Of a stretch of DNA of 64,000 nt, positions 1-64,000 are shown in pieces. This DNA comes from Phytophthora sp. 'mugwort'. Lineage: Eukaryota; Oomycota; Peronosporomycetes; Peronosporales; Peronosporaceae. The position numbers and the translations under genes were made by a program. The notes beneath the pieces were generated by a model, which did no database searches, had not been told where the DNA came from, and saw nothing but the letters and a program-made list of their open reading frames with translations. The DNA is taken from positions 3,658,001 to 3,722,000 of the forward strand of contig JAUCEF010000001.1 in the NCBI GenBank assembly GCA_033558025.1, read 5' to 3'. Position 1 is the first letter of the stretch. Every line of letters begins with the position of its first letter.

Positions 1-646
1 AGGTCGCTACAATCTCTTCTGGCGCAATAACTCCACTAGGTCTCGAGCGACGATTCTTCAACATTGCAGCCAGCGGTGCGACGTCTTCATCGCTGTCATG
101 TTCGTCTACGAGAAACAGTCTGCGATGGTCCTTGTCTCCAATATTCGGCCGTCCTCCAGGCAGCGCAATCCCCGAGAGCGCTTCAAACGTCGAAAGGTGC
201 TGCTGGATGTTCTTAATATCGAGCAACGCCTCGTGATGCGATAAACTCTTGACGCCGTCAATATCCGGCAACAGTCTTGGCTGGCGATCGTAGTGCTGGT
301 CTTCGTGTAAATGCTGCATCAAGTGCAGCGCGTCGGGGCCTAGAGGCAGCTGTTCCATTTCTTTGTACGACTTGTGGTTGCCGACACCGGCGTCGTTTAC
401 AGCATCCCGGCGCTTCTGCTGTCCACGTCTGCCACAAGCATCAAAGTTAAACAAAAACAATGAGCAATTCTGAACTTTTAGTTGCTAGTTTACGTTTACT
501 TCAGGTATCACACACCTGCGCTTGACCTTCTTTATGTTTTCCAGCTCCTCGACGTCGTCGAGGTCACCGAAACATGCGGGTTTCTTGGCGCGAGGCTTGG
601 CGCGGGCCTTGGCCGCCGCTTGGCCAGCCGTCTCCGTCTCAATCAT
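1..646 (-). CDS. Hypothetical protein, 5' part, two exons (3' end outside the window)
   Basis: I do not recognise this gene. Exon 1 (516-646) starts at an ATG at 646 and encodes an Ala/Lys/Arg-rich basic N-terminus followed by an acidic stretch (GDLDDVEELENI). A GTGTGT donor at 515 and a pyrimidine-rich tract ending in GCAG at 429 define an 87-nt intron, and exon 2 (1-428) continues the frame as RRRGQQKRRDAV. The remaining visible protein is hydrophilic and charged, with segments such as HEALLDIKNIQQHLSTFEAL and an acidic DEHDSDEDVAPL. The RRRGQQKRR cluster could be a nuclear localisation signal. No catalytic motif, signal peptide or membrane segment is seen. The exon structure is my own prediction from frame continuity and splice sites. 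The product runs off the left edge. Confidence 0.6.
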
Positions 647-1374
647 GGGCTACGAGTGTGCAAAATGTAGAGAGCGCGCACGAGGTGCAGCTGAGCCTTG
701 TCAGTGGGAGATGTGGCCTTTCGTGGCGCCGCGAGGAGCGCAGGAAGTTCGTGCGCAGGAGTCGCGGATGAGACTTGTAGCTCGCTGAGGGAGAATGGCA
801 GCAATTGGTCAGTTGAGCCCTGGCTTCCCTCTTTTTATGTTTCGCCCAGATGGTCGAGTTGGGTGGATCATAGAAAATAGTAAAATAGGCGGCATTATTG
901 CGAACTTGGCATAAATTTCAATTAAAACTTGTCCAGGAAGTGGGTTATACTGAATTTTGAGAACTTCACTCAGATGGGATCATGATGGCTCACTGCGAAA
1001 CGACATATGCTTTTCTGCAGGATCATTAGCATGGCTACACTCCCTTGTATTGTAGCTGTTCTGTCGTAGGTTTGTTTTGTGGGCTCGCGAGCGCACGCCA
1101 GAGGGCAGGGGGGATGACAGCCGTTGCTTACAAGGGGATAAGTGCACGTGGAGTGAAGAGACCTTCAGACCGTTTTTATCCGGAGTGAAGACGCGTCGCG
1201 AGAAAATAGGTTTCGCCTAAGAGCCTCATTTCTCTAAATAAGTTAGGCTCAATTACGTATGTTTCGCAAATAATGATCTTTTCAACCAATCGGCGTGGAG
1301 GGTTTCACGAGCAAAGCAGTCAGCCAGAAAACAAATAGATAGCGGCAGAAATTGAGCGAGTCCATCGCAATCTC
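647..1374. promoter_or_regulatory. Divergent intergenic region upstream of the kinase gene
   Basis: This region separates the minus-strand gene at the left edge from the plus-strand kinase. No convincing ORF is present. The stretch around 1221-1236 (CCTCATTTCTCT) resembles the pyrimidine-rich oomycete initiator-like element, about 140 bp before the kinase ATG. It lies inside a short inverted repeat (GCCTAA at 1216, TTAGGC at 1243). Promoter function is inference. Confidence 0.3.
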
Positions 1375-3165
1375 ATGATCTCCAACTCGACGCGGGAGAA
1401 GGCCAAGGCCACAAAGGCCTACCTAGAGCAGAAGTATGCCACCATGAAGCGTGAGCGCGAGGAGAGTCGTGAGCGCCGCAATACCCTGGAGCAGCAGATG
1501 GCGGCGCTGCGCCTCACAGAGCGCAAGAAGGAGCAGTACCGCCAGGAACTACGCTCCAAGGAGCTACAGAGTCTGCGTCATCAACGCAAACGCCTGGCAG
1601 TTGGGGACTTTCAGCCGCTCGCCGTTATCGGCCGTGGAGCCTTTGGGGAGGTTCGTCTCGTGCGCAAGAGGGACAGCGGCGAGATCTTCGCGCTCAAGTC
1701 GCTCGAGAAGAGCGCCATGGTGCTCAAAAATCAGGTGGGCCACGTCAAGGCCGAACGAGATATCTTAGCTAGTGCCGACCAGGACAATAACTGGCTCGTC
1801 ACGCTGCACTACTCGTTTCAGGACGACCACAGACTTTACATGATCATGGAGTACTTGCCCGGCGGAGACCTCATGGGTCTGCTGATGAAGGAAGACACGC
1901 TTAATGAAGCCACCACGCGCTTCTACGCCGCAGAAATGGTTCTGGCCATCCAGTCCGTGCACGATCTCGGCTACATCCATCGCGATATGAAACCGGACAA
2001 TGTGCTGCTGGATGCACACGGACATTTGAAACTCACAGATTTGGGACTTTGTAAGAAGATGGACTCGCGAGTGGACTTGCTGCCAGTCTCGCAGCATGCG
2101 ATGAATCCGGAGCAAGCGGCAGCAGCTGCCGCTGCAGCGGCAACGAGGGGAGGAGGCGGAGGTAACAGTGTGGACGCGTCGCGTAGCAAACCTTTCTCGC
2201 GTAACAGGCAGGTGGCGTTCAGCACGGTCGGTACGCCGGACTATATTGCACCAGAAGTGTTGGCGCAGAAGGGATACGGGAAGGAGTGCGACTGGTGGTC
2301 GATGGGTGTGATTCTGTACGAATGTCTGGTAGGCTACCCTCCTTTCTACGCGGACGAACCTGTGCAGACGTGCCGCAAGATCGTTAATTGGAAGCAGTCG
2401 TTCGGTTTTCCTCCCGAGGCCATTGCGCGGCTAAGCCCGCAGTGTATGGACTTCATCCGGAAGCTTATTTGTAATGCTGAAAACCGATTGGGAACCGGTT
2501 CTGTGGAAGAGATTAAGCGGCACCCGTGGTTTAACGGCGTGGACTGGTCCACGTTGCGTTCCATTCGAGCGCCGTATATTCCACCTGGAGGTGGTCCGCA
2601 GTTCGACTATGTGCTGAACCAGCTGCAGGCGAACAATCCGGAGCAATGCGGCCCACAGTACCAAGATCTTGTTCGTCAGATCACGTCGAACTTCGACGAG
2701 TTCACGGAGCCGTGCGAGTTGCCTGCGCCGACGCCAGTTCAGGCGTCCGCTATGGGCCATGTGCCGCCTGCAGCACCAATCAACGGTGCAGGTCGCGGCA
2801 ATGGTCCAGCGGTACACGATGCCATAGCAGGTGAGGCTAATGGAGGCGAGCTGCCGCAAGCTTTCGGTCCGGACGGGAAACCGTTGACGTTCAACAAGTT
2901 CATTGGATACACCTACAAGCGGAAGCCGCCTGTTCGCATGGCGCTTAACGATAATCTCTTCGACAGCAGCAGTGGGCCGACGACTGCTCCCGCGGCGGCT
3001 GACCATTCCTCTGCATCGCTACACTCAACACCGCCTGGTAGCTATGGACCCCATGGCAGTATGAACTCCGCTCCGACATCAGCGTCCAGCACAGGCAGCA
3101 ACTCAACCGGCTACGTGGCACGACAAAACTTCGACGGTGCTAGTAATCGCTACGGCTACGAGTGA
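1375..3165 (+). CDS. NDR/LATS-type AGC serine/threonine protein kinase
   Basis: Predicted 596-aa kinase of the NDR/LATS group (Hippo/MOR signalling; MOB-protein partners in known members). Residues 1-75 are a basic coiled-coil-like N-terminus like the MOB-binding region of NDR kinases. The Gly loop IGRGAFGEV begins at residue 85, the VAIK-type Lys is K108, the catalytic HRD Asp is D204, and the metal-binding triplet is D222-L-G, so the usual Phe of DFG is Leu. An insert with a run of eight Ala and a Gly-rich run sits between the DLG and the activation loop ([12 protein letters not shown] near residue 281), where NDR kinases carry their autoinhibitory insert. The C-terminal tail has an NDR-type hydrophobic motif, [10 protein letters not shown] (506-515), with phosphorylatable T513. 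The last ~70 residues are Ser/Pro/Gly-rich. Intronless; the start ATG at 1375 leads directly into the conserved N-terminus. Confidence 0.92.
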
Positions 3166-3625
3166 GCCGAGGCAGGATTTGTGTAGGTAAAAATTGTATG
3201 CGGTAGGAAAATTAAGCATGGATCAGTGTAGACCAGTGCCTGCCGTTGCATTTAATGCCCTAGGCCGTTTGCCAATGCCGTTCATTGCTGGCCTTGAGCC
3301 CCTCCGCCACCTGTCTAGATTTACTATAGACTTGCCTTTGGTCTGCACGCTAACTGACACCACGTTGAAGAGACCAGGACATGGATGCCATAGATGAAGC
3401 CATCGTAAAAAAACAAGCGCTCATTGGCCACAAAACCGTAAAACAAAATTTCAGATTGCAAAAAGGTACGACAAAGTAATCGAATATCAAGCTGCAGCCA
3501 TCGCCCACGATGTGTGCGTGCCGTGCGACTCTATCAACGGGTTGCCATTGTGTGGAGCCCACTCTCCATTTGCTGATTCTCTTTCTTGACCGCACTGCCA
3601 AGATCTTCTTCTACCCTCAGCAGCA
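3166..3625. other. Intergenic, no gene seen
   Basis: Spacer between the kinase and the first PLAC8-family gene. Only short overlapping ORFs without family resemblance occur. The pyrimidine-rich CTCCATTTGCTGATTCTC at about 3563-3580 lies ~50 bp before the next ATG and could hold the transcription start. Confidence 0.3.
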
Positions 3626-4330
3626 ATGCAGGACATGGACCCAAAGTCAACGCGCGCGCAGTTCACGCAGGTGACGACACCCAGTGAGCTCGCGCCAATG
3701 CACGTAAGTGCGGTGAACCATCTGCCGTCTCCGTCGATAGCCTTGGAGCTGGACACGCCTCGCACCATGGAGGTCGTTGCCGGCGACGGGATCCCCACAG
3801 GCGCGTGGGCCGCCGGGCTGTTCGACTGCTTCGACAACCTCATGCCCAACTGCTTCATGGTCACTTTCTGTCCGTGTGTGGCCCTGGCGCAGCTGTCTAC
3901 GCGCCTGGGCGTCGCCTCGTATAAAGTGGTGCTGAGCCTGCTGCTCTTCGTCGCGATGGTGGAGCTCACCATGTTCACGCTTATCTGGGTCACAGCCGAA
4001 GACGACGACGACTCAAGCGACGAGATCTACAGCTATCGTTGGACGCACCGCAACCACTCGCACAACGACGTGGTCAACGGCACTTTCGTTGTCATCACGC
4101 TCGTCGTGCAGATGCTGCTTTTCGTCTACATTTGGCAGCTCCGTGCTAAGACACGCACGCGGTTCCAGCTCCCGGGCAACGCGGCGACCGACTGCCTCAG
4201 TTCGTGGTTTTGCTCGTGCTGCACGGTGGCGCAGCTCCGAACCCACGTCCGCAGCTACCAGCCAGGTAGCTGCACGTTTGGAGCACCCGACGTGCTCCAG
4301 GCTTACCCTGGCAAGTCGTACGCGGTGTAA
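3626..4330 (+). CDS. PLAC8-family cysteine-rich membrane protein (array member 1)
   Basis: 234-aa protein of the PLAC8 (cys-rich) family. Family members elsewhere include plant FW2.2/PCR proteins linked to cell size and metal transport; the function here is unknown. After a variable ~50-residue N-terminus comes the first Cys cluster (FDCFDNLMPNCFMVTFCPC), the AQLSTRLG helix, a hydrophobic segment, a long acidic/His loop (AEDDDDSSDE then HRNHSHN), a second hydrophobic segment, then FQLPGNAATDCLSSW, the CSCCTVAQLRTHV block and the terminal YQPGSCTFG...LQAYPG signature. Its loop between the membrane segments is the long type, shared with members 2 and 3. First of a same-strand tandem series. No intron needed. 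The ATG at 3626 is preceded by GCA and gives a normal-length family N-terminus. Confidence 0.85.
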   Translation: MQDMDPKSTRAQFTQVTTPSELAPMHVSAVNHLPSPSIALELDTPRTMEVVAGDGIPTGAWAAGLFDCFDNLMPNCFMVTFCPCVALAQLSTRLGVASYKVVLSLLLFVAMVELTMFTLIWVTAEDDDDSSDEIYSYRWTHRNHSHNDVVNGTFVVITLVVQMLLFVYIWQLRAKTRTRFQLPGNAATDCLSSWFCSCCTVAQLRTHVRSYQPGSCTFGAPDVLQAYPGKSYAV

Positions 4331-4593
4331 ACCGACCGACCAGCGACTGGTCGTTCTCAGCCTTTGATGCTCTGCTGCGTACCGTTCACCTAAGTGCCGT
4401 TGCACGAAAATATTCCACTTCTTATTGAAATTTTTTTCGTGATCTGGTTAAGGTTATCACTCCACTGTCTTGTGAAATCTCACTCGGCTATTTCAGATAC
4501 TACTTCTTCATCTCACGCAGTGCCACACACGAAAATAGACTGCTTCGTTTCTTGAGAGGATTTTCACTTAAAGACTTGCCTATCCGAGTTCTC

Positions 4594-5280
4594 ATGGCAG
4601 ACTTCCAGAAGCCTTCACCAACGCAACAGGCGTATGCCTACCGGACAGTGTATGCAACGCCCATGCAGACGGTCGTGTACGTGGATCATGTGCCTGGCGC
4701 TCCAGGGCAAACGCATCAGGCTCAAGTGAACGTGCAAGGTGTGATGATCGGGGCATGGTCGTCCGACTTCTGGGGCTGCTGCGATTTCATGATCCCGAAC
4801 TGCTGGATAGTGACATGTTGCCCGTGCGTCTCGCTAGCCCAGATCTCCGAGCGCTTGGGAGTCGCCCCATACCGACGCGTTCTGCTGATCTTCTTGCTAC
4901 TCTCTCTCGCTGAGATTGTCGCCGGTCTTTATCCATCCTCTTCAAGCAGCAGCTTAAGCGGGTGGTACAGCTCAACGTTAAACACGAGAGGACACTCGGA
5001 CGATGGTGAACGCGAGAGCAATCCAGTGCAGTCGTGGATTATCACCGTAGTAAGGGCCATATTTTTTGCGTACATTTGGCACTTGCGTCAAACTACTCGT
5101 CGACTCTACCGCATTCCGGGAGGCCCATGTGGAGATTGTTGCGCGTCGTTCTGCTGCTCGTGCTGCACGATGGCACAAATCGCCACGCACATCAAGAGTT
5201 ATAAGCCAGGTGACTGCACTTTTGGTCCTCCCGATGTGCTGCCACCGTACACGGGCACGCAACCGCAAACGACCTCGTAG
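4594..5280 (+). CDS. PLAC8-family cysteine-rich membrane protein (array member 2)
   Basis: 228 aa from the ATG at 4594; the frame is open further upstream but has no earlier ATG. Same layout as member 1: a variable Gln/Pro/Ala-rich N-terminus with YAYRTVYATPMQTVVYVD; the first Cys block GCCDFMIPNCWIVTCCPC with AQISERLGV; a hydrophobic segment followed by a Ser-rich loop; a second hydrophobic segment; then RIPGGPCGDCCASFCCSCC, AQIATHIKSY and the tail KPGDCTFGPPDVLPPY. The two hydrophobic segments flanking a long polar loop suggest a hairpin or two-pass membrane protein. Function is not inferable from sequence. Lies 263 bp after member 1. Confidence 0.85.
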   Translation: MADFQKPSPTQQAYAYRTVYATPMQTVVYVDHVPGAPGQTHQAQVNVQGVMIGAWSSDFWGCCDFMIPNCWIVTCCPCVSLAQISERLGVAPYRRVLLIFLLLSLAEIVAGLYPSSSSSSLSGWYSSTLNTRGHSDDGERESNPVQSWIITVVRAIFFAYIWHLRQTTRRLYRIPGGPCGDCCASFCCSCCTMAQIATHIKSYKPGDCTFGPPDVLPPYTGTQPQTTS

Positions 5281-6048
5281 ACGACAGAAGAAAATACGGC
5301 TGGCAACTTAAATTTGATCTAGTTTTACGCAAATGCATTATTACATTAATTAGTCGAAAATGTTTAGATTCACGTCGCCTCCGGCAGAGAACGACTGCAA
5401 TTCTAATTTTCGGAGTCGTCTGCATCCCTGATATGACAAGAATGACATTACGCCAAACAAAAGCGCTGCAGGAATTAACCTAGGAAAGAGAAGGTAAATG
5501 ATCAGTCACAAGGCAGTCCGATAGATATGGTTCCAGTCAGCTTTTCGTGAAATACCTGACCGTTCAGTATAGGTTTCCGCTCTTCAAAAAAACTGGTTGA
5601 GAGTCGTATAAAACACTTTAGTGTTTCATGCGCTATGACGATAAGAAGGATCACTCGCGAGGGGGATGGAGGTATAGTGCGATGCTCGGACGTCCCTCAA
5701 TAGATCTTTGCATCCCATCTACATTATCAGAGAGCGTTCTCTCCCGTCGGCACATATGGCGTGTACTTAATTAAGTACATATGGCAGTGTATCCGCTCGT
5801 TGAGCTCTGACCACAGTTTCGTTATCTTACCTGCTTTCGCGTTGCTGCTCCAGTGCCACGTATCTGCTGCATCAAAACCATACGATGCTGAAAAATGACC
5901 CTTCATTGCTCTATGTCGTACTGGCTTCGTAAGGAAGCATCTCGTCTTGTTGTTCCTCAACGGCGTAAATGTCACTTCCCGATTTCCTACGGAGCTTTAA
6001 GTCGCTCCGTCCCAAGGCCACCCCCAAGTCTCCAACCCCTTCGGCAAG
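5281..6048. other. Intergenic spacer in the PLAC8 array with an AT-rich palindrome
   Basis: No gene or gene remnant recognised in about 770 bp. A perfect 16-bp palindrome, GTACTTAATTAAGTAC, lies at 5763-5778 and is flanked by CATATGGC-like copies on both sides (5753 and 5779). Otherwise unstructured. Confidence 0.4.
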
Positions 6049-6702
6049 ATGAACCAAGCAGTCATCGGCACCCAGACGCCAGCAGCACCGGCGGAAGTCC
6101 CGTTCTGGGAACACTCGCATGCTTCAGAGAAGCCGGGCGTGATGAAAGACCTCGAAAGCGACGACGGGTTCACAAGGGGCCAGTGGCAAGTCGGCTTCTG
6201 GGACTGCTTTACGACACTTATGCCGAACTGTTTCATGGTCACGTTCTGCGCGTGCATCTCGGTGGCTCAGATCTCAGCTCGTCTCGGTATCACCACGTAC
6301 TTGAAGGCTCTCACCGTCTGCTTAGCGATCATCGTCGGGGAGGTCGTTATCAGCAGCATTGCGTCGAGCGCGGCTTCGAGCAGCTACACGGTTGAGACGG
6401 ACTACGCCAATGATGGAACGTCATACACCTACACGACTAGCAGCAGCTCGGGGACTGGTGTGATCGTGTACCGCGGCGTCACGATCATGGTCCATGTACT
6501 CTTCGCTCTGGTAGTGATGCACCTCCGCATGAAGACCCGCGAGCGCTTCCAGATCCCCGGTAGCTCTCGCAACGACTTCTTCGCAGGGTTTTGCTGCTCC
6601 TGCTGTGCTCTCGCTCAAATGGCGACTCACATCAAGAGTTACACGCCCGGAAGCTGCGACTTCGGCGAGGTGGCGACCACGTTGCCTCCTTACACTGAGT
6701 AG
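6049..6702 (+). CDS. PLAC8-family cysteine-rich membrane protein (array member 3)
   Basis: 217-aa PLAC8-family protein. The N-terminus is variable and rich in Ala, Glu and Lys. The core begins with GQWQVGFWDCF, then MPNCFMVTFCACISVAQIS with ARLGITTY, a hydrophobic segment, a Ser/Thr/Tyr-rich loop of about 45 residues, a second hydrophobic segment, the TRERFQIPG motif, the CCSCCALAQMATHIKSY block and the SCDFGEV...LPPY tail. All family-defining cysteines are present apart from CPC being CAC in the first cluster. Long-loop type like members 1 and 2. The ATG at 6049 follows CAAG and starts the family-typical acidic N-terminus. Confidence 0.85.
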   Translation: MNQAVIGTQTPAAPAEVPFWEHSHASEKPGVMKDLESDDGFTRGQWQVGFWDCFTTLMPNCFMVTFCACISVAQISARLGITTYLKALTVCLAIIVGEVVISSIASSAASSSYTVETDYANDGTSYTYTTSSSSGTGVIVYRGVTIMVHVLFALVVMHLRMKTRERFQIPGSSRNDFFAGFCCSCCALAQMATHIKSYTPGSCDFGEVATTLPPYTE

Positions 6703-7015
6703 ACGTTGTCAGGGAACGGGATTGGGAAAGTATTTGTTTTATATCGCAAAATAATATCTTTTTTTTAGTGGCACCCAAACGTTGAAGTGGTACCGCGTCG
6801 TGGGTGTCTTTAAGTGAATACCTGACAGCCACCAAGTGCAGCTATGACTAGTGGCTCTTAGGCTAAGAGTCTTAGCACGGAGGCCAATGACGGGGAACTC
6901 GATATTACAGAGAGATAAGAGTTTTTTCCTGCATTTGTCATTCATCTCACGATGTATATCGCTCCTTCCACAGTCTTAATTGTAAATACTACTCGTAGCG
7001 CCAACACTGTCAAAT
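6703..7015. other. Intergenic, promoter region of array member 4
   Basis: 313-bp spacer without ORF support. TCATTCATCTCACG at about 6940-6953, ~65 bp before the next ATG, is initiator-like for oomycetes; this is a weak call. Confidence 0.25.
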
Positions 7016-7682
7016 ATGGACGACCATCGCGTCAAGTCGACTCGCTCGGGTGAGTCTGATGGTGTTCCGTACGCTACAGTTGTCGAAACTCCGACCCCGA
7101 TCCATTCGACACCAGTCCCCACAACCGGAACGTGGAGCACCAACTTGTTCGGCTGTTTTACCCACCCCATCCCGAACTGCGCGACGGTTACGTTCTGTCC
7201 GTGCGTCTCGGTTGGTCAAGTCGCGTCGAAGCTCGATGACAAGTTTTCGGCAAAGTTTAGGCTGACCCCATACTGGATCGCGCTCTTCTCGTCGCTCATG
7301 CTGGTGGTGGGGCAGTATGTGATGCTAGCGCTGTTTATCAACCAAGTGTCAGTCATCGTCACGAGTGACTCGGTAGTCTGGGGCTCTATCAGTATAAGTA
7401 CCACACTGGGGCGAGGAAGACACATGGTACAAATACCTTATCCTTGCCGGAGTCTGCTACGTCCTCTTCTCTATCACGATCTGGCAACTTCGTGCGAAGG
7501 CGCGCAATCAGCTCCAGATCCGTGGTAATTGGTGTGAAGACTGCTGGTCATCGCTGTGGTGTCCGTGCTGCACACTCGCCCAGACTGCCACACAAGTCAT
7601 GAGCTACATGCCTGGCAGTTGCAACTTCGGACCGCCTCAGGCAGACACCTTGCCAGCGTACCGTCAGCAGGAGTTACTGTAG
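7016..7682 (+). pseudogene. PLAC8-family gene with a frameshift in the inter-membrane loop (array member 4)
   Basis: The first part from the ATG at 7016 encodes the variable N-terminus, GTWSTNLFGCF, the first Cys block (PNCATVTFCPCVSVGQVASK) and the first hydrophobic segment. The original frame then runs out of family similarity near 7400 and stops at 7528. The second half of the domain lies in another frame from about 7400 to the TAG at 7680-7682: a hydrophobic segment, WQLRAKARNQLQIRG, a CPCCTLAQTAT block and the GSCNFGPP...LPAYRQ tail. An in-frame stop (TAA near 7394) precedes it in that second frame, so the switch lies between roughly 7395 and 7425. I see no convincing GT-AG intron of typical length there. 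A one-base indel, real or an assembly error, is the simplest explanation. Both halves are otherwise well preserved, so the decay is recent if real. Confidence 0.7.
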
Positions 7683-8215
7683 GTAAAAGAGCTGAAGGAA
7701 ATGTGAGATGACGTGGTTAGCGTTGTAGCGTCGGAGTAGACCCTACGCCGTCGAGTTGTCAAAGTTACCTTACCTACCAAGTGCACCCTAAGGCATAGGC
7801 GATACGATGTCAGGCGGTTCGTTCTCGCTGGTTTTCGCTCTGCGATGCAAGCCGAAAGCATTGCTTGTGCTCGAGTCCACATCCACGCAAGTTGAAGTTC
7901 GATTTTCCATACTATTCAATATCGAAGGCTATTCGTCGGATCTTGGCATAACCACAATTTGGTATAACTGATCTGTAACTCTTAATCTACTTGCAAAGGG
8001 TATTATCATCCAGATCAACCTACACTTTTTTCCGGCACACTTCAACGTTTTCCAACTCGCTTATCAGTCGTGACTGTACCCAGCGAATGGGTGCGGTCAC
8101 AGCACCGCGCTAGAGGTCCTTTACCCGCGAGGTTGCCTCCTTCATTTCCCAACTCGCGCCCTGCAGCACACCAGCAACTCAAGAAGAGCGATCGAGTCAC
8201 CGCAGACATCTCAAC
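7683..8215. promoter_or_regulatory. Spacer with an initiator-like element before array member 5
   Basis: No gene seen. CTTCATTTCCCAACTC at about 8140-8155, 60-75 bp before the ATG at 8216, resembles the oomycete initiator consensus (pyrimidines, CATT, then a CA-containing tail). Placement fits a transcription start; function is inferred only. Confidence 0.35.
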
Positions 8216-8674
8216 ATGGCCGAGACGGAGCAAGCGTACGCCATCCATATCGACGACCCGAAGGGAGCCAATGCCGGAATCACCGTGGGCAAGTGGGATG
8301 CCGAATTCTGTGGCTGTTTCACGCACTGCGTGCCCAACTGCCTCATGGTCACGTGCTGCCCGTGCATCTCACTCGCCCAAATCTCGGCGCGCCTCGGCAT
8401 GATGGACTATTCGCTGGCGTTGGTGCTCTTCATTCTGCTCTACGTGTTCACCGGAGGCATCGGCGCCGTCGTAGGCGCCATTTGGCTGTGGCAAGCGCGT
8501 ACCAAGACGCGTGAACGTTTCCAGATCCCGGGCAGTTGCCTTGGAGACTACTGCGCGGCCTGTTGCTGTGGCTGCTGTGCGTTGGCGCAGCTGGCCACGC
8601 ACATCAAGAGCTACAAGCCGGGAAGCTGCGACTTCCAAGCCCAAGACACGCTACCCGCGTACAACCGCACGTGA
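8216..8674 (+). CDS. PLAC8-family cysteine-rich membrane protein, short type (array member 5)
   Basis: 152-aa compact PLAC8 protein and one of the cleanest in the array. Short acidic N-terminus (MAETEQAYAIHIDDPKG), then ITVGKWDAEFCGCF, the THCVPNCLMVTCCPC cluster with SLAQISARLGMMDY, one long hydrophobic stretch with a central Gly turn (YVFTGGIGAVVGAIWLWQ), TKTRERFQIPG, CAACCCGCCALAQLATHIKSY and the tail KPGSCDFQAQDTLPAY. Unlike members 1-4, the loop between the two hydrophobic segments is almost absent. Very similar in layout to members 6 and 7, suggesting more recent duplication of this subtype. ATG context AACATGG. Confidence 0.88.
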   Translation: MAETEQAYAIHIDDPKGANAGITVGKWDAEFCGCFTHCVPNCLMVTCCPCISLAQISARLGMMDYSLALVLFILLYVFTGGIGAVVGAIWLWQARTKTRERFQIPGSCLGDYCAACCCGCCALAQLATHIKSYKPGSCDFQAQDTLPAYNRT

Positions 8675-8835
8675 GCAGGAAGTTTTGTGTGGCTGGAGGA
8701 ACCTGCGAACCTTAAGGCCAAACGAACATAGGATGAAGAGCGTCTCTTACTGCACAGTGAAATGCGTTAATGAATTGAACGTTTTTTTTTTTCGGTTGGG
8801 TGCGTTGACTGCCGCCAGTGAGTCTAAGTGATCGT

Positions 8836-9090
8836 ACTGGACATGATGACGAGCTTCAGCCTCGCACTGGGTATCGCCATCGTATCCCCACTTCAGCGGG
8901 GAGGTTCGGGTACGTGTTTCCCTTGTAGATCTTGACTGCGCCTTTGAAAATGCGTAAGCGTTTCCAATTGCCTGGGAGCTCCATCTGGTATCGTGCTCCT
9001 GTTGATGCTGTGCGTTGGCCCAGATCACGGCATACATTTAAGACATATCAAGCCTCGAAGCTGTGCTTTCGAACCACACCAACTGAAAAT
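8836..9090 (+). pseudogene. PLAC8-family gene fragment (truncated, stop-containing)
   Basis: A relic between members 5 and 6. Around 8836-8905 the frame reads DMMTSFSLALGIAIV...GGSG, matching the LGMMDYSLAL...GGIG region of member 5. Around 8945-8980 it reads KMRKRFQLPGSS. From about 8990 a shifted frame retains CSC, CCALAQI and a degraded HIKSY region, with in-frame TGA and TAA stops. The N-terminal half including the first Cys cluster is missing, and there are at least two frameshifts. Non-functional. Confidence 0.75.
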
Positions 9091-9295
9091 GTTGGAAGGA
9101 GTGAGCAACCCACGCACTTTACCAAGTTGCATAATTGAATGAATGAACTCATGCGACTGATTGACCGCTGTACTGTCGAGTGATATCTTACTACCGTGTC
9201 GTACCAGACGCGGTGCCATCGCAGCGACGTTGAGTTTTGCTGTTCGCTTCAACGCCATGTGCGACTTGCACCCATGTACCCAGTTTTCAGCCTCG

Positions 9296-9395
9296 GCCAT
9301 CAAACGGCGCCTGGAGTTTATCGTCGCACATTCCACGATTTGCTATCAACTTTAGCCATCAAACGGCGCCTGGAGTTTATCGTCGCACATTCCAC
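9296..9395 (+). repeat. Two identical 41-bp direct repeats (59-bp period) upstream of array member 6
   Basis: Copy 1 is 9296-9336 and copy 2 is 9355-9395, identical over 41 bp starting GCCATCAAACGGCGCCTGGA, separated by 18 bp. The second copy ends 17 bp before the ATG at 9413, so the duplication lies in the 5' UTR or core promoter of that gene. Confidence 0.9.
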
Positions 9396-9412
9396 AACAA
9401 GCTGCTTGAAGC

Positions 9413-9880
9413 ATGGGCGAGACTGATCTACCCTACGCTATCCACGTGGAAGACGACGCTCCGACGTCCAAGGACGAGTATGGCATCACGGTCGGCAAGT
9501 GGGAGGTCAGCTTCTGCGCCTGCAGCACACATTGCGTGCCCAACTGCCTCATGGTCACCTGCTGTCCGTGCATCTCACTGGCTCAGATCTCGGCACGCCT
9601 CGGGATGATGCAGTACGATCTAGCGTTGGTGTTGTTCATCCTGCTCTACGTCTTCTCAGGAGGGATCGGCGGTGTCGTGAGCGTTATTTGGCTCTGGCAA
9701 GCGCGCACACAAACGCGAGAGCGCTTCCAGATCCCTGGAAGTTGCTTCGAAGACTATTGCGCTGCTCTCTGCTGTGGTTGCTGCACCATATCTCAACTGG
9801 CGACACACATTAAGAGTTATAAACCTGGTAGTTGCGACTTTGAAGCACAAGACACACTGCTAGCGTACAGCCATACGTAA
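9413..9880 (+). CDS. PLAC8-family cysteine-rich membrane protein, short type (array member 6)
   Basis: 155-aa compact PLAC8 protein, a close relative of member 5. Acidic N-terminus (MGETDLPYAIHVEDDAP), GITVGKWEVSFCACSTHC, VPNCLMVTCCPC, SLAQISARLGMMQYDLALVL, a hydrophobic hairpin with SGGIGGVV at the turn, TQTRERFQIPG, CCGCCTISQLATHIKSY and the tail SCDFEAQDTLLAY. All cluster cysteines are present, with one extra (CACS). Its upstream region carries a duplicated 41-bp block absent from the other members. Start chosen at the ATG at 9413, matching the length of members 5 and 7. Confidence 0.88.
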   Translation: MGETDLPYAIHVEDDAPTSKDEYGITVGKWEVSFCACSTHCVPNCLMVTCCPCISLAQISARLGMMQYDLALVLFILLYVFSGGIGGVVSVIWLWQARTQTRERFQIPGSCFEDYCAALCCGCCTISQLATHIKSYKPGSCDFEAQDTLLAYSHT

Positions 9881-10627
9881 GGTGGCACTGGGAACTAATC
9901 AACGAGAACGACGGTGCTGTTTAGTCCTCCATACTGATACGCATCAATCACATTTCTCGACCTTGTTCTTATGGACGTTTTTACACTATTAATTTGCGAA
10001 TTCGAATACAGAAGCTCACCAAAAGTTTGAGGCAGTGAGTTTGTACAAAAGAGTCATCGTGACGTGAGGTAGTGAGCGCTATGCTGCGAAGAATACTTGA
10101 CCTCGTGCTGGGAGGTTGCTACACGATGGGTCAACTAAACCCACGAGCCCGATAGCTGTTGGTTTTGGGACCAAGGGCCTCACGATTATTCTTATGGGGA
10201 ATGTTGAATTTGCACGCTGTATCGAGTTAAAGCTTCATAGATCTGACACGTATTTCATGACTACTAAGAAATGGTACCATCGTGTAGAGATAGCTATGGT
10301 TCACTAACAAGTGAGCTGGAGGTCACAGACAGCGTAGCCTCACGAGATAGTTTGTGTTATTCCACTAACTTTAGACAGGGCCGTTGACATGTCTTCTGCT
10401 GGTGATGATCGACGTTTCTTGTTACCCAACGGCTCCGCTCTGTCTCATCAAGAAAACAACTTAGCGTGGTTTTATCCGTCGTGGCCGAATTGGTAGTTTC
10501 TTACCCGCAGTGCGGGTGATAAGCAAGCGCCTCAATTTCTCGATGTTCTAGTGACAACCTTCTCATTTCGCGACCCGCGAGCAAAGAGCCACCTCCCAAC
10601 ACGCACCAAAACAGCCCGGAACTCAAG
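9881..10627. promoter_or_regulatory. Spacer with an initiator-like element before array member 7
   Basis: About 750 bp without a recognisable gene; a 63-codon ORF at 10116 has no family resemblance. CTTCTCATTTCGCGAC at 10559-10574, about 55-70 bp before the ATG at 10628, is in the same relative position as the CATTT element before member 5. Promoter role is inferred. Confidence 0.35.
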
Positions 10628-11110
10628 ATGGCCGACGTCGAAGGTGAGAAACCCTACGCGATCGCGGTAGAGGAGCCCAAGGGAGACCAAGTTGACGGCA
10701 AGACGGCGCCGGGGGAGTTCACGACCAGGAAGTGGGAAGTTGGTTTCTGCGGGTGCTTCACGCATTGCGTGCCCAACTGCCTCATGACCACGTGCTGCCC
10801 CTGTGTCACGTTAGCGCAAATCTCGTCGCGTCTCGATATGATGTCGTACAAATGGGCCTTGCTGCTGGCGATCCTACTGCTCTTCATCCCCAGCTTCGGT
10901 TCCATTGCCTTGGTTGTGTGGATCTGGATGGCTCGTAAGGAGGTGCGCGAGCGTTTCCAGATTCCAGGCGGATGCTGTGGGGACTGTTTGGCCTCGTGCT
11001 GCTGCGCGTGCTGCACCATGGCTCAGATGGCCACTCAGATCAAGAGTTATAAGCCGGGAAACTGCGCTTTTGGCCCCCAAGACACTCTAACACCGTACCA
11101 GCGCGGTTAG
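10628..11110 (+). CDS. PLAC8-family cysteine-rich membrane protein, short type (array member 7)
   Basis: 160-aa short-type PLAC8 protein. N-terminus MADVEGEKPYAIAVEEPKG, then FTTRKWEVGFCGCFTHC, VPNCLMTTCCPC, TLAQISSRLDMMSY, a hydrophobic hairpin (LLLFIPSFGSIALVVWIWMA), REVRERFQIPG-like KEVRERFQIPG, GGCCGDCLASCCCACCTMAQ, ATQIKSY and the tail KPGNCAFGPQDTLTPY. The ATQIKSY block has Gln in place of the usual His. Intact, and likely expressed given the preserved layout and promoter position. Confidence 0.88.
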   Translation: MADVEGEKPYAIAVEEPKGDQVDGKTAPGEFTTRKWEVGFCGCFTHCVPNCLMTTCCPCVTLAQISSRLDMMSYKWALLLAILLLFIPSFGSIALVVWIWMARKEVRERFQIPGGCCGDCLASCCCACCTMAQMATQIKSYKPGNCAFGPQDTLTPYQRG

Positions 11111-11383
11111 AATAACAACGTTGGCTCAAAGATAGGCAACTACTGTACTAACTCGATCCAAGATAAAATCAACTTTTCTAACTTCGAATCTAAAATATGA
11201 ACAATGCAAATTCCAATTTTCCATTTGACTTTACTTGTGAGTCATACTCACTCGTTTCATTACGCTTCCCTCGATCCCATGGACCTATATTTTGCTAGTA
11301 TACCAGCCCGCATTTTAAATGCAGTCTATTCTAGCATTGGCCAGAGACCCTACAGAAGTTAACAAGAGTACCAAGCCACAACA

Positions 11384-11877
11384 ATGGAGACGCCGTACGC
11401 TGTTTCGGTTGATGATGTCGCCAAGCCCAATTCAAATCACGTAGAAGTTGTGGTGGCAATTCCACTTGAGGAACTAACGCCCAAGAAGGACCTGTCCGGG
11501 ATCATGCTCGGGAAATGGGAAGTAATTCTGCGGTTGTTGCACACACTGTGTGCCCAATTGCCTCATGACAACCTGCTGCTCGTGTGTTTCAGTGGCGCAG
11601 ATTTCAGCTCGCTTTGGTATGACGACGTACACGTGTTCGCTGCTGACGTTCACTTGTGGCATTGCGCAAGCGGTTCTCTTCGTGTGGATCTGGCAGCTCC
11701 GCCAGCTAACCCGAGAACGGTTCAAGATTCCTGGGCGGTTGCTGTGAGGACTACTGCGCGCCATTTTTGTTCCCGTGTTGCATACTGGCGCAGATCGCGA
11801 CACACATTAAGAGCTGTAAGCCAGGAAACTGTAACTTTGGGCCGCAAGACACACTTCCAGCATTCAAAGAAGCTTAG
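11384..11877 (+). pseudogene. PLAC8-family gene with two frameshifts (array member 8)
   Basis: From the ATG at 11384 the frame encodes a normal N-terminus to GIMLGKWEV. The first shift, near 11523, moves the first Cys cluster (PNCLMTTCCSCVSVAQIS) and hydrophobic region into a second frame. That frame runs through RERFKIPG and then stops. A second shift, consistent with one extra G in the GGGCGG run near 11735, moves the remaining CCEDYCAP, a CPCC-like cluster (FPCCILAQIATHIKS) and the GNCNFGPQDTLPAF tail into a third frame ending at the TAG at 11875-11877. All domain pieces are present in order, so inactivation is recent or reflects sequence error at two sites. Confidence 0.8.
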
Positions 11878-13223
11878 AGGCGCAAGTTGCGGTTCTGTAT
11901 CTCGAAAAGCAGCAGCTTTAAACCCTTGCAGTATTGGATCACGGCTATCACAGACAAGAGAGTAGATCCACAGCTATAAACATATCGTCAATTCCTTTCA
12001 AACATTTGCAATTCCTTGCATTCTTTGAGAGAGAAAAATCCCTTTCCTTCGCTTGATCGGATTCAGATAGTGTTTTAGAGTCGACATAGATTTCATACCC
12101 ATGACTGCATTTGCATCAAATCATCATATTGTCCTATGTATTATTTAAAGTGAAGGGTACTCGTGCAGATATGATAGCGGATCAAGCTCTATTAGCATTT
12201 TATACAATTACACCATTCTGAAGTTTGGCGGTCACGACCACGCAGAAGAAGACCAGCTTCGCCAAATTCAAATGGAATTATCACGTCGTTATATAATCTA
12301 AGGATGTTCGTATCATAGAGAAACTTCTTCTTAGAGGTAGCGACACCAAAACTTTGGTGATCAAAGTCTAGTCGAGCTGCTGAAGTTTCTGTTCAACATT
12401 AGTCAGAACCTACAAAACCAACCTTAAAGCGGAGAAATCGATCAGCATCGCAGTCCAAGATGTTACCACAGACAGAAAGGATCTCTCTGTGGTAGCGACG
12501 TCAAAGTCTAGCGAAGCTGTTGATAGGCGCACGCCGAAACTGGCCGACGATGACAACTGCAGCATACTAAGTACTCTGTTGTAAAGCTTGTATTAAAGTG
12601 CCTGCTTATCTTCTGCTTTCCTTGTATCACGGTTTTGCCTGCTCTGAGTGTTGAGAAAAGAGATCATGGGAAACCATGCGTAACATCATATATTGTAGTG
12701 CTACTTCTGGCAACCCTTTGATGCGCTGCGCAGATTCTTGCGCACAATTTACCGCGTACAAAAAATATCCCAGAAAATGAGCTGCCAATAACCTACGAGT
12801 CTGGCCAAGCAAGATACGGTATAGCCCGTAAACGAAATCCAGTTTTCTTTTCGGATGGACAATTCTGCTGTTCACATTAGCCGACACGATGTCTGTATGC
12901 GTCAGCTTCCCACCCGATTGTCGGAGAGCTGCGTGCAAATACTCGATATCGCATTATGAAATATTACATTGGGTGAAGTGGCTAAACTATCTATTCTGGA
13001 GATGCAACTTATCAAACTATGAAAAGTATTGTGTTTGCACAGCGTTAAGCTCGAAAATATAAACTTAAGTAGTTGACGTGGACTGGTGATCGTTACATTA
13101 TTTAATTTAACTTCAGCGCTAAGAAAAACTGGCAACTAATGTACTTGTTTATGGGCTTCATCTCACCTCATTCTGCAATTTGTGATCAAGCCTTGACCGG
13201 TGGAAGGCAACCGAGAGTTCACA
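11878..13223. other. 1.3-kb spacer with a weak internal repeat
   Basis: No gene recognised. Two partly similar blocks occur: 12335-12383 and 12489-12523 share GGTAGCGAC followed by TCAAAGTCTAG...GCTG.TGA (19 of 23 matching over the second part). They may be remains of a repeated element, but I could not assign a family or find ends. Confidence 0.3.
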
Positions 13224-13697
13224 ATGACCAAGCTTGAGCAGGATGACGCCATTATTATACTTCCGTGGAGGAAGTTATTCCAAAAATCCAATAATCGCAA
13301 GCGCTCGCGACAACACGCTGACGAATATCAGCGTGGGGAAGCCGGAACCCTCACTTGCTATCACGGTCGAGAAGCCCAACTTAGACCAAGCGACTGACCA
13401 AACGGCAAATCTAGAGGCCAAAGTTGGCCGCTGTACCAAAGCGCTCGCTAGAATCAGCGACTCGTGCGAGACACTGCTAGGCGGCTGCTGCATGATCGTG
13501 TGCTTACCTTGCGTTGCAGTCTCACTTTGTTCATGCTGCGATTTAACATTCAGTCAATCTTTGTTTTGCTGCTGCTGTGGTCTAGGCGCAGCCTCACAGA
13601 CCTTTGTTGTCTGTGTTGTTTTCGCAAGGAGAGGATGGACCCTGAGGAGACCAAACCCACTGAATCCCAAGACACGCTGACGCCGTATCGAGAATAG
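13224..13697 (+). pseudogene. Heavily degraded PLAC8-family gene (array member 9)
   Basis: An ATG at 13224 opens a short frame (MTKLEQDDAI) that fails at about 13397. A shifted frame carries SLAITVEKPN, then GGCCMIVCLPCVAVSLCSC, recognisable as the first Cys cluster. The middle of the domain is deleted or scrambled. A third frame ends with ESQDTLTPYRE and the TAG at 13695-13697, matching the family tail. At least two frameshifts plus an internal deletion make it non-functional. Confidence 0.7.
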
Positions 13698-13846
13698 AGT
13701 TTTTAAAAATGCCATACGTGAATGTTTCTGGCTTCCAGTCGTCTCATGTTCTGTCTCATTAAAGCTCAGCCTCGTCCAGCATTTACCTAGCACCACAGCA
13801 CAATCGAATTCACTCCATCCATCGCACTGACCATCGTTCCAACACC

Positions 13847-14368
13847 ATGAGCAAGTCGCCAAGCCCGTCCCCAACATACAACGGAGACGACCACCCATAC
13901 GCCATTCAAGTCGACGCCCCATTGACACCACAGAGAGAGTCAAATACCCGAGACGATGGCGAGAGCGATATCAAAATCGGAGGATGGGAAACGAGCTTGT
14001 GGTGCGGCTGCTTCAAGCACTGCGTGCCTAACTGCTGCATGGTCACGTTCTGTCCGTGTGTCACCCACGCGCAGATTTCCGCGCGCTTGGGCATGACGCC
14101 CTACTGGTGCGCGGTCGTCACACTTTTCACGCTTGTACTGCTGACGGGCGGCACAGTGCACTTGATCCTCTTCGTCTGGATCTGGAAGGCGAGAGCGCTC
14201 ACTCGCGAACTGTTCCAGATTCCTGGTGGGTGCTGCCGAGACTGCTGCGCCTCGCTCTTCTGTCCGTGCTGCACGTTGGCTCAAATCGCCACGCACATCA
14301 AGAGCTACCAACCTGGAAGCTGCGACTTTGGGCCGCCAGACACGATGCCTCCCTACCCGCGCACTTAG
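13847..14368 (+). CDS. PLAC8-family cysteine-rich membrane protein (array member 10)
   Basis: 173-aa intact PLAC8 protein closing the array. Variable N-terminus (MSKSPSPSPTYNGDDHPYAI), then GGWETSLWCGCFKHC, VPNCCMVTFCPC, THAQISARLGMTPYW, a hydrophobic hairpin with LTGGTVHLILFVWIWK, LTRELFQIPGGCCRDCC, LFCPCCTLAQIATHIKSY and the tail QPGSCDFGPPDTMPPY. The usual RERF is RELF here. Loop length is of the short type with a slightly longer N-terminus. ATG context ACCATGA. Confidence 0.87.
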   Translation: MSKSPSPSPTYNGDDHPYAIQVDAPLTPQRESNTRDDGESDIKIGGWETSLWCGCFKHCVPNCCMVTFCPCVTHAQISARLGMTPYWCAVVTLFTLVLLTGGTVHLILFVWIWKARALTRELFQIPGGCCRDCCASLFCPCCTLAQIATHIKSYQPGSCDFGPPDTMPPYPRT

Positions 14369-14751
14369 TTTGCTTTAAAGCGGCTCGCTAATGTTGTAAA
14401 TTCATAAGTTTAGTACAACTTTCTCTTTAGCATCTGAATCATGTTCTCTATTCCAGCGAAGTACGGTAGGTTGACCCTGGATATGTCTGCAACTGACAGG
14501 CCAGTAAGTAGCAAGGCAAAACTGCAGTCAAGTTCAGCATTGGAACGTTGCCAACCAGATCCTGGTTGGTCGACTTCCATGCCGTTGTGCGGTACAGACC
14601 CGCGGGCAAATCTTTGTTCGGTGTCATTTGCAATTTGTATTAATCGCAGTGTCGACAGCTCCAGGCCACTGGCTCCGGGTATACCGTAGCTCCTCACCGA
14701 CCTGCGCGTTCGCCGTCACTTCCAAAATCTCGACTTCAAGTTCAGACTGCG
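14369..14751. other. Intergenic, no gene seen
   Basis: 383-bp spacer at the end of the PLAC8 array. Short ORFs on both strands overlap each other and resemble nothing I know. Promoter of the downstream transporter presumably lies here. Confidence 0.3.
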
Positions 14752-15747
14752 ATGAAGGAGGACGTCAAGTTCCAGTTGATCTGCTTCGGCTTCGGCCAGG
14801 CCATTATGCTGCTTAACGTGGCGTCAGGCATCCTGTCCAAGTACCTGACGCTTGAGAACGCCAGCTTGCCGACCCTGCAGAGCACGTGCTTGTACGTGAT
14901 GCTGGCAGTCGTGTATCTTTTCGTTCGCTACGTGCGCAAGACGCCGCTCATTGGACTGCCCTGGTGGTTCTACGTCATCCTGGCTATCGTCGACGTGGAA
15001 GGCAACTACTTCGCCGTCAAGGCCTACAACTACGCCAACTACGCCACGCTGAGCCTCATTCTGAACATGACGGTGCCGTTCGTGACACTCTTCTGCTACC
15101 TGTTCCTCAAGACGCGCTACTCGATACGCCACTACCTCGGCGCTGTGATCGCTTTGGGGGGCTCCGTCGTCATCTTCGTGTCTGACTACACGTCGTCCGC
15201 CAACGGGACCAGCAGCCGCGAGGTACGTGGCGACATGTACGCGTTGATCGCCGCTGCCTTCTACGCCACGTCCAACGTGATGATCCAAGCGGTGGTCAAG
15301 ACGCGCAACGTCGACTCGAACATCGAAGTGCTCGGCTTCCTGGGCTTCTGGGCGTCAATCGTGTCCATCATTCAAGTGCTGATCCTTGAGCGCAGCCCCA
15401 TCGACACTGTCGACTTTACCGGCCGTGTGTATGGCTACATGGCGGGCTACGTGTGCGTGCTCTTCATCTTCTACACCATCACGTCGGTCTTCTTGCGCTG
15501 GGCCGAGTCGCTCATGTTCAACCTCAGTCTGCTCACGGGCCCGATCTTCACTGTCGCTGTCTCCTACCTTATCTTCGACGAAGCCGTCAACAACTGGTAT
15601 TGGCTGGCGTTGGCGCTTGTGTACGTTGGCCTCATTTGCTACAGCACGGCGCCGGCGCCCAAGGAGAAGACTAAACTCACTGACGATAAATACTGCACCG
15701 GCGACTATGGTGAGGCACTCACCCCCGACGCCATGCGCTACGCTTAA
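14752..15747 (+). CDS. SLC35F1/F2-type solute transporter (drug/metabolite transporter superfamily)
   Basis: 331-aa integral membrane protein of the SLC35F1/F2 branch of the drug/metabolite transporter superfamily. About ten hydrophobic segments are spread along the chain, beginning with ICFGFGQAIMLLNVASGIL. Family-like motifs include a segment near residues 85-100 with EGNYFAVKAYNYANYATLSL, and the GAVIALGGSVVIFVSD segment that pairs with a late Y-LALALVYVGLICYS segment, giving the two EamA-like halves. The C-terminus is short and polar. Substrate of most SLC35F proteins is unknown, so none is proposed. The ATG at 14752 starts a normal-length protein; no intron. Confidence 0.88.
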   Translation: MKEDVKFQLICFGFGQAIMLLNVASGILSKYLTLENASLPTLQSTCLYVMLAVVYLFVRYVRKTPLIGLPWWFYVILAIVDVEGNYFAVKAYNYANYATLSLILNMTVPFVTLFCYLFLKTRYSIRHYLGAVIALGGSVVIFVSDYTSSANGTSSREVRGDMYALIAAAFYATSNVMIQAVVKTRNVDSNIEVLGFLGFWASIVSIIQVLILERSPIDTVDFTGRVYGYMAGYVCVLFIFYTITSVFLRWAESLMFNLSLLTGPIFTVAVSYLIFDEAVNNWYWLALALVYVGLICYSTAPAPKEKTKLTDDKYCTGDYGEALTPDAMRYA

Positions 15748-16075
15748 ACTGCGGGTAAACTATAGCACAATACGTGGCATACACACTTCTTGCACTTGCA
15801 TACCGGAGCTCTTAAATTCGTCAGATTTCCGTCTAACTATAAGCTGCCCAAATTTGTATATAGAGGCCGCGCTATGCACATCTAAACGATATATAGCAGG
15901 GGTCAGGAATCTGTACGGTAAGTACCAAAAATATATGCCCCGAAAAGTCTGTTCCAAAACGTACTGAATTATGTTAGCTTCAATAATTTCCTTCCCATCA
16001 ACCAATCAAAACGACGCAGTGTCTTTCATACAATCGCCAGTCATTCGAGTATCCCCAATACAAGCTCAATCCACA

Positions 16076-19000
16076 ATGGACCCGCAGCTGTACCAGCAAG
16101 TTCTGCTGGCCGTGCAGGTGAGCCACTCGCCGCAAGCGTCACCCAGCGACCGACAAGCTGCCTACGCCTTCTGTGAGGAGTTCAAGAGCCGCTCGGACTG
16201 CGCACTGTACGCCGTCGCCTTGTATCGGAACCCAGGCGGCGGCGATGCCTTGGAGTTGCACACGCGCCAACACTTCGCGCTGCACGTGCTAGAGCACCAC
16301 GTACTGACCCGCTGGGGCTCGCTGCCCCTTGAAGAGCAGCAGAAGATGCGTGCAGAGCTCGTGGAACTGCTGCTGAGAGAAAACCAGACAGACGAACCCG
16401 TGTTTGTGCGCGAGAAGAAGGTCTCGCTAGTGGCCCAGATGGCCAAGCGACAGTTCCCGCAACGCTGGCCGGAGCTGATGAACGAGTTGCTGCAAGTGTG
16501 GCAGACTGGTAGCAGCAAACAGGTGGAGCTCGTGCTCATGATCCTACGATCCTTGGCGGAGGATTGCGTCAGCAGTTCGTTTAACACGTCCATTCCCCCG
16601 GCCAGGAGGAAGGATATCCTGCAAGGACTGAATGTATGTCTGCCGCAGCTGTTTCCGGTGGTGTACCAGGAACTGGAGAAGCAATACGCAATTTACAAGG
16701 CGACGACGGCGACTCTTGCGCAGAAGAACACGAGCCAAAGGTTGATTCATGCGGCGTTGGATATGCTGAAGGAGTTTCTCGAGTGGATGCCGCTAGAACG
16801 ACCAGTGGATCCTGCGACGAACTTTATTATGGTCGCTGTGCTGTTACTGGATGATATCGAGTTCCGGATAACGGGAGCCGAGTGTCTAGAAGTGTTCATG
16901 ACAAGAGGGTTTGGTAAAGATAACCGAGCTATTATGCTGCAGAGCATCGGCCAGATTATTGCAAAAGTGGATACACTAAATGTGACAACGCTGGAGCCCG
17001 ATTTGGAGGCCAATTTGTTGTTCCACAAGAAGTTGAACGACATGTTAGTGACCTGGGGCACGTGTCAGTTGGATGTACTCTTGTTGGACGGACCTGGTGA
17101 GCAGGAAATGGCGCTCCTGCGTGTGATTCTCACGAATCTGTGCAAACTGTTCGCCCACCCGAGCTTGATCTTGACGGAAGCGCAGATTATTTTATGGCTG
17201 ACGGTGTTAAAGAACAAAACGATCTTGAAGCAAGGAGAAGCTTATTTGGCGGCAATTCTCGAGCAACTACGACAAGTGTCGTTTGATAAATATTTTAAGT
17301 TGGGTTCCCCCGAGCGGGAGAACCCTGGTCCTCAACAAATTGCTTGTGACTGCAGCAAAGAAGAGTTTGACGACCACACTGAGTACATTTCGTACTACGG
17401 AAACTTCCGAGGACGTCTGTACGCTCTGATTCGTGTGCTGGTGCAATTGAACCCCACCACTGTGCTGCAGTCTTTGCATGAGCGTCTGGTGTTTGTGCTG
17501 TCGCAATATGCTACCGGAACAGACCATTTGAGTGCTGATCGCGGCTTTTGTACAGATCTCAGTACCGCCTATCTGTACCATGAAGGTATTTCGTCTCTGA
17601 TTGATTGCATCGTAAAGCAACTTCCCGTGAATGCGATGGAAAACCCGACGAACCACCAGACATTGCAAGCCATTTTGCAAGCGATTCTGGCCTACGACAC
17701 TCCGGACCCGCTCTTGAAATTCCGTCAGCTTCTTGTGCTGGCATCATTCGCCAAGTACTACGTACTCGATGGCAGCACGCTTACGGCCGTATTTGAAATG
17801 CTATTTGCAAATATTATTTTTATAATGTCTGGGGAAGACGTACACGGCAAAATGAGCAGTGGTACTATCAACGTTCGAAGGCGAGCATTATCGTCTCTCG
17901 TTTCGATCTGCCAGGCAATTCCAGCTCACATTTTGCCAGTTCTCCCTGTATTGTGCACGAAGGCCCAGGAGCTGTTTGCTGGTGATCGTGTGACTGACAC
18001 GGAAGGCGTCATGTTGTACGAAATGTTGGTGTTGGTGTCGAACTCCATGGCGAACAGAGAGGAGCGCGTGCAGTTCGTACAGCAGATTGTACAAGACCCA
18101 CTCACTCAATGGACATCTCCAGAAATGACTGCACTGGTCAGCTCACCGCAGGACCTCGTGACTGCAATTGAAGCGGCTGCTAACGACGACAAGGCGAAGA
18201 AACGACTTGGAATGATCATTAAAACGCTGACAACATTGTATGGTATTGCTAAACGAACTGGAGTGACATTTTCGCCCAAAAGTACGGAAAACACTGGAGC
18301 TTTTGAAAGTGCGTGGCCACACTTGTTACCGAACTTGTTGGCGCTTGTACGTTCGCTTCACGGTCTCCAGGAGCCAGCCGTGAAAGAAGCAGTGCTGAAA
18401 ACCTCCACTGCCTGCTGGTTGTTTAGTGTCTCAGTCGACGAGGTTGCCCAGCTACTTGGAGGTAAAAATCAGCTTGAAGAAGAGGAAGTGGCCAAGCTGC
18501 CTGCTGCTTCTAGGTGGTCTAAATGGCACAAGAATGTGCGTGACATTTCGTACCATTTGATGGGCGTAGCAGTGGGCCAGACCAGCTTTTACAAGAACCC
18601 CCAGGTGGCATCACTGCTGCAGAATAGCATGCTCAGTGACTTGGATTTGATGGAGCATCGCCACTTGAAGGGCGCCTTGGCCTATGTGTTCTTGCCGTTC
18701 CTGAAGAACTGCCCCCGGGAACTATACCCTTCACTGCTTGACCCCGTGCTCGCAACTTTGTTTGGTCATTTCGCGCAACGCGCAGCAGCAATTTTTCAAC
18801 GTCCCGTTGCGGGAGATAAACCCGTCCAGACGCCTTGGAGCGCGTTGGTTGTTGGTATTGAAGACGCCAAACAGGATATTGCCCACGAGAAAATGGTGAT
18901 GGAACTGACTCGCCAAGTTATTGATTTTATTGAGTACGCCATCGACCCAAAGACCGTTGTAGGGACCGATACGGACAACCCAAAGCACGTCACTAGTCCA

Positions 19001-19720
19001 GAAGATGCCGTCCTCCGTGATTACATTCTGACTCAGTCGTCCTCGCTACCTTTTGCTATTAGCGCGATTTTGACTCAAGTAATTTGCTGGAAAGACACGC
19101 TGAGCTGCCGAAAGGCGGTGCTTCTTGGTGACAAGCTCGTCAATGTCTTGCACACTGACATAAAGTACCATGCGCTTCTCGGTCGCGACCTTTTCTCGGC
19201 AGCGCTTCAGGGAATTCTGCGTGAACACGTTGGCCATGTGAAGGAAGACGGACTTAAATGGGAGATTATTAACCTGGCACGCAACATTTACTGCAGATTA
19301 ACTCTAGGTTTAACCCCTGTGGAAGAGTGCAAGGGCATCGACCCGTGTAACCAGCCGCGTCGTCCCGCGTCGTCGCTCTGTGCAGCTCCGCGAGAGATTC
19401 TAGTATCTCTTCCTGACGTGACGTCCGGACAGGTAGAGGCGCTCGATACTTTACTGCGTGAGAAACACAGTATGAAGACTCAGAAGAATGCGTTTAAGGA
19501 GCTGCTGGAGATGCCAATCTTGGCGATTCGACGGGAGCAAGCACTGGCGTCGGGTTCAGCGTCACCACTGGCAGGAATCTTGAGCAACAACACTAGCGCG
19601 TCCGTCAAGACAATCTTCGATCTACCAGAGAAGTTGGTGATCCCGAGCAGAGAATTCGAGACCCAGAGGAAGTGGCAGCAAACGAATTTGGACACACACT
19701 CTCTCTTCGATACTCAATGA
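16076..19720 (+). CDS. Exportin-5-like karyopherin (importin-beta superfamily)
   Basis: 1214-aa HEAT-repeat karyopherin resembling exportin-5/HASTY, a RanGTP-dependent exporter of structured RNAs and some proteins. The N-terminal part shows the exportin-5 order: CEEFKSRSDCALYAVALY, then ARQHFALHVLEHHVLTRW-like sequence, then a region with KRQFPQRWPELMNELLQVW and ELVLMILRSLAEDCVSS. Further helical repeats run to the end, with no signal peptide or membrane segment. The frame is open to an ATG at 15971, but the extra 35 residues are not family-like, while the ATG at 16076 has a good CACAATGG context and begins the conserved helix; I therefore start there. Intronless. Assignment to exportin-5 rather than exportin-1 rests on these N-terminal blocks. 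Confidence 0.85.
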   Translation: MDPQLYQQVLLAVQVSHSPQASPSDRQAAYAFCEEFKSRSDCALYAVALYRNPGGGDALELHTRQHFALHVLEHHVLTRWGSLPLEEQQKMRAELVELLLRENQTDEPVFVREKKVSLVAQMAKRQFPQRWPELMNELLQVWQTGSSKQVELVLMILRSLAEDCVSSSFNTSIPPARRKDILQGLNVCLPQLFPVVYQELEKQYAIYKATTATLAQKNTSQRLIHAALDMLKEFLEWMPLERPVDPATNFIMVAVLLLDDIEFRITGAECLEVFMTRGFGKDNRAIMLQSIGQIIAKVDTLNVTTLEPDLEANLLFHKKLNDMLVTWGTCQLDVLLLDGPGEQEMALLRVILTNLCKLFAHPSLILTEAQIILWLTVLKNKTILKQGEAYLAAILEQLRQVSFDKYFKLGSPERENPGPQQIACDCSKEEFDDHTEYISYYGNFRGRLYALIRVLVQLNPTTVLQSLHERLVFVLSQYATGTDHLSADRGFCTDLSTAYLYHEGISSLIDCIVKQLPVNAMENPTNHQTLQAILQAILAYDTPDPLLKFRQLLVLASFAKYYVLDGSTLTAVFEMLFANIIFIMSGEDVHGKMSSGTINVRRRALSSLVSICQAIPAHILPVLPVLCTKAQELFAGDRVTDTEGVMLYEMLVLVSNSMANREERVQFVQQIVQDPLTQWTSPEMTALVSSPQDLVTAIEAAANDDKAKKRLGMIIKTLTTLYGIAKRTGVTFSPKSTENTGAFESAWPHLLPNLLALVRSLHGLQEPAVKEAVLKTSTACWLFSVSVDEVAQLLGGKNQLEEEEVAKLPAASRWSKWHKNVRDISYHLMGVAVGQTSFYKNPQVASLLQNSMLSDLDLMEHRHLKGALAYVFLPFLKNCPRELYPSLLDPVLATLFGHFAQRAAAIFQRPVAGDKPVQTPWSALVVGIEDAKQDIAHEKMVMELTRQVIDFIEYAIDPKTVVGTDTDNPKHVTSPEDAVLRDYILTQSSSLPFAISAILTQVICWKDTLSCRKAVLLGDKLVNVLHTDIKYHALLGRDLFSAALQGILREHVGHVKEDGLKWEIINLARNIYCRLTLGLTPVEECKGIDPCNQPRRPASSLCAAPREILVSLPDVTSGQVEALDTLLREKHSMKTQKNAFKELLEMPILAIRREQALASGSASPLAGILSNNTSASVKTIFDLPEKLVIPSREFETQRKWQQTNLDTHSLFDTQ

Positions 19721-19862
19721 CGAAAATCATTTTTTTCCCGCAATAAAAAATTTCGACAAAATTTTGCGTGGAACGTCATTTTCCACCGATTGAAAAAAAC
19801 AAAAATTATTGGAACCAATGAAAATCTCAAAGCACGTTGGGTCCTCGAATACTGGTTTGCCA

Positions 19863-21161
19863 CTACCTCTCTGCGTTCTCAGCGCCTTGTTCCGTTCTAA
19901 CCGGCTCCTCTACAGGTGCTTGGACACGCTTCTTTTGTGGCACGTCTTGGTACACCATGACACTGTCGCCGAGAGCGAGACCGTACTTGCTATTAAATGC
20001 AGCGACGTCCAACACATCGTCTCCTTGTCGACACAAGTAAAAAGTCCGTTCTAAATGATACATGAGTGCCGGATTGATGTAGTGGAAAGCCACGCTATCC
20101 GGTGCCGCGCCTTCTTGTTTCCACCGTACGCCACCAATGTGCTCATGGTACTGTACATACCAATAATCGTGTCGATTCGGGTCCGTGAAGAAGACGCCTT
20201 TGGGTTTATCCGCATGCCACCGCTCGCGTCCTTGATGATCTCGTGTGTCCCATGGGAACACGTCGTGCCACATCAAACAGAACGAGATCGACGCGTCGTC
20301 CGGTAGCATTTCACTGTGTCTATCCGACAGACACGTCCAGTCCGGTAAAATGCTCACAATCTTGTCCAAATACAGCCGATTCATGACATATCCAGGTCCG
20401 CCTGAATTAAAGACCCATCGCTCCCATCTCGACCTCCAAATGGCCTCCAACGAGTCGTCCACGATGTAGTAGCTCACCAAATCTTGTGTTAGATTAAACC
20501 TGTGTCCCATTTGCATCGGTTCTCGCTTGTACGCCTGCAAAATCTCAGGCCGTCTCAAGTAATGTCGTAAGTTTTCCATAATAACGTACGCGTCGTCGTC
20601 TGCCTTGTAGAACCAGTTGTAGTCGTGGCGGAAATGCTCGTGCACGTAGCGCAGCGTCGCCTTGTGCTTCTGCCACAGATGGTTATGGTCGGCAATGACG
20701 TCCATCTTGATCACGTCATAGCGCTGTTCTCTATCTGTGCCTGCTCTTACTACGATTGTATCTGTTGTGTTGCTGAAGAACATGAGCTTATCGCAGCGCT
20801 GGCCCCAGGTTTCGGCCACGGACTGTGCGCGGGTCTTGTGGTGTACTGAAATAGTGTTCACGAAGCAGAAAACCTTGGGATACACGGAATTTTCGCTGGA
20901 GTTTCGCGCGGGCGGCCGCTCCGGTGCGACTTTGACCAGGTCCAGCGCATAGCGAGAGCGGTCGATGTCCAGGGCGCAGAGATCGGACTTGGAGAGGCCA
21001 GTGACTGGGAGAGGAACAGGCAACACGTCCGAGCTCGCGGAGGACGAAGTGAGCACCGTTAAGAGCTGTAAAGATACGACGACAAGAACGAGACGGCGAA
21101 GAAGCTGTGGACGGAGTTTGCGGCGCGGTGGGTCCCTATGGCGGACGCACGGAGCCGTCAT
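19863..21161 (-). CDS. C1GALT1-like beta-1,3-galactosyltransferase (GT31), type II membrane protein
   Basis: 432 aa from the ATG at 21161; the frame is open further upstream without an ATG. A short basic cytoplasmic tail and a single N-terminal hydrophobic anchor (LVLVVVSLQLLTVLTS) indicate a Golgi type II protein. The lumenal domain carries GT31/core-1 synthase signatures: VAETWGQRCDKLMFFSN; then DYNWFYKADDDAYVIMENLR, whose DDD is the metal/UDP-sugar binding motif; then FNSGGPGYVMNRLYLDKI; then EMLPDDASISFCL. In animals such enzymes extend O-GalNAc; the oomycete acceptor is unknown. The C-terminal ~45 residues are basic and extended. A paralogue lies head-to-head at 22476. Confidence 0.87.
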   Translation of the reverse strand: MTAPCVRHRDPPRRKLRPQLLRRLVLVVVSLQLLTVLTSSSASSDVLPVPLPVTGLSKSDLCALDIDRSRYALDLVKVAPERPPARNSSENSVYPKVFCFVNTISVHHKTRAQSVAETWGQRCDKLMFFSNTTDTIVVRAGTDREQRYDVIKMDVIADHNHLWQKHKATLRYVHEHFRHDYNWFYKADDDAYVIMENLRHYLRRPEILQAYKREPMQMGHRFNLTQDLVSYYIVDDSLEAIWRSRWERWVFNSGGPGYVMNRLYLDKIVSILPDWTCLSDRHSEMLPDDASISFCLMWHDVFPWDTRDHQGRERWHADKPKGVFFTDPNRHDYWYVQYHEHIGGVRWKQEGAAPDSVAFHYINPALMYHLERTFYLCRQGDDVLDVAAFNSKYGLALGDSVMVYQDVPQKKRVQAPVEEPVRTEQGAENAER

Positions 21162-22475
21162 GGCGAGGTGTTTCCGGCGCGGGTAGAAGACTGACGTGTC
21201 CGGTATTGTCAATTTGCAGCAAATCAGAACCCGCTATTTTTGGCTGGTCGAGTCCTCGAACGTCGAGGATGGACCAATGAGAAGACAACGTAGCATGCGG
21301 TTGTAGAGCATGGGTACATACTGAAATATAAACATTATCTCCTCGCCTAGATCAACATTCAGCTTACCCAATATAAGCTCGATATAACGCATTAGCATCA
21401 AGTAGAGCACACGCGGCAAAACCGATGCGGGAGAAAAATACTAAGTAAACACGTGTACCCGTAAAATGATGAGCAAGGGTTAATGGCTCCGCAAGTGTTG
21501 TACTATTCGGTACTCTTCCGGGAACAGTCTTCCCTCAAATCTCGTGTGCAACCTTTTGTTAGTCGTGACCTTCCAATAAAGAATGTTGTGTCCTGGGGTC
21601 GACAATGGTATGGTGTTGACAACAAACTTATCCGTCTGGTCGGGTTCGGGAGTATAGCGGGAGCTTTACAGTAGCGTGCAAATGGCGAGAGTTTTCATCT
21701 AATCCACACAATAAAAAAACCCTTCTTAAATACACGACAGCTGCACAAAAAGATATACTTCAGTAAGTTTAATGTAGATCACCAAGGGTAAGTTAGCTGG
21801 AATATCACCAGGAACGCAGAACGAGTACCATAATAGGAATTGCTAACCTTACATAGTGGACAATTTTCAATGCAAGCTGTGTGGATGCTATGTTAGATGA
21901 GCATCTAACCGGCGGACATCTGCCACTATCCAGACTGAGACCGAAGAAATCTGTTGCAGGATGAAATTATGAAACTTACGAATGGAGTTAAAGGGAGTAC
22001 CCGAAAAAGGAGTACCGCAATTTTGCATCAGTATAACTTAAGGATTGAGCACATTGCGAATACTCAAATCTGTTTCTTAATGGTCCATTCTAAGTTAGAA
22101 TTTCTAACTAGATTCTAAGCTAGAATTTTTAACTAGAGGGGGAACTGTCGCCCTGAGCGGGGCACTTTTGGTCCTTCGCCCGCGCGATCATGGGGCTTCT
22201 AGCTAGCCTCAGCCAGATCCCATGCCTGGTTAAGAGCACCAATACAGGGGCTCCGTTGTCGTTCAAACTGCACTGCAACAGCATAACGGAGAGCGGAGTA
22301 CTGTACTTGTATCATTCACCGCGTGTGACACATGATACGTCAAGTTATACTTTCTCTCTAAAATCTGCCCATAAGGTCGCGGACTCCGCGACCCTCTGGA
22401 CAGACAACTTAGTACTCGACGAGTGACCCTTCAGCAATCACCAACCTAGCGGCTAGACGAAGACCTATCGCCTCA
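21162..22475. promoter_or_regulatory. Bidirectional spacer between two GT31 genes, with a 25-bp tandem repeat
   Basis: 1.3-kb region between the divergent glycosyltransferase genes. Two tandem copies of a 25-bp unit lie at 22088-22112 and 22113-22137 (TTCTAAG.TAGAATTT.TAACTAGA pattern, 23 of 25 matching). No real ORF is seen; short ORFs at 21483 and 22190 have no family resemblance. Confidence 0.45.
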
Positions 22476-23609
22476 ATGACTTGCTCCGCGCGGAGCAAAA
22501 TGCTGCTGGTTATGGCACTGTTGCTTGCAGTAGTCACCGTACTCGCGTCGACATCCTCGGATTCATCGCTGTCGAAAGATGAACTTTGCGCGGTGGACGT
22601 CGGGAACTCTCGTCGTGTACTCGAGATGCTGGAAGTCACACCTGAGCCGGCTCCAGTATACAACGACAGCGTTCAAGCTGCATATCCCCGCCTCTTATGC
22701 TTCGCGGTCAGCTACTCGGCTCAACATCAGACAAGAGTTCGAGCCGTGGCGGAGACGTGGGGTCAACGCTGCGACAAGCTCCTCTTCTTCAGCAATATGA
22801 GCGACACGATCGTCGTGGCTGTAGACAAAACCGCTGAACGCCGGTATGAAGTTGTGCAGCTCGATATCATCGCGGATCACGCTCATCTCTGGCTCCGGAC
22901 ACGAGCTGCGCTCAAGTATCTGCATGACAAGTTCCGTCACGACTACGACTGGTTCTATAAGTGTGACGATGATACGTATGCGATCATAGAGAATATGCGC
23001 GCGTATCTGAAAAGGCCGGAGATTCTGCAACGTTTTAATCGAGAACCGATGCAAATGGGTCATCGCTTCAGTATGCCGATGGGCACGCTCGACCACTACA
23101 TCAAAAACGAGACTCTACGGTCGCAGTGGCACTCACGTTGGGACCGTATGGTCTACAACTCCGGAGGTGCTGGCTACGTTGTGAACAGACTGTACTTGGA
23201 TAAAATTGTCGAGTCTTTGCCTGAGTGGACGTGCCTGCCGGACGAAGCGAGTGGAACCATGCCCGAGGACGCAGGCGTGTCATTTTGCATGATGTGGAAC
23301 GATGTGTACCCTTGGGATACTCGCGATCACCGCGGCCGGGAGCGTTGGCATGCATATAACCCCCGCAACGTCTTCGCTACATGGAACGACCCAGATAATT
23401 GGTACGTGAGGTACCATAAAACGGTGGGTGGCGTGCGGTCTCAGTTGGAAAGCGCTGCACCGGACAGCGTAGCCTTTCACTACGTTAAACCGCCGCTGAT
23501 GTATCATCTTGAGCGAAGTCTATATCTATGTCGGTCTCAGCACCAAGACATTGCAACGTTCAACGAGCAGCTGAAGTTGGCAATTGGAGAGAAGGTGATG
23601 ATCGTGTAG
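22476..23609 (+). CDS. C1GALT1-like beta-1,3-galactosyltransferase (GT31), paralogue of the divergent neighbour
   Basis: 377-aa type II membrane glycosyltransferase. N-terminal anchor KMLLVMALLLAVVTVLAS follows a very short cytoplasmic tail. The lumenal part parallels the minus-strand neighbour block by block: VAETWGQRCDKLLFFSN, DYDWFYKCDDDTYAIIENMR with the DDD motif (the neighbour has KADDD, this one KCDDD), MVYNSGGAGYVVNRLYLDKI, GTMPEDAGVSFCM, and VYPWDTRDHRGRERWHA. It lacks the basic C-terminal extension of the neighbour. ATG at 22476 in TCAATGA context. The pair likely arose by an inverted duplication; both keep all visible catalytic motifs. Confidence 0.87.
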   Translation: MTCSARSKMLLVMALLLAVVTVLASTSSDSSLSKDELCAVDVGNSRRVLEMLEVTPEPAPVYNDSVQAAYPRLLCFAVSYSAQHQTRVRAVAETWGQRCDKLLFFSNMSDTIVVAVDKTAERRYEVVQLDIIADHAHLWLRTRAALKYLHDKFRHDYDWFYKCDDDTYAIIENMRAYLKRPEILQRFNREPMQMGHRFSMPMGTLDHYIKNETLRSQWHSRWDRMVYNSGGAGYVVNRLYLDKIVESLPEWTCLPDEASGTMPEDAGVSFCMMWNDVYPWDTRDHRGRERWHAYNPRNVFATWNDPDNWYVRYHKTVGGVRSQLESAAPDSVAFHYVKPPLMYHLERSLYLCRSQHQDIATFNEQLKLAIGEKVMIV

Positions 23610-23969
23610 TTGCATGAAAAAAGCAAACACAATAGTAGTGTGCACTTATGGTTAGAGAGCGACATTTGAGTCTGAATAGTCAACCGAGATTTGGTAGTTT
23701 TTTCACATTTCATTTTTATTGAATGTTTATCTGTGAAATTGCAATAGGTCTCTTAAAATTCCAAATACAAGTGCGATTTTTTCGATCCGTATTTTTTTTG
23801 TGTCGTCATCGCTAACTCGAGATAGTTGGTAACAATACCAACTGTCCGCTCTAGTTTTCGATATCACACAAAGCTTCGAGACCGGCCACGTTCTGTATAC
23901 TAGTAGATACATTAAAGCAAGGAAATAAAATGATATAAATATCTACATATTTGCCCGGCCAAACGCCAA
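23610..23969. other. AT-rich 3' flank, no gene seen
   Basis: 360 bp of AT-rich sequence between the glycosyltransferase gene and the inverted-repeat element. No supported ORF. Confidence 0.3.
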
Positions 23970-23970
23970 A

Positions 23971-24089
23971 CAGCAAGCAAAGTCGGAAGAGTTACGAAAA
24001 GATAAATTTTGAGTTACGTTGGGTTACATTGTAGTTTTCACTTTAGCTAGAAAATCGGCAAGCAAGGCAAGAATTCCCTCAACCAAACT
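23971..24089 (+). repeat. Left terminal inverted repeat of the 0.77-kb element
   Basis: Outer sequence begins CAGCAAGCAAAGTCGG and the inner end reads CCCTCAACCAAACT. Its reverse complement matches 24625-24742 with few mismatches and short gaps. Confidence 0.85.
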
Positions 24090-24624
24090 TGGAAATAGCG
24101 TAGCGCTGGGGTCAGTCATTTTTTTCCCGCGCGTGAAGACAAAGTGAGACGAACTGAAGGCTAGGACTCACTACCGCATGTCCTCCCTCGAGCACAGATG
24201 CCCAACCAAGTCTCCCGCGCCTCTCCGCACACCGTACTTGAGCATCAGCGGGTGCTCGTCGCCTACTGCGCCCGCCGTCCTGATTTTCGAAGATCGCCAA
24301 AAGCAACGGCTTCCCACGTCCACGGCGTACGATTTGGTTAGTCGAAACCGTGCCGTGGATCGGAAGCGTAGCGGGGCACATGAGACCTCAATGAAGATCA
24401 CTCCGGAGGCCGTGGTGCATTTGGAGACGTACCTTAACGAGAACTGTACGTTCACGTTGGAGTCGATGAAGACCATACTGAAAGTGGCCACGTCCACGCT
24501 TTGGTTAGCATGCACTGCATGACGCCTGCGTTGGTGTCACAGATGGAGCTGGACTGTCGCGATGCTGAGACGCTACGAACTTGCTGGACATGCACTACGG
24601 AACATGAGCGCTGCGCTACTTCCG

Positions 24625-24742
24625 AGTTTGGTTGAGGGAATTCTGGCCTTGCTTGCCGATTTTCTAGCTAAAGTGAAAATTACAGTGTAACCAACGTAAC
24701 TCAAAAATTAACTTTTCGTAACCTCTCCGACTTTGCTTGCTG
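24625..24742 (-). repeat. Right terminal inverted repeat of the 0.77-kb element
   Basis: Begins AGTTTGGTTGAGGG and ends CCGACTTTGCTTGCTG, the reverse complement of the left repeat. Differences are scattered single bases, for example one of two adjacent A/C changes around 24684-24690. Confidence 0.85.
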
Positions 24743-25275
24743 GCTATTCCGAGTTCGGGTGTAGATGTTATGCTACGTTCCATGCGTTAGGTGCGATAGA
24801 GATTAGTTTAAGGTAAACGGCCAGTTTAAATCACAGAAGGTCCACTTTGGGCAACCATAACGTTCCTCACAAACCGATTGTGAGAGTTTTAATTCCATAC
24901 TTAGTATGCGATATTTGCGGGTTGAAGGAATTCCACGTATTTTTCCTGTTTCTAATAAGGGAAATGGCCACGGATCACTTAAGGGCCGGGGTGGGTTTTA
25001 ACCATGGTAGCATGCCTCTTTAAAAAACGTCATTGTATTAGTAAATAATCGCTAAATGCGAAACCTCTCAAGGTATATCCCGACTTTGAAATGGCGGGAA
25101 TAGTTGGCGCCAAAAGTGCAGGGCAACTTCTCCTCGCCCGCATCAATCATACCATAGCGTCGCTATGTCCAATCAACTGCAACGGATATGAGTCGAGCAG
25201 CATGAGTCGAGCAGCTACACCCTAGCGCTAGATTCAATTTACTTTCCATCCTGCATCCTAGCCAAAGCCGTCGCC
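24743..25275. other. Intergenic, no gene seen
   Basis: About 530 bp without coding support between the inverted-repeat element and the pogo-like pseudogene. The 5' end of the latter element probably lies in here, but I could not identify its terminal repeat. Confidence 0.25.
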
Positions 25276-26779
25276 ATGACTAAGAACCGGCCAAGCTACA
25301 CAACAAAGACCAAAACAATTGTCGTCGCTCGTGTGCGAGCTGGTGCTCTCGTTGCAGTAGTTGCTGCTGAGGGAATTCTAGAGCGGGTCATTCGAAAGTG
25401 ATTAATAAAGCAAGAGAGAACATGGTCGCTAGAGCCACGGCGACCTAGAACAACACCCCGATTGCCTGCTGAAGTGGAACGCCACTTATACGAGTAGATT
25501 GTGGTTGTCAGCTCGTCGGGCACCCGGTTGACCGCTCTGTAATACTTAAGAAAGCGAACGAGATTTCGCTTCTCGTTGCTGGATCTGGTCTCAGCAGTAG
25601 CTGGTACCAGCGCTTTGTCAACCGTCATCCGCAACGGACTACTCGTGTGGCACAAGCACTATCGCTTGATCGCAATTGTGTTGCCATCGAAGATTTAACT
25701 GTGTTATTCAAACACGCTGGCAAAGCTCATCTGCGTCTGGATAGCTCTCAGATTTTTAATATGGATGAAACAGCGTTTCAGTCGAGGAAAAAGGCCCGGA
25801 AAGTTGTGGCGCTTCGCGGATCAACAAATGTATGGTGCACGGACCCCTGCGTGAATTTCATCTCTCCATCGTTGCGTTCGGTAGTGCTGCTGGATTTGTA
25901 GTTCCTCCTGCCTATATTCTTCCTGGAAAGACAGTTGATTGGGACATCTTGGAAGACTGTGGTGTCCCTTCTGCGGCAGTCACCACATCCCCGTCGGGTT
26001 TTATCAATACGTACTTGTTCCAGCAGTGTTAATTGTTTTCGCAGCATCGGTGCCAGCATCAGTCAAGCGGCCACTTTTTGTTACTGCTCGATGGTTGCGG
26101 CTCACATTATTCTGCGGACGTAATTGATATGGCAGCACGAGTGAACATCTTGCTCGTTCTGCTCCCCCAAATGCCACGCATTTGTTGCAACCGCTTGACG
26201 TTGCTGGGTTTGGCACGCTGAAGGTAAAGCTGTGCAACTTGATCAAGGAGCTGGTCGAGGAGGACGATGACGGCTGTTATCGATCGACAAGGCAACTGCA
26301 ATCAAACTGGTAGCATGGCATGGGTATAACTAAGATTGGCAGGAGTGAAGGTCGGGTTTCGAGCTTGTGGTATTTTCCCTCTATCGCTTGTCAACATGAC
26401 TGCCCGCCTTCAAAACTATAATCGAAATGGGGCCCCAGGACACACCCATCTTGCCTCGTGGCCTCAAATGAAGCCAACTATTGTAGCCGTGGTTCTCACT
26501 TTGCGTGCGCCGCCTAAAAAGACAGCCAAACGAAAACGAGTTCGCGTTAGCGGGCGGCTGCTGACACACGAAGTTCTTCAAGAAGCTACCCATGCGCAGC
26601 ACAAAAATCCAACCAAGTCCTCCAAACGGGCGGTGTCCACGAGCAGCCCGGCACCAGCGATCGCCAGGGCTGAACAGACTGTGGACCTGAGCGCGGGTAC
26701 CGCGAGCACGACTTTTGCCGCAGCAGCAACTGGCGTTCACCACGCCAGGTATCAAACTCGGAGGCCATTAACATTGTAG
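25276..26779 (+). pseudogene. pogo/Tigger-like (DDE_1) transposase pseudogene 1
   Basis: The ATG at 25276 begins a helix-turn-helix region (YTTKTKTIVVARVRAGALVA then ILERVIRK) interrupted by stops. Later pieces in shifted frames read GWYQRFVNRHP and RVAQALSLDRNCVAIEDL. The first catalytic block FNMDETAF lies near 25755. The second, HFLLLLDGCGSHYSADVID, lies near 26070-26130, followed by NATHLLQPLDVAGFGTL in another frame near 26165-26215. A C-terminal part includes GFRACGIFPLS at 26340. The order HTH, DE block, D block and 'LLQPLD...GIFPLS' is typical of pogo/CENP-B-like transposases. At least four frameshifts and several stops make it inactive. Element ends were not found. Confidence 0.8.
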
Positions 26780-28131
26780 GTTTTGCTGATCTGTAGCGAA
26801 CCAAAGCCACGGAGTTAGCCACGAAGACAGCTCCTTGCGAACGTTTTTAATATATATATATTTACCAAGTTAAACCGGCTTTGTGGCGATGCCGATGTCG
26901 TCCTCCATGAACAATGGTAGCTGTTCTATGCCTGCTCTTGTCCTGCCATGGTACCCAAGCCTACTGCTGCTATGCCTCGTCTGGCTGCACGACGAGGATC
27001 TGCTCGGCTGCTACGACAGCTAGACGTCCTGACGGTTTCAACCACGGTGCGCAGCACGGGGAGTAGCACAGCGAGCAGTAAGCGCGCAGCACGGGGAGCA
27101 GCAGGGGGAGCAGCAGGTGGAGCAAGTCGGCTAGCAGCACGGGAGCAACAGGGGGAGCAGCTCGGGTAGTAGCACGGGAACGGCAGGGGGAGCAGTACGA
27201 GCAGCACAGTGAGCAGCAGGGGGAGCAGCACTGCTAGCAGCACGAGCACCTCCACCAACGGCTAGCAAACGACACCCCCTCCAACATTGTGCTTACAGTT
27301 GCGGCCTCGCCTTGATCCTGCAAATGGCTCCGGCGGGAAGATTCTGGCCTTACCTTTGTGACGTAATAGCTTGTGTTAATTTATGATAGATCAAAATTAT
27401 GTGATTTTGTAGTAAGTCTACCCCATAGCGGCAGCCTTCTTGCGCTGCCTCCAGCTGCCAAGAATGTAAATGAAATCAAGATTAAAAGCGTCCCACAAGT
27501 GATAGCGACTGAAATTTAGGTTCCCATATTGGCGGCAGATTGTTCCTTCATTATTACTGGTGGGAAACCGTAATTGGTATCAAAACATAGTGGCGGAGAT
27601 CGCTGGCTTCTCAAACGTGTCAAGCTTTGTTCTTTCACTAATGTCGTTCGGTACATAAGTCCAACAGAAAAAAACTATGCTTCAGTGGCCCCTAATTGAT
27701 CATTTTCCTTACCGTACAATCGTAGTCCTAAGCGTCGTTTAGTTCTAAGGGTCAGCTTGGAAGCAACCAATAAGAGGCGTGCATTTTGTACCAGATGGCT
27801 GCATTACTGCAAGAGGAGTCACTGCTATTTTTAGACTTTAGAGTTGGTAAAAGAAGGGCTTGTTCTTACCGCAGCAACCAAGCCCAAAGCAGACATGGGG
27901 CGGCCATGCACGGCCGGTCTCGGCAAGAAAACAAAGACACATCCGTGAGTGAAATATTTCCGGTCGCTTCCTATTTCCGGTCGAGCCTGCCCTGTATTAA
28001 GAGACCAACTTTTAGCAACTCGGACAAGCCCTAAGTGCGGCTATCTGATTGGATAATATATATGGACGGATCGGCGCCGATTTCGTCTTCGGTTTTAAGC
28101 GCCGCACAGCAAGTTTCGCGCCATTTTGACA
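26780..28131. other. Intergenic repeat-rich sequence
   Basis: Contains a GGGGAGCAGCAG-type low-complexity tract (listed separately), a short TA dinucleotide run near 26850-26860, and otherwise nonrepetitive AT-rich sequence. ORFs here are artefacts of the low-complexity tract or lack any resemblance. No gene seen. Confidence 0.35.
27040..27250 (+). repeat. Degenerate AGCAGC(A)GGGG tandem tract
   Basis: Imperfect tandem repetition of units such as GGGGAGCAGCAGG and AGCAGCACGGGAGCA over about 210 bp. Open frames through it encode Ala/Gly-rich (plus) or Leu/Pro-rich (minus) low-complexity peptides, which I treat as artefacts. Confidence 0.7.
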
Positions 28132-29640
28132 TCACGGGGCTTCCAACAACTATGGCAGCGATTTCTGGTAAAGTACAAGCGGGGCATGCAGCACGTTAAA
28201 GAGGGATGTCAATCCGGAAAGCAGCAAGAACCGTGGGCGTGCCGAAAGAGAATTTACGTTCTCGCGTACGAGGTGACGTTGTTGTGGAGTAACGCAGCGG
28301 GCCGATGCTCATGTACTTGTCCGAAGGAGCCGAAAAGGGCCTCTCGAAGCGATAGAGCGCCGTGCTTCGCGTGGATTCTGTGTTGGCACCGCGGAGCTTC
28401 GATTCCTTATCAGGCAAGCTGCTGTCGTCTCTTCCCTTCGACCCGTTTCAGCCAACTTTCCGGGTGGCACCTTCGTAAGTCGATGGACCAAGATGCATTT
28501 GGACCGTATTTCTTTTCGAAAGGCGAGGATTCTGGAGGGGAAGCGCGCTGGGCTTCTACAGAAGAGGTGTTACGCTACCACTATGGAAATCTCGAAGCTG
28601 CTATTGACGACCTGAATCTGCGCTGTTTTCCAGCTCAGATATGGAATTGTGATGAAACTGGAGTATGCCCGCAAGTGCGTTGCCAGCGGCGGGTGATCAC
28701 ACCAAAGGGGATGCCCGCTTATGTGCAACGCTCAGCGGACCGCGAGAACGTGAGTATCATGGGCTGCATTAATGCAGCAGGAGACCACATGCCGCCTATG
28801 TATATTTTTGCCGGTCAGCGTCGCAAGCTGGAATGGATGTCGGACTCACCACCCGGTGCTGTGTGTTCTCTGTCTGAGTCGTCAAATATTAACGGATTTT
28901 ATTTAGGCATTGAGTTGAAGTGGTTCGTTGGTCGCCTCCCTCCGACACGCCCCCATCTTCTGATCTTGGACGGTCATTTTGCCCACGTCGACTGCGACAC
29001 TGTATTATGGGCAAAAAGTGTGACGTTGATTTGTTTGTACTACCGGCCCACACCTCACATTTTCTGCAGCCCTTGGATGTAGGCGTATACCAACTTTTAA
29101 GCGTCTCTACGAAGGAGCACTGGAGCAAGACCCACTCATGACCGGATTTCTGCCAACGAAAAATGACATCGTAGAACTAGGTAAGCTGCCGTTCGAGAAG
29201 GCCTTTGTTGCACAAAAATTGACGAACGCTTTCGGAAAAGCGGGCATATATCCATCCTCGTTGAAAACAATGTTACGTGGACTTATTGGCAATAAGCTGT
29301 CAACCAAGAATGACTCGCTTCGCCACCATACCGTTATCCTGCCCCATGTGGAAGCACTCGAGGTTACTGAGCGTCAGCAACCACCATTTGGAGCGAGCTG
29401 GTCTAGATGTGGATGCCTTGAATGTGGTCAACATCGCAGTTAGATCTAGCGTCACGCCGGCGACAAAACACAGAGAGAAGGGTACGTACGTCGACGAGCA
29501 GTTCTCGGGTGGCGTGCTGCTCACGCACGAAGAAATGTTAGCCGCTCTGAAGTAGACCAAGCTACTAAGCTGCTCGCCAAGCCAGTCCGTGCGGAGGAAA
29601 AAGCTCGCGCTAAGGTTTATCATGATTTTTGTATGCGTTG
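28132..29640 (+). pseudogene. pogo/Tigger-like (DDE_1) transposase pseudogene 2
   Basis: Near 28205-28275 a frame reads GMSIRKAARTVGVPKENL with RSRVRG, a psq-type helix-turn-helix. In another frame, residues from about 28500 read LRYHYGNLEAAIDDLNLRCF, then QIWNCDETGV with the first catalytic Asp-Glu, a beta-rich core (NVSIMGCINAAGDHMPPMYI), then LLILDGHFAHVD with the second catalytic Asp near 28970. After a shift comes PAHTSHFLQPLDVGVYQLL (29045-29100), then NAFGKAGIYPSSL near 29225-29260. The order and motifs identify a pogo-like transposase distinct from pseudogene 1 (DETGV and GIYPSS versus DETAF and GIFPLS). Stops and frameshifts are frequent. Confidence 0.8.
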
Positions 29641-29644
29641 TTAA

Positions 29645-29925
29645 GTGACCGGAAATTTGTCACTCACTGATACCAGCGTACGGCAGTGGAGTAACTCGCA
29701 CAAGTTAGACGTTGTCAAGTATAGGGATGATGGCTACAATATCGACGAGACGATTGAGCGCTTCTACAGCAGCCAGCCCTCCTCCAAAGGCAGAGCTAAG
29801 AAGAATCTCTACACCTCGTCGGCAATCAACAGGGTGTTGTTCTCCGATGCTGTCGGGCGGCGCCACGAAGCCCTCCTCGGCCAGCACCGTCTTGATGATG
29901 ATAGTGGTCGTGTTGATCGTCGTTG
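29645..29925 (+). pseudogene. Helix-turn-helix fragment of a third transposase (tentative)
   Basis: A frame from about 29680 reads VRQWSNSHKLDVVKYRDDGY then NIDETIERFY, followed by KGRAKKNLYTSS. It resembles the N-terminal DNA-binding domain (KL.VV.Y...G.....A.FY) of pogo/Jerky-type transposases. Downstream sequence to about 30400 keeps no recognisable transposase block. Antisense ORFs of up to 213 codons here have no family resemblance. Weak assignment. Confidence 0.4.
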
Positions 29926-30515
29926 ACTGCTGCTTGAGTACCAGGCTCAGCTGCTCCAGACACCACTCGACATTCTTCTTGTCGTGGATGTGGTCGTGCA
30001 GCGGGTACGGCACGAGAGGGTACGGCACGAGCCTGACGCCCGGCATGAGCGACCCGACGCCGGCACTGCACCCTGGCTTCATCGGCGTGGGGCTCATGGC
30101 GCACCTCCCGTGAGCTAGACCATGAGCGGGTCCGTGTTGGTCTCCCTGGGCCCTTGAAGTACCGGTGAAAGTACTGGTCGTCGACCTTGTGGGGAAGCTT
30201 GGTGCAGCTTGCACTCTTGGGTGTGTGTAAGGTCGCATCTCCCAGCAGTCGCTTCGATGCCAGAACCGCCACCCTGCCCGAGATCCTGCTCGACGACAGA
30301 CGCAGGTCTTCTTGTCACGCGCCCTCTGGTCTGGTCTCCTTGCCACGCGCGTTCGTGGTCCGCCATGCGCCTTGGTGGTCTAAACGCTCTCAAGATTTTT
30401 TACAGCAGTAAACACCGTCTCCGGCTTGCTAAAAGTGCGATTTGAACCCATATGGCAGGGCTGGGGATTTGCACACTATGCTAATCTGGTGACGCTTAGG
30501 ACTACGATTATACGG

Positions 30516-30543
30516 TAGGGGTTACTAAATCGGAGTTTTCTTG
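30516..30543 (+). repeat. Left terminal inverted repeat of the Harbinger element
   Basis: Reads TAGGGGTT at the outer end and AGTTTTCTTG at the inner end. 23 of 28 bases match the reverse complement of 33091-33118; the mismatches are at positions 9-11 and 17-18. Confidence 0.75.
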
Positions 30544-30802
30544 GGAGACACGTGTCGAAAGAAATGCCACCTGTTTCTTCTCGACTGCCTGATCTTTAGT
30601 GATGGACAAAATAAAAAATATCCCCCTGCCATTGACCGACATACACTCCGTGAACTGGTAATCAAAGATTTCCTCTGCGACGATGCCACCATCCGAGAAA
30701 AAGAAGATGCGCGCGCGGATTTCACGCATGATCTTCCAGTGATAACTGGCTAAAGGCCAGCGAGTCTATTGAAGAGCTACTTAAGCTGAGTGCCGGTTTT
30801 TA

Positions 30803-31830
30803 GTGCACCGCTACATCAATTCTCGGTCGAATCCGATCCGTCCTCTCGTTCTTCAACATAAAGTGGTGAAGATGAAGGACAACGAGTTCTATCAGTCTGT
30901 TCGGATGTATAAGAACTCGTTCTGCTTTATCGTGGAGCTTATCCAGGGAGATCCTGTCTCTCACAACAGAAGCAACCGAAAGCAACAAAATCCCATGCTT
31001 CAGCTGGCTGTCACTTTGGAGTGGTATGGTGGGTTCGGCACCGGCAGTGAGATCGGCAAGATTGAGAAGGCATACTGCATCGGAGCAGGTACGGTGACTC
31101 TTTATGTGAAACGTGTTCAGAAGGCCCTACTCCGTCACTTCAAAGCTTTGTATCGTGGCCATCCCGTACGCCGTATCGAAAAAGCAGCGCATTTCATCGC
31201 GAGCGATACGGCCTCGAAGGTTTTCCGGATTCGTCGATGGTACTCACGATTTTCAACCAGAGGCCATATATCGACGGTGGTCTGCGCTTCAACTGCAACG
31301 CGCGCTACAGTTTGAATGTCAAGGTGATATGCAACGAAGATAAACGGATTCTGATGGCATTTACTGGATGGCCGGGCTCCTGTAACGACTCAACTGTATG
31401 CGCCCGAATACCGATGGCGACAGAGCCTGCGAAATACTTCGACGGTGATCAGTATTTTGATCGGAAATACGGGATGCGCTCTTTCCAAGCGTGGGATCGT
31501 GCCATTCAAGCGCCCGGCTATCGAAAAACCTGGTAACACAAGAGTCAACGAGGTATGTCGAGTGCTCGAGTCACAACGGTAACTGTATCGGGCTGCTCAA
31601 GAACCGTTGGATGTCTCTCAAGGGTGTTCGAACCCAGATCAAGGTAAAGAAATATTTCCCAACTGTGAACAATCAAGTAATTGTGTGCGTCATGCTGTAA
31701 AAAAAAAAAAAACGTCGGCATTATCTAGAAAGATGTGTGGTTGCAAGGCAACCTGGACGACATGGACAACGACGACCAACCGGTAGAGTCAAGCGTTGAT
31801 GACAACGCCGCCAGCGCAGGCAAGGCCAAA
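30803..31830 (+). pseudogene. HARBI1-like (PIF/Harbinger, DDE_4) transposase pseudogene
   Basis: The first frame carries MKDNEFYQSVRMYKNSFCFI, then LQLAVTLEWYGGFGTGSEIG with AYCIGAGTVTLYVKRV, the helix-turn-helix-like N-terminal domain of Harbinger nucleases. A shift near 31225 leads to the nuclease core: RFNCNARYSLNVKVICNEDK, then GWPGSCNDSTV and KYFDGDQYFD, with the catalytic Asp of the second DDE motif. A further shift leads to CIGLLKNRWMSLKGVRTQIK and VNNQVIVCVML. After an A14 run (31700-31713) the acidic tail WLQGNLDDMDNDDQ is still visible, ending at about 31835. At least three frameshifts; inactive. Confidence 0.82.
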
Positions 31831-31964
31831 CGCTAGAGAGTCAAGGACACTGTGCTGGGACGTTCTGTCAGTGCTGATGTGAGTGCGTAGTAGGAAGTCT
31901 TTTACAATCATAAACTATTAATCACATTCTTTTCACGTAAAAGGAGGCCTACTACACGTGCATG

Positions 31965-32950
31965 ATGACACTCTCCATCGCTTGCCACCGTCGACTACTC
32001 GAAGAAGGCACTGACTGTCTTCTTTACATCGTCGACGCCCATGCCGCTCATCAGCAACTGCATTACCATCTTGTTCCGCTCTTCCTCGCGTTTCTGAATT
32101 GTCGCTAATTCTGGCTCACTCTTCTTCAACATCAGCTCTTGTTCTCAGAGTTCGAGGTCTCGCTGGTGTTGTTTCTCCTGCATTTTCCATCTCCCGCTCG
32201 AGTTTACGCTCTTCAAAATGTAAGCATGCGACAGACTGCTCTGTGGAACAATGCTACGACATCTTTGCGCTTCAGTCCATAGCCTTTTGGGCACCTCTCG
32301 CCTCGGCAGCCACACCAGCAACATCGGCATTAGTATCAGACGCGAGGACTGGTGTTAATGCTGACGCGCCATCGATACAGTCACTGATATGATCACTCTC
32401 AGTCGGGGAAAAAAAGAAATATTGAAGTTGTCCACCACCTCCGGGTTGCTTAGCACTGGCTCATGCTGCTGCGACACTGGGCTGACGTTCGCCTGCTCTC
32501 CAAAGATCGCGTCAATGTGGCTGTGAATGGGCAATGCTTCTCCAACATCGACTCTAACGTCATCCCCGCTGCCATCAGATGCCGAACCCTGTTTGCTTGT
32601 CCGCTCGATCACGAACCTTCTTGTACCAATTGAAGTGTGACTTCCATCGGATTTGTTTTTGGCATCCCACTTTATAGGCTTCATCCGGTCTGTCTTGGTT
32701 ACGCGCTTGATTGTCTTGTATTTGTGTAAACGTAGTCACTCATTCGAGCAAAGCCCATGATCTTTGTCAAACCTGCTCCATGTTTCATACTTTTGCCGAC
32801 GGTGGACTCGCCTTTGATGATCTTGTAGTTCTGGGCTCCTCAAACCATTCCACCATAACTTGGAGCTGTTCGAGAGTCGTGCGACCATACTTTTTCCCCG
32901 ATGGCGCGTTGGTTACCTTTGCTTGTCGCAACTCAGAATGCCTTTGGTAA
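31965..32950 (-). pseudogene. Myb/SANT-like DNA-binding accessory protein of the Harbinger element (pseudogene)
   Basis: On the minus strand from about 32950 a frame reads KKYGRTTLEQLQVMVEWFEE, then HGAGLTKIMGFARMSDYV. A shifted frame gives IRWKSHFNWYKKVRDRADKQ followed by TGFG, matching the Myb/SANT-like domain common in oomycete Harbinger-associated proteins. The C-terminal portion near 31965-32050 reads EERNKMVMQLLMSGMGVDDV followed by KKTVSAFFE. Several stops and shifts occur between these blocks. It faces the transposase gene tail to tail. Confidence 0.6.
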
Positions 32951-33022
32951 GATATATACATGGCAAAAACATCACATGTTTTGAAAGGGTTTTCAGAGAA
33001 CCAGAAATCGTGAAATCAGTGC

Positions 33023-33104
33023 AAGGAATCCGTCTTAAGAGACGGATTCCTTCACAGTTTTCTTGGCAAGGAATCTGTCAAAAGATCAGACAAGAAAACT
33101 GTGA
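33023..33104. repeat. Two perfect hairpins next to the right end of the Harbinger element
   Basis: First stem: AAGGAATCCGTCT at 33023-33035 pairs perfectly with 33040-33052 around a 4-base loop. Second stem: TCACAGTTTTCTTG at 33052-33065 pairs perfectly with 33091-33104. The second stem uses part of the terminal inverted repeat, so an extra inverted copy of the terminus motif lies just inside the right end. Confidence 0.8.
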
Positions 33105-33118
33105 TTTGAAAACCCCTA
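33091..33118 (-). repeat. Right terminal inverted repeat of the Harbinger element
   Basis: CAAGAAAACTGTGATTTGAA then AACCCCTA at the outer end; reverse complement of the left repeat with five mismatches. Confidence 0.75.
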
Positions 33119-33620
33119 ATAGGCTTGGTGCGAGTGCGTTCCAATCAAACAAGGCACATGTTCCGATTTTGGCAGAAATCGGTTTAAGTCATCAATTTGA
33201 CTTGCTTTCAGTATTACTCCGGGTATAAAACATCCAATTTCAAACTTTCGCTTAACTACGCTATTTCCCTATACAAGTCTATAATTTCATGAGGCACTAC
33301 ATCAAAAAGTTTATAAAATTGTGTAGTAGTGTTGAAGTTACAAGCTCCCCACATACAGAAACGGATCTGCATGATGTTGTTGTGTTTGCTGTTGTTGTTG
33401 CTGCTGAGGTTCGTGACTTTGCCTTGTTTGCCTCTTTAATTAATTTGGCTCTCTTTGTTTTCTTTTTTTTCCTTGGTAATGTCGGGGGATCTGGCTGCTC
33501 CAGCGTTGGTCGGTCAGGAATCTGCCTGATACTGTCTTGGTTTTCGCGTTTTGCCCTTGCCTTTGTCAATGCGGCAGACAGGAAGAAGCAGCACTGTGCG
33601 CTGCACTGTCTCTTTGTATC
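33119..33620. other. Intergenic, no gene seen
   Basis: About 500 bp of AT-rich sequence. A 90-codon minus-strand ORF (Lys/Thr-rich) and a 129-codon plus-strand ORF overlap each other; neither resembles a known family. Confidence 0.3.
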
Positions 33621-34170
33621 TCAGCCAGGAAGCTTTTTTAGTCGAAATCGGTGCACCATTGCGTTGGAAATTATGTAAATTTTCACTCTTTTTACGTTCC
33701 ATAAAGGAAAAATACCGCAGCTCTTAAATCCAGACGAAGTGTTGCGCTTAAAGTTGCAACGTGTCCACGCTAATGTCGCAACGTGCAGCGCCTTTGCCTT
33801 ACTGATTGTCGTTTCACCGTTGCCGTGAATCCTTGGCGAGGGATCGCTGGTTACCTCTGCGGCGGAGAGACAACAATGACAGTGCCAGAACGACCGAGCA
33901 GGCAATCTTCTTGCGCCCACCGCCCACAGGAATTTTGCTGGGCCCCCAACAATACCCGCAGTCTTCCGAGCGTCCATACAGCGCTTCCACACCCGCGCAA
34001 CCATGCGAATGCTAACTGAAAAGTGAGCAGCAACAGTGCCCAATCGCCGTCGCTCATCGTGCCTCCGATGCTTCTCTCTAGCAGAAACAGCACTACATCT
34101 TTGCGATCGCGATCAGTCAGATTTGGCATGGCACGATCTGGGTTGGGTGACTGGCCTAGCGTCGGCACGA
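33621..34170 (-). pseudogene. Tc1/mariner-like transposase N-terminal fragment (tentative)
   Basis: On the minus strand, from about 34125 a frame reads NLTDRDRKDVVLFLLERSIG, then shifts to GTVAAHFSVSIRMVARVWKR, the paired helix-turn-helix arrangement seen in oomycete Tc1/mariner-like transposases. Downstream in the same frame lies SGFKSCGIFPLW, which is more pogo-like, so this may be a composite of two relics. No DDE core is visible. The downstream frame ends at the stop near 33621. Confidence 0.5.
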
Positions 34171-34786
34171 GTACTGTGGAGAGGGAGAACGCAGCGAGGG
34201 AGCCATCGTTTGGATGGAAATGTTTAATGAAGAGCTAAGCGAACGCCGGTTGTATCGAGGTGTCGTGCGTTTGAAAGAGAAGTATTGTGAACGTGAAGGT
34301 TAGACTAAATTGGGTTGGACAATCATTTCCATCCAGAGGAAGTAGTACAATACGATTCGTACTTATTTGGGTTGTAATTGTAAGCTATTATATGAATACC
34401 TGGATTAAATTTGAGTGAGACTTCTCTATCGACTACCACGGATCAACGGTTTACCGCGTCAAACACTCTGCTCGTCAACGTATCTCCTGGTAGTACGCAT
34501 AAAGTATTAGCGGATTTAAGGGCGTTTCGCAACTCTGTAAAAATACTCAACCTCAGGCTTTTGGTCATGCCATCAGGGGGAGAGGCGGAGGGGCGTTTTG
34601 CTTCAGACGCCTCCCTGTGAATAGCTCGTCGGTTGTCTACGTGGTCGAAACCACAGACGTCGCGATCGGGTCATTGATTACATCTGAAGTTGGGGTGTTG
34701 CCAGCTCTACGACATCTCAAAGTAGCATAGCGTTAACGTAAGGCGGCGTTGCTGACTTTCCAGCCTGGCCGCACCTTGCAAGGTTT
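34171..34786. promoter_or_regulatory. 5' flank of the ATPase-cyclase gene
   Basis: About 600 bp with no supported gene. The frame of the downstream giant ORF has no ATG earlier than 34787. A 69-codon ORF at 34411 has no family resemblance. Confidence 0.3.
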
Positions 34787-37700
34787 ATGCATGAGTGTAG
34801 TGCCCAGCCTGCTCTTCCGCCCGGCCCTACAGCAAGCAGTATGGCATTCTCGCTGTCTCCGCAAGCCTTCCGGCCGGGCATTCGTAATTTCCAGGCCATG
34901 ACAAGCGACGAGCCCCCAAAAGTCGACGCAATGTCCTCTGCAGACGTTGTCACAGGTCCTGGACCACACGAGAAGCAGCCGGGTCTGTTCGATCGGTTCT
35001 TTCGTCGGAACCGAGCCGCCGATCAGTCTAGAGACGAAGATGCGAGTAACAATGCCCAGGAACTCGTCAAAAGTCGACTGCTTTTCGTCAATGATGTCAA
35101 GCGAACGATCGAGTACGCCACTTACATGCAGAGACATCATCACACAGACCCGTACTGGACAAACACTGTGTGTTCTTCCAAGTACACAACGCTCAACTTT
35201 CTCCCAAAGTCGCTGTTCGAGCAGTTCCGTCGCGTGGCCAATTTCTACTTTCTCATCATTTCGCTTCTTCAATTGTGTACAGATTTGTCACCTACAAACG
35301 AATATTCAACGATCGGTCCCTTGACGCTGGTCTTGACAGCCACAATGGTCAAAGAAGGTCTCGAGGACCGTGCACGGCATCAACAAGATTGGGTTGTCAA
35401 TCATGGAAAAGTGGAAGCACTCGGCGACTTGGTCGAACCTGGCGGAGCCAAGAAGAAGAAAAATGACGATCGAGAAGGCTCCCACACACCCCATCTAGGC
35501 GATTTCCAGTCCATTTTTTGGAAAAAATTACGTGTTGGTCACGTTGTCAAGCTCCACGACCAGGAGCAGGTACCGGCCGACCTCGTGCTCTTGTTTTCCA
35601 GTCAAGAGACCGGCGAAGCCATGTGCGAAACTTCGAGTCTTGACGGCGAGTCCAACCTTAAAGTTCGTCACTGCGTCAAATGGCACCATATTGTTCCACA
35701 CTCGCCGAAAGACTTTGGAGACCTTGTACACGGCGAAATCCGCTGCGAGGCGCCCAATAAACGACTGTACAGTTTCGACGGTGTGATACGAATTTCCTAC
35801 ATGAATACACCAGCCGTCGGCGAATTTTCAGTGCCACAGGACCCGACCGGTCCTGGGCATGTTCCTGAAGCTGTGGAAATCCCTATCACGATTGAAAATG
35901 TCCTATTACGCGGGATGAAACTGTGCAACACGAAATGGGTCGTCGGGGTGGTCGTCGGCGGTGGAAATGATACCAAATTGGTCCAAAACATGAAATCCAT
36001 CCCTTCGAAATTCAGCCGCTTGGATCGTATCGCCAACCGCTGTATTTTTCTCATTTTTTCCGTCCTTTTTGGTGTCTGCTGCTTTAGCTCCGTTCAGGCC
36101 TCGATTTTTGCCGTAAAAGTGCATGGAAATCCGGGTTATTCGACAGCGTACCCATTTGTCGCCAAGTTTCGCCCCGGGTACTTTTTGGAAGCTTGGGTCA
36201 CGTATTTGATCCTATATAACAATATGGTACCTATTTCCTTATATATCAGCTTGGAGGTTGTGAAATGGTACCAAGCGCGACGAATTGAGAATGACCCAAA
36301 AATGCGTTGCGCCATTACCGGTCGGGGTGTTGCGGCACGCACATCGAACGTGAATGAAGATCTCGGACAAATTAAATACATTTTCAGTGACAAGACCGGC
36401 ACGTTGACAAAAAATCAAATGCTCTTTAAAGTATGCAGCATTGGTGGTATAATCTTTGACGGATCAAATATGCACCTTCGTCGAGCAGCCCAAGCCAATA
36501 CTGACGACCTGTCTGGGACCACTGGTGATACGATGCTTAAGTTTGGCTCAACGTCTTCAGTCAGAGCGAATCGTGAGGGTGACGGACGACACAAGTCCAA
36601 GAACGTCTCAGTGACGGAAAAAGACGTCCGGCCGTATTCCCAACTCATGAAATTTGTCGAGAACCCTTCTCGTTTCTCAGCCAAAGAGGTTCATGCTGTG
36701 GACTTGGCACGTCCATTTTTTCGCTGTCTACTTCTTTGTCATTCGGCATCTGTAGCGATTGAGGAACCGTCCGCAGCAACAGAACAAACTGATGTCCAAA
36801 GTGTGACCAGCCGAACGCCAGTGGACAGTATCGAGGGCAGTATACGAGCTGAAAGCCGACGGCAAAGTGGCGCGGGATCGTTTACGACCAACCAAACCGC
36901 AACAGAAGCTACAGATGCGTTTCCTGCTCTTAAAGGCGATCGTCAGTTCTTCGGCTCGTCGCCCGACGAAGTGGCGCTACTTAACGCTGCACTGGAGTTT
37001 GACTGTATATACGAACGTCGAGAAGGTGACGTGATTCACATTCGACTGTTTGGTAAACCAGAATCGTATCAACTACTGGCAGTGAACGAATTTGACAGTA
37101 CACGGAAATGTATGTCGGTGGTCGTGAAGCGACTGACTCGAGATAACATGGACCTTGGGACGGAAGCGAAGCTCGCACGTGTTCAAGACAGCTGTGGAGA
37201 TCTGGATCACACGTTGGAAACCGATCTCGATAATGGATTGAATAGTGATTCCGAGTCGGAAGATCATGACATTCTCGTCTTTTCAAAAGGTGCCGATACC
37301 GTCATGTTTGCCAATGCCAACAAGGACCAGGATATCAGCAAGTTAGCTTTGCATGTCCACTACTTTGCAGCTATGGCACTTCGTACCTTGTTGCTTGGTC
37401 ATCGTACATTGTCAACGACTGAGTATCTCGCATGGAAAAGTGACTTTGATGCAGCGAAAAAAGCCTTATCCAGTCGTGAACAACAATGCGTCGAAGTGGC
37501 AAAACAAGTGGAAAAGTCGACTAAACTTCTAGGCGCTACGGGAGTTGAAGATTTACTCCAGGACGGCGTTAAAGAGTGTATTTCACAGCTTTCGCTTGGT
37601 GGTATTAACATTTGGATGCTCACAGGAGACAAGGATGAAACTGCGATCTCGGTCGCTCATATGTGCGGCCTCATTGGTCCTAAGAGCAAAATAGTCATTA

Positions 37701-40700
37701 TCAAAGGGAAAACAAAACAAGATTGTCTCGATGAAATTGCCAAAGCCCGACGGAAACTCAAGCGAGAAGGTGTTTGGGTCCCTGGTGTGGCGTCTCAGGA
37801 CATTTCGTTAGTGATTAATGGAGAAGCATTGGAACTTTTGCTGGCGGATGCTCTGACGTCGAGCAAAATCAATACGCAAATCTCGTACGTTAACGCCAAC
37901 CAAGTGGCTCCGCATTCCAGTCACACAAGTCACTCTGACGCCATGTACCACCACAACGCAACACTCGAGTTACTACGAAGTGAGCGAGATGCGTACGGAG
38001 GGCGTCTTAGTGGCTCTATGTCTGCCAAGTCAATGGGAAATCTACCGTTCCACGGGACGCATATGATTAATCGCTCAAGTTCAAGACCCGGATCAACGCG
38101 CACATCGATCACAGACTCTAATGGAGGTGCACAAATGGCTCACGAACTGTTTCTAGAGCTCGCGTCGCAGTGCAGAACGGTGGTTGCTTGTCGACTAAGT
38201 CCGATGCAGAAGGCTCAAGTTGTGAGCTTGATGAAGGCAGCACCAGGGACCCCATTAACTCTTGCAGTAGGCGATGGAGGTAACGATGTCAGTATGATTC
38301 AAGAAGCTCATGTTGGGATTGGAATCTACGGCCACGAAGGAATGCAAGCTGTACGCGCTGCAGATTTCGCTATTGTCACATTTCGTCATCTTTCTCGTCT
38401 TTTATTGGTGCATGGACGATGGAATCATCGTCGAGTGGCACGAGTGATTTTGTTCTCTTTTTACAAGAATATGGCGCTCATCATGACGCTTTTTTTGTAC
38501 TCATTTTACAATGGGTACTCGGGTCAGACACTGTACGAGTCGTACTTAATGGTTGGCTGGAATATGCTCTATACATTGCTGCCCATTTTCGTTTTGGGTA
38601 TTACGGACGAGGACATTAGAGATAGTGCCGTTCTTCGCTTCCCGTTTGTGTACCGAAGTTCGCTCAGAAAGAGTGAACTTAGTATCCGAGGTTTGTGTTT
38701 TTGGGTCGTAAATGCGATTTTCCATTCGCTTTTGGTCTTTTTCTTTGTCATTAAGACGATGGGTGGCGTGTCATCACGGTACAGTCACGCGAATGGACTG
38801 TTCCCGGATGGTACAGCCGTGTATGGAACACTGATCATCACAGTGAGTCTGAAGGCGTCACTGCATACCCAGTGCCTGTACCGCTGGACACGAGCACATT
38901 ACATGTCCCTCTTTGGTGGGTTTCTCGCCTACATTCTGTTCGTGGGGGCTTATTCGCAAGCCTATCGAATGTTCCCAACTTTTGACGTTTTTCGTGATTT
39001 CCAAGGGCTCGCACAGATCCTTTTCTCCGAAATGTTGTACTGGGTGATGCTGTTGTTTACATCCGTCACTTGTCTCTGTGTAGACTTGGCTGTCATGTAT
39101 CTAAGGAAAATGTACTTACCTTCCAGCAACGATATCATTCTAGAGATTGATAGCGGTCTTGGTGAGCTCCCGGCTTTACCTGTTCGCAACGCCGATGGCT
39201 CCACGGACACGATTCGTGCAGCTAAGCTCATTTATAGTTCGTCTGGACGCTCTGATGAAGGAAGTTACAATGGAATTGGTACATCAGTAGGTAGTTCTGT
39301 GCGGTCCGAGAAGGGAGAATTGTCACCGTCGTTACTTGAAGGCGAATGGAGTCAACAATTCCGAGATTTTGACCTCCCGACGGAACACGACGAACTCTCA
39401 AAGCAGCTCGTGTCGATACAACGTGAGCTCGCTCAAGAGATTGGCCATCCTGACCCATTAATGCAGGAAGATGACGCACACACTTCTCGAGCGTTGCGGG
39501 TGCAGCCTCCTGTACATCCTCTCACTCTTGCTTTTATGGGTGAGGAACATCAACGTTTAGAGACGGAGTACGAAATCACGTTTGCCTTTCGGGAACGTAG
39601 CCGTGTCATGCTGTGTCTTAAGGTCATGGCGTTCATGATCCCTTTATACGCAGCCTACGAACTACTTTGGGAACACGAGTCGTCGTACATTTGGATCCGC
39701 GTGGGCTACTTTGTGTGTGATGTTTTATTCATGCGCTTTGCCCGCACGAAATATTTCGTTCAAAATTACCAACTCGCGATTCTTTTGCCCTATAGCGTCA
39801 TTGGGATGGCGCTGACCTTGACAATCTCCGACACTGGCAAATTCGCTGCGGCACTCTACCCCGTGGGTCTCTTTGTGGTCATTCGCGTCAAGTTTCTCTA
39901 CGCACTGATGCTCTCACTCTACAATTTTGCATTCTACATGCTGGCAGACCGGCTCAATTCCATGAACTATAGCAACAATGTGGATCTGTCGGACCTCATG
40001 CTTTTCGCGCTCTACTTGGTCTTTATCATCACATTTGGAGCCTACGCGTGTTATTCCCTGCAGATCACCATGCGACGCGATTTCCTCCAGAGTCGTTCCC
40101 TACTTATCGAACAAAAGCGATCGACCCAAATCCTTAAAAATATGTTGCCAGAGCACGTGGTACAGCGTATGCAGAAAGGTGACACGCTCATTAGTGAGGA
40201 TGAACAGGACGTGACGATCCTTTTTTGTGACATCGCTGACTTTGCCTCGTTTGTGAACCGATTTAGCCCCACTGAGGTCGTCTCTCTGTTGGATCGCGTG
40301 TACTCACTTTTTGACCAAATTTGCCAGAAACATGGCGTCCGGAAGATGGAAACTGTCGGTAAAACGTACATGGCTTGCGCCGGGTTGCAAGGCAAAGATC
40401 AAGGCCGAGAGGCGGCACTTCGAGCGGTGTCGATGGCGTTGGATATGCTCGCGTCGCTTGACAAATGTCGGGCATCGAATGGCAATGGGATCAAACTACG
40501 ACTTGGAGTTCATTCCGGCCGCGTCGTCAGCGGCTTGGTGGGCATGAAGAAGCAGCAGTTTTCCTTATTTGGTGACACAGTTAACACAGCGTCACGCATG
40601 CAATCGACAGGAATTACTGGACGGTGTCAAATTTCTCAAGTGACGTATAAAAAACTTGTAGGACATTTCACATTTGAGGAACGACAAATTGACGTGAAAG

Positions 40701-42790
40701 GGAAAGGAAGTATGACCACGTACCTTGTGGGGGAGCCACTGACTGAAGTGGCACAAATGGCATGTCTCGGACAACTCGAGTTCAATACCAAGCGAGACTC
40801 GGTCTTGATGTCTTCTTCGGTGATGAATATACGGCGTCCTTTTGAGCAAGATTTTCTTGCGGCGACACGAAATCGGATTTTACACTCGGCCAGACAAAGA
40901 TGGAAGAAATATGACCCAATTCGTCTACTATTGGGTACACCACCGGATCTTGCGTCATGGGGAGGTACAGACACGAGCGAAAGTGTCGAACAGCACATGC
41001 TGACTGAGATTCGCTTATTGAATATGTGCTTTAAACACACAGATATGGAGAATAAATACCTTGAGAGCACACTGTCTGACCGAGTTGAAGGAGCACGCAC
41101 GACGCTCCTTGCTCTGGCAGTGTATGCGTCGTTTACGTGTCTGCGCGACCTGGTGGTGGAGCTTTTCTCCGTTATCAGCTCATATGCCCCACAGATCGGC
41201 ATCTCAGCGACTATGTACGCGATTATCTTGTTGACCCGAAGTCCTTTTGCCATTGTCGCTGTCTTGGTAGCTCGTCGTATACGTGACGAGTTTGTTTTTT
41301 ACTCGGAGCTGAAGCTTCGCAACGTGCTGCTTGGGTTCTATCTCGTGGGGCTTTTCGTCTTTACACTAACCCAGGCGCTGCTATGGGGACTTAATTTCGA
41401 GGCAAATATCGATACATCACCTCGTTATGTGAACTTGTGCCTCGATACAGTGCTCGCGATGTTTGTGGTCTCGAATGGACGATCCATTCTGTATCGTCAC
41501 GTGGTTGTATTTAACGTCATAGCGCTCATCATGGTGTCTATTACGACTCTGGTCTCGCTCCAAAGGTATCACCAGGACGCTGCCAGGTTTAATTCAAAGT
41601 TTAAAATAAGCTACCCGATCGTGCTCACATACTTCTCCGTGGTTGCAAACATTATCGCATCCCATAGTGTCGAGTTTTTTACACGGCGTCAAATCTGGCT
41701 CAAGACGCGGACTCAACTCGAGACGATGAATGCGGACCGATTGCTGTACCAAATGCTCCCCGCGGCGGTGGTGATGCGTCTGAAAGAAGGAGAAATGGTG
41801 TGTGACCAGCATCAGCAGGTTGGCATCCTCTTTTCCGATATTAAGGGCTTCACGTCCATCGCTTCGCAAGCTGCCACAGCGCAGGTTGTCAATATTCTCG
41901 CCTCTCTCTTCTGTGCCTTTGACAAGTTGACTGAAAAGCACGGTGTGTTCAAGATGCAGACTATTGGTGACGCTTACGTGATCGTATCAGGGCTGCCGTA
42001 CGTGGATATGAGTCTTGGGCCGGGCTTAGTAACAGGTTCCGCTAGTACTGTCGACATGTCAAACGCAGATGCCAGCATCGCTGTGGCCTCAGCCAGTACG
42101 TCCAGTACTGGAGGCCTCGCTGCTGGGTTGATGCGCATCTCTAGCAACCGCGTGCTGCCTCTGGAACAAACGAGCGAGGTCGTGGGAGGACCGAGTGGCA
42201 CTCCTCGAGGCTCTGGAGCCAAGCTGCGACAGCACGTCTTGAGACGAAGCACATTGAAGCACAAGCACCAGATGCATTTACGTAGCCATATCCGCGACCT
42301 GCTGGCTATGGCTCGCGATATGCACAAAGAAGTTCGTAAAGTACAGGACCCAAACACGGGCGAGCGGCTGCAGATGCGTATCGGTATTCATGTCGGCAAT
42401 ATCATCGGCGGGGTGATCGGTACGACGACACTACGCTACGACATGTGGGGCCCTGATGCTCTGACTGCTAATGAACTGGAATCGAACGGTGTGCCAGAGA
42501 AGACCCTTGTGAGTCCCATCGTTCAAGATGTGGTCAAGGACATGATTGATATCCGCTGCACGTTCCACCGCAAGATCAACTTTACCAATATCCCCTTGAT
42601 GAATACGTACCTTGTCGAGTTTATCGAGCCCGGCACTGGTGATATGGCAAGTGGCAGCATTCTTGGCAGTGGTGGGAGAAGAAATAGCGAGAAGATAAAG
42701 GAACATCTTAACCCCGCACCCGGCTACGTCAGCTCCGACGACGACAGAGCCAATGCCAACTCGGCCCCCGAGCACCCGTCGACTGTATAA
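34787..42790 (+). CDS. P4-type ATPase fused to two class III nucleotide cyclase domains (predicted guanylyl cyclase)
   Basis: 2667-codon uninterrupted ORF. N-terminal flippase-type ATPase: the P4 entry motif KYTTLNFLPKSLFEQFRR, actuator DGES at D286 (usually DGET), phosphorylated D535 in SDKTGTLTKNQ, LTGDKDETA at D948, and hinge GDGGNDVSMIQEA at D1163, so all steps of the P-type cycle look possible. ATPase membrane segments end near residue 1440. A six-segment block (~1600-1760) precedes cyclase domain 1 (~1780-1985), and a second block (~2100-2300) precedes cyclase domain 2 (~2320-2610). Domain 1 has metal Asp D1815, but K1859 replaces the second metal Asp; it keeps N1933 and R1937, with E1855 at the purine-selecting site and S1926 at the partner site. 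Domain 2 has both Asp (D2351, D2395) but L2559 and E2563 instead of Asn/Arg. Together they can form one active heterodimer site, probably for GTP. Alternative starts at 34841 or 34898 are possible. Confidence 0.93.
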   Translation: MHECSAQPALPPGPTASSMAFSLSPQAFRPGIRNFQAMTSDEPPKVDAMSSADVVTGPGPHEKQPGLFDRFFRRNRAADQSRDEDASNNAQELVKSRLLFVNDVKRTIEYATYMQRHHHTDPYWTNTVCSSKYTTLNFLPKSLFEQFRRVANFYFLIISLLQLCTDLSPTNEYSTIGPLTLVLTATMVKEGLEDRARHQQDWVVNHGKVEALGDLVEPGGAKKKKNDDREGSHTPHLGDFQSIFWKKLRVGHVVKLHDQEQVPADLVLLFSSQETGEAMCETSSLDGESNLKVRHCVKWHHIVPHSPKDFGDLVHGEIRCEAPNKRLYSFDGVIRISYMNTPAVGEFSVPQDPTGPGHVPEAVEIPITIENVLLRGMKLCNTKWVVGVVVGGGNDTKLVQNMKSIPSKFSRLDRIANRCIFLIFSVLFGVCCFSSVQASIFAVKVHGNPGYSTAYPFVAKFRPGYFLEAWVTYLILYNNMVPISLYISLEVVKWYQARRIENDPKMRCAITGRGVAARTSNVNEDLGQIKYIFSDKTGTLTKNQMLFKVCSIGGIIFDGSNMHLRRAAQANTDDLSGTTGDTMLKFGSTSSVRANREGDGRHKSKNVSVTEKDVRPYSQLMKFVENPSRFSAKEVHAVDLARPFFRCLLLCHSASVAIEEPSAATEQTDVQSVTSRTPVDSIEGSIRAESRRQSGAGSFTTNQTATEATDAFPALKGDRQFFGSSPDEVALLNAALEFDCIYERREGDVIHIRLFGKPESYQLLAVNEFDSTRKCMSVVVKRLTRDNMDLGTEAKLARVQDSCGDLDHTLETDLDNGLNSDSESEDHDILVFSKGADTVMFANANKDQDISKLALHVHYFAAMALRTLLLGHRTLSTTEYLAWKSDFDAAKKALSSREQQCVEVAKQVEKSTKLLGATGVEDLLQDGVKECISQLSLGGINIWMLTGDKDETAISVAHMCGLIGPKSKIVIIKGKTKQDCLDEIAKARRKLKREGVWVPGVASQDISLVINGEALELLLADALTSSKINTQISYVNANQVAPHSSHTSHSDAMYHHNATLELLRSERDAYGGRLSGSMSAKSMGNLPFHGTHMINRSSSRPGSTRTSITDSNGGAQMAHELFLELASQCRTVVACRLSPMQKAQVVSLMKAAPGTPLTLAVGDGGNDVSMIQEAHVGIGIYGHEGMQAVRAADFAIVTFRHLSRLLLVHGRWNHRRVARVILFSFYKNMALIMTLFLYSFYNGYSGQTLYESYLMVGWNMLYTLLPIFVLGITDEDIRDSAVLRFPFVYRSSLRKSELSIRGLCFWVVNAIFHSLLVFFFVIKTMGGVSSRYSHANGLFPDGTAVYGTLIITVSLKASLHTQCLYRWTRAHYMSLFGGFLAYILFVGAYSQAYRMFPTFDVFRDFQGLAQILFSEMLYWVMLLFTSVTCLCVDLAVMYLRKMYLPSSNDIILEIDSGLGELPALPVRNADGSTDTIRAAKLIYSSSGRSDEGSYNGIGTSVGSSVRSEKGELSPSLLEGEWSQQFRDFDLPTEHDELSKQLVSIQRELAQEIGHPDPLMQEDDAHTSRALRVQPPVHPLTLAFMGEEHQRLETEYEITFAFRERSRVMLCLKVMAFMIPLYAAYELLWEHESSYIWIRVGYFVCDVLFMRFARTKYFVQNYQLAILLPYSVIGMALTLTISDTGKFAAALYPVGLFVVIRVKFLYALMLSLYNFAFYMLADRLNSMNYSNNVDLSDLMLFALYLVFIITFGAYACYSLQITMRRDFLQSRSLLIEQKRSTQILKNMLPEHVVQRMQKGDTLISEDEQDVTILFCDIADFASFVNRFSPTEVVSLLDRVYSLFDQICQKHGVRKMETVGKTYMACAGLQGKDQGREAALRAVSMALDMLASLDKCRASNGNGIKLRLGVHSGRVVSGLVGMKKQQFSLFGDTVNTASRMQSTGITGRCQISQVTYKKLVGHFTFEERQIDVKGKGSMTTYLVGEPLTEVAQMACLGQLEFNTKRDSVLMSSSVMNIRRPFEQDFLAATRNRILHSARQRWKKYDPIRLLLGTPPDLASWGGTDTSESVEQHMLTEIRLLNMCFKHTDMENKYLESTLSDRVEGARTTLLALAVYASFTCLRDLVVELFSVISSYAPQIGISATMYAIILLTRSPFAIVAVLVARRIRDEFVFYSELKLRNVLLGFYLVGLFVFTLTQALLWGLNFEANIDTSPRYVNLCLDTVLAMFVVSNGRSILYRHVVVFNVIALIMVSITTLVSLQRYHQDAARFNSKFKISYPIVLTYFSVVANIIASHSVEFFTRRQIWLKTRTQLETMNADRLLYQMLPAAVVMRLKEGEMVCDQHQQVGILFSDIKGFTSIASQAATAQVVNILASLFCAFDKLTEKHGVFKMQTIGDAYVIVSGLPYVDMSLGPGLVTGSASTVDMSNADASIAVASASTSSTGGLAAGLMRISSNRVLPLEQTSEVVGGPSGTPRGSGAKLRQHVLRRSTLKHKHQMHLRSHIRDLLAMARDMHKEVRKVQDPNTGERLQMRIGIHVGNIIGGVIGTTTLRYDMWGPDALTANELESNGVPEKTLVSPIVQDVVKDMIDIRCTFHRKINFTNIPLMNTYLVEFIEPGTGDMASGSILGSGGRRNSEKIKEHLNPAPGYVSSDDDRANANSAPEHPSTV

Positions 42791-42951
42791 GTTACTGAAG
42801 CTTCCAAATAATCTAATTATTCTAAATTTGTTTAAACCATTCTTTCAAATTGTTTAAATAGTATCAAAAGAAAATATGAACAACCATTTTGGTAAATCAA
42901 TTGGATGATTAAGTCGGCTTCAACACTTTTATGTGCACCACACCACATAAG

Positions 42952-43899
42952 ATGTTGTCCATGACCCCGACTGCTGCGAACCCGCACGCTGCCTTCGCCG
43001 TCCTGACCGACTACGGGCTATTGCAACATATCACGAGTTTCCAGCAAGGGCTGCCGTACCTCGTAGGGCAGATCGATGCCAGTCTCGACGGCTTGACGCA
43101 GCTTGGCGTCTTTCGTGGGAAGCTGCCACGATTCGCCATTCGTCAACGAGATCTGCACATGCTGAAGGTACTACGAAGAGCTACACTGGACCCGAGACTG
43201 CAAGAACATCCACAGCTTCAGTTCTACGGAGTGCGTCGCTGTGCTATCGAGTACAGCAGTGTTGAACTCCTGAGATGGCTACATGTTACGCGCCACACGT
43301 CCCCGACAACGACGGATGAGTCGGGACTGCTTGGGGTTGCAGCAACCTGCTACTTTGACAACGTGGAGATAATGGAATGGCTCTATAATGCACCAGAAGG
43401 ACTCCATGAAGCGGTTGAGATGGTCGCAGAGGTCGAATTGTGTCGTGCGGCTGGGTTTGGCAACATTCGAAGCATTCGCTGGCTGCATGAACACGGTAGC
43501 ACGGCCTTCTCGTCCCTTGTGATGGATACCGCTGCAACGCACGGACATTTGGAGCTGGTCAAGTTCTTGCATGAGAACAGGACAGAAGGTTGTACGACAC
43601 GAGCCATGCACGGCGCGGCGTTGAATGGATATCACCAAGTTGTGAAGTATCTCGCCCAAAATCGAGAGGAAGGTCCTGGAGAGCGAACGCTCGAGATGGC
43701 GGCTAGCGCAGGTCATTTGCACTGTGTTGAAGCACTCTGTCAGTTTACACAGCCTTCTACAGTGTCAACGTTTGCGGTGGCTCGTCAGTGTGCGCTTGAT
43801 GCAGGACACAAGGATATTGCTCGCTTTCTTGCCAACCAGAAAGAGGACGCGAATACGGAAACCAAAGAGAAGAAAAGCCGTTGTTTCGGGCTCTTTTAA
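42952..43899 (+). CDS. Ankyrin-like repeat protein, short form
   Basis: About 315 aa from the ATG at 42952; the frame also has ATGs at 42931 and 42961. The N-terminal region (ALTDYGLLQHI-type helix, FRGKLPRFAIRQRDLHMLKV) matches that of the convergent neighbour, followed by divergent ankyrin-like helices and one clear 28-residue unit, CTTRAMHGAALNGYHQVVKY then LAQNREEG, then a unit like EMAASAGHLHCVEALCQF. The C-terminus is Lys/Glu-rich and ends in KKSRCFGLF. No signal peptide or membrane segment; likely a cytosolic protein-interaction scaffold. Function unknown. A paralogue lies tail-to-tail 67 bp away. Confidence 0.75.
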   Translation: MLSMTPTAANPHAAFAVLTDYGLLQHITSFQQGLPYLVGQIDASLDGLTQLGVFRGKLPRFAIRQRDLHMLKVLRRATLDPRLQEHPQLQFYGVRRCAIEYSSVELLRWLHVTRHTSPTTTDESGLLGVAATCYFDNVEIMEWLYNAPEGLHEAVEMVAEVELCRAAGFGNIRSIRWLHEHGSTAFSSLVMDTAATHGHLELVKFLHENRTEGCTTRAMHGAALNGYHQVVKYLAQNREEGPGERTLEMAASAGHLHCVEALCQFTQPSTVSTFAVARQCALDAGHKDIARFLANQKEDANTETKEKKSRCFGLF

Positions 43900-43966
43900 G
43901 ACGCGAAGTTTCTACCAACATGGACGTACACGTACTATCAACATTTACGCAGTGGAAATGAACATT

Positions 43967-45844
43967 TTACAGCCATCGGAACCACCACCACCATCCAGAG
44001 GGTTGTACACTTGAAGATTTCTCGATTGTAGCCGCCTTCTGTGGGACTGCTACTGTTTCAAGCAGCTTTTCAGTCTGAGGTTGTCTTTGACACCATCGAG
44101 GGCCTGGGCGTACATGATAGTATTTTGTGGAGCAGGAGCGGACTTCGGGGTTCATCCAGGCTGACAACAGGACTGCTACACGAGTCCGGCCAGCCTGAAG
44201 CGCGGCGCGACGTGCTTCAAACAGGCATCCACGTATCGAGCAGCGAATCAACGCATCCACACAATCAACATTGCCTCGAGCTGCTGCCCGCTCGAGAGCG
44301 TACTCATGTGGACCCTCGTGTCTGTTTTCTCCAAGGAAAATCACAACATCTGTGTGCCCGTTGATCGCTGCGTTGGTCATGGCGTCTTTCGTACAACCCT
44401 CCACCCGGTTTTCGTGTAAGTATCGCACGATTTCTAAATGACCACCAGCTGCAGCACTGTCCATAGCTCCAGTCGTACACGTTGCGCCTCCCTGCTCGTG
44501 GAGGAAGCGCACAATCTCCAGGTAACCATTTTGGCACGCCGTATCCATAGCCTTGGACGTGCAGCCTTCTTTTCGGTAGGTCACTAGAAATCTAACAATT
44601 TCGACATGTCCTCTCCACGCAGCGCCATCTACTGCTCTGGTGGTACATCCTTCCTTCCGATTTTCGTGCAAAAATCTGATCACGTGCAAGCGTCCGACCA
44701 ATGCCGCGCCGTCCATCGCATCCGTCGTGCAGCCTTCATTGCGATTTTCATGTAAGAATGTCACCACCGCTAAATGACCACTTCGAGCTGCTCCATTCAT
44801 TGCCTTTGTCGTGCATCCTTCGCTACGATGCTCATGCAAAAAGCGCACAACGTCCAGAAATCCAGCAGCAGCAGCGCCATCCATAGCGGCAGTCGAACAG
44901 CCTTCTGCCCGATTCTTATGGAGAAACTTGACCATATCACGATGTCCATTGCGTGCAGCTCCGTCCATCGCAGCAACGGTGCATCCCTCTGTCCTCTGCG
45001 TATGCAAGAACTGCACCACCTTCATGTGTCCGTTCCTGGCCGCGCCATCCATCGCTGCAGCCGTGCACCCCACCGTTCTCTGCCCATGCAAATACTGAAC
45101 AATCTCTAAATACCCATTCGCTGCTGCTCCATCCATGGCGTCCGACGTGCATCTTTGCAGTCTTCTGCCTCCGTCCTCCCTCTCGAAGAAGAACCTCAAC
45201 GTCTCCATCTTGCCCATCGTCGCCACCAAATCCACAAGCCGAGGATCTTCAAAGCCGCACCTTGCTAATCCTCTCTCCTTTAGAAAACTCAGCACTGGGA
45301 TCCCTGATCGACTCAAATCTTCAGCCTTGACATCTCTCAACGTCGATCTCGGATAATTTTCCGCCACCCACGCCACAATCTCTAGCCTTTTCGTCGACTT
45401 TAGCGACTCCGAAAAGCGTACCGCCCACCCCATTAGAGTACTGCCTTCTGTCCTACTAGCTAACTTGTCGGCCCCGCCGCTACTGTCGCCTGGCAGCAAC
45501 CCCGTATTCGCCAGGTACTGTAAGACCTCGAGTCGTCCGAACTGAATGGCGCAGCGCGCGGCCCCATCAAACGATAACTCCATACGTGACTGGAACGTTT
45601 TGGTGGTCGAAAGTTTCCTCAAATAACGCAGTGTCTCCAGGTCCCCGCGCTGGATGGCGGCGCGTGGTAAGGCGCCAGAGGGGGACCACGGGACGCCCCG
45701 AAGGCTGCGCTGGAAGTCGGTGACGAGCGAGACGACGCGTCCCGGGATGCCGTCGATGAATTCCATGATGTGGCGGAACAGCGCCCGGTTGGTCAGCACT
45801 AGCGTCGGCGGCGAAGGCGGAGGCGGAGGTGAAGCGGACGCCAT
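43967..45844 (-). CDS. Ankyrin-like repeat protein with ten 28-residue repeats
   Basis: 625-aa protein with a Pro-rich N-terminus (MASASPPPPPSPP), then a helix ALFRHIMEFIDGIPGRVVSL and LPRAAIQRGDLETLRYLRK, both mirrored in the plus-strand neighbour. From about residue 230 there are ten consecutive units of exactly 28 residues with the pattern CT..AMDGAA..GHL.IVRFL followed by HENR.EG, then a partial eleventh. The period is shorter than the 33 residues of canonical ankyrin repeats, so the beta-hairpin part is probably reduced. The C-terminus carries a Trp-rich SGWWWWFRWL ending. Intronless. Probably a protein-binding scaffold; the partner is unknown. Confidence 0.82.
   Translation of the reverse strand: MASASPPPPPSPPTLVLTNRALFRHIMEFIDGIPGRVVSLVTDFQRSLRGVPWSPSGALPRAAIQRGDLETLRYLRKLSTTKTFQSRMELSFDGAARCAIQFGRLEVLQYLANTGLLPGDSSGGADKLASRTEGSTLMGWAVRFSESLKSTKRLEIVAWVAENYPRSTLRDVKAEDLSRSGIPVLSFLKERGLARCGFEDPRLVDLVATMGKMETLRFFFEREDGGRRLQRCTSDAMDGAAANGYLEIVQYLHGQRTVGCTAAAMDGAARNGHMKVVQFLHTQRTEGCTVAAMDGAARNGHRDMVKFLHKNRAEGCSTAAMDGAAAAGFLDVVRFLHEHRSEGCTTKAMNGAARSGHLAVVTFLHENRNEGCTTDAMDGAALVGRLHVIRFLHENRKEGCTTRAVDGAAWRGHVEIVRFLVTYRKEGCTSKAMDTACQNGYLEIVRFLHEQGGATCTTGAMDSAAAGGHLEIVRYLHENRVEGCTKDAMTNAAINGHTDVVIFLGENRHEGPHEYALERAAARGNVDCVDALIRCSIRGCLFEARRAALQAGRTRVAVLLSAWMNPEVRSCSTKYYHVRPGPRWCQRQPQTEKLLETVAVPQKAATIEKSSSVQPSGWWWWFRWL
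44240..45153 (-). repeat. 84-bp-period coding tandem repeat (28-residue units)
   Basis: Ten-plus imperfect units of 84 bp encode the CT..AMDGAA..GHL.IV repeat. Unit length is constant with no indels visible between units in the protein, suggesting expansion by unequal exchange with subsequent divergence. Confidence 0.8.
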
Positions 45845-46381
45845 GGAAGCTTAGCTATAATGCTTGCGGAAGTGAATACAGTAATGGCTTCGTCGTTATG
45901 AAACCTAAGGTAGGGGTAGGGTTCAAGATGCACAATAGGGTACTTACGGACAAGCTTCTTACACTACAATATTGTTTGCGGTTTACTTAAGTAGTAATAA
46001 GCTATTAAGCTTAAAAGAAAGCACGTGACTTTTCATGTGTCGCCGCTGTATTGAGCAAATCTGGCGCTAGCAATAGATCACGTGGTCACGTGGTAGTTGA
46101 AGCGGGCTTTTGTCGTATGCGATTGCGGGCGTGAGTGGCATTCGGGGCTACCGCACACGCTTGTGAGCACCACAAAGTTGTTGCTGTAGACATATAATAA
46201 TGGGTGGTGCTGGTCCGAACGAAAGTGAGGGATACAGTGCCTGATCATCAAATTTGCCATTAGGCGGGTGGAGGGAGCACAAGCAGCGCAGATTGCAACA
46301 CCACGCGATATCATGACACTTGTGCGTCTCTGACCTTATCTATTGCTTCCGATAGTCGCGTTAACTCCTCCACTACCCGTA
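45845..46381. other. Intergenic, no gene seen
   Basis: About 540 bp between the ankyrin-like gene start and the decayed secreted-protein copies. A 78-codon minus-strand ORF lacks resemblance. Confidence 0.3.
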
Positions 46382-46846
46382 TCATACTCTGCAGCAGTTG
46401 TCGAGAAGTCCAGCCTCATCGCAGACTTTCTTCGAACTCTTGACATTCCACTCGTTAGCCACCATAAACGAGGAGATGGCATCGTTAATCCCGTCCAATC
46501 GATAATTTTCAGGGAAGTACATGTCGTCACGACTCTGTGTCATCACCGGCCACGCTTTGAAGTATGCGGCGCAGTCTCTATCGTAATAAAACAGTATGAG
46601 GCTTGCTCCTCTCTCGAATGCGATGCCCGTCTCGGGGAGACCACTCCACTTAGCTGACGAAACCACGTTGTCCGTGTGTTAAGCACACTAAGTTGTAGCA
46701 TGTATCGGTCTGCACGTTCTTGACCCTGACAATCTTGTGCTTGAAATATGTGTCTTGATAGAGATCAACACGCCCGGCACTTGAGTTAGCACAGCTAGCA
46801 TCGTGCTGAGGGTAATCAGCAAGGCACTGGAGAGGTATATTGACAT
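46382..46846 (-). pseudogene. Small secreted-protein family, decayed copy A
   Basis: From the ATG at 46846 a signal-peptide-like start reads MSIYLSSALLITLSTMLAVL. A shift near 46775 gives GRVDLYQDTYFKHKIVRVKN followed by VQTDTCYNLVCL. A second shift near 46680 gives SSAKWSGLPETGIAFERGAS, FYYDRDCAAYFKAWPV, then DMYFPENYRLDGINDAISSF, ending at the TGA at 46382-46384. I do not recognise the family. The ...FY..DC....YFPE...LDGI..AISSFMV pattern loosely recalls beta/gamma-crystallin-like folds, but this is speculative. Best preserved of four copies. Confidence 0.6.
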
Positions 46847-47334
46847 TGTCGGGCGCGATGTAAAAAAAGAAGGGTAAAAGTGAAAGTGCTTTTCGTATTC
46901 AACGTCTTTATCGGTTTTGCCTTGTGCACCCAGGATAAACCATACTCATGCAGCAGCCACTTGACTTATCTCATCCAATTTTCATGGCCAGGCTTGCTTG
47001 CTTATAATCGAAGAACTGCTGGCAATGGGGCGTTGAAGTGTCATATCCATACAGAATAAAGGCACTCATCACTAGGAAGGCTTGCGTGTGATGCGGCGTC
47101 ATATTGTTTTTGTGCAGTTATACTGATATTCCGTGGTTTGTATCATCGCTATATGCAACGTTAGACGCTTAGATATGCTGATTCCGATCCGCTCAATGTA
47201 GTTTTCTTTCTCGAGGAATGACTTAATTTATTTCTCTCATAGGTGCCTAATCATATCGCTCACTACATAGCTTCTGCGATTCCAGATGCCTAGGCAGATG
47301 TCGAGTTTGCCACAACACCTGACGACTCGGGACA

Positions 47335-47705
47335 GACTACGTTCTAAATCTCACCTTCACTTATCACCATAAACGACGAAATCGCATTCTCAATTCCGTC
47401 GACTTCAAAATATGTAAATTGATCTCATTTTGTGTCTTTACGGACCATAACTTCTTCTTGCAAGTGCAGCCTCTGCGTGTGTAGAACGCTATCTTGGTGG
47501 CTTTCTCCTTCACGTTTGTATCGGGATGTTCGTCCACTTGGCGGACGTGACGGTGTCGTCCACGTCAAAGCACCCAATTTTGTAGCAAGTGTCGACCTGC
47601 ACGCTCTTCTTTCGTGATTATTTGATTGAAGTCGGCTTCACGATAGAGCTTAACGTGGCCAACTTGAACCAGCACTTCGAACGCCACGATGACAGAGATT
47701 ATAAT
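47335..47705 (-). pseudogene. Small secreted-protein family, decayed copy B
   Basis: Minus-strand blocks in different frames correspond to copy A: a hydrophobic start (IISVIVAFEVLVQV) with GHVKLYREADF, a degraded DTCY region, FYTRRGCTCKKKLWSVKTQN, and FEVDGIENAISSFMV near 47380-47430. Stops and shifts interrupt it. Boundaries approximate. Confidence 0.5.
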
Positions 47706-48065
47706 TTGCAGTATTTCTCTGTTTTCGTCCAGCTTAAATAAGCACTCCGGGAAGTACTTATTATTCTTGCTCTGCGTGTCGATATCAGAACTACCTGATT
47801 TTCTAGTACCCTTACAGTTTTGGTCGTGTAAAACGTTATGACGGATTCAATGAACTCCTTGCTCCAGCAAATCATGCCATTTTCCAGATGTGATCTTGGT
47901 GTTAATGCTATTCGCAGCGTTTCCGTAGCTGTGTTTGAAGGTGTAGCAGGTGTCGATTGCCACGCTGTCGACTCTCGCGAGTTTGTCTTTGAAGCGTGCA
48001 TCCCTGTAAACTTTGCAGTTTACAATGTTTAGTCAAAGTTGCGATTATTACAGCCACGAGCACCT
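47706..48065 (-). pseudogene. Small secreted-protein family, decayed copy C
   Basis: Minus-strand pieces VLVAVIIATLT (signal-like), KVYRDARFKDKLARVDSVAI with DTCYTFKHSYGNA, a degraded middle (FYTTKTV), and DIDTQSKNNKYFPECLFKLD match the order of copies A and D. At least two frameshifts. Confidence 0.5.
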
Positions 48066-48239
48066 GAAAAAACGTCTCCTCTGCTTGAGTTTTCCTAAGT
48101 CTTGAGTTCGCATCGAGCAGATAAATTGAAGATAGCTGCTTTAATCGTTAGTCCTGCTTGCACTGAGCTATCATATATCCACTTACTTAAGTATCATCCT
48201 ATATATGAGGGGGGTGCTAATACGAAAATGGCTTAGTAG

Positions 48240-48790
48240 AGGTACGTAGCCATTTAATCAGCACTACTTCCGTTCCTGATTGTTGCATTGTGACGACGGC
48301 GCTTTCGGGCAAGGCAACAAGTATCCAAGACGCCAGCAAGTCCCCCTTGAAGTACTCCGAGAAGTACATGTACTGTAGAGCTTCTTCTTGTGCTGTCTGT
48401 GTCTTGATCAACCACGACTTGTCATCTCCCTTGCAGTAAAGATCAGTGTGAAACTTAATGGCGCCGTCTTCCTCGCCAAAATATTGACCCTTCTTCTGAC
48501 TGGTGCCATGACCCCACTTAAAAGTGTAGCAGACATTTTTGATAACGGCCTCGACTCTCGTGGGCTTGTTTTGAAGTCTACGACGTTGAATAGGCCCACG
48601 TAGCCAGTTTCGGTCGGTATCAACGGCGTCAAATTAATGGTTGCTGACTTCAATCTGAAAGGCGTTCGCGTTCGAATCGATGGCGACAATTAAAAGTGGA
48701 TTTAAAGCAGTGTTTTCTTCAGCAGAAAGCTTAAGTGCTCCTAGAATACCACCGACAACATCATAATCGTTGGTTGGTAGAATAGCGTTC
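48240..48790 (-). pseudogene. Small secreted-protein family, decayed copy D
   Basis: The minus-strand frame contains NKPTRVEAVIKNVCYTFKWG, EEDGAIKFHTDLYCKGDDKS with WLIKTQTAQEE, and YFSEYFKGDLLASWILV, the equivalents of the DTCY, FY..DC and YFPE...LDGI blocks of copy A. A stop interrupts the N-terminal part. Adjacent copy spacing of roughly 0.4-0.6 kb indicates tandem duplication. Confidence 0.5.
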
Positions 48791-48844
48791 TCTATTTGGT
48801 GTATCTCCTTCCAACATGCTGAATCACTTTCTCGGCAGCGACAA

Positions 48845-50092
48845 TTAAACGTCGTTCGTCAGCGACATCAGACCGCGGTGCTCATCAGCATCGCCGTGGA
48901 TCTCGTCCACTAAGGCGCGAACGGCCTTCGTGACCTCTTCGGGTTTCTCGTGATGAATGCAGTGGCCAGCATCATTAACCACGAGGTGAACGCTCCGTTT
49001 GCTTACACTGTGTGCCAGTTTGGTCTGTGCGTCGAGCCACTTGCGCTCCAAGTCCGCAAGAGTCTTGGGGGTCACGCCCGTCTGCATCTTCATGCTGTCA
49101 AACATGCCAGCCTTGCCGTGCGAGAGTACGACGCACGGAAACTCAAACGGCAGAAGTCCCGCTGCAGCGTCCCGGAAGCGCTGCTCCGTCTCTGGGATAG
49201 CCTGGTTCTCGCGCAACGCGCCTTCGCGGTGAGCCGGCGAGGGCACGAAATACTGCACGTACGGTAGCGCAACAGGAGAGTATTTCGCCTCAGACTTGGT
49301 GTGTTGCACCACATTAATCAGCCGGATCAGACCAAATCGCGAGAGTCGCAGTACCATCTCGCCGTTGTTGTCCATCTCTGACAGCGTCTTGTGTACAACC
49401 TCCGAGACGCTCTCCAGCTCGCCGCGTAAGTTCTCCTGCAGTGCGTCCACGAGCACGAGTCCTTCGCACTTAGGTCCATGACCGCCCGCCTTTAACTCCT
49501 CAGCCAGCTCTCTCATGTTGTAGCCTCCAGCTCCGTGGGCCACCAGCACCATCTTCCCCGTCACGTTAAGCTTCTCCAGAATCTGCTTGTACTCGTTAAC
49601 GATCTGCGTGGACGTTCTGGGCAGCACGCCGGGCTTGGAGAAGCCCAGTCCGGGGCGATCAATGCTGATGACAGTGGCGAATTTGGCCACGCCGTCCGCC
49701 ACCTTGTCCCAGTCGAAGGACGTCTCCCCCACGCCACCGTCGAACAGGACCGTCACGTCTCCGTCGCCACGGCGCTGCACGTGCACGTCGGTTGGTTCTC
49801 CGTCGGGTCCGGAGACCTGCAACATGAATCCCGGCGGGTTCATTGGGTTTAACGTCTTGACCGTCTCAATCACGAAGCCGCCGGACGCGACGAGCGCCGC
49901 AGTTACCGCCAGCCCGCCGAGCATGAGCTTTCCCACCTCCTTGAGCTCCTTGACCACCATCTGCTTGGTGGGGCGCACGGTGGCGCGAGGCTCCGGTGCT
50001 GCCGGCTTGGCCGCCTTCTTGGACAGGCGCCGTGCATAGGCAGCGGGCCTTGAAGCCGCGGCACGCAGAGGACGTCCCAGCCGCACGAACAT
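48845..50092 (-). CDS. Alpha/beta-hydrolase-fold protein lacking the nucleophile Ser, mitochondrial-type N-terminus
   Basis: 415 aa from the ATG at 50092; the upstream frame has only non-ATG codons. The Arg/Ala-rich N-terminus (MFVRLGRPLRAAASRPAAYA then RRLSKKA) looks like a mitochondrial presequence, and a hydrophobic segment (MLGGLAVTAALVASGGFVI) follows. The hydrolase fold shows VLFDGGVGETSFDW (oxyanion region), SIDRPGLGFS, the nucleophile elbow and DAGHCIHHEKPEEV with the His. At the elbow the sequence is VAHGAGGYNM where family members have an H-S-x-G-G arrangement, so residue 187 is Gly, not Ser. The fold is kept but classic Ser-hydrolase chemistry is unlikely. Role unknown. Confidence 0.82.
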   Translation of the reverse strand: MFVRLGRPLRAAASRPAAYARRLSKKAAKPAAPEPRATVRPTKQMVVKELKEVGKLMLGGLAVTAALVASGGFVIETVKTLNPMNPPGFMLQVSGPDGEPTDVHVQRRGDGDVTVLFDGGVGETSFDWDKVADGVAKFATVISIDRPGLGFSKPGVLPRTSTQIVNEYKQILEKLNVTGKMVLVAHGAGGYNMRELAEELKAGGHGPKCEGLVLVDALQENLRGELESVSEVVHKTLSEMDNNGEMVLRLSRFGLIRLINVVQHTKSEAKYSPVALPYVQYFVPSPAHREGALRENQAIPETEQRFRDAAAGLLPFEFPCVVLSHGKAGMFDSMKMQTGVTPKTLADLERKWLDAQTKLAHSVSKRSVHLVVNDAGHCIHHEKPEEVTKAVRALVDEIHGDADEHRGLMSLTNDV

Positions 50093-50766
50093 CTTGGTTA
50101 TGATATTGTGAACACCGACCAATATGTCCAGCTCGGTTAGGCCATTTTGGATGGGTAGAAAATATAATAAAACAGGGTAGTAGAAAAACTAAATCAGAGT
50201 TCTGGATGTAAAACTTCATTGTGCAAATCTAAAGCATAGGACACCACGAGCTTTTATAACTCCGCTATTAATGCGCGGATCGAGTCTCGAATGAGCCAAT
50301 ACTGGGCCCAAAAATTTAAGCTTTTTGAATAGTAATACGTATAGTTATTCATTGTTTAATAATAATAGCGACATCGACATCGTTATATATATAGCGATGA
50401 CCTCGAATGTCCAGTGTTAAATGGGCATTCGAGCGATTTGACGCTAAATCCACGGCAGCATGTGATATGTGAACAGGGATTGAGATACAACAAATCGGAC
50501 TGACGCTCTGTTTATATATAATAAAAAGGGCTACGTCGTAAATATAGGGCCTAGAAAAAATTGGCTATAAAGCAGCCGATTTGCAAAAAATAGGGCATAT
50601 CATGTGACGTTCACAATACCTACTGAGAGGAATAATTGACGATCAAAATGATTTACTTTAGTTACTATTGTCATATGATTTATTGTAGTTTTTGTCTGTG
50701 TGATGTATCTTAGTTAATTGGGATTTGTCCTAGAACGTGTTTGGCTGTTTAATTCAAGGCTTCAGC
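50093..50766. other. AT-rich intergenic region, no gene seen
   Basis: About 670 bp, AT-rich, with several TATATA runs near 50380-50400 and 50510-50525. Lies between two minus-strand genes; no supported ORF. Confidence 0.3.
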
Positions 50767-52059
50767 TTAGCCTAGCAGGGAAGTGTCCAGGACGAGGCCG
50801 ACAGTGGAGCCCAGTACGAGACCTAGGTTCAGGAAGAAGCTGGTAATGGGGCCGATGACGTGTTGCTCCTCAGGCTGTACGCTTTCACTCACGAAGATGA
50901 TGGTCAAAGCGCCAAGATAACCGTTCCCGAGTCCCAGGATTAGGACGCAGAGCACGGAGCAAATGTCGCTCTGGAGCCACCACTCCTTGACAATGCCGAT
51001 GATGATCGGCACCAAGATGAACCGCGCGATGATCGGCATCCAGATATTGCTGGGTTTAAGGCCGAGACGGTGGTTAACGACGAACCGCCCGACGCAGTCG
51101 AACGTCGAAAAAATTGTGAGTAGGATCAACGACCACCAACCGTTCTCCTGGAGCGATGGGAAGTTGTATGTCTTGATCTCCGTGATAAGTGGTGGCCACA
51201 CCGACAGACTGGCGAGATAGACGCACAGAATAAGTAGCTCCAAGTGCCAAACCTTCGTTAGGACGGACCACTTGCTCGTGTCGACAGTCTGGTGCTTCTC
51301 CGTGAGCACAACCGATTCTCGCATGATCTCAACGCCGCTGTCTCCTACCGTGGCAAGGTACTTCTTCGTGATTCTCAGTCTCATAACTTTGTAGTATGCC
51401 CCGATACAGAGCGCAATAGTGAGCGCACCCGTGTAGAAGTAAATGAGCGACGACGCCAGCAGTTGGTCCGTCGGGAAAACGAGCTTGGTCACATCGCGAT
51501 AGATACTTCCGATGAGGGCGCTCAGTCCGATGCCTAGTTGGAAGCTTTCTTGGACACGTTGAGGATAATGTGACACGAGCGCAATAGCGCAACTATCAAT
51601 GAAAGCGGTGGCGATCGCCGCCACCGCCGTCGCACCGAGGACTGCGATTGAGTTGGCACGGTCCGATGTCAGAAAGAAATAGGATGTGGGCACGAAGACA
51701 AGCACGACCAGCTGACCGACGAAGCCACCGACGATGCGGATGGTGTACTGCGGCTTCCCGAAGACCATGACGAGGAACGATAGGAACGTTAGATTTGTGT
51801 ACATGAAGACGGAGGTGATGGCGAACTCGATGTTGTAGTCAGGAAATAGCATATTCCAGTAGTCGACTGGTTGGGTAAGCGCCGAGAACGGGAATAGGAA
51901 GCCGATGCCCACCAGTGCAAACAACCAGCAGGCCATCGTCTCTTCACGCCCTTCGAGTTCGGAGCTCTGCTCGATGTCTTGGTTCTCGACTGGGCTATTG
52001 ACATGACTGGAGTACGACGAGAAGTGAACTTCTGGACTACGTGGCGCCGACGTAGACAT
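50767..52059 (-). CDS. Equilibrative nucleoside transporter (ENT/SLC29 family)
   Basis: 430 aa from the ATG at 52059; the upstream frame lacks an ATG. After a polar, Ser/Glu-rich N-terminus of ~55 residues come about eleven hydrophobic segments. ENT-like features include the TM1 region MACWLFALVGIGFLFPFSAL, a segment ITSVFMYTNLTFLSFLVMV, the TM5 area ESFQLGIGLSALIGSIYRDV (a conserved ENT position), a central cytoplasmic loop, and later LTIFSTFDCVGRFV and LGLGNGYLGALTIIF. Such carriers move nucleosides or nucleobases across membranes; parasitic oomycetes may use them for salvage, which is inference. Confidence 0.87.
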   Translation of the reverse strand: MSTSAPRSPEVHFSSYSSHVNSPVENQDIEQSSELEGREETMACWLFALVGIGFLFPFSALTQPVDYWNMLFPDYNIEFAITSVFMYTNLTFLSFLVMVFGKPQYTIRIVGGFVGQLVVLVFVPTSYFFLTSDRANSIAVLGATAVAAIATAFIDSCAIALVSHYPQRVQESFQLGIGLSALIGSIYRDVTKLVFPTDQLLASSLIYFYTGALTIALCIGAYYKVMRLRITKKYLATVGDSGVEIMRESVVLTEKHQTVDTSKWSVLTKVWHLELLILCVYLASLSVWPPLITEIKTYNFPSLQENGWWSLILLTIFSTFDCVGRFVVNHRLGLKPSNIWMPIIARFILVPIIIGIVKEWWLQSDICSVLCVLILGLGNGYLGALTIIFVSESVQPEEQHVIGPITSFFLNLGLVLGSTVGLVLDTSLLG

Positions 52060-52809
52060 TGCGGTGGTCGCAGCTTCGTCTCGAAATGCGAAGTGAGAGT
52101 CCGGTACTTGGAAGGGTCTGCGTCGATGACTGGACGGCGCTGCCCGGTTTAACAATGAAACACGTTGTATGGTTGAAGTGATCGTCTTTGTCGGACAGGC
52201 TTGAATGTGCTGACGCGGGGTTCGTGGTAACTGTTACTAGTCTAGTATAGTGTAAGCATAGTAGCAAACAGACCGATGCTTACCAGTAGGAAGCACCGGT
52301 GTGCTTGCTGCAAAGCACGCATGTTGTTGTATTTTGCATAGACAGGTTTCCTCCGTTGGTGAGTGGGTATTTCGCAATGCGAAATTCGCATTCACGATTA
52401 TAATGGGATATCCATAGGCACACATACTCACGCTCTATCTTCGTTTAATTTTTCAAGCCGCCTTTTCGAAGACTTTATGGAAATGATTTATGCTTCAACG
52501 AGCATGAAGCAAGCAGTTCATTTGTGTGCATTAAATCCTCTTGGGGGGGACGAGATGTCCCGTACGGCACTTATGTATATGAGCGCATTTTGTGCGCAGA
52601 CCTTCTGGGGCTTTTGTAAGGACCTATCCGTTGTAAACGCAAGCATGAACTGAAACAGTATACCCAAGCTTTGCGCGCGTTTTGATATTCACACTATTTG
52701 TACCAATTGTCCAGTTATTGCTTTTTCAAGGTTAACCTGGTTTATGTATTGTACGTAATTCCAGGACGCAACCTGCGGCCAGCAGACCACACCACCGAAT
52801 TACCCTATC
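52060..52809. other. Divergent intergenic region, no gene seen
   Basis: About 750 bp between the minus-strand transporter and the plus-strand TPR gene, presumably holding both promoters. ORFs here (for example 52363-52653) have no recognisable domain. Confidence 0.3.
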
Positions 52810-53898
52810 ATGCTGCAGCGCCGCGTCCTGCTGGCGGCTTCCGCTGCGCTGCTCCGTCGCGCTCCTTCGTCCTCCGCTTCACATGTGACGCTCAATGGTC
52901 TGGCCGCGCGGTGTTGCTCGACCGCCTCGTCAGACCCGCCCAAGCGCACGGTGCAGGTGCTGCACAACAAGCCACAAACGAGTTACGTCCAGGTGGAGCA
53001 AGACATCGCCGTCATGCAGCGCGAGATCCGCGACGCCTACAAGTGCGTTTCGTTACACAGTGATTAAACGGCACAGGATCTGTCGATTCATTGTTAAACG
53101 ACCGTCAACTGACGTCTCTAACGTAAGTTATGACCTTTTTCATTTTGCAGCTCCGGCAATTACCAAGCCGCGCTGGAAGCCGGCCTGGAATGCCGCGACT
53201 TGGTCAAGTCGCACTTCGGAGAGAACCACCCGGTGTACGCCAGTACAGTGACCAACATCGCGCTCATGTACAAGAATCTGGGCCAAATGGAAGAAGCCGT
53301 AGAGTCCTACGAGTTCGCGCTACAAACGTACAAGGCCAGCGTGGGCGAGCAGCACGCGTCCTTTGCCACGACGCTCTACAATCTCGGACTTGTGTACCGC
53401 GCGCAGTCCATCTCCAGCGCTGGCATGGAGCGTGTGAGTGCGCTGCACCGCGCGCTGGAGTGCTTTGAGGAGTCGCTTAAGATCCGACGCAACATCCTCG
53501 AGCCGGGCCACCCGGACGTCGCGCTCAGCATGAGCAACATGGGCGTCATCCATTGGCAGAACAAGCAGCCGGACAAGGCTTTCGCTGCTCTCAGTGAGGC
53601 AGTTGAGCTGCTAGAGAAGAAGGTGGGACCCACGAGCTCACTTACGGCACTAGCGAAGAACAACCTCGCGTACGCTAAGAAGGAGGCGCGCAAGTACGAT
53701 GAAGCCATTAAGCTGTACGAAGAGGTGTTGAGTGTGCGGAAGCAGGTACTCGGCTCGACGCATAACGAGACGATCATGGCGCGTCATAACCTTGCCGAGG
53801 CCTATCGCTCAAGTGGAAACGAGGACAAAGCGGTGGAAATCCAGAACGAGATTCTAGAGCTCTTCGACGCCGAACTAGGGCCAGAGGACAAGAAGTAG
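52810..53898 (+). CDS. TPR protein with mitochondrial-type N-terminus, two exons
   Basis: Exon 1 (52810-53042) encodes an Arg/Ala/Ser-rich presequence-like start (MLQRRVLLAASAALLRRAPS). A GTGCGT donor at 53043 and a TTTTGCAG acceptor ending at 53150 define a 108-nt intron, with the split codon restoring AsnSerGlyAsnTyr. Exon 2 (53151-53898) encodes consecutive TPRs of the kinesin-light-chain-like type, each ~42 residues: HPVYASTVTNIALMYKNLGQ, ASFATTLYNLGLVYRAQ, HPDVALSMSNMGVIHWQNKQ, SLTALAKNNLAYAKKEARK, and NETIMARHNLAEAYRSSGNE. Total 326 aa. A likely scaffold in the mitochondrion; partner unknown. Convergent with the RME-8-like gene, 97 bp away. Confidence 0.85.
53043..53150 (+). other. Intron in the TPR gene (108 nt)
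   Basis: GTGCGT at the 5' end, pyrimidine-rich TTTTTCATTTTGCAG at the 3' end. Removing it joins an exon of 233 nt to one of 748 nt and gives 327 codons including the stop. Confidence 0.85.
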
Positions 53899-53995
53899 AC
53901 GGACACGGACAGTGTTTTTGATATAAAAATGCTGGGATTTCTTACGTTAGGGTCGTGCGTTCATCTCACGGCGCTCTATTCAAACTTTCTTGTCT

Positions 53996-56900
53996 TTATC
54001 CAACCTTGTTGGGGTTGGCGTGAGGCGCCTTCAGCAATGCAGGCGCGTGTGGAGGCACCAGCAAACGGCGAAGATCCTCCGACGTGGCCTGCGTCGTGTC
54101 GCCATGGGTTTCCCATACCCGGGACGCAATAAGTAGGCTGGAAATGGCGCCGCCACTGCCTGGATTGGACGACAACACGGACAGAAATCGCGCCGCGTAC
54201 TGCTTGGTCGTCGTACTCTCGCCCATCTTGGACTTCGGCACGAGTGTGGACAGCAGGTTGAGCAGCGCTGCTGCAAGCTGCGAGCTCACTGCAGCCTTGG
54301 CAAATTCCGTGGCAGCCTGTGTGTGTCGCTTGAGAGGGATCATGTGCAAACACAGCAGAAGCTGCATCTCTGTCGAGTCGCCCAGCCACACATGCGGCAG
54401 TAGGTTTGACAAGCTCGCAGGGTCCATTCCCTTGACAAGGTTGTCGATGCAGGCAGGAATGAGACACAAATTGCCAAGCAACTGTAGCGTCACTCGAGCT
54501 AACTGACCCTCGGTCGACGCCTCGGTGCGAGCAAGATTCTTGTACACGACCTGGAACGCACTCTTGATAAAGGGAGGAACGACAGTCGCCAACGGATCCA
54601 CACACTTGCCACTGAACGAAAGCATATGCACACATTCCATGCAACGAAGCTGTAGCAGTGGTGCATTTGCAAAGGAAAATCCCTGAGGTTGTGTCTCGTG
54701 GTCCAGCACAAACAACAGCGTCAGTAGTCCGTCGGTCTGAATAACCTGGACGTCCATGTCGGGCGTATACTGCAGTAAATTCCTGATAGCCGTAGCGACA
54801 GGTAATAAACGTTGAAGTAATACACTCTCTAGTGCCTGCGGCTGGGCGCGAACACCCGAGATGTCGTATGACAGTGCAGCCAGCAGACCGTGCATCACAT
54901 GTCCACTCACAGTACGGTTCTCCAGCTCCGCTGCGGCCGCAGCAGCAGCTTGGATCTCCTTCTTCGTTGTTGGCTTCGGCTTGTACATATCAGCACGACT
55001 TCCATTGCCATTCACAGTTCCAGCAATCTGAGAGAGGATACCATTCTTCGGATTCTCATTGAAAAAGTTGACATAAATGCCCGCCACGCACAACTCTTCT
55101 TTCTGAGCCGTGTACATGAAGTACGGTGGCAATTCAAACACCTTGTGCACTTCTTCGTCGCTTTGATCCAAGCTTGTGTGGAATTGGATGGCACGCTGAG
55201 CAAGACTGATCAACTCTTTTCGCATGCGTTCAGTCCACATCACGTGCGGTTCGCGAACTTCAGTCGCCAGTACATCCAGCATTTTAATCGGGCCTGCGCG
55301 ACGCAAGATGTCTACCAGTGGACGCGTAAAGACCTGCTCAATTGTAGTTTGCATCCGTTTGACAAACACAGCAATCGACTCCTCTTTTGCGTTGGCTTCC
55401 AAAATCCGTCCCAGCGCTTTCGCCGCGCCAATGCTGATACGCTGTGTGTCTCCGTCGCTGTCATCATTATTCGGTTGGTAGTGAAATAACAGGAGCGTCA
55501 AATACCAGAGGATTCCATGCTCAGCAAGCTGCAGCAACAGAACTTCTGCCATTTCGCCTGAACTTCCAGCCATTTCGTACACGATTTGGAGGGACAAATC
55601 CGTAGCTAAGCGATCACCTCCTTGTGAGAGAAAGCGTGTCAAGCAAGGCAACAAGTCAATAGACTGTGCAGCTGCCGACACACGTCCATTCGGCTGATTC
55701 AGAACGTTCACGAGAGCTTCTAACACCCAGTGAGTGATCATATTCGGCGTACATCCATCGACAGTACTCAATGCTTCTTGGTTGTGGAAAAGCAACTGAA
55801 GCGAGTTGCATAGCACGCGCAATCCCAGCCCAGAGCTACATTCGTGAGCGTTCTCATCCGAAATACCAACGGCCAAATTGATCACACGAATGGCACTCCC
55901 AAAAGCTTTCACGAAGGTTGTCTTTGTCGCAATGGCGTTTGACACATCAAAAAATGTCTTGGTCGAGTTAACGCGGTTGTCCTTCAGCTCCGTGATACAC
56001 CGCTCCAGGGCCTCCAGAAAATATGAAAAGTTTTGCAAGTTCGTGATACTTGACGAGTCGGGAAAACGACGCAAAAGCAGCGCAGTGGCGTCTAGCAACT
56101 CAACTGCATCGAACACTGTAAGAAGTTTTGTGGATTGGCCTTCGCTGGCTATTGCCCCGCGGGTGGTTAACAGCAATCCTGGGTGCACCCAGCGTCGAAT
56201 TGAATCCAGTATGGCCCGTAAGAAAGCAGCTTCGTCATTGATTGGCCACCCAGGAAAGTTCTTTTCATCCAGAAGGTTATGTAGGTAGTACTGGTAACAC
56301 TGTAGTGCGTGGACTTCCTTCGGGTACTGGATCAACGCAATGCAAGCCTTGTGTTCCGAGCCCTCGTTCTCGGAAATGTAAAACATGCCGCTTTCATCAG
56401 TATGACGTTCCATGAATTTCTCAATGTACGACACCATTTGGCTACGCATATTCGCATTCCAAACCACCTCCGGGTTGCTCGCGTCCGAGAACAGCGCCGT
56501 CGCAAATCGTCGCGGTCCATGACGCAACAGCTGAGCAACCATCGACACAGGCAACACTCGCACCAACCAGCTTCTCAAGCAGATTCGCGTCAGGGGATCA
56601 GGAGAGAAAACACCTTTCTTGTTTTCTCCCTTTTGTTTGTCATCAATGAGATGTGGTACGTCCAGTCCAGATTGCCGCAAATGGATGTGAGAAATAAGAC
56701 GTGCCGCGATCGACATTTCTTCCACATCTTGGGAAAAACGGAGCAAGTAATAAAAGATGCCAGAGGCATGAAGGTTCGGGATGATGGCCTCATTGTGTCG
56801 AACAAGAAGTCGAATCAAGCCGAGGCATTTTTTGAAAACAATGCGATTCGGACAGTCCAGAAGTCCTACCAAGAATCGGAGTGTCTGATCTTCACACAGC

Positions 56901-59900
56901 CGACGTTTAATGGAGCTAATCGGACTCACCCCCGAGCCTTCAAAATGCGTAAGACGTCCATATTTCGGAAAACGGATATCCTGATACATGTGTCCTTCTT
57001 CTTCTGCGGTATGGCAATCAATGAGTCGACTGAGTACACTTAAACAGGTCTGCATAATCATTGAACCACTCATGGCACCGCAATGCTCTGCTACAACGGT
57101 CACACGACTGGGCTCCTCCTCATGAACACTGTCATCATCGCGATGTGCATACGTCGGTGAGACGGAGTGACTCGAAATTATGGAGCTTTCTGCACCAGAC
57201 TCTTCCAGAGCATCGATCGTCCTCTTTGCCATATCCCTCTCGTCATCATAGTCCTCATCGTACTCGTCGTACTCGCCTTTATCGTCAGCGTAATCCGTGT
57301 CGTCGTCGACATCGACATCGTCGTTCTCATCTAGCGATGCATCTAGCTCAGCTTGAACGTCAGTTGCAGGCTCTACGATATACTCTTTCTCGGAATCGTT
57401 GGGTCCTTGGAGAACGACCAGCGGCTTCGCTTCACGCAGCAAATTCAACACCATTGTCACGTTATCTCTTTCACGTAAAAACCGCGACACGTTTAACGCG
57501 CTCGAGAGCACACGATCCACGAACAGCATGATATTGCCACGGACAACCAGCGGCCACCGTCGGTCCTCGCCATCTTTGCTTATCATCATGCTCACTCGCA
57601 GGAAATGATTCAAGAACATCAGCGAACCCAATTCGTTGAAATGACGCTCGTATAGCTGGATCATGACCTTCAGTACCAGCAAACGAATGTCGGACTGATC
57701 AACGTCACCGAGTGTATCCGCTGAGGAATACCATTCTCCGTTCTGCAGTTTTTTCGTCAAAGCGCTACGATCTTCAGCCAACAATCGATAATACAGCAGC
57801 GTCATGAACTTCTCCGCTCCATCAATTTCTTCCACCAACACACCACGATCGTCAAGAATGTTTGCGAGGTAATACGGACCAACCTTCACCTCACTCTCCA
57901 GACACTCGTAATCGATACGGAATTCATTGCAATTCCACGCCACAAACCACCGCGGCGTATTCTTGGCGCTTTTCTTTTTCTTCTTTGCCAGGTGGGCAGT
58001 GCGAAAGTCTTCATGGGCGTCTTGATCGCCCTGTTTAGGCTCTGAGGTATCACCAGGGCGTATTATACTGTTGGATCGAGAAATAAATCCGTTTTCATCG
58101 GTGTAGTTCTCGTCGCTGTCGTAGTTGTCATCATCTAAACCGCCGTCACTCTCGACATCATCAGACGTGTCGGGATTCAGTAGGAACGAAAGCGGCATGT
58201 ACCTAGCGAATCGGTTGGATGATGAGATCGTTCCTTTCATCATTTCAACGGCTAGTCGGCTTTCAGAGCCATTTTGCAAGAACTCAAAAAGAAACGGGGC
58301 GAAGTTTGCATGCTGTGGGTCGTGGCGAAGCCTGTTTGCTTGATACGCGTCCCATTCAGTCTCGGTATGGTCAGTGGCAAGTGGGTCCGTGTAAAGATAC
58401 CCCAGATATTTTAACCGGTACAAGTCCAGTGTGCTCATTTCTGCCTGAAGCTTACGAATCAGCTCTTCAACAGCATTAGGTCCCCACACAAGATCTTTAG
58501 TCGCATAAGTTTTACCTAGTCGGTCAAAAAATTCGGGCAAAAGTACAGCGTACTTAACGTTTCGCGCCAAACGAGCACGCGTATTAATCCCATAGCTCAT
58601 TTTGCTGCGTCCACTTTCCGTTGCATTCGTGATATCACGCCGATTTCCATTCTTATGCGACGTACTGTTGTTTTTAGCGTAAAGCTCGGGATTTGCAGTC
58701 GGTAGATGCCTTCCAAACTCGTCATACTCGAGCTGGTTAGTTTTCTGGTCGTCCAGTAGTGCGTGTGGGAAAATATTTCGAATTACGTAAGATGAGCGAG
58801 GATTTTCATGCGTGAGAAGTGCTACCAACTGGGACGAGATTCGGCGCTGAGCCTTGTCTTGAGTATACAGCGCCAAGTAAAGCTGCCAAACCAGAGCCCC
58901 ATGCTTTCGTGCGAAATCCTGAATCAGCTCCACGAGCTCAGTAGGCTGCTCCAAAATGTGCACCTTCACCAAAATTGACGAGCACTTCGTGATTGAAAAA
59001 CTCAATGACCGGTTGAACAAGAACAGAGCATGGTGGCGCGAAAAATCATCAACCTTCATGGCTCGAAGGATATCCCTCGCCACTCTCTCCGGGGTTGCCT
59101 TCTTTCCGCTCGACAAGCAAACCTCGAGCGTTTGCAGAACCATGGCAAGGACAAGATAGTCCAATCCCAGTTGAGAATACGCCAGTGCATTTGCCATACT
59201 GCGTTCAGTGTTGGACATTGCCGCCACCGATGGGAATCCATGGTTCGATCCTGATTTAACCAAAAAAGTGGAATGCAGTGGTATGCGGCCCACTCGATTC
59301 GTCCTCGACAGATCAAATGCGCGAGACACGTACATCCTGCTATGATACTTGGTGAATATTGCTCGACGATTGGCTGTTTCGGACTTCAAGCTGCGAGTAT
59401 CAGAGTAATTCACCACCATATACTTGATGACGCACGCCGCTGCAAAGCTCACCTCCTCCATCGGAGAATGAAGCAACTCCATGATTACTTCGATGCTGTT
59501 CTTGTACTGCGAGCTCGGAATTTCCTCAAAGACCCCACGCGTGCAAAGCAGCCGCTGGATTGCCAACAGCAGCTCCACTTGGAACTCCGTGGTCGGGATT
59601 GGAGCGTCAGTGTTGGAAGGGCTATTGAGCTGGGCCACAGAATAATCTTTGAAATTTTCCAACAACTTCATCAGACTCGCAAACGCACGTCGATCACGCT
59701 GGCGCAGACCTCCCAACGGGATATTGCGGTTAAACTGGACCAGTTGGTGGTGGATGAGCGAAATGCTCTCGTTCGTCACGAGATTCGGAATAAAGTTCAA
59801 ATTAACCAGCTTACGCAGCAAAATATCTTCCCATTCAGGGTGGACCTCAGTGCCCCACGTTCCCTCCTTGCATGCAATTTTCGTTTCCTCTGTTGACCAC

Positions 59901-61519
59901 GGCACATGCAGCTTGTTCATGCGGCACATCTCAATCATGTTGCTCAAGAAAAGACTTCGAGCTTCCTTCGGACTGAGCAACGACGTAGATCCCGCAACTG
60001 TCAGCCATTCGGGAACGTCCATATCTCCAGCTATATCTCCGATGAGTTGGCGAAGCTCATTTTCATGCTGTGACGATACTCGTTTCAACCCGAGACTGAC
60101 TTCCTTATCACGTCTGCTCACGGTGGAGCTCAGACAAATGTACCGACGCGTCAGTCCGTGCTTCAATTCCAGTGCGAATTTACCGCTCAACCCCTGAGAA
60201 GACTCGCTATCAGGGCCGTCTTGAGATGAAGACACTGACGGATAAATCACCACGTTAAAAATATCATTGAGTGAGTGGCTTGCCATAGTTTTTCGCGTCA
60301 CGGGATCTCGCTCGATGATCGCCAACGCAGTTAAACCCAGTAAGCGCAGCTGTAACTTGTCGGACTTATTCTTGCTGATCTTCAACACAGGAATTTCGAA
60401 CGAAACCGGCTGCGGAATGTCCCGCGTCGACGTGAGAGCATCAAACTCGCACGAATCCGACACTTCCTCCACGAACAACGACACACTGAGCCATGACCGT
60501 AAATTATTCGCAATCGCCTGGATAAATGGCTCACGACTGTCACACCAGTAGCGATGCACACGGTTGTTCTCAAAGTATAGCACCAGTTCATTCGAGTTGG
60601 TGTTTACACGCTGGATCTTGACGATATCAATGAGCAAAATTGACGACAGCGTTGTGCGCGTCTGTGGGTCGAGTCGATCCAAACTTGCAGCTCGCACCGC
60701 CAACAACACGTCTACCTTAACTGGATGAATCGCAATGCTGCGCGTCGTACTGAGCTTCGTCATTGTAAACGTCTTCCCACACAGTTGAAACAAACTGTCA
60801 AAGTACATACCGGTGCCAAGCACGTTGGCATTACTTCCTCCAGTTCCTCCGGGTCCTCCCGAGCCTGTGGCCCAGCTATTGTCACTAGTGCCAACACTCG
60901 CTCCTACAGCGCTCAAGGCGTCGGCAGTCGCTGCATCGATCTCGTCTTTCCTAAAGAACGAGGCTCGCTCTCTTAGTTGGTAGTAAGCCGACAGCAACTG
61001 CTGTCGGCATCTGCACGTGTACGTCTCCTTGAGATTCTTGCCGATGAAGATCGTGAAGGCTCGGTCGGCGTTGTGGCCGCCGCTGTCCGAGGCAATAGTG
61101 ATCTCCTTGATGTTATCAAAGGCGTAGCGCTCTTTCACCTCGTCCGAGTACGGGTCCACGATGGTCAAGTGGTTGCTGCTGAGCACCATGAGCCGCTTGG
61201 CCGAGCGCAAGAAGCCCACGCGCGTCACGAAGAAGCGCGCAGCGTAGATGACGCCGGCGTAGCGGTTGACGGGCACCTCGAGGTTATCCACGTCGTCCTC
61301 GTCGTCCTCCTCCTCCTCAGCGCCGCTTGTGGCGGCCGGCAGCGCGCCGTAGAAGGAGCTGGCGCGCGGTTCCACCTCGAAGCCTGTGGTTTCCGGCCCT
61401 CGCGGCACGAAGCTCTCATCCAGCGAGACCAGGTCACGACCAAACACCATTGGGTCTAGCTTCTGCTTGAGCTGCTGCAGGTCCGCGTCGCCGCTATCGT
61501 CGCCGCGGGGCAGCGCCAT
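53996..61519 (-). CDS. RME-8/DNAJC13/GRV2-type endosomal protein, apparently without a J domain
   Basis: 2507 aa from the ATG at 61519; the frame is open 20 codons further but starts there with TTG. N-terminal PH-like lobes (for example RYAGVIYAARFFVTRVGFLR followed by SAKRLMVLSSNHLTIVDPYS) correspond to the phosphoinositide-binding part of RME-8. A conserved RME-8 block, WNCNEFRIDYECLESEVKVG with PYYLANILDD, lies near residue 1190. Armadillo-like helical repeats follow, with two NPxxxWN-type blocks (NPEVVWNANMRSQMV, and PHVMWTERMRKELISLAQRA) typical of RME-8. Known family members bind early endosomes and regulate retromer and Hsc70. In the position of the J domain here is a long acidic Asp/Glu-rich stretch (near residues 1310-1370), and no HPD is seen anywhere. 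Intronless. Confidence 0.8.
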   Translation of the reverse strand: MALPRGDDSGDADLQQLKQKLDPMVFGRDLVSLDESFVPRGPETTGFEVEPRASSFYGALPAATSGAEEEEDDEDDVDNLEVPVNRYAGVIYAARFFVTRVGFLRSAKRLMVLSSNHLTIVDPYSDEVKERYAFDNIKEITIASDSGGHNADRAFTIFIGKNLKETYTCRCRQQLLSAYYQLRERASFFRKDEIDAATADALSAVGASVGTSDNSWATGSGGPGGTGGSNANVLGTGMYFDSLFQLCGKTFTMTKLSTTRSIAIHPVKVDVLLAVRAASLDRLDPQTRTTLSSILLIDIVKIQRVNTNSNELVLYFENNRVHRYWCDSREPFIQAIANNLRSWLSVSLFVEEVSDSCEFDALTSTRDIPQPVSFEIPVLKISKNKSDKLQLRLLGLTALAIIERDPVTRKTMASHSLNDIFNVVIYPSVSSSQDGPDSESSQGLSGKFALELKHGLTRRYICLSSTVSRRDKEVSLGLKRVSSQHENELRQLIGDIAGDMDVPEWLTVAGSTSLLSPKEARSLFLSNMIEMCRMNKLHVPWSTEETKIACKEGTWGTEVHPEWEDILLRKLVNLNFIPNLVTNESISLIHHQLVQFNRNIPLGGLRQRDRRAFASLMKLLENFKDYSVAQLNSPSNTDAPIPTTEFQVELLLAIQRLLCTRGVFEEIPSSQYKNSIEVIMELLHSPMEEVSFAAACVIKYMVVNYSDTRSLKSETANRRAIFTKYHSRMYVSRAFDLSRTNRVGRIPLHSTFLVKSGSNHGFPSVAAMSNTERSMANALAYSQLGLDYLVLAMVLQTLEVCLSSGKKATPERVARDILRAMKVDDFSRHHALFLFNRSLSFSITKCSSILVKVHILEQPTELVELIQDFARKHGALVWQLYLALYTQDKAQRRISSQLVALLTHENPRSSYVIRNIFPHALLDDQKTNQLEYDEFGRHLPTANPELYAKNNSTSHKNGNRRDITNATESGRSKMSYGINTRARLARNVKYAVLLPEFFDRLGKTYATKDLVWGPNAVEELIRKLQAEMSTLDLYRLKYLGYLYTDPLATDHTETEWDAYQANRLRHDPQHANFAPFLFEFLQNGSESRLAVEMMKGTISSSNRFARYMPLSFLLNPDTSDDVESDGGLDDDNYDSDENYTDENGFISRSNSIIRPGDTSEPKQGDQDAHEDFRTAHLAKKKKKSAKNTPRWFVAWNCNEFRIDYECLESEVKVGPYYLANILDDRGVLVEEIDGAEKFMTLLYYRLLAEDRSALTKKLQNGEWYSSADTLGDVDQSDIRLLVLKVMIQLYERHFNELGSLMFLNHFLRVSMMISKDGEDRRWPLVVRGNIMLFVDRVLSSALNVSRFLRERDNVTMVLNLLREAKPLVVLQGPNDSEKEYIVEPATDVQAELDASLDENDDVDVDDDTDYADDKGEYDEYDEDYDDERDMAKRTIDALEESGAESSIISSHSVSPTYAHRDDDSVHEEEPSRVTVVAEHCGAMSGSMIMQTCLSVLSRLIDCHTAEEEGHMYQDIRFPKYGRLTHFEGSGVSPISSIKRRLCEDQTLRFLVGLLDCPNRIVFKKCLGLIRLLVRHNEAIIPNLHASGIFYYLLRFSQDVEEMSIAARLISHIHLRQSGLDVPHLIDDKQKGENKKGVFSPDPLTRICLRSWLVRVLPVSMVAQLLRHGPRRFATALFSDASNPEVVWNANMRSQMVSYIEKFMERHTDESGMFYISENEGSEHKACIALIQYPKEVHALQCYQYYLHNLLDEKNFPGWPINDEAAFLRAILDSIRRWVHPGLLLTTRGAIASEGQSTKLLTVFDAVELLDATALLLRRFPDSSSITNLQNFSYFLEALERCITELKDNRVNSTKTFFDVSNAIATKTTFVKAFGSAIRVINLAVGISDENAHECSSGLGLRVLCNSLQLLFHNQEALSTVDGCTPNMITHWVLEALVNVLNQPNGRVSAAAQSIDLLPCLTRFLSQGGDRLATDLSLQIVYEMAGSSGEMAEVLLLQLAEHGILWYLTLLLFHYQPNNDDSDGDTQRISIGAAKALGRILEANAKEESIAVFVKRMQTTIEQVFTRPLVDILRRAGPIKMLDVLATEVREPHVMWTERMRKELISLAQRAIQFHTSLDQSDEEVHKVFELPPYFMYTAQKEELCVAGIYVNFFNENPKNGILSQIAGTVNGNGSRADMYKPKPTTKKEIQAAAAAAAELENRTVSGHVMHGLLAALSYDISGVRAQPQALESVLLQRLLPVATAIRNLLQYTPDMDVQVIQTDGLLTLLFVLDHETQPQGFSFANAPLLQLRCMECVHMLSFSGKCVDPLATVVPPFIKSAFQVVYKNLARTEASTEGQLARVTLQLLGNLCLIPACIDNLVKGMDPASLSNLLPHVWLGDSTEMQLLLCLHMIPLKRHTQAATEFAKAAVSSQLAAALLNLLSTLVPKSKMGESTTTKQYAARFLSVLSSNPGSGGAISSLLIASRVWETHGDTTQATSEDLRRLLVPPHAPALLKAPHANPNKVG

Positions 61520-63233
61520 GGCGGAGAGCGCGGCGCTTGGTGCGGACTTGAAGAAAGAGGGGGAATCTAAATCAGACAAATCCCCGTCAAACTAATGTAG
61601 TCGATTAGGAAGGTTATGGTTAGGCTGTTAGATAGGTTTCCATGAAGTTGAAGCTGCTTTCAGGCACGCAGAGGCTCGTCCGGAACAAGTCTCTGGACCT
61701 TGGCTCCTCCTCTTGCGCTTGTTGCCGACTTCCTGCTCATTTGTCCTCATTTCGACGCCTCACGCTGATTTGCCTGAGCAGTTTCCGTCCCAGTCTCTGC
61801 TCGTTCTCGACTTACAGCCGTTCGACTTCTAGTTGAAACTCACACATTACCGACTCACAACCATGTGTCCTCAAAAGCTGCACCACGAATTGATATAACC
61901 TGGTCGTCCTTTGTCGCTCCCGTTTATGAGCCAATAACTAAGACTGTTAAACGCAAAGAGCTAGCTTTCTTGGCCTTGTACACTCGACGTGTGGTTGACT
62001 TCAGAGGGCTTGGCCGACTGATCACGGTAGTTGAGGGCGAGGATACGATCCCGACTTGGCCCTTCGGCCAGGCTGTTGGAGATATAACGAAATGGTGGCA
62101 TAGTAAGCAGAGATCGGCGTCTGTAGGTGTTGAGTGCCGTGACGTAGCTCCGGCTGACGCCGGCTAAGGACGGCGGGCGCGCTCGTATTAACCATGTTGA
62201 AGTGAATAACGTCGTGTAGGATGATTGGCTGTTATTTTCGGCCAATCCGATGTCATTGTAAAAATACTTTTTACACAGCGTAAGAAGTCGAGATGGCCGA
62301 ACCAACCGTTTTGGCGCGCTGACGATCGCTCCAGTATCCTCATTCCTGCTTCACGCGCGCATTAACCAGGAGTTCAGAGTTGAGCAGGATCTGCTATCGC
62401 TGACACGGCGCGTGCATTGCTGTATTGTTTCTCCATTTATCTCGAAAGCCAGTGACGATATTGCACCAACGGACCAATTCATGTCGATTGCAACTTTTTC
62501 GGGTACCAGCTGAGGCTTCGCAACACAACTTCTGGATGTTTAGAGACGCGCTTGTCTTGCCCTAGTGCATGTGCGAGTACGTTTGTGTATAGTAGTAGAG
62601 AGGACTTACATGTCGAATTGATGGCGGGTTGGTGGTTCTGCTGATGCTTTTCAAACAAGCGTATGTCTGACTTGTATGAGGACAACCGTTTTTACTGAAG
62701 GAAACGCCAGCCCAGTCTTATCTAAATTCGGTCTTCGCATCTTCATAGCTTCAACTATTAGTCGTCTTTTTCTTTTACGACCAGTTTTCATTCATTAGCA
62801 GCAAGTTTAAAGATGCCGGGATCGAGTGATGATCGTTTATCTGGTTTACGGACCTCGCACTCGTGAGAGCTGACGAAACACAAACATTAAGACTACGATG
62901 ATCTGACGAATCCCATAACTACAATATCTGCTGGTACTGTATCTGTACACGGTGAGGGGTTTCCTTCTAAAGCTGTTGTCAATGGCACTAGTGGTCTGAG
63001 CGTGAAGTCTTACACTTCAGTATCCTCTAACTCGCACTACTGGTCTCAGCGTGAAGTCTTAGTACTGTGTTAGTGCTTACTGCTATTACACAATGAGTGC
63101 TAAAAAGACTCCATGCTGAGACCGTCATTACATTAGTGATTGAATCGCCTCGCTGTTTGACACGTGCAACTTGCATTTCGTACTTAGTGGGTGACAACCG
63201 CTCATTATCGGATTTTGGATCGCTGTTTTGACA
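61520..63233. other. 1.7-kb divergent intergenic region
   Basis: No supported gene between the RME-8-like and P5A-ATPase genes. Antisense pairs of ~100-codon ORFs at 61865-62305 have no recognisable family. A short repeated motif, CTGGTCT/CTGAGCGTGAAGTCTTA-type, occurs twice at about 62990-63013 and 63040-63063 (direct repeats, 50-bp period). Confidence 0.35.
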
Positions 63234-64000
63234 ATGGGCGTGACGGTGGGCGTGGCGGACCCGGAGCTGACATCCGTGGCTTTATATACGCCGCTGCCAT
63301 GGCCTCTGCGGTTGGACTTGCTGCCATTCTTCTTTCTCTACATCACGGCTGTGTATCTGTACACACTGCGGCCCAAAGACGACGTAATCCCGTGGGTGTT
63401 CGGCGCCTTCAGCGTCTTCTGGCACGCACTGGCGCTGTTGAGCGCTGAATGGAGCGTGGACATGCGTTGCTGGATGAGTTGCGCGCGGCTGCCGGCTGTG
63501 GTGCAGGACGAGCGATTGATGATGCTGGCCAAGGTGGAGCCGGCACTCAGGATGTTGCCCAAGCAGCTCTGCGGGTGCCACCTAGCGCTCAAGTCAAAGG
63601 AGGAGAAGAACAAGACTAACGGCGCTGAGGTGCCGACGCTTTGGTTCTCGTTCCAGAACCTCAAATTCTGTCTGTATGAGGACGTGGAGACTATCAACCG
63701 GAGTGGCGAGACGCAGTTCCGGCGTCTGGATTTCCCGTCCAATGGCACACTCGAGTCGTATCTACAAAGTGAAGGTGTTAAGTCAATGGAAGAGTTCCAA
63801 CATGCCAGAGGAAAGTGGGGCAGGAACGACTTTGAGCTGCCCATGCCCAAGTTCGCGGAGCTGCTTAAGGAGCAGCTAGTGGCCCCGTTCTTCGTGTTCC
63901 AGTTCTTCTGCATGCTGCTCTGGTGTCTCGACGAGTACATGTACTACTCGCTGCTGACTCTGCTCATGCTCGTGATCTTCGAGTGCACTGTGGTCAAGCA
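63234..64000 (+). CDS. P5A-type ATPase (Spf1/ATP13A1-like), N-terminal part
   Basis: The first 255 codons of a P5A-ATPase; the rest is outside the window and there is no stop before the edge. It begins with an N-terminal cytosolic part, hydrophobic hairpin segments (RLDLLPFFFLYITAVYLYTL, then WVFGAFSVFWHALALL), a Cys-containing lumenal region, then an N-domain-proximal stretch. The most telling block, near residues 215-255, is LVAPFFVFQFFCMLLWCLDE followed by YMYYSLLTLLMLVIFE, close to the Spf1/ATP13A1 sequence at this position. Family members in the ER remove mis-inserted transmembrane helices. The ATG at 63234 (ACAATGG) fits the family N-terminus. Confidence 0.9.
   Translation, partial: MGVTVGVADPELTSVALYTPLPWPLRLDLLPFFFLYITAVYLYTLRPKDDVIPWVFGAFSVFWHALALLSAEWSVDMRCWMSCARLPAVVQDERLMMLAKVEPALRMLPKQLCGCHLALKSKEEKNKTNGAEVPTLWFSFQNLKFCLYEDVETINRSGETQFRRLDFPSNGTLESYLQSEGVKSMEEFQHARGKWGRNDFELPMPKFAELLKEQLVAPFFVFQFFCMLLWCLDEYMYYSLLTLLMLVIFECTVVK

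Follow-up and report, generated by a model that had tools for sequence, protein, structure and literature searches.

P4-ATPase-guanylyl cyclases of the ciliates Paramecium and Tetrahymena were reportedly described by Linder et al. in 1999. The apicomplexan counterparts are GCalpha and GCbeta of Plasmodium and TgATPaseP-GC of Toxoplasma. In Plasmodium, the phosphorylated aspartate of the ATPase could not be replaced, the loss of the protein was rescued by a cGMP analogue, and the authors' conclusion places the ATPase upstream of the cyclase and of cGMP (PMC7858053). In Toxoplasma, the complex with CDC50.1 and UGO combines inputs from phosphatidic acid, pH and ions (PMC9600588). The fusion is called alveolate-specific in the available parts of two papers (PMC6592433, PMC7858053). 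A comparison that included P. infestans and two ciliates reported bifunctional orthologues from apicomplexans and none from any other group (PMC5348985). Since two ciliates were included, the comparison missed the ciliate fusions as well.

Among the papers listed in searches of the open-access literature, none reported a P4-ATPase-cyclase fusion in oomycetes or stramenopiles. Fused sequences are in the databases already, mostly named for one half, and P0179 is named for both. The kind of protein is already known; the novelty lies in how widely it occurs and in the age that this spread implies. Here we describe a member encoded in the window, that is, the whole stretch of 64,000 nucleotides of Phytophthora sp. 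'mugwort' DNA that was analysed.

Gene and domain layout

The initial annotation had proposed that one ORF carries a full P4-ATPase followed by two units, each made of a membrane block and a class III cyclase domain, as in the alveolate guanylyl cyclases. The ORF was found as proposed, with 2667 codons at window positions 34787-42790 on the + strand and without an internal stop. Codon 19 of the ORF corresponds to the start in 11 of the 12 orthologues compared; that of Nothophytophthora starts two residues later. Because 11 of the 12 begin at codon 19, the protein probably starts at 34841, giving a probable coding sequence at 34841..42790 (+) and a product of 2649 aa. A DNA search of the 86.26-Mb assembly (154 contigs) found a single copy of the gene; its three other matches were short and had 68-77% identity. 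Cyclase-domain matches number at least 18 in the genome, and three of these belong to the P4-ATPase-cyclase gene.

The Pfam families lie in one polypeptide in the order P4-ATPase, then two class III cyclase domains. PhoLip_ATPase_N (residues 117-176), Cation_ATPase, Hydrolase and PhoLip_ATPase_C (1189-1446) scored above the curated cut-offs, as did Guanylate_cyc (whole-protein E 1e-91, three stretches), so that the N-terminal P4, hydrolase and cyclase profiles were all over threshold; E1-E2_ATPase, at 20.3 bits, was below its cut-off of 28.1 bits. In the PDB sequence search, the top matches were P4-ATPases (6k7g, E 1.9e-173), and lower matches were membrane adenylyl cyclases that covered the second half of the protein.

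The P4-ATPase (lipid flippase) module spans residues ~101-1455 (35087..39151, + strand, as for all features that follow; PF16209, PF13246, PF00702, PF16212; PDB 6k7g). The motifs KYTTLNFLP, DGES, DKTGT and GDGGND, which had been named before, were read at residues 132, 286, 535 and 1162. DGES is the actuator-domain motif (286-289, 35642..35653), DKTGT contains the phosphorylated aspartate (535-539, 36389..36403) and GDGGND is the P-domain hinge motif (1162-1167, 38270..38287). We also read the nucleotide-binding motif KGAD (834-837, 37286..37297) and the TM4 lipid-path motif PISL (482-485, 36230..36241), whose meaning is taken from the available text of PMC7858053. A conserved coding linker (1456-1605, 39152..39601) leads to the first cyclase membrane block (1606-1760, 39602..40066), which is supported by hydropathy, model helices and the match to human AC9. 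Cyclase domain 1 (1799-1985, 40181..40741) is followed by the second membrane block (2101-2295, 41087..41671; hydropathy and model) and by cyclase domain 2 (2336-2611, 41792..42619), which holds a variable insert near residues 2412-2496. A simple hydropathy scan placed five candidate TM segments over its cut-off ahead of domain 1 and six ahead of domain 2. The full P4-ATPase and the two membrane-block/cyclase units were thus borne out by the Pfam families, the motif positions and the hydropathy blocks.

One protein or two genes

It is extremely improbable that two adjoining genes have been read here as a single ORF. The ORF has no stop and no frame break, and the ATPase-cyclase linker is conserved, with a mean identity to the window protein of 60% (residues 1456-1535) and 82% (1536-1605) over seven Peronosporales and Pythiales sequences. 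The 12 named Peronosporales proteins P0002-P0013 have 2606-2658 aa. Entries from Globisporangium, Pythium and Lagenidium, for example P0021, P0027 and P0031, are of similar size (2601-2767 aa), and Saprolegniales entries are shorter or longer depending on the gene model. Among the matches listed, the best were the Phytophthora proteins P0002-P0010, with 83-86% identity over 99% of the length. Since these orthologues are 83-86% identical and the second half of the linker is 82% conserved, the fused ORF is not a product of chance. Furthermore, five protist entries with transcript-assembly names (P0057, P0058, P0060, P0084, P0122) each combine the ATPase with the two cyclase domains in a single ORF, with the N-terminal ATPase family absent from three of the five in Pfam. 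A gene-model artefact was therefore rejected on the unbroken frame, the conserved linker and the orthologues of matching length.

An ankyrin-repeat ORF (window 42931-43899) begins 140 bases past the cyclase stop. Four cyclase entries (P0014, P0015, P0018, P0022), from P. cactorum, P. aleatoria and P. kernoviae, are listed with ankyrin domains; together with the adjoining ORF, these domains suggest that annotators probably merged two genes in these entries. The window also contains an uninterrupted ORF of 2507 aa with an RME-8 N-terminal domain at 53996-61519 (-).

Cyclase domains and predicted product

In domain 1 of the window protein, the base-binding pair is E1855/S1926, the transition-state residues N1933 and R1937 and a lysine, K1971, are kept, and K1859 replaces the second metal Asp. 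Domain 2 retains the two metal aspartates, D2351 and D2395, and has L2559/E2563 in place of the N/R pair. The same division was seen across the family: E, N, R and K were present in the first domain of all 40 fused sequences read, and both Asp residues were kept and N/R lost in the second domain of all 39 that have one, P0195 being a fragment without domain 2. From these residues, the two domains are predicted to be able to form a single composite GTP site, to which domain 1 would contribute the base-binding and transition-state residues and domain 2 the two metals. The inverted order of the domains is that of the Plasmodium, Neospora and Tetrahymena sequences. In animal adenylyl cyclase, in contrast, the roles of the domains are exchanged (as read against the Folsomia sequence P0176).

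The second base-binding position varies over the fused sequences (S, C, A and once V), and the E/S pair is present in all 14 named oomycete sequences, the window protein included. The textbook guanylyl cyclase pair is E/C, and E at the first position is guanylyl-type. The window enzyme is very likely a guanylyl rather than an adenylyl cyclase. An enzyme that produces cAMP or lacks a fixed substrate would fit the departure of E/S from the textbook pair but is quite unlikely, as the first-position E is guanylyl-type and as E/S and E/A are also found in ciliate and apicomplexan members. Adenylyl specificity was rejected on these two points.

The Neospora sequence has the residues that PMC6592433 gives for Toxoplasma, except in the column taken for the gamma-phosphate Arg. 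This column holds N in domain 2 of the window protein and S in Neospora, whereas the Arg is reported as kept in Toxoplasma (PMC6592433). This mismatch makes the assignment of the column uncertain, and little weight can be given to the N of the window protein.

A structure model was made for residues 1560-2640 only, from 23 sequences (pLDDT 72, pTM 0.64), and the large insert of domain 2 falls in its low-confidence region. In the fold search, the model gave whole-chain matches to human AC9, AC5 and AC8; the TM-scores, normalised by query length, were 0.42-0.50 and the rmsd was near 10 A. The paired catalytic domains of AC9 (7pdd, 6r4p) were matched at 2.4-2.8 A over 426-430 residues. As far as the model can be relied on, the cyclase half thus resembles the mammalian transmembrane adenylyl cyclases (AC5, AC8, AC9) in its whole-chain fold, 12 TM segments and two-domain composite site; the mammalian enzymes have no ATPase attached. 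Since the model spans residues 1560-2640 only, a P4 match was impossible in this search.

Two more two-domain cyclases are present in the genome, on contigs C2 (2900889-2903444) and C13 (4525267-4527426), with no ATPase family nearby; the base-binding residues of their first domains are E/K and E/H. Among described oomycete cyclases are PPTG_08439, a zoospore cyclase of P. parasitica (PMC12223298), and PITG_09926 of P. infestans, whose base-binding residues were read by its authors as guanylyl-type (PMC5322657). An identity of the window gene with either was considered and dropped, as neither text, in the parts available, equates them (PMC12223298, PMC5322657). No further papers with the tag PITG_09926 were found in the open-access literature.

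State of the ATPase

Each of the seven ATPase motifs examined has its canonical form in the window protein. DKTGT, KGAD, PISL, GDGGND and FYKN are kept in all 11 other oomycete sequences read, and Achlya b has small changes in the remaining two of the seven. In the Cafeteria copy, the actuator motif is changed and KGAD is absent from the alignment, and in P. vivax and Neospora the motifs are partly changed. Compared with the window protein, the ciliate fusions have altered motifs in six of seven sequences, Blepharisma 1 being the intact one. DKTGT is kept and other motifs are altered in Blepharisma 4 and Stentor 1; the motifs are degenerate in Blepharisma 3, Blepharisma 6, Stentor 2 and Tetrahymena, although the last sequence, whose branch length was 6.14 in the first ATPase tree, may be misaligned.

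Since motifs are in this state across the oomycete, Cafeteria, apicomplexan and ciliate sequences, the ATPase of the ancestral fusion was probably catalytic, as their distribution suggests. A somewhat unlikely reading is that the ATPase part has lost its pump function and serves as a lipid sensor or scaffold. The altered motifs in six of the seven ciliate sequences, strongly so in the four degenerate ones, point in this direction, as pumping then seems dispensable in some lineages; moreover, loss of CDC50B in Plasmodium left bulk lipid uptake unchanged (PMC9426505, in the part available). However, the seven intact motifs of the window protein and the five kept in the 11 other oomycete sequences argue against this reading.

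The window protein shares the catalytic and PISL motifs with the P4 flippases Drs2 and ATP8A1. It differs from them in its cyclase and, read by eye, in the TM1 pair, which is QL compared to QQ in ATP8A1 (PMC7858053). A transcriptome entry, P0093 (INCI9963), holds a P4-ATPase and a CDC50 domain in one protein in Pfam, so that pump and partner subunit are apparently fused there. In all three ATPase trees this protein groups with the P4-ATPases of the cyclase fusions.

Distribution of the fusion

Three protein searches were made, from which the best 120 of 353, 120 of 142 and 120 of 848 matches were taken, so that the taxon spread is a lower bound. Similar fused proteins were listed from at least the Peronosporales, Pythiales, Saprolegniales, Cafeteria, ciliates, a dinoflagellate and apicomplexans. 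By taxonomy, Cafeteria belongs to Bigyra, and the oomycetes form a phylum of their own. The window protein shares with the apicomplexan fusions the module order, the inverted cyclase domains and the residue pattern, as read in the sequences of P. vivax, P. cynomolgi and Neospora. The apicomplexan sequences have 3,950-4,410 aa and an E/A pair, whereas the window protein has ~2,650 aa, an E/S pair and more canonical ATPase motifs. The module order of the ciliate fusions is likewise the same, and the E/S pair is found in Tetrahymena, Blepharisma and Stentor. The likeness to the alveolate P4-ATPase-guanylyl cyclases pointed out at the outset therefore holds on the domains, the cyclase residue table and the ATPase motif table. 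With ~2,650 aa compared to ~4,000-4,400, the oomycete proteins are also shorter ones for structure work.

The Saprolegniales sequences split in two groups, one of which is nearer to the Peronosporales and Pythiales (84/53 in the reduced cyclase tree, 96/92 in the last ATPase tree). The second fused paralogue group of the Saprolegniales (P0048, P0049, P0050, P0052, P0053) was not seen among the Peronosporales and Pythiales sequences of the trees. The two groups suggest an early duplication and a loss.

Phylogeny and descent

The sequences for the trees were picked from 290 proteins and loci of the genome itself. In the first cyclase tree (69 sequences), the fused family was on one side of a 100/98 branch. 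Ten sequences were then removed (P0276, P0253, P0169, P0071, P0085, P0259, P0249, P0176, P0219, P0062), for long branches or, in the case of P0249 and P0259, for lacking an ATPase family yet falling inside the ciliates; these two, of which P0249 is a Paramecium protein of 1000 aa, could be fragments or could have truly lost the ATPase. In the reduced cyclase tree, 51 fused sequences were on one side (100/99) and eight unfused two-domain cyclases on the other, where "fused" includes Stentor P0140 and P0210, for which Pfam gives no ATPase family, and P0191, which has just the C-terminal one. The apicomplexan fusions were in a common clade with the window protein. The cyclase phylogeny thus groups the window gene with the alveolate fusions (100/98, 100/99); the opposite outcome had been named in the initial annotation as one that would refute its reading. 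With high confidence we regard the gene as the same as the alveolate fusions in identity and of shared ancestry with them, as judged from sequence comparison.

Within the family, the reduced cyclase tree separated an alveolate side of 19 sequences (99/95; five assigned to it by their place in the first cyclase tree) from a stramenopile side of 32 (98/89; 13 so assigned). The latter comprised the oomycetes (100/100), Cafeteria and six sequences (100/97), and seven further sequences. The node joining the oomycetes and Cafeteria was weak in this tree (81/38) and had 94/79 in the first cyclase tree and 94/92 in the last ATPase tree. The first ATPase tree also had 69 sequences, of which three were removed: Tetrahymena, P0062 and P0081, the last being an Aphanomyces model of 1613 aa that hardly differs from a fused sequence of the same genus. 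Six more were removed for the last one (Kwoniella, Gaertneriomyces, Dimargaris, P. infestans, S. parasitica 2 and P0084). The ATPase trees gave the same split, with the alveolates at 100/99 and the stramenopile side at 94/91 in the last tree.

The initial annotation had left the choice between an ancestral gene and transfer. A horizontal transfer of the fused gene from alveolates to oomycetes would agree with the papers that, in their available parts, describe the fusion from alveolates only (PMC6592433, PMC7858053), but it is very improbable. A grouping of oomycetes with ciliates was rejected in the cyclase tree (p-AU 0.0038) and in the reduced ATPase tree (p-AU 0.00016), and one of oomycetes with myzozoans in the cyclase tree (p-AU 0.00014), these groups having been named after the first tree had been seen. 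Moreover, the fused protein is also present in Cafeteria, a distant stramenopile, though the joint node is weak (81/38). The AU test also rejected a group made up of just the oomycetes and the Cafeteria trio (p 0.0076, cyclase tree); this grouping omits four sequences that join Cafeteria (100/97). Transfer was therefore rejected on the AU tests and the Cafeteria fusion, and the ancestral gene is favored by the placement of Cafeteria with the oomycetes opposite monophyletic alveolates.

The number of fusion events was also considered. That stramenopiles and alveolates each joined the same P4 and cyclase subfamilies independently, in at least two events, is improbable. In favor of this, the ATPase tree gives no resolved single clade of the fused sequences: a larger group (99/98, last ATPase tree) holds these and three unfused ones, namely two loci of the genome itself (L012, L016) and the INCI P4-CDC50 protein, which are interspersed without resolution. 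A single clade of fused ATPases was not rejected (p-AU 0.44, reduced ATPase tree). However, the cyclase halves lie on one side against the eight unfused two-domain cyclases (100/99), the domain order and residue pattern are the same across the family, and the alveolate/stramenopile split is common to both halves. We thus consider that the two halves were most probably joined in one single event. The window gene is quite likely the stramenopile orthologue of the apicomplexan and ciliate P4-ATPase-guanylyl cyclases, inherited from an already fused stramenopile-alveolate ancestor. Fusions in many oomycetes and a bicosoecid move the likely origin back to that ancestor.

Proposed signalling pathway

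By homology with Plasmodium and Toxoplasma, we propose an order that runs from lipid and CDC50 through the ATPase conformation to the cyclase, cGMP and a kinase. The ATPase with a CDC50 subunit would bind or flip a phospholipid in the membrane. There is about an even chance that its conformational cycle would permit or trigger the cyclase, and a lipid trigger such as phosphatidic acid is doubtful. PKG-like kinases and cyclic-nucleotide-gated channels could then be the targets of the cGMP made, and sporangia and zoospores are possible stages for this. The genome has two CDC50 genes as candidate partners and 16 PDE-domain matches. Three of the nine cyclic-nucleotide-binding ORFs scanned (L035, L045, L048) combine three cNMP-binding domains with a kinase. 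PKG-type kinases have been reported in P. infestans (PMC3019232).

Nearly all the P. infestans cyclic-nucleotide genes examined were expressed mostly in sporangia and zoospores (PMC5322657). In a study cited in the available text of that paper, cGMP was unchanged during zoosporogenesis, which counts against a role in those stages. Encystment of P. infestans was triggered by added phosphatidic acid (PMC3056787, citing earlier work), and lipid-to-cGMP signalling in zoospores thus becomes testable. An ancient lipid-gated cGMP switch that is active in both groups, such that the signal lipid of Toxoplasma egress, phosphatidic acid or a flippase substrate, would also drive oomycete zoospore encystment through the orthologue, is an unlikely extension of this proposal.

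Two further ORFs on contig C3, L061 and L063 (2673 and 2775 codons), have four spaced cyclic-nucleotide-binding matches each, with an ion-channel domain beside one match. They look like four-repeat cyclic-nucleotide-gated channels and are possible cGMP effectors.
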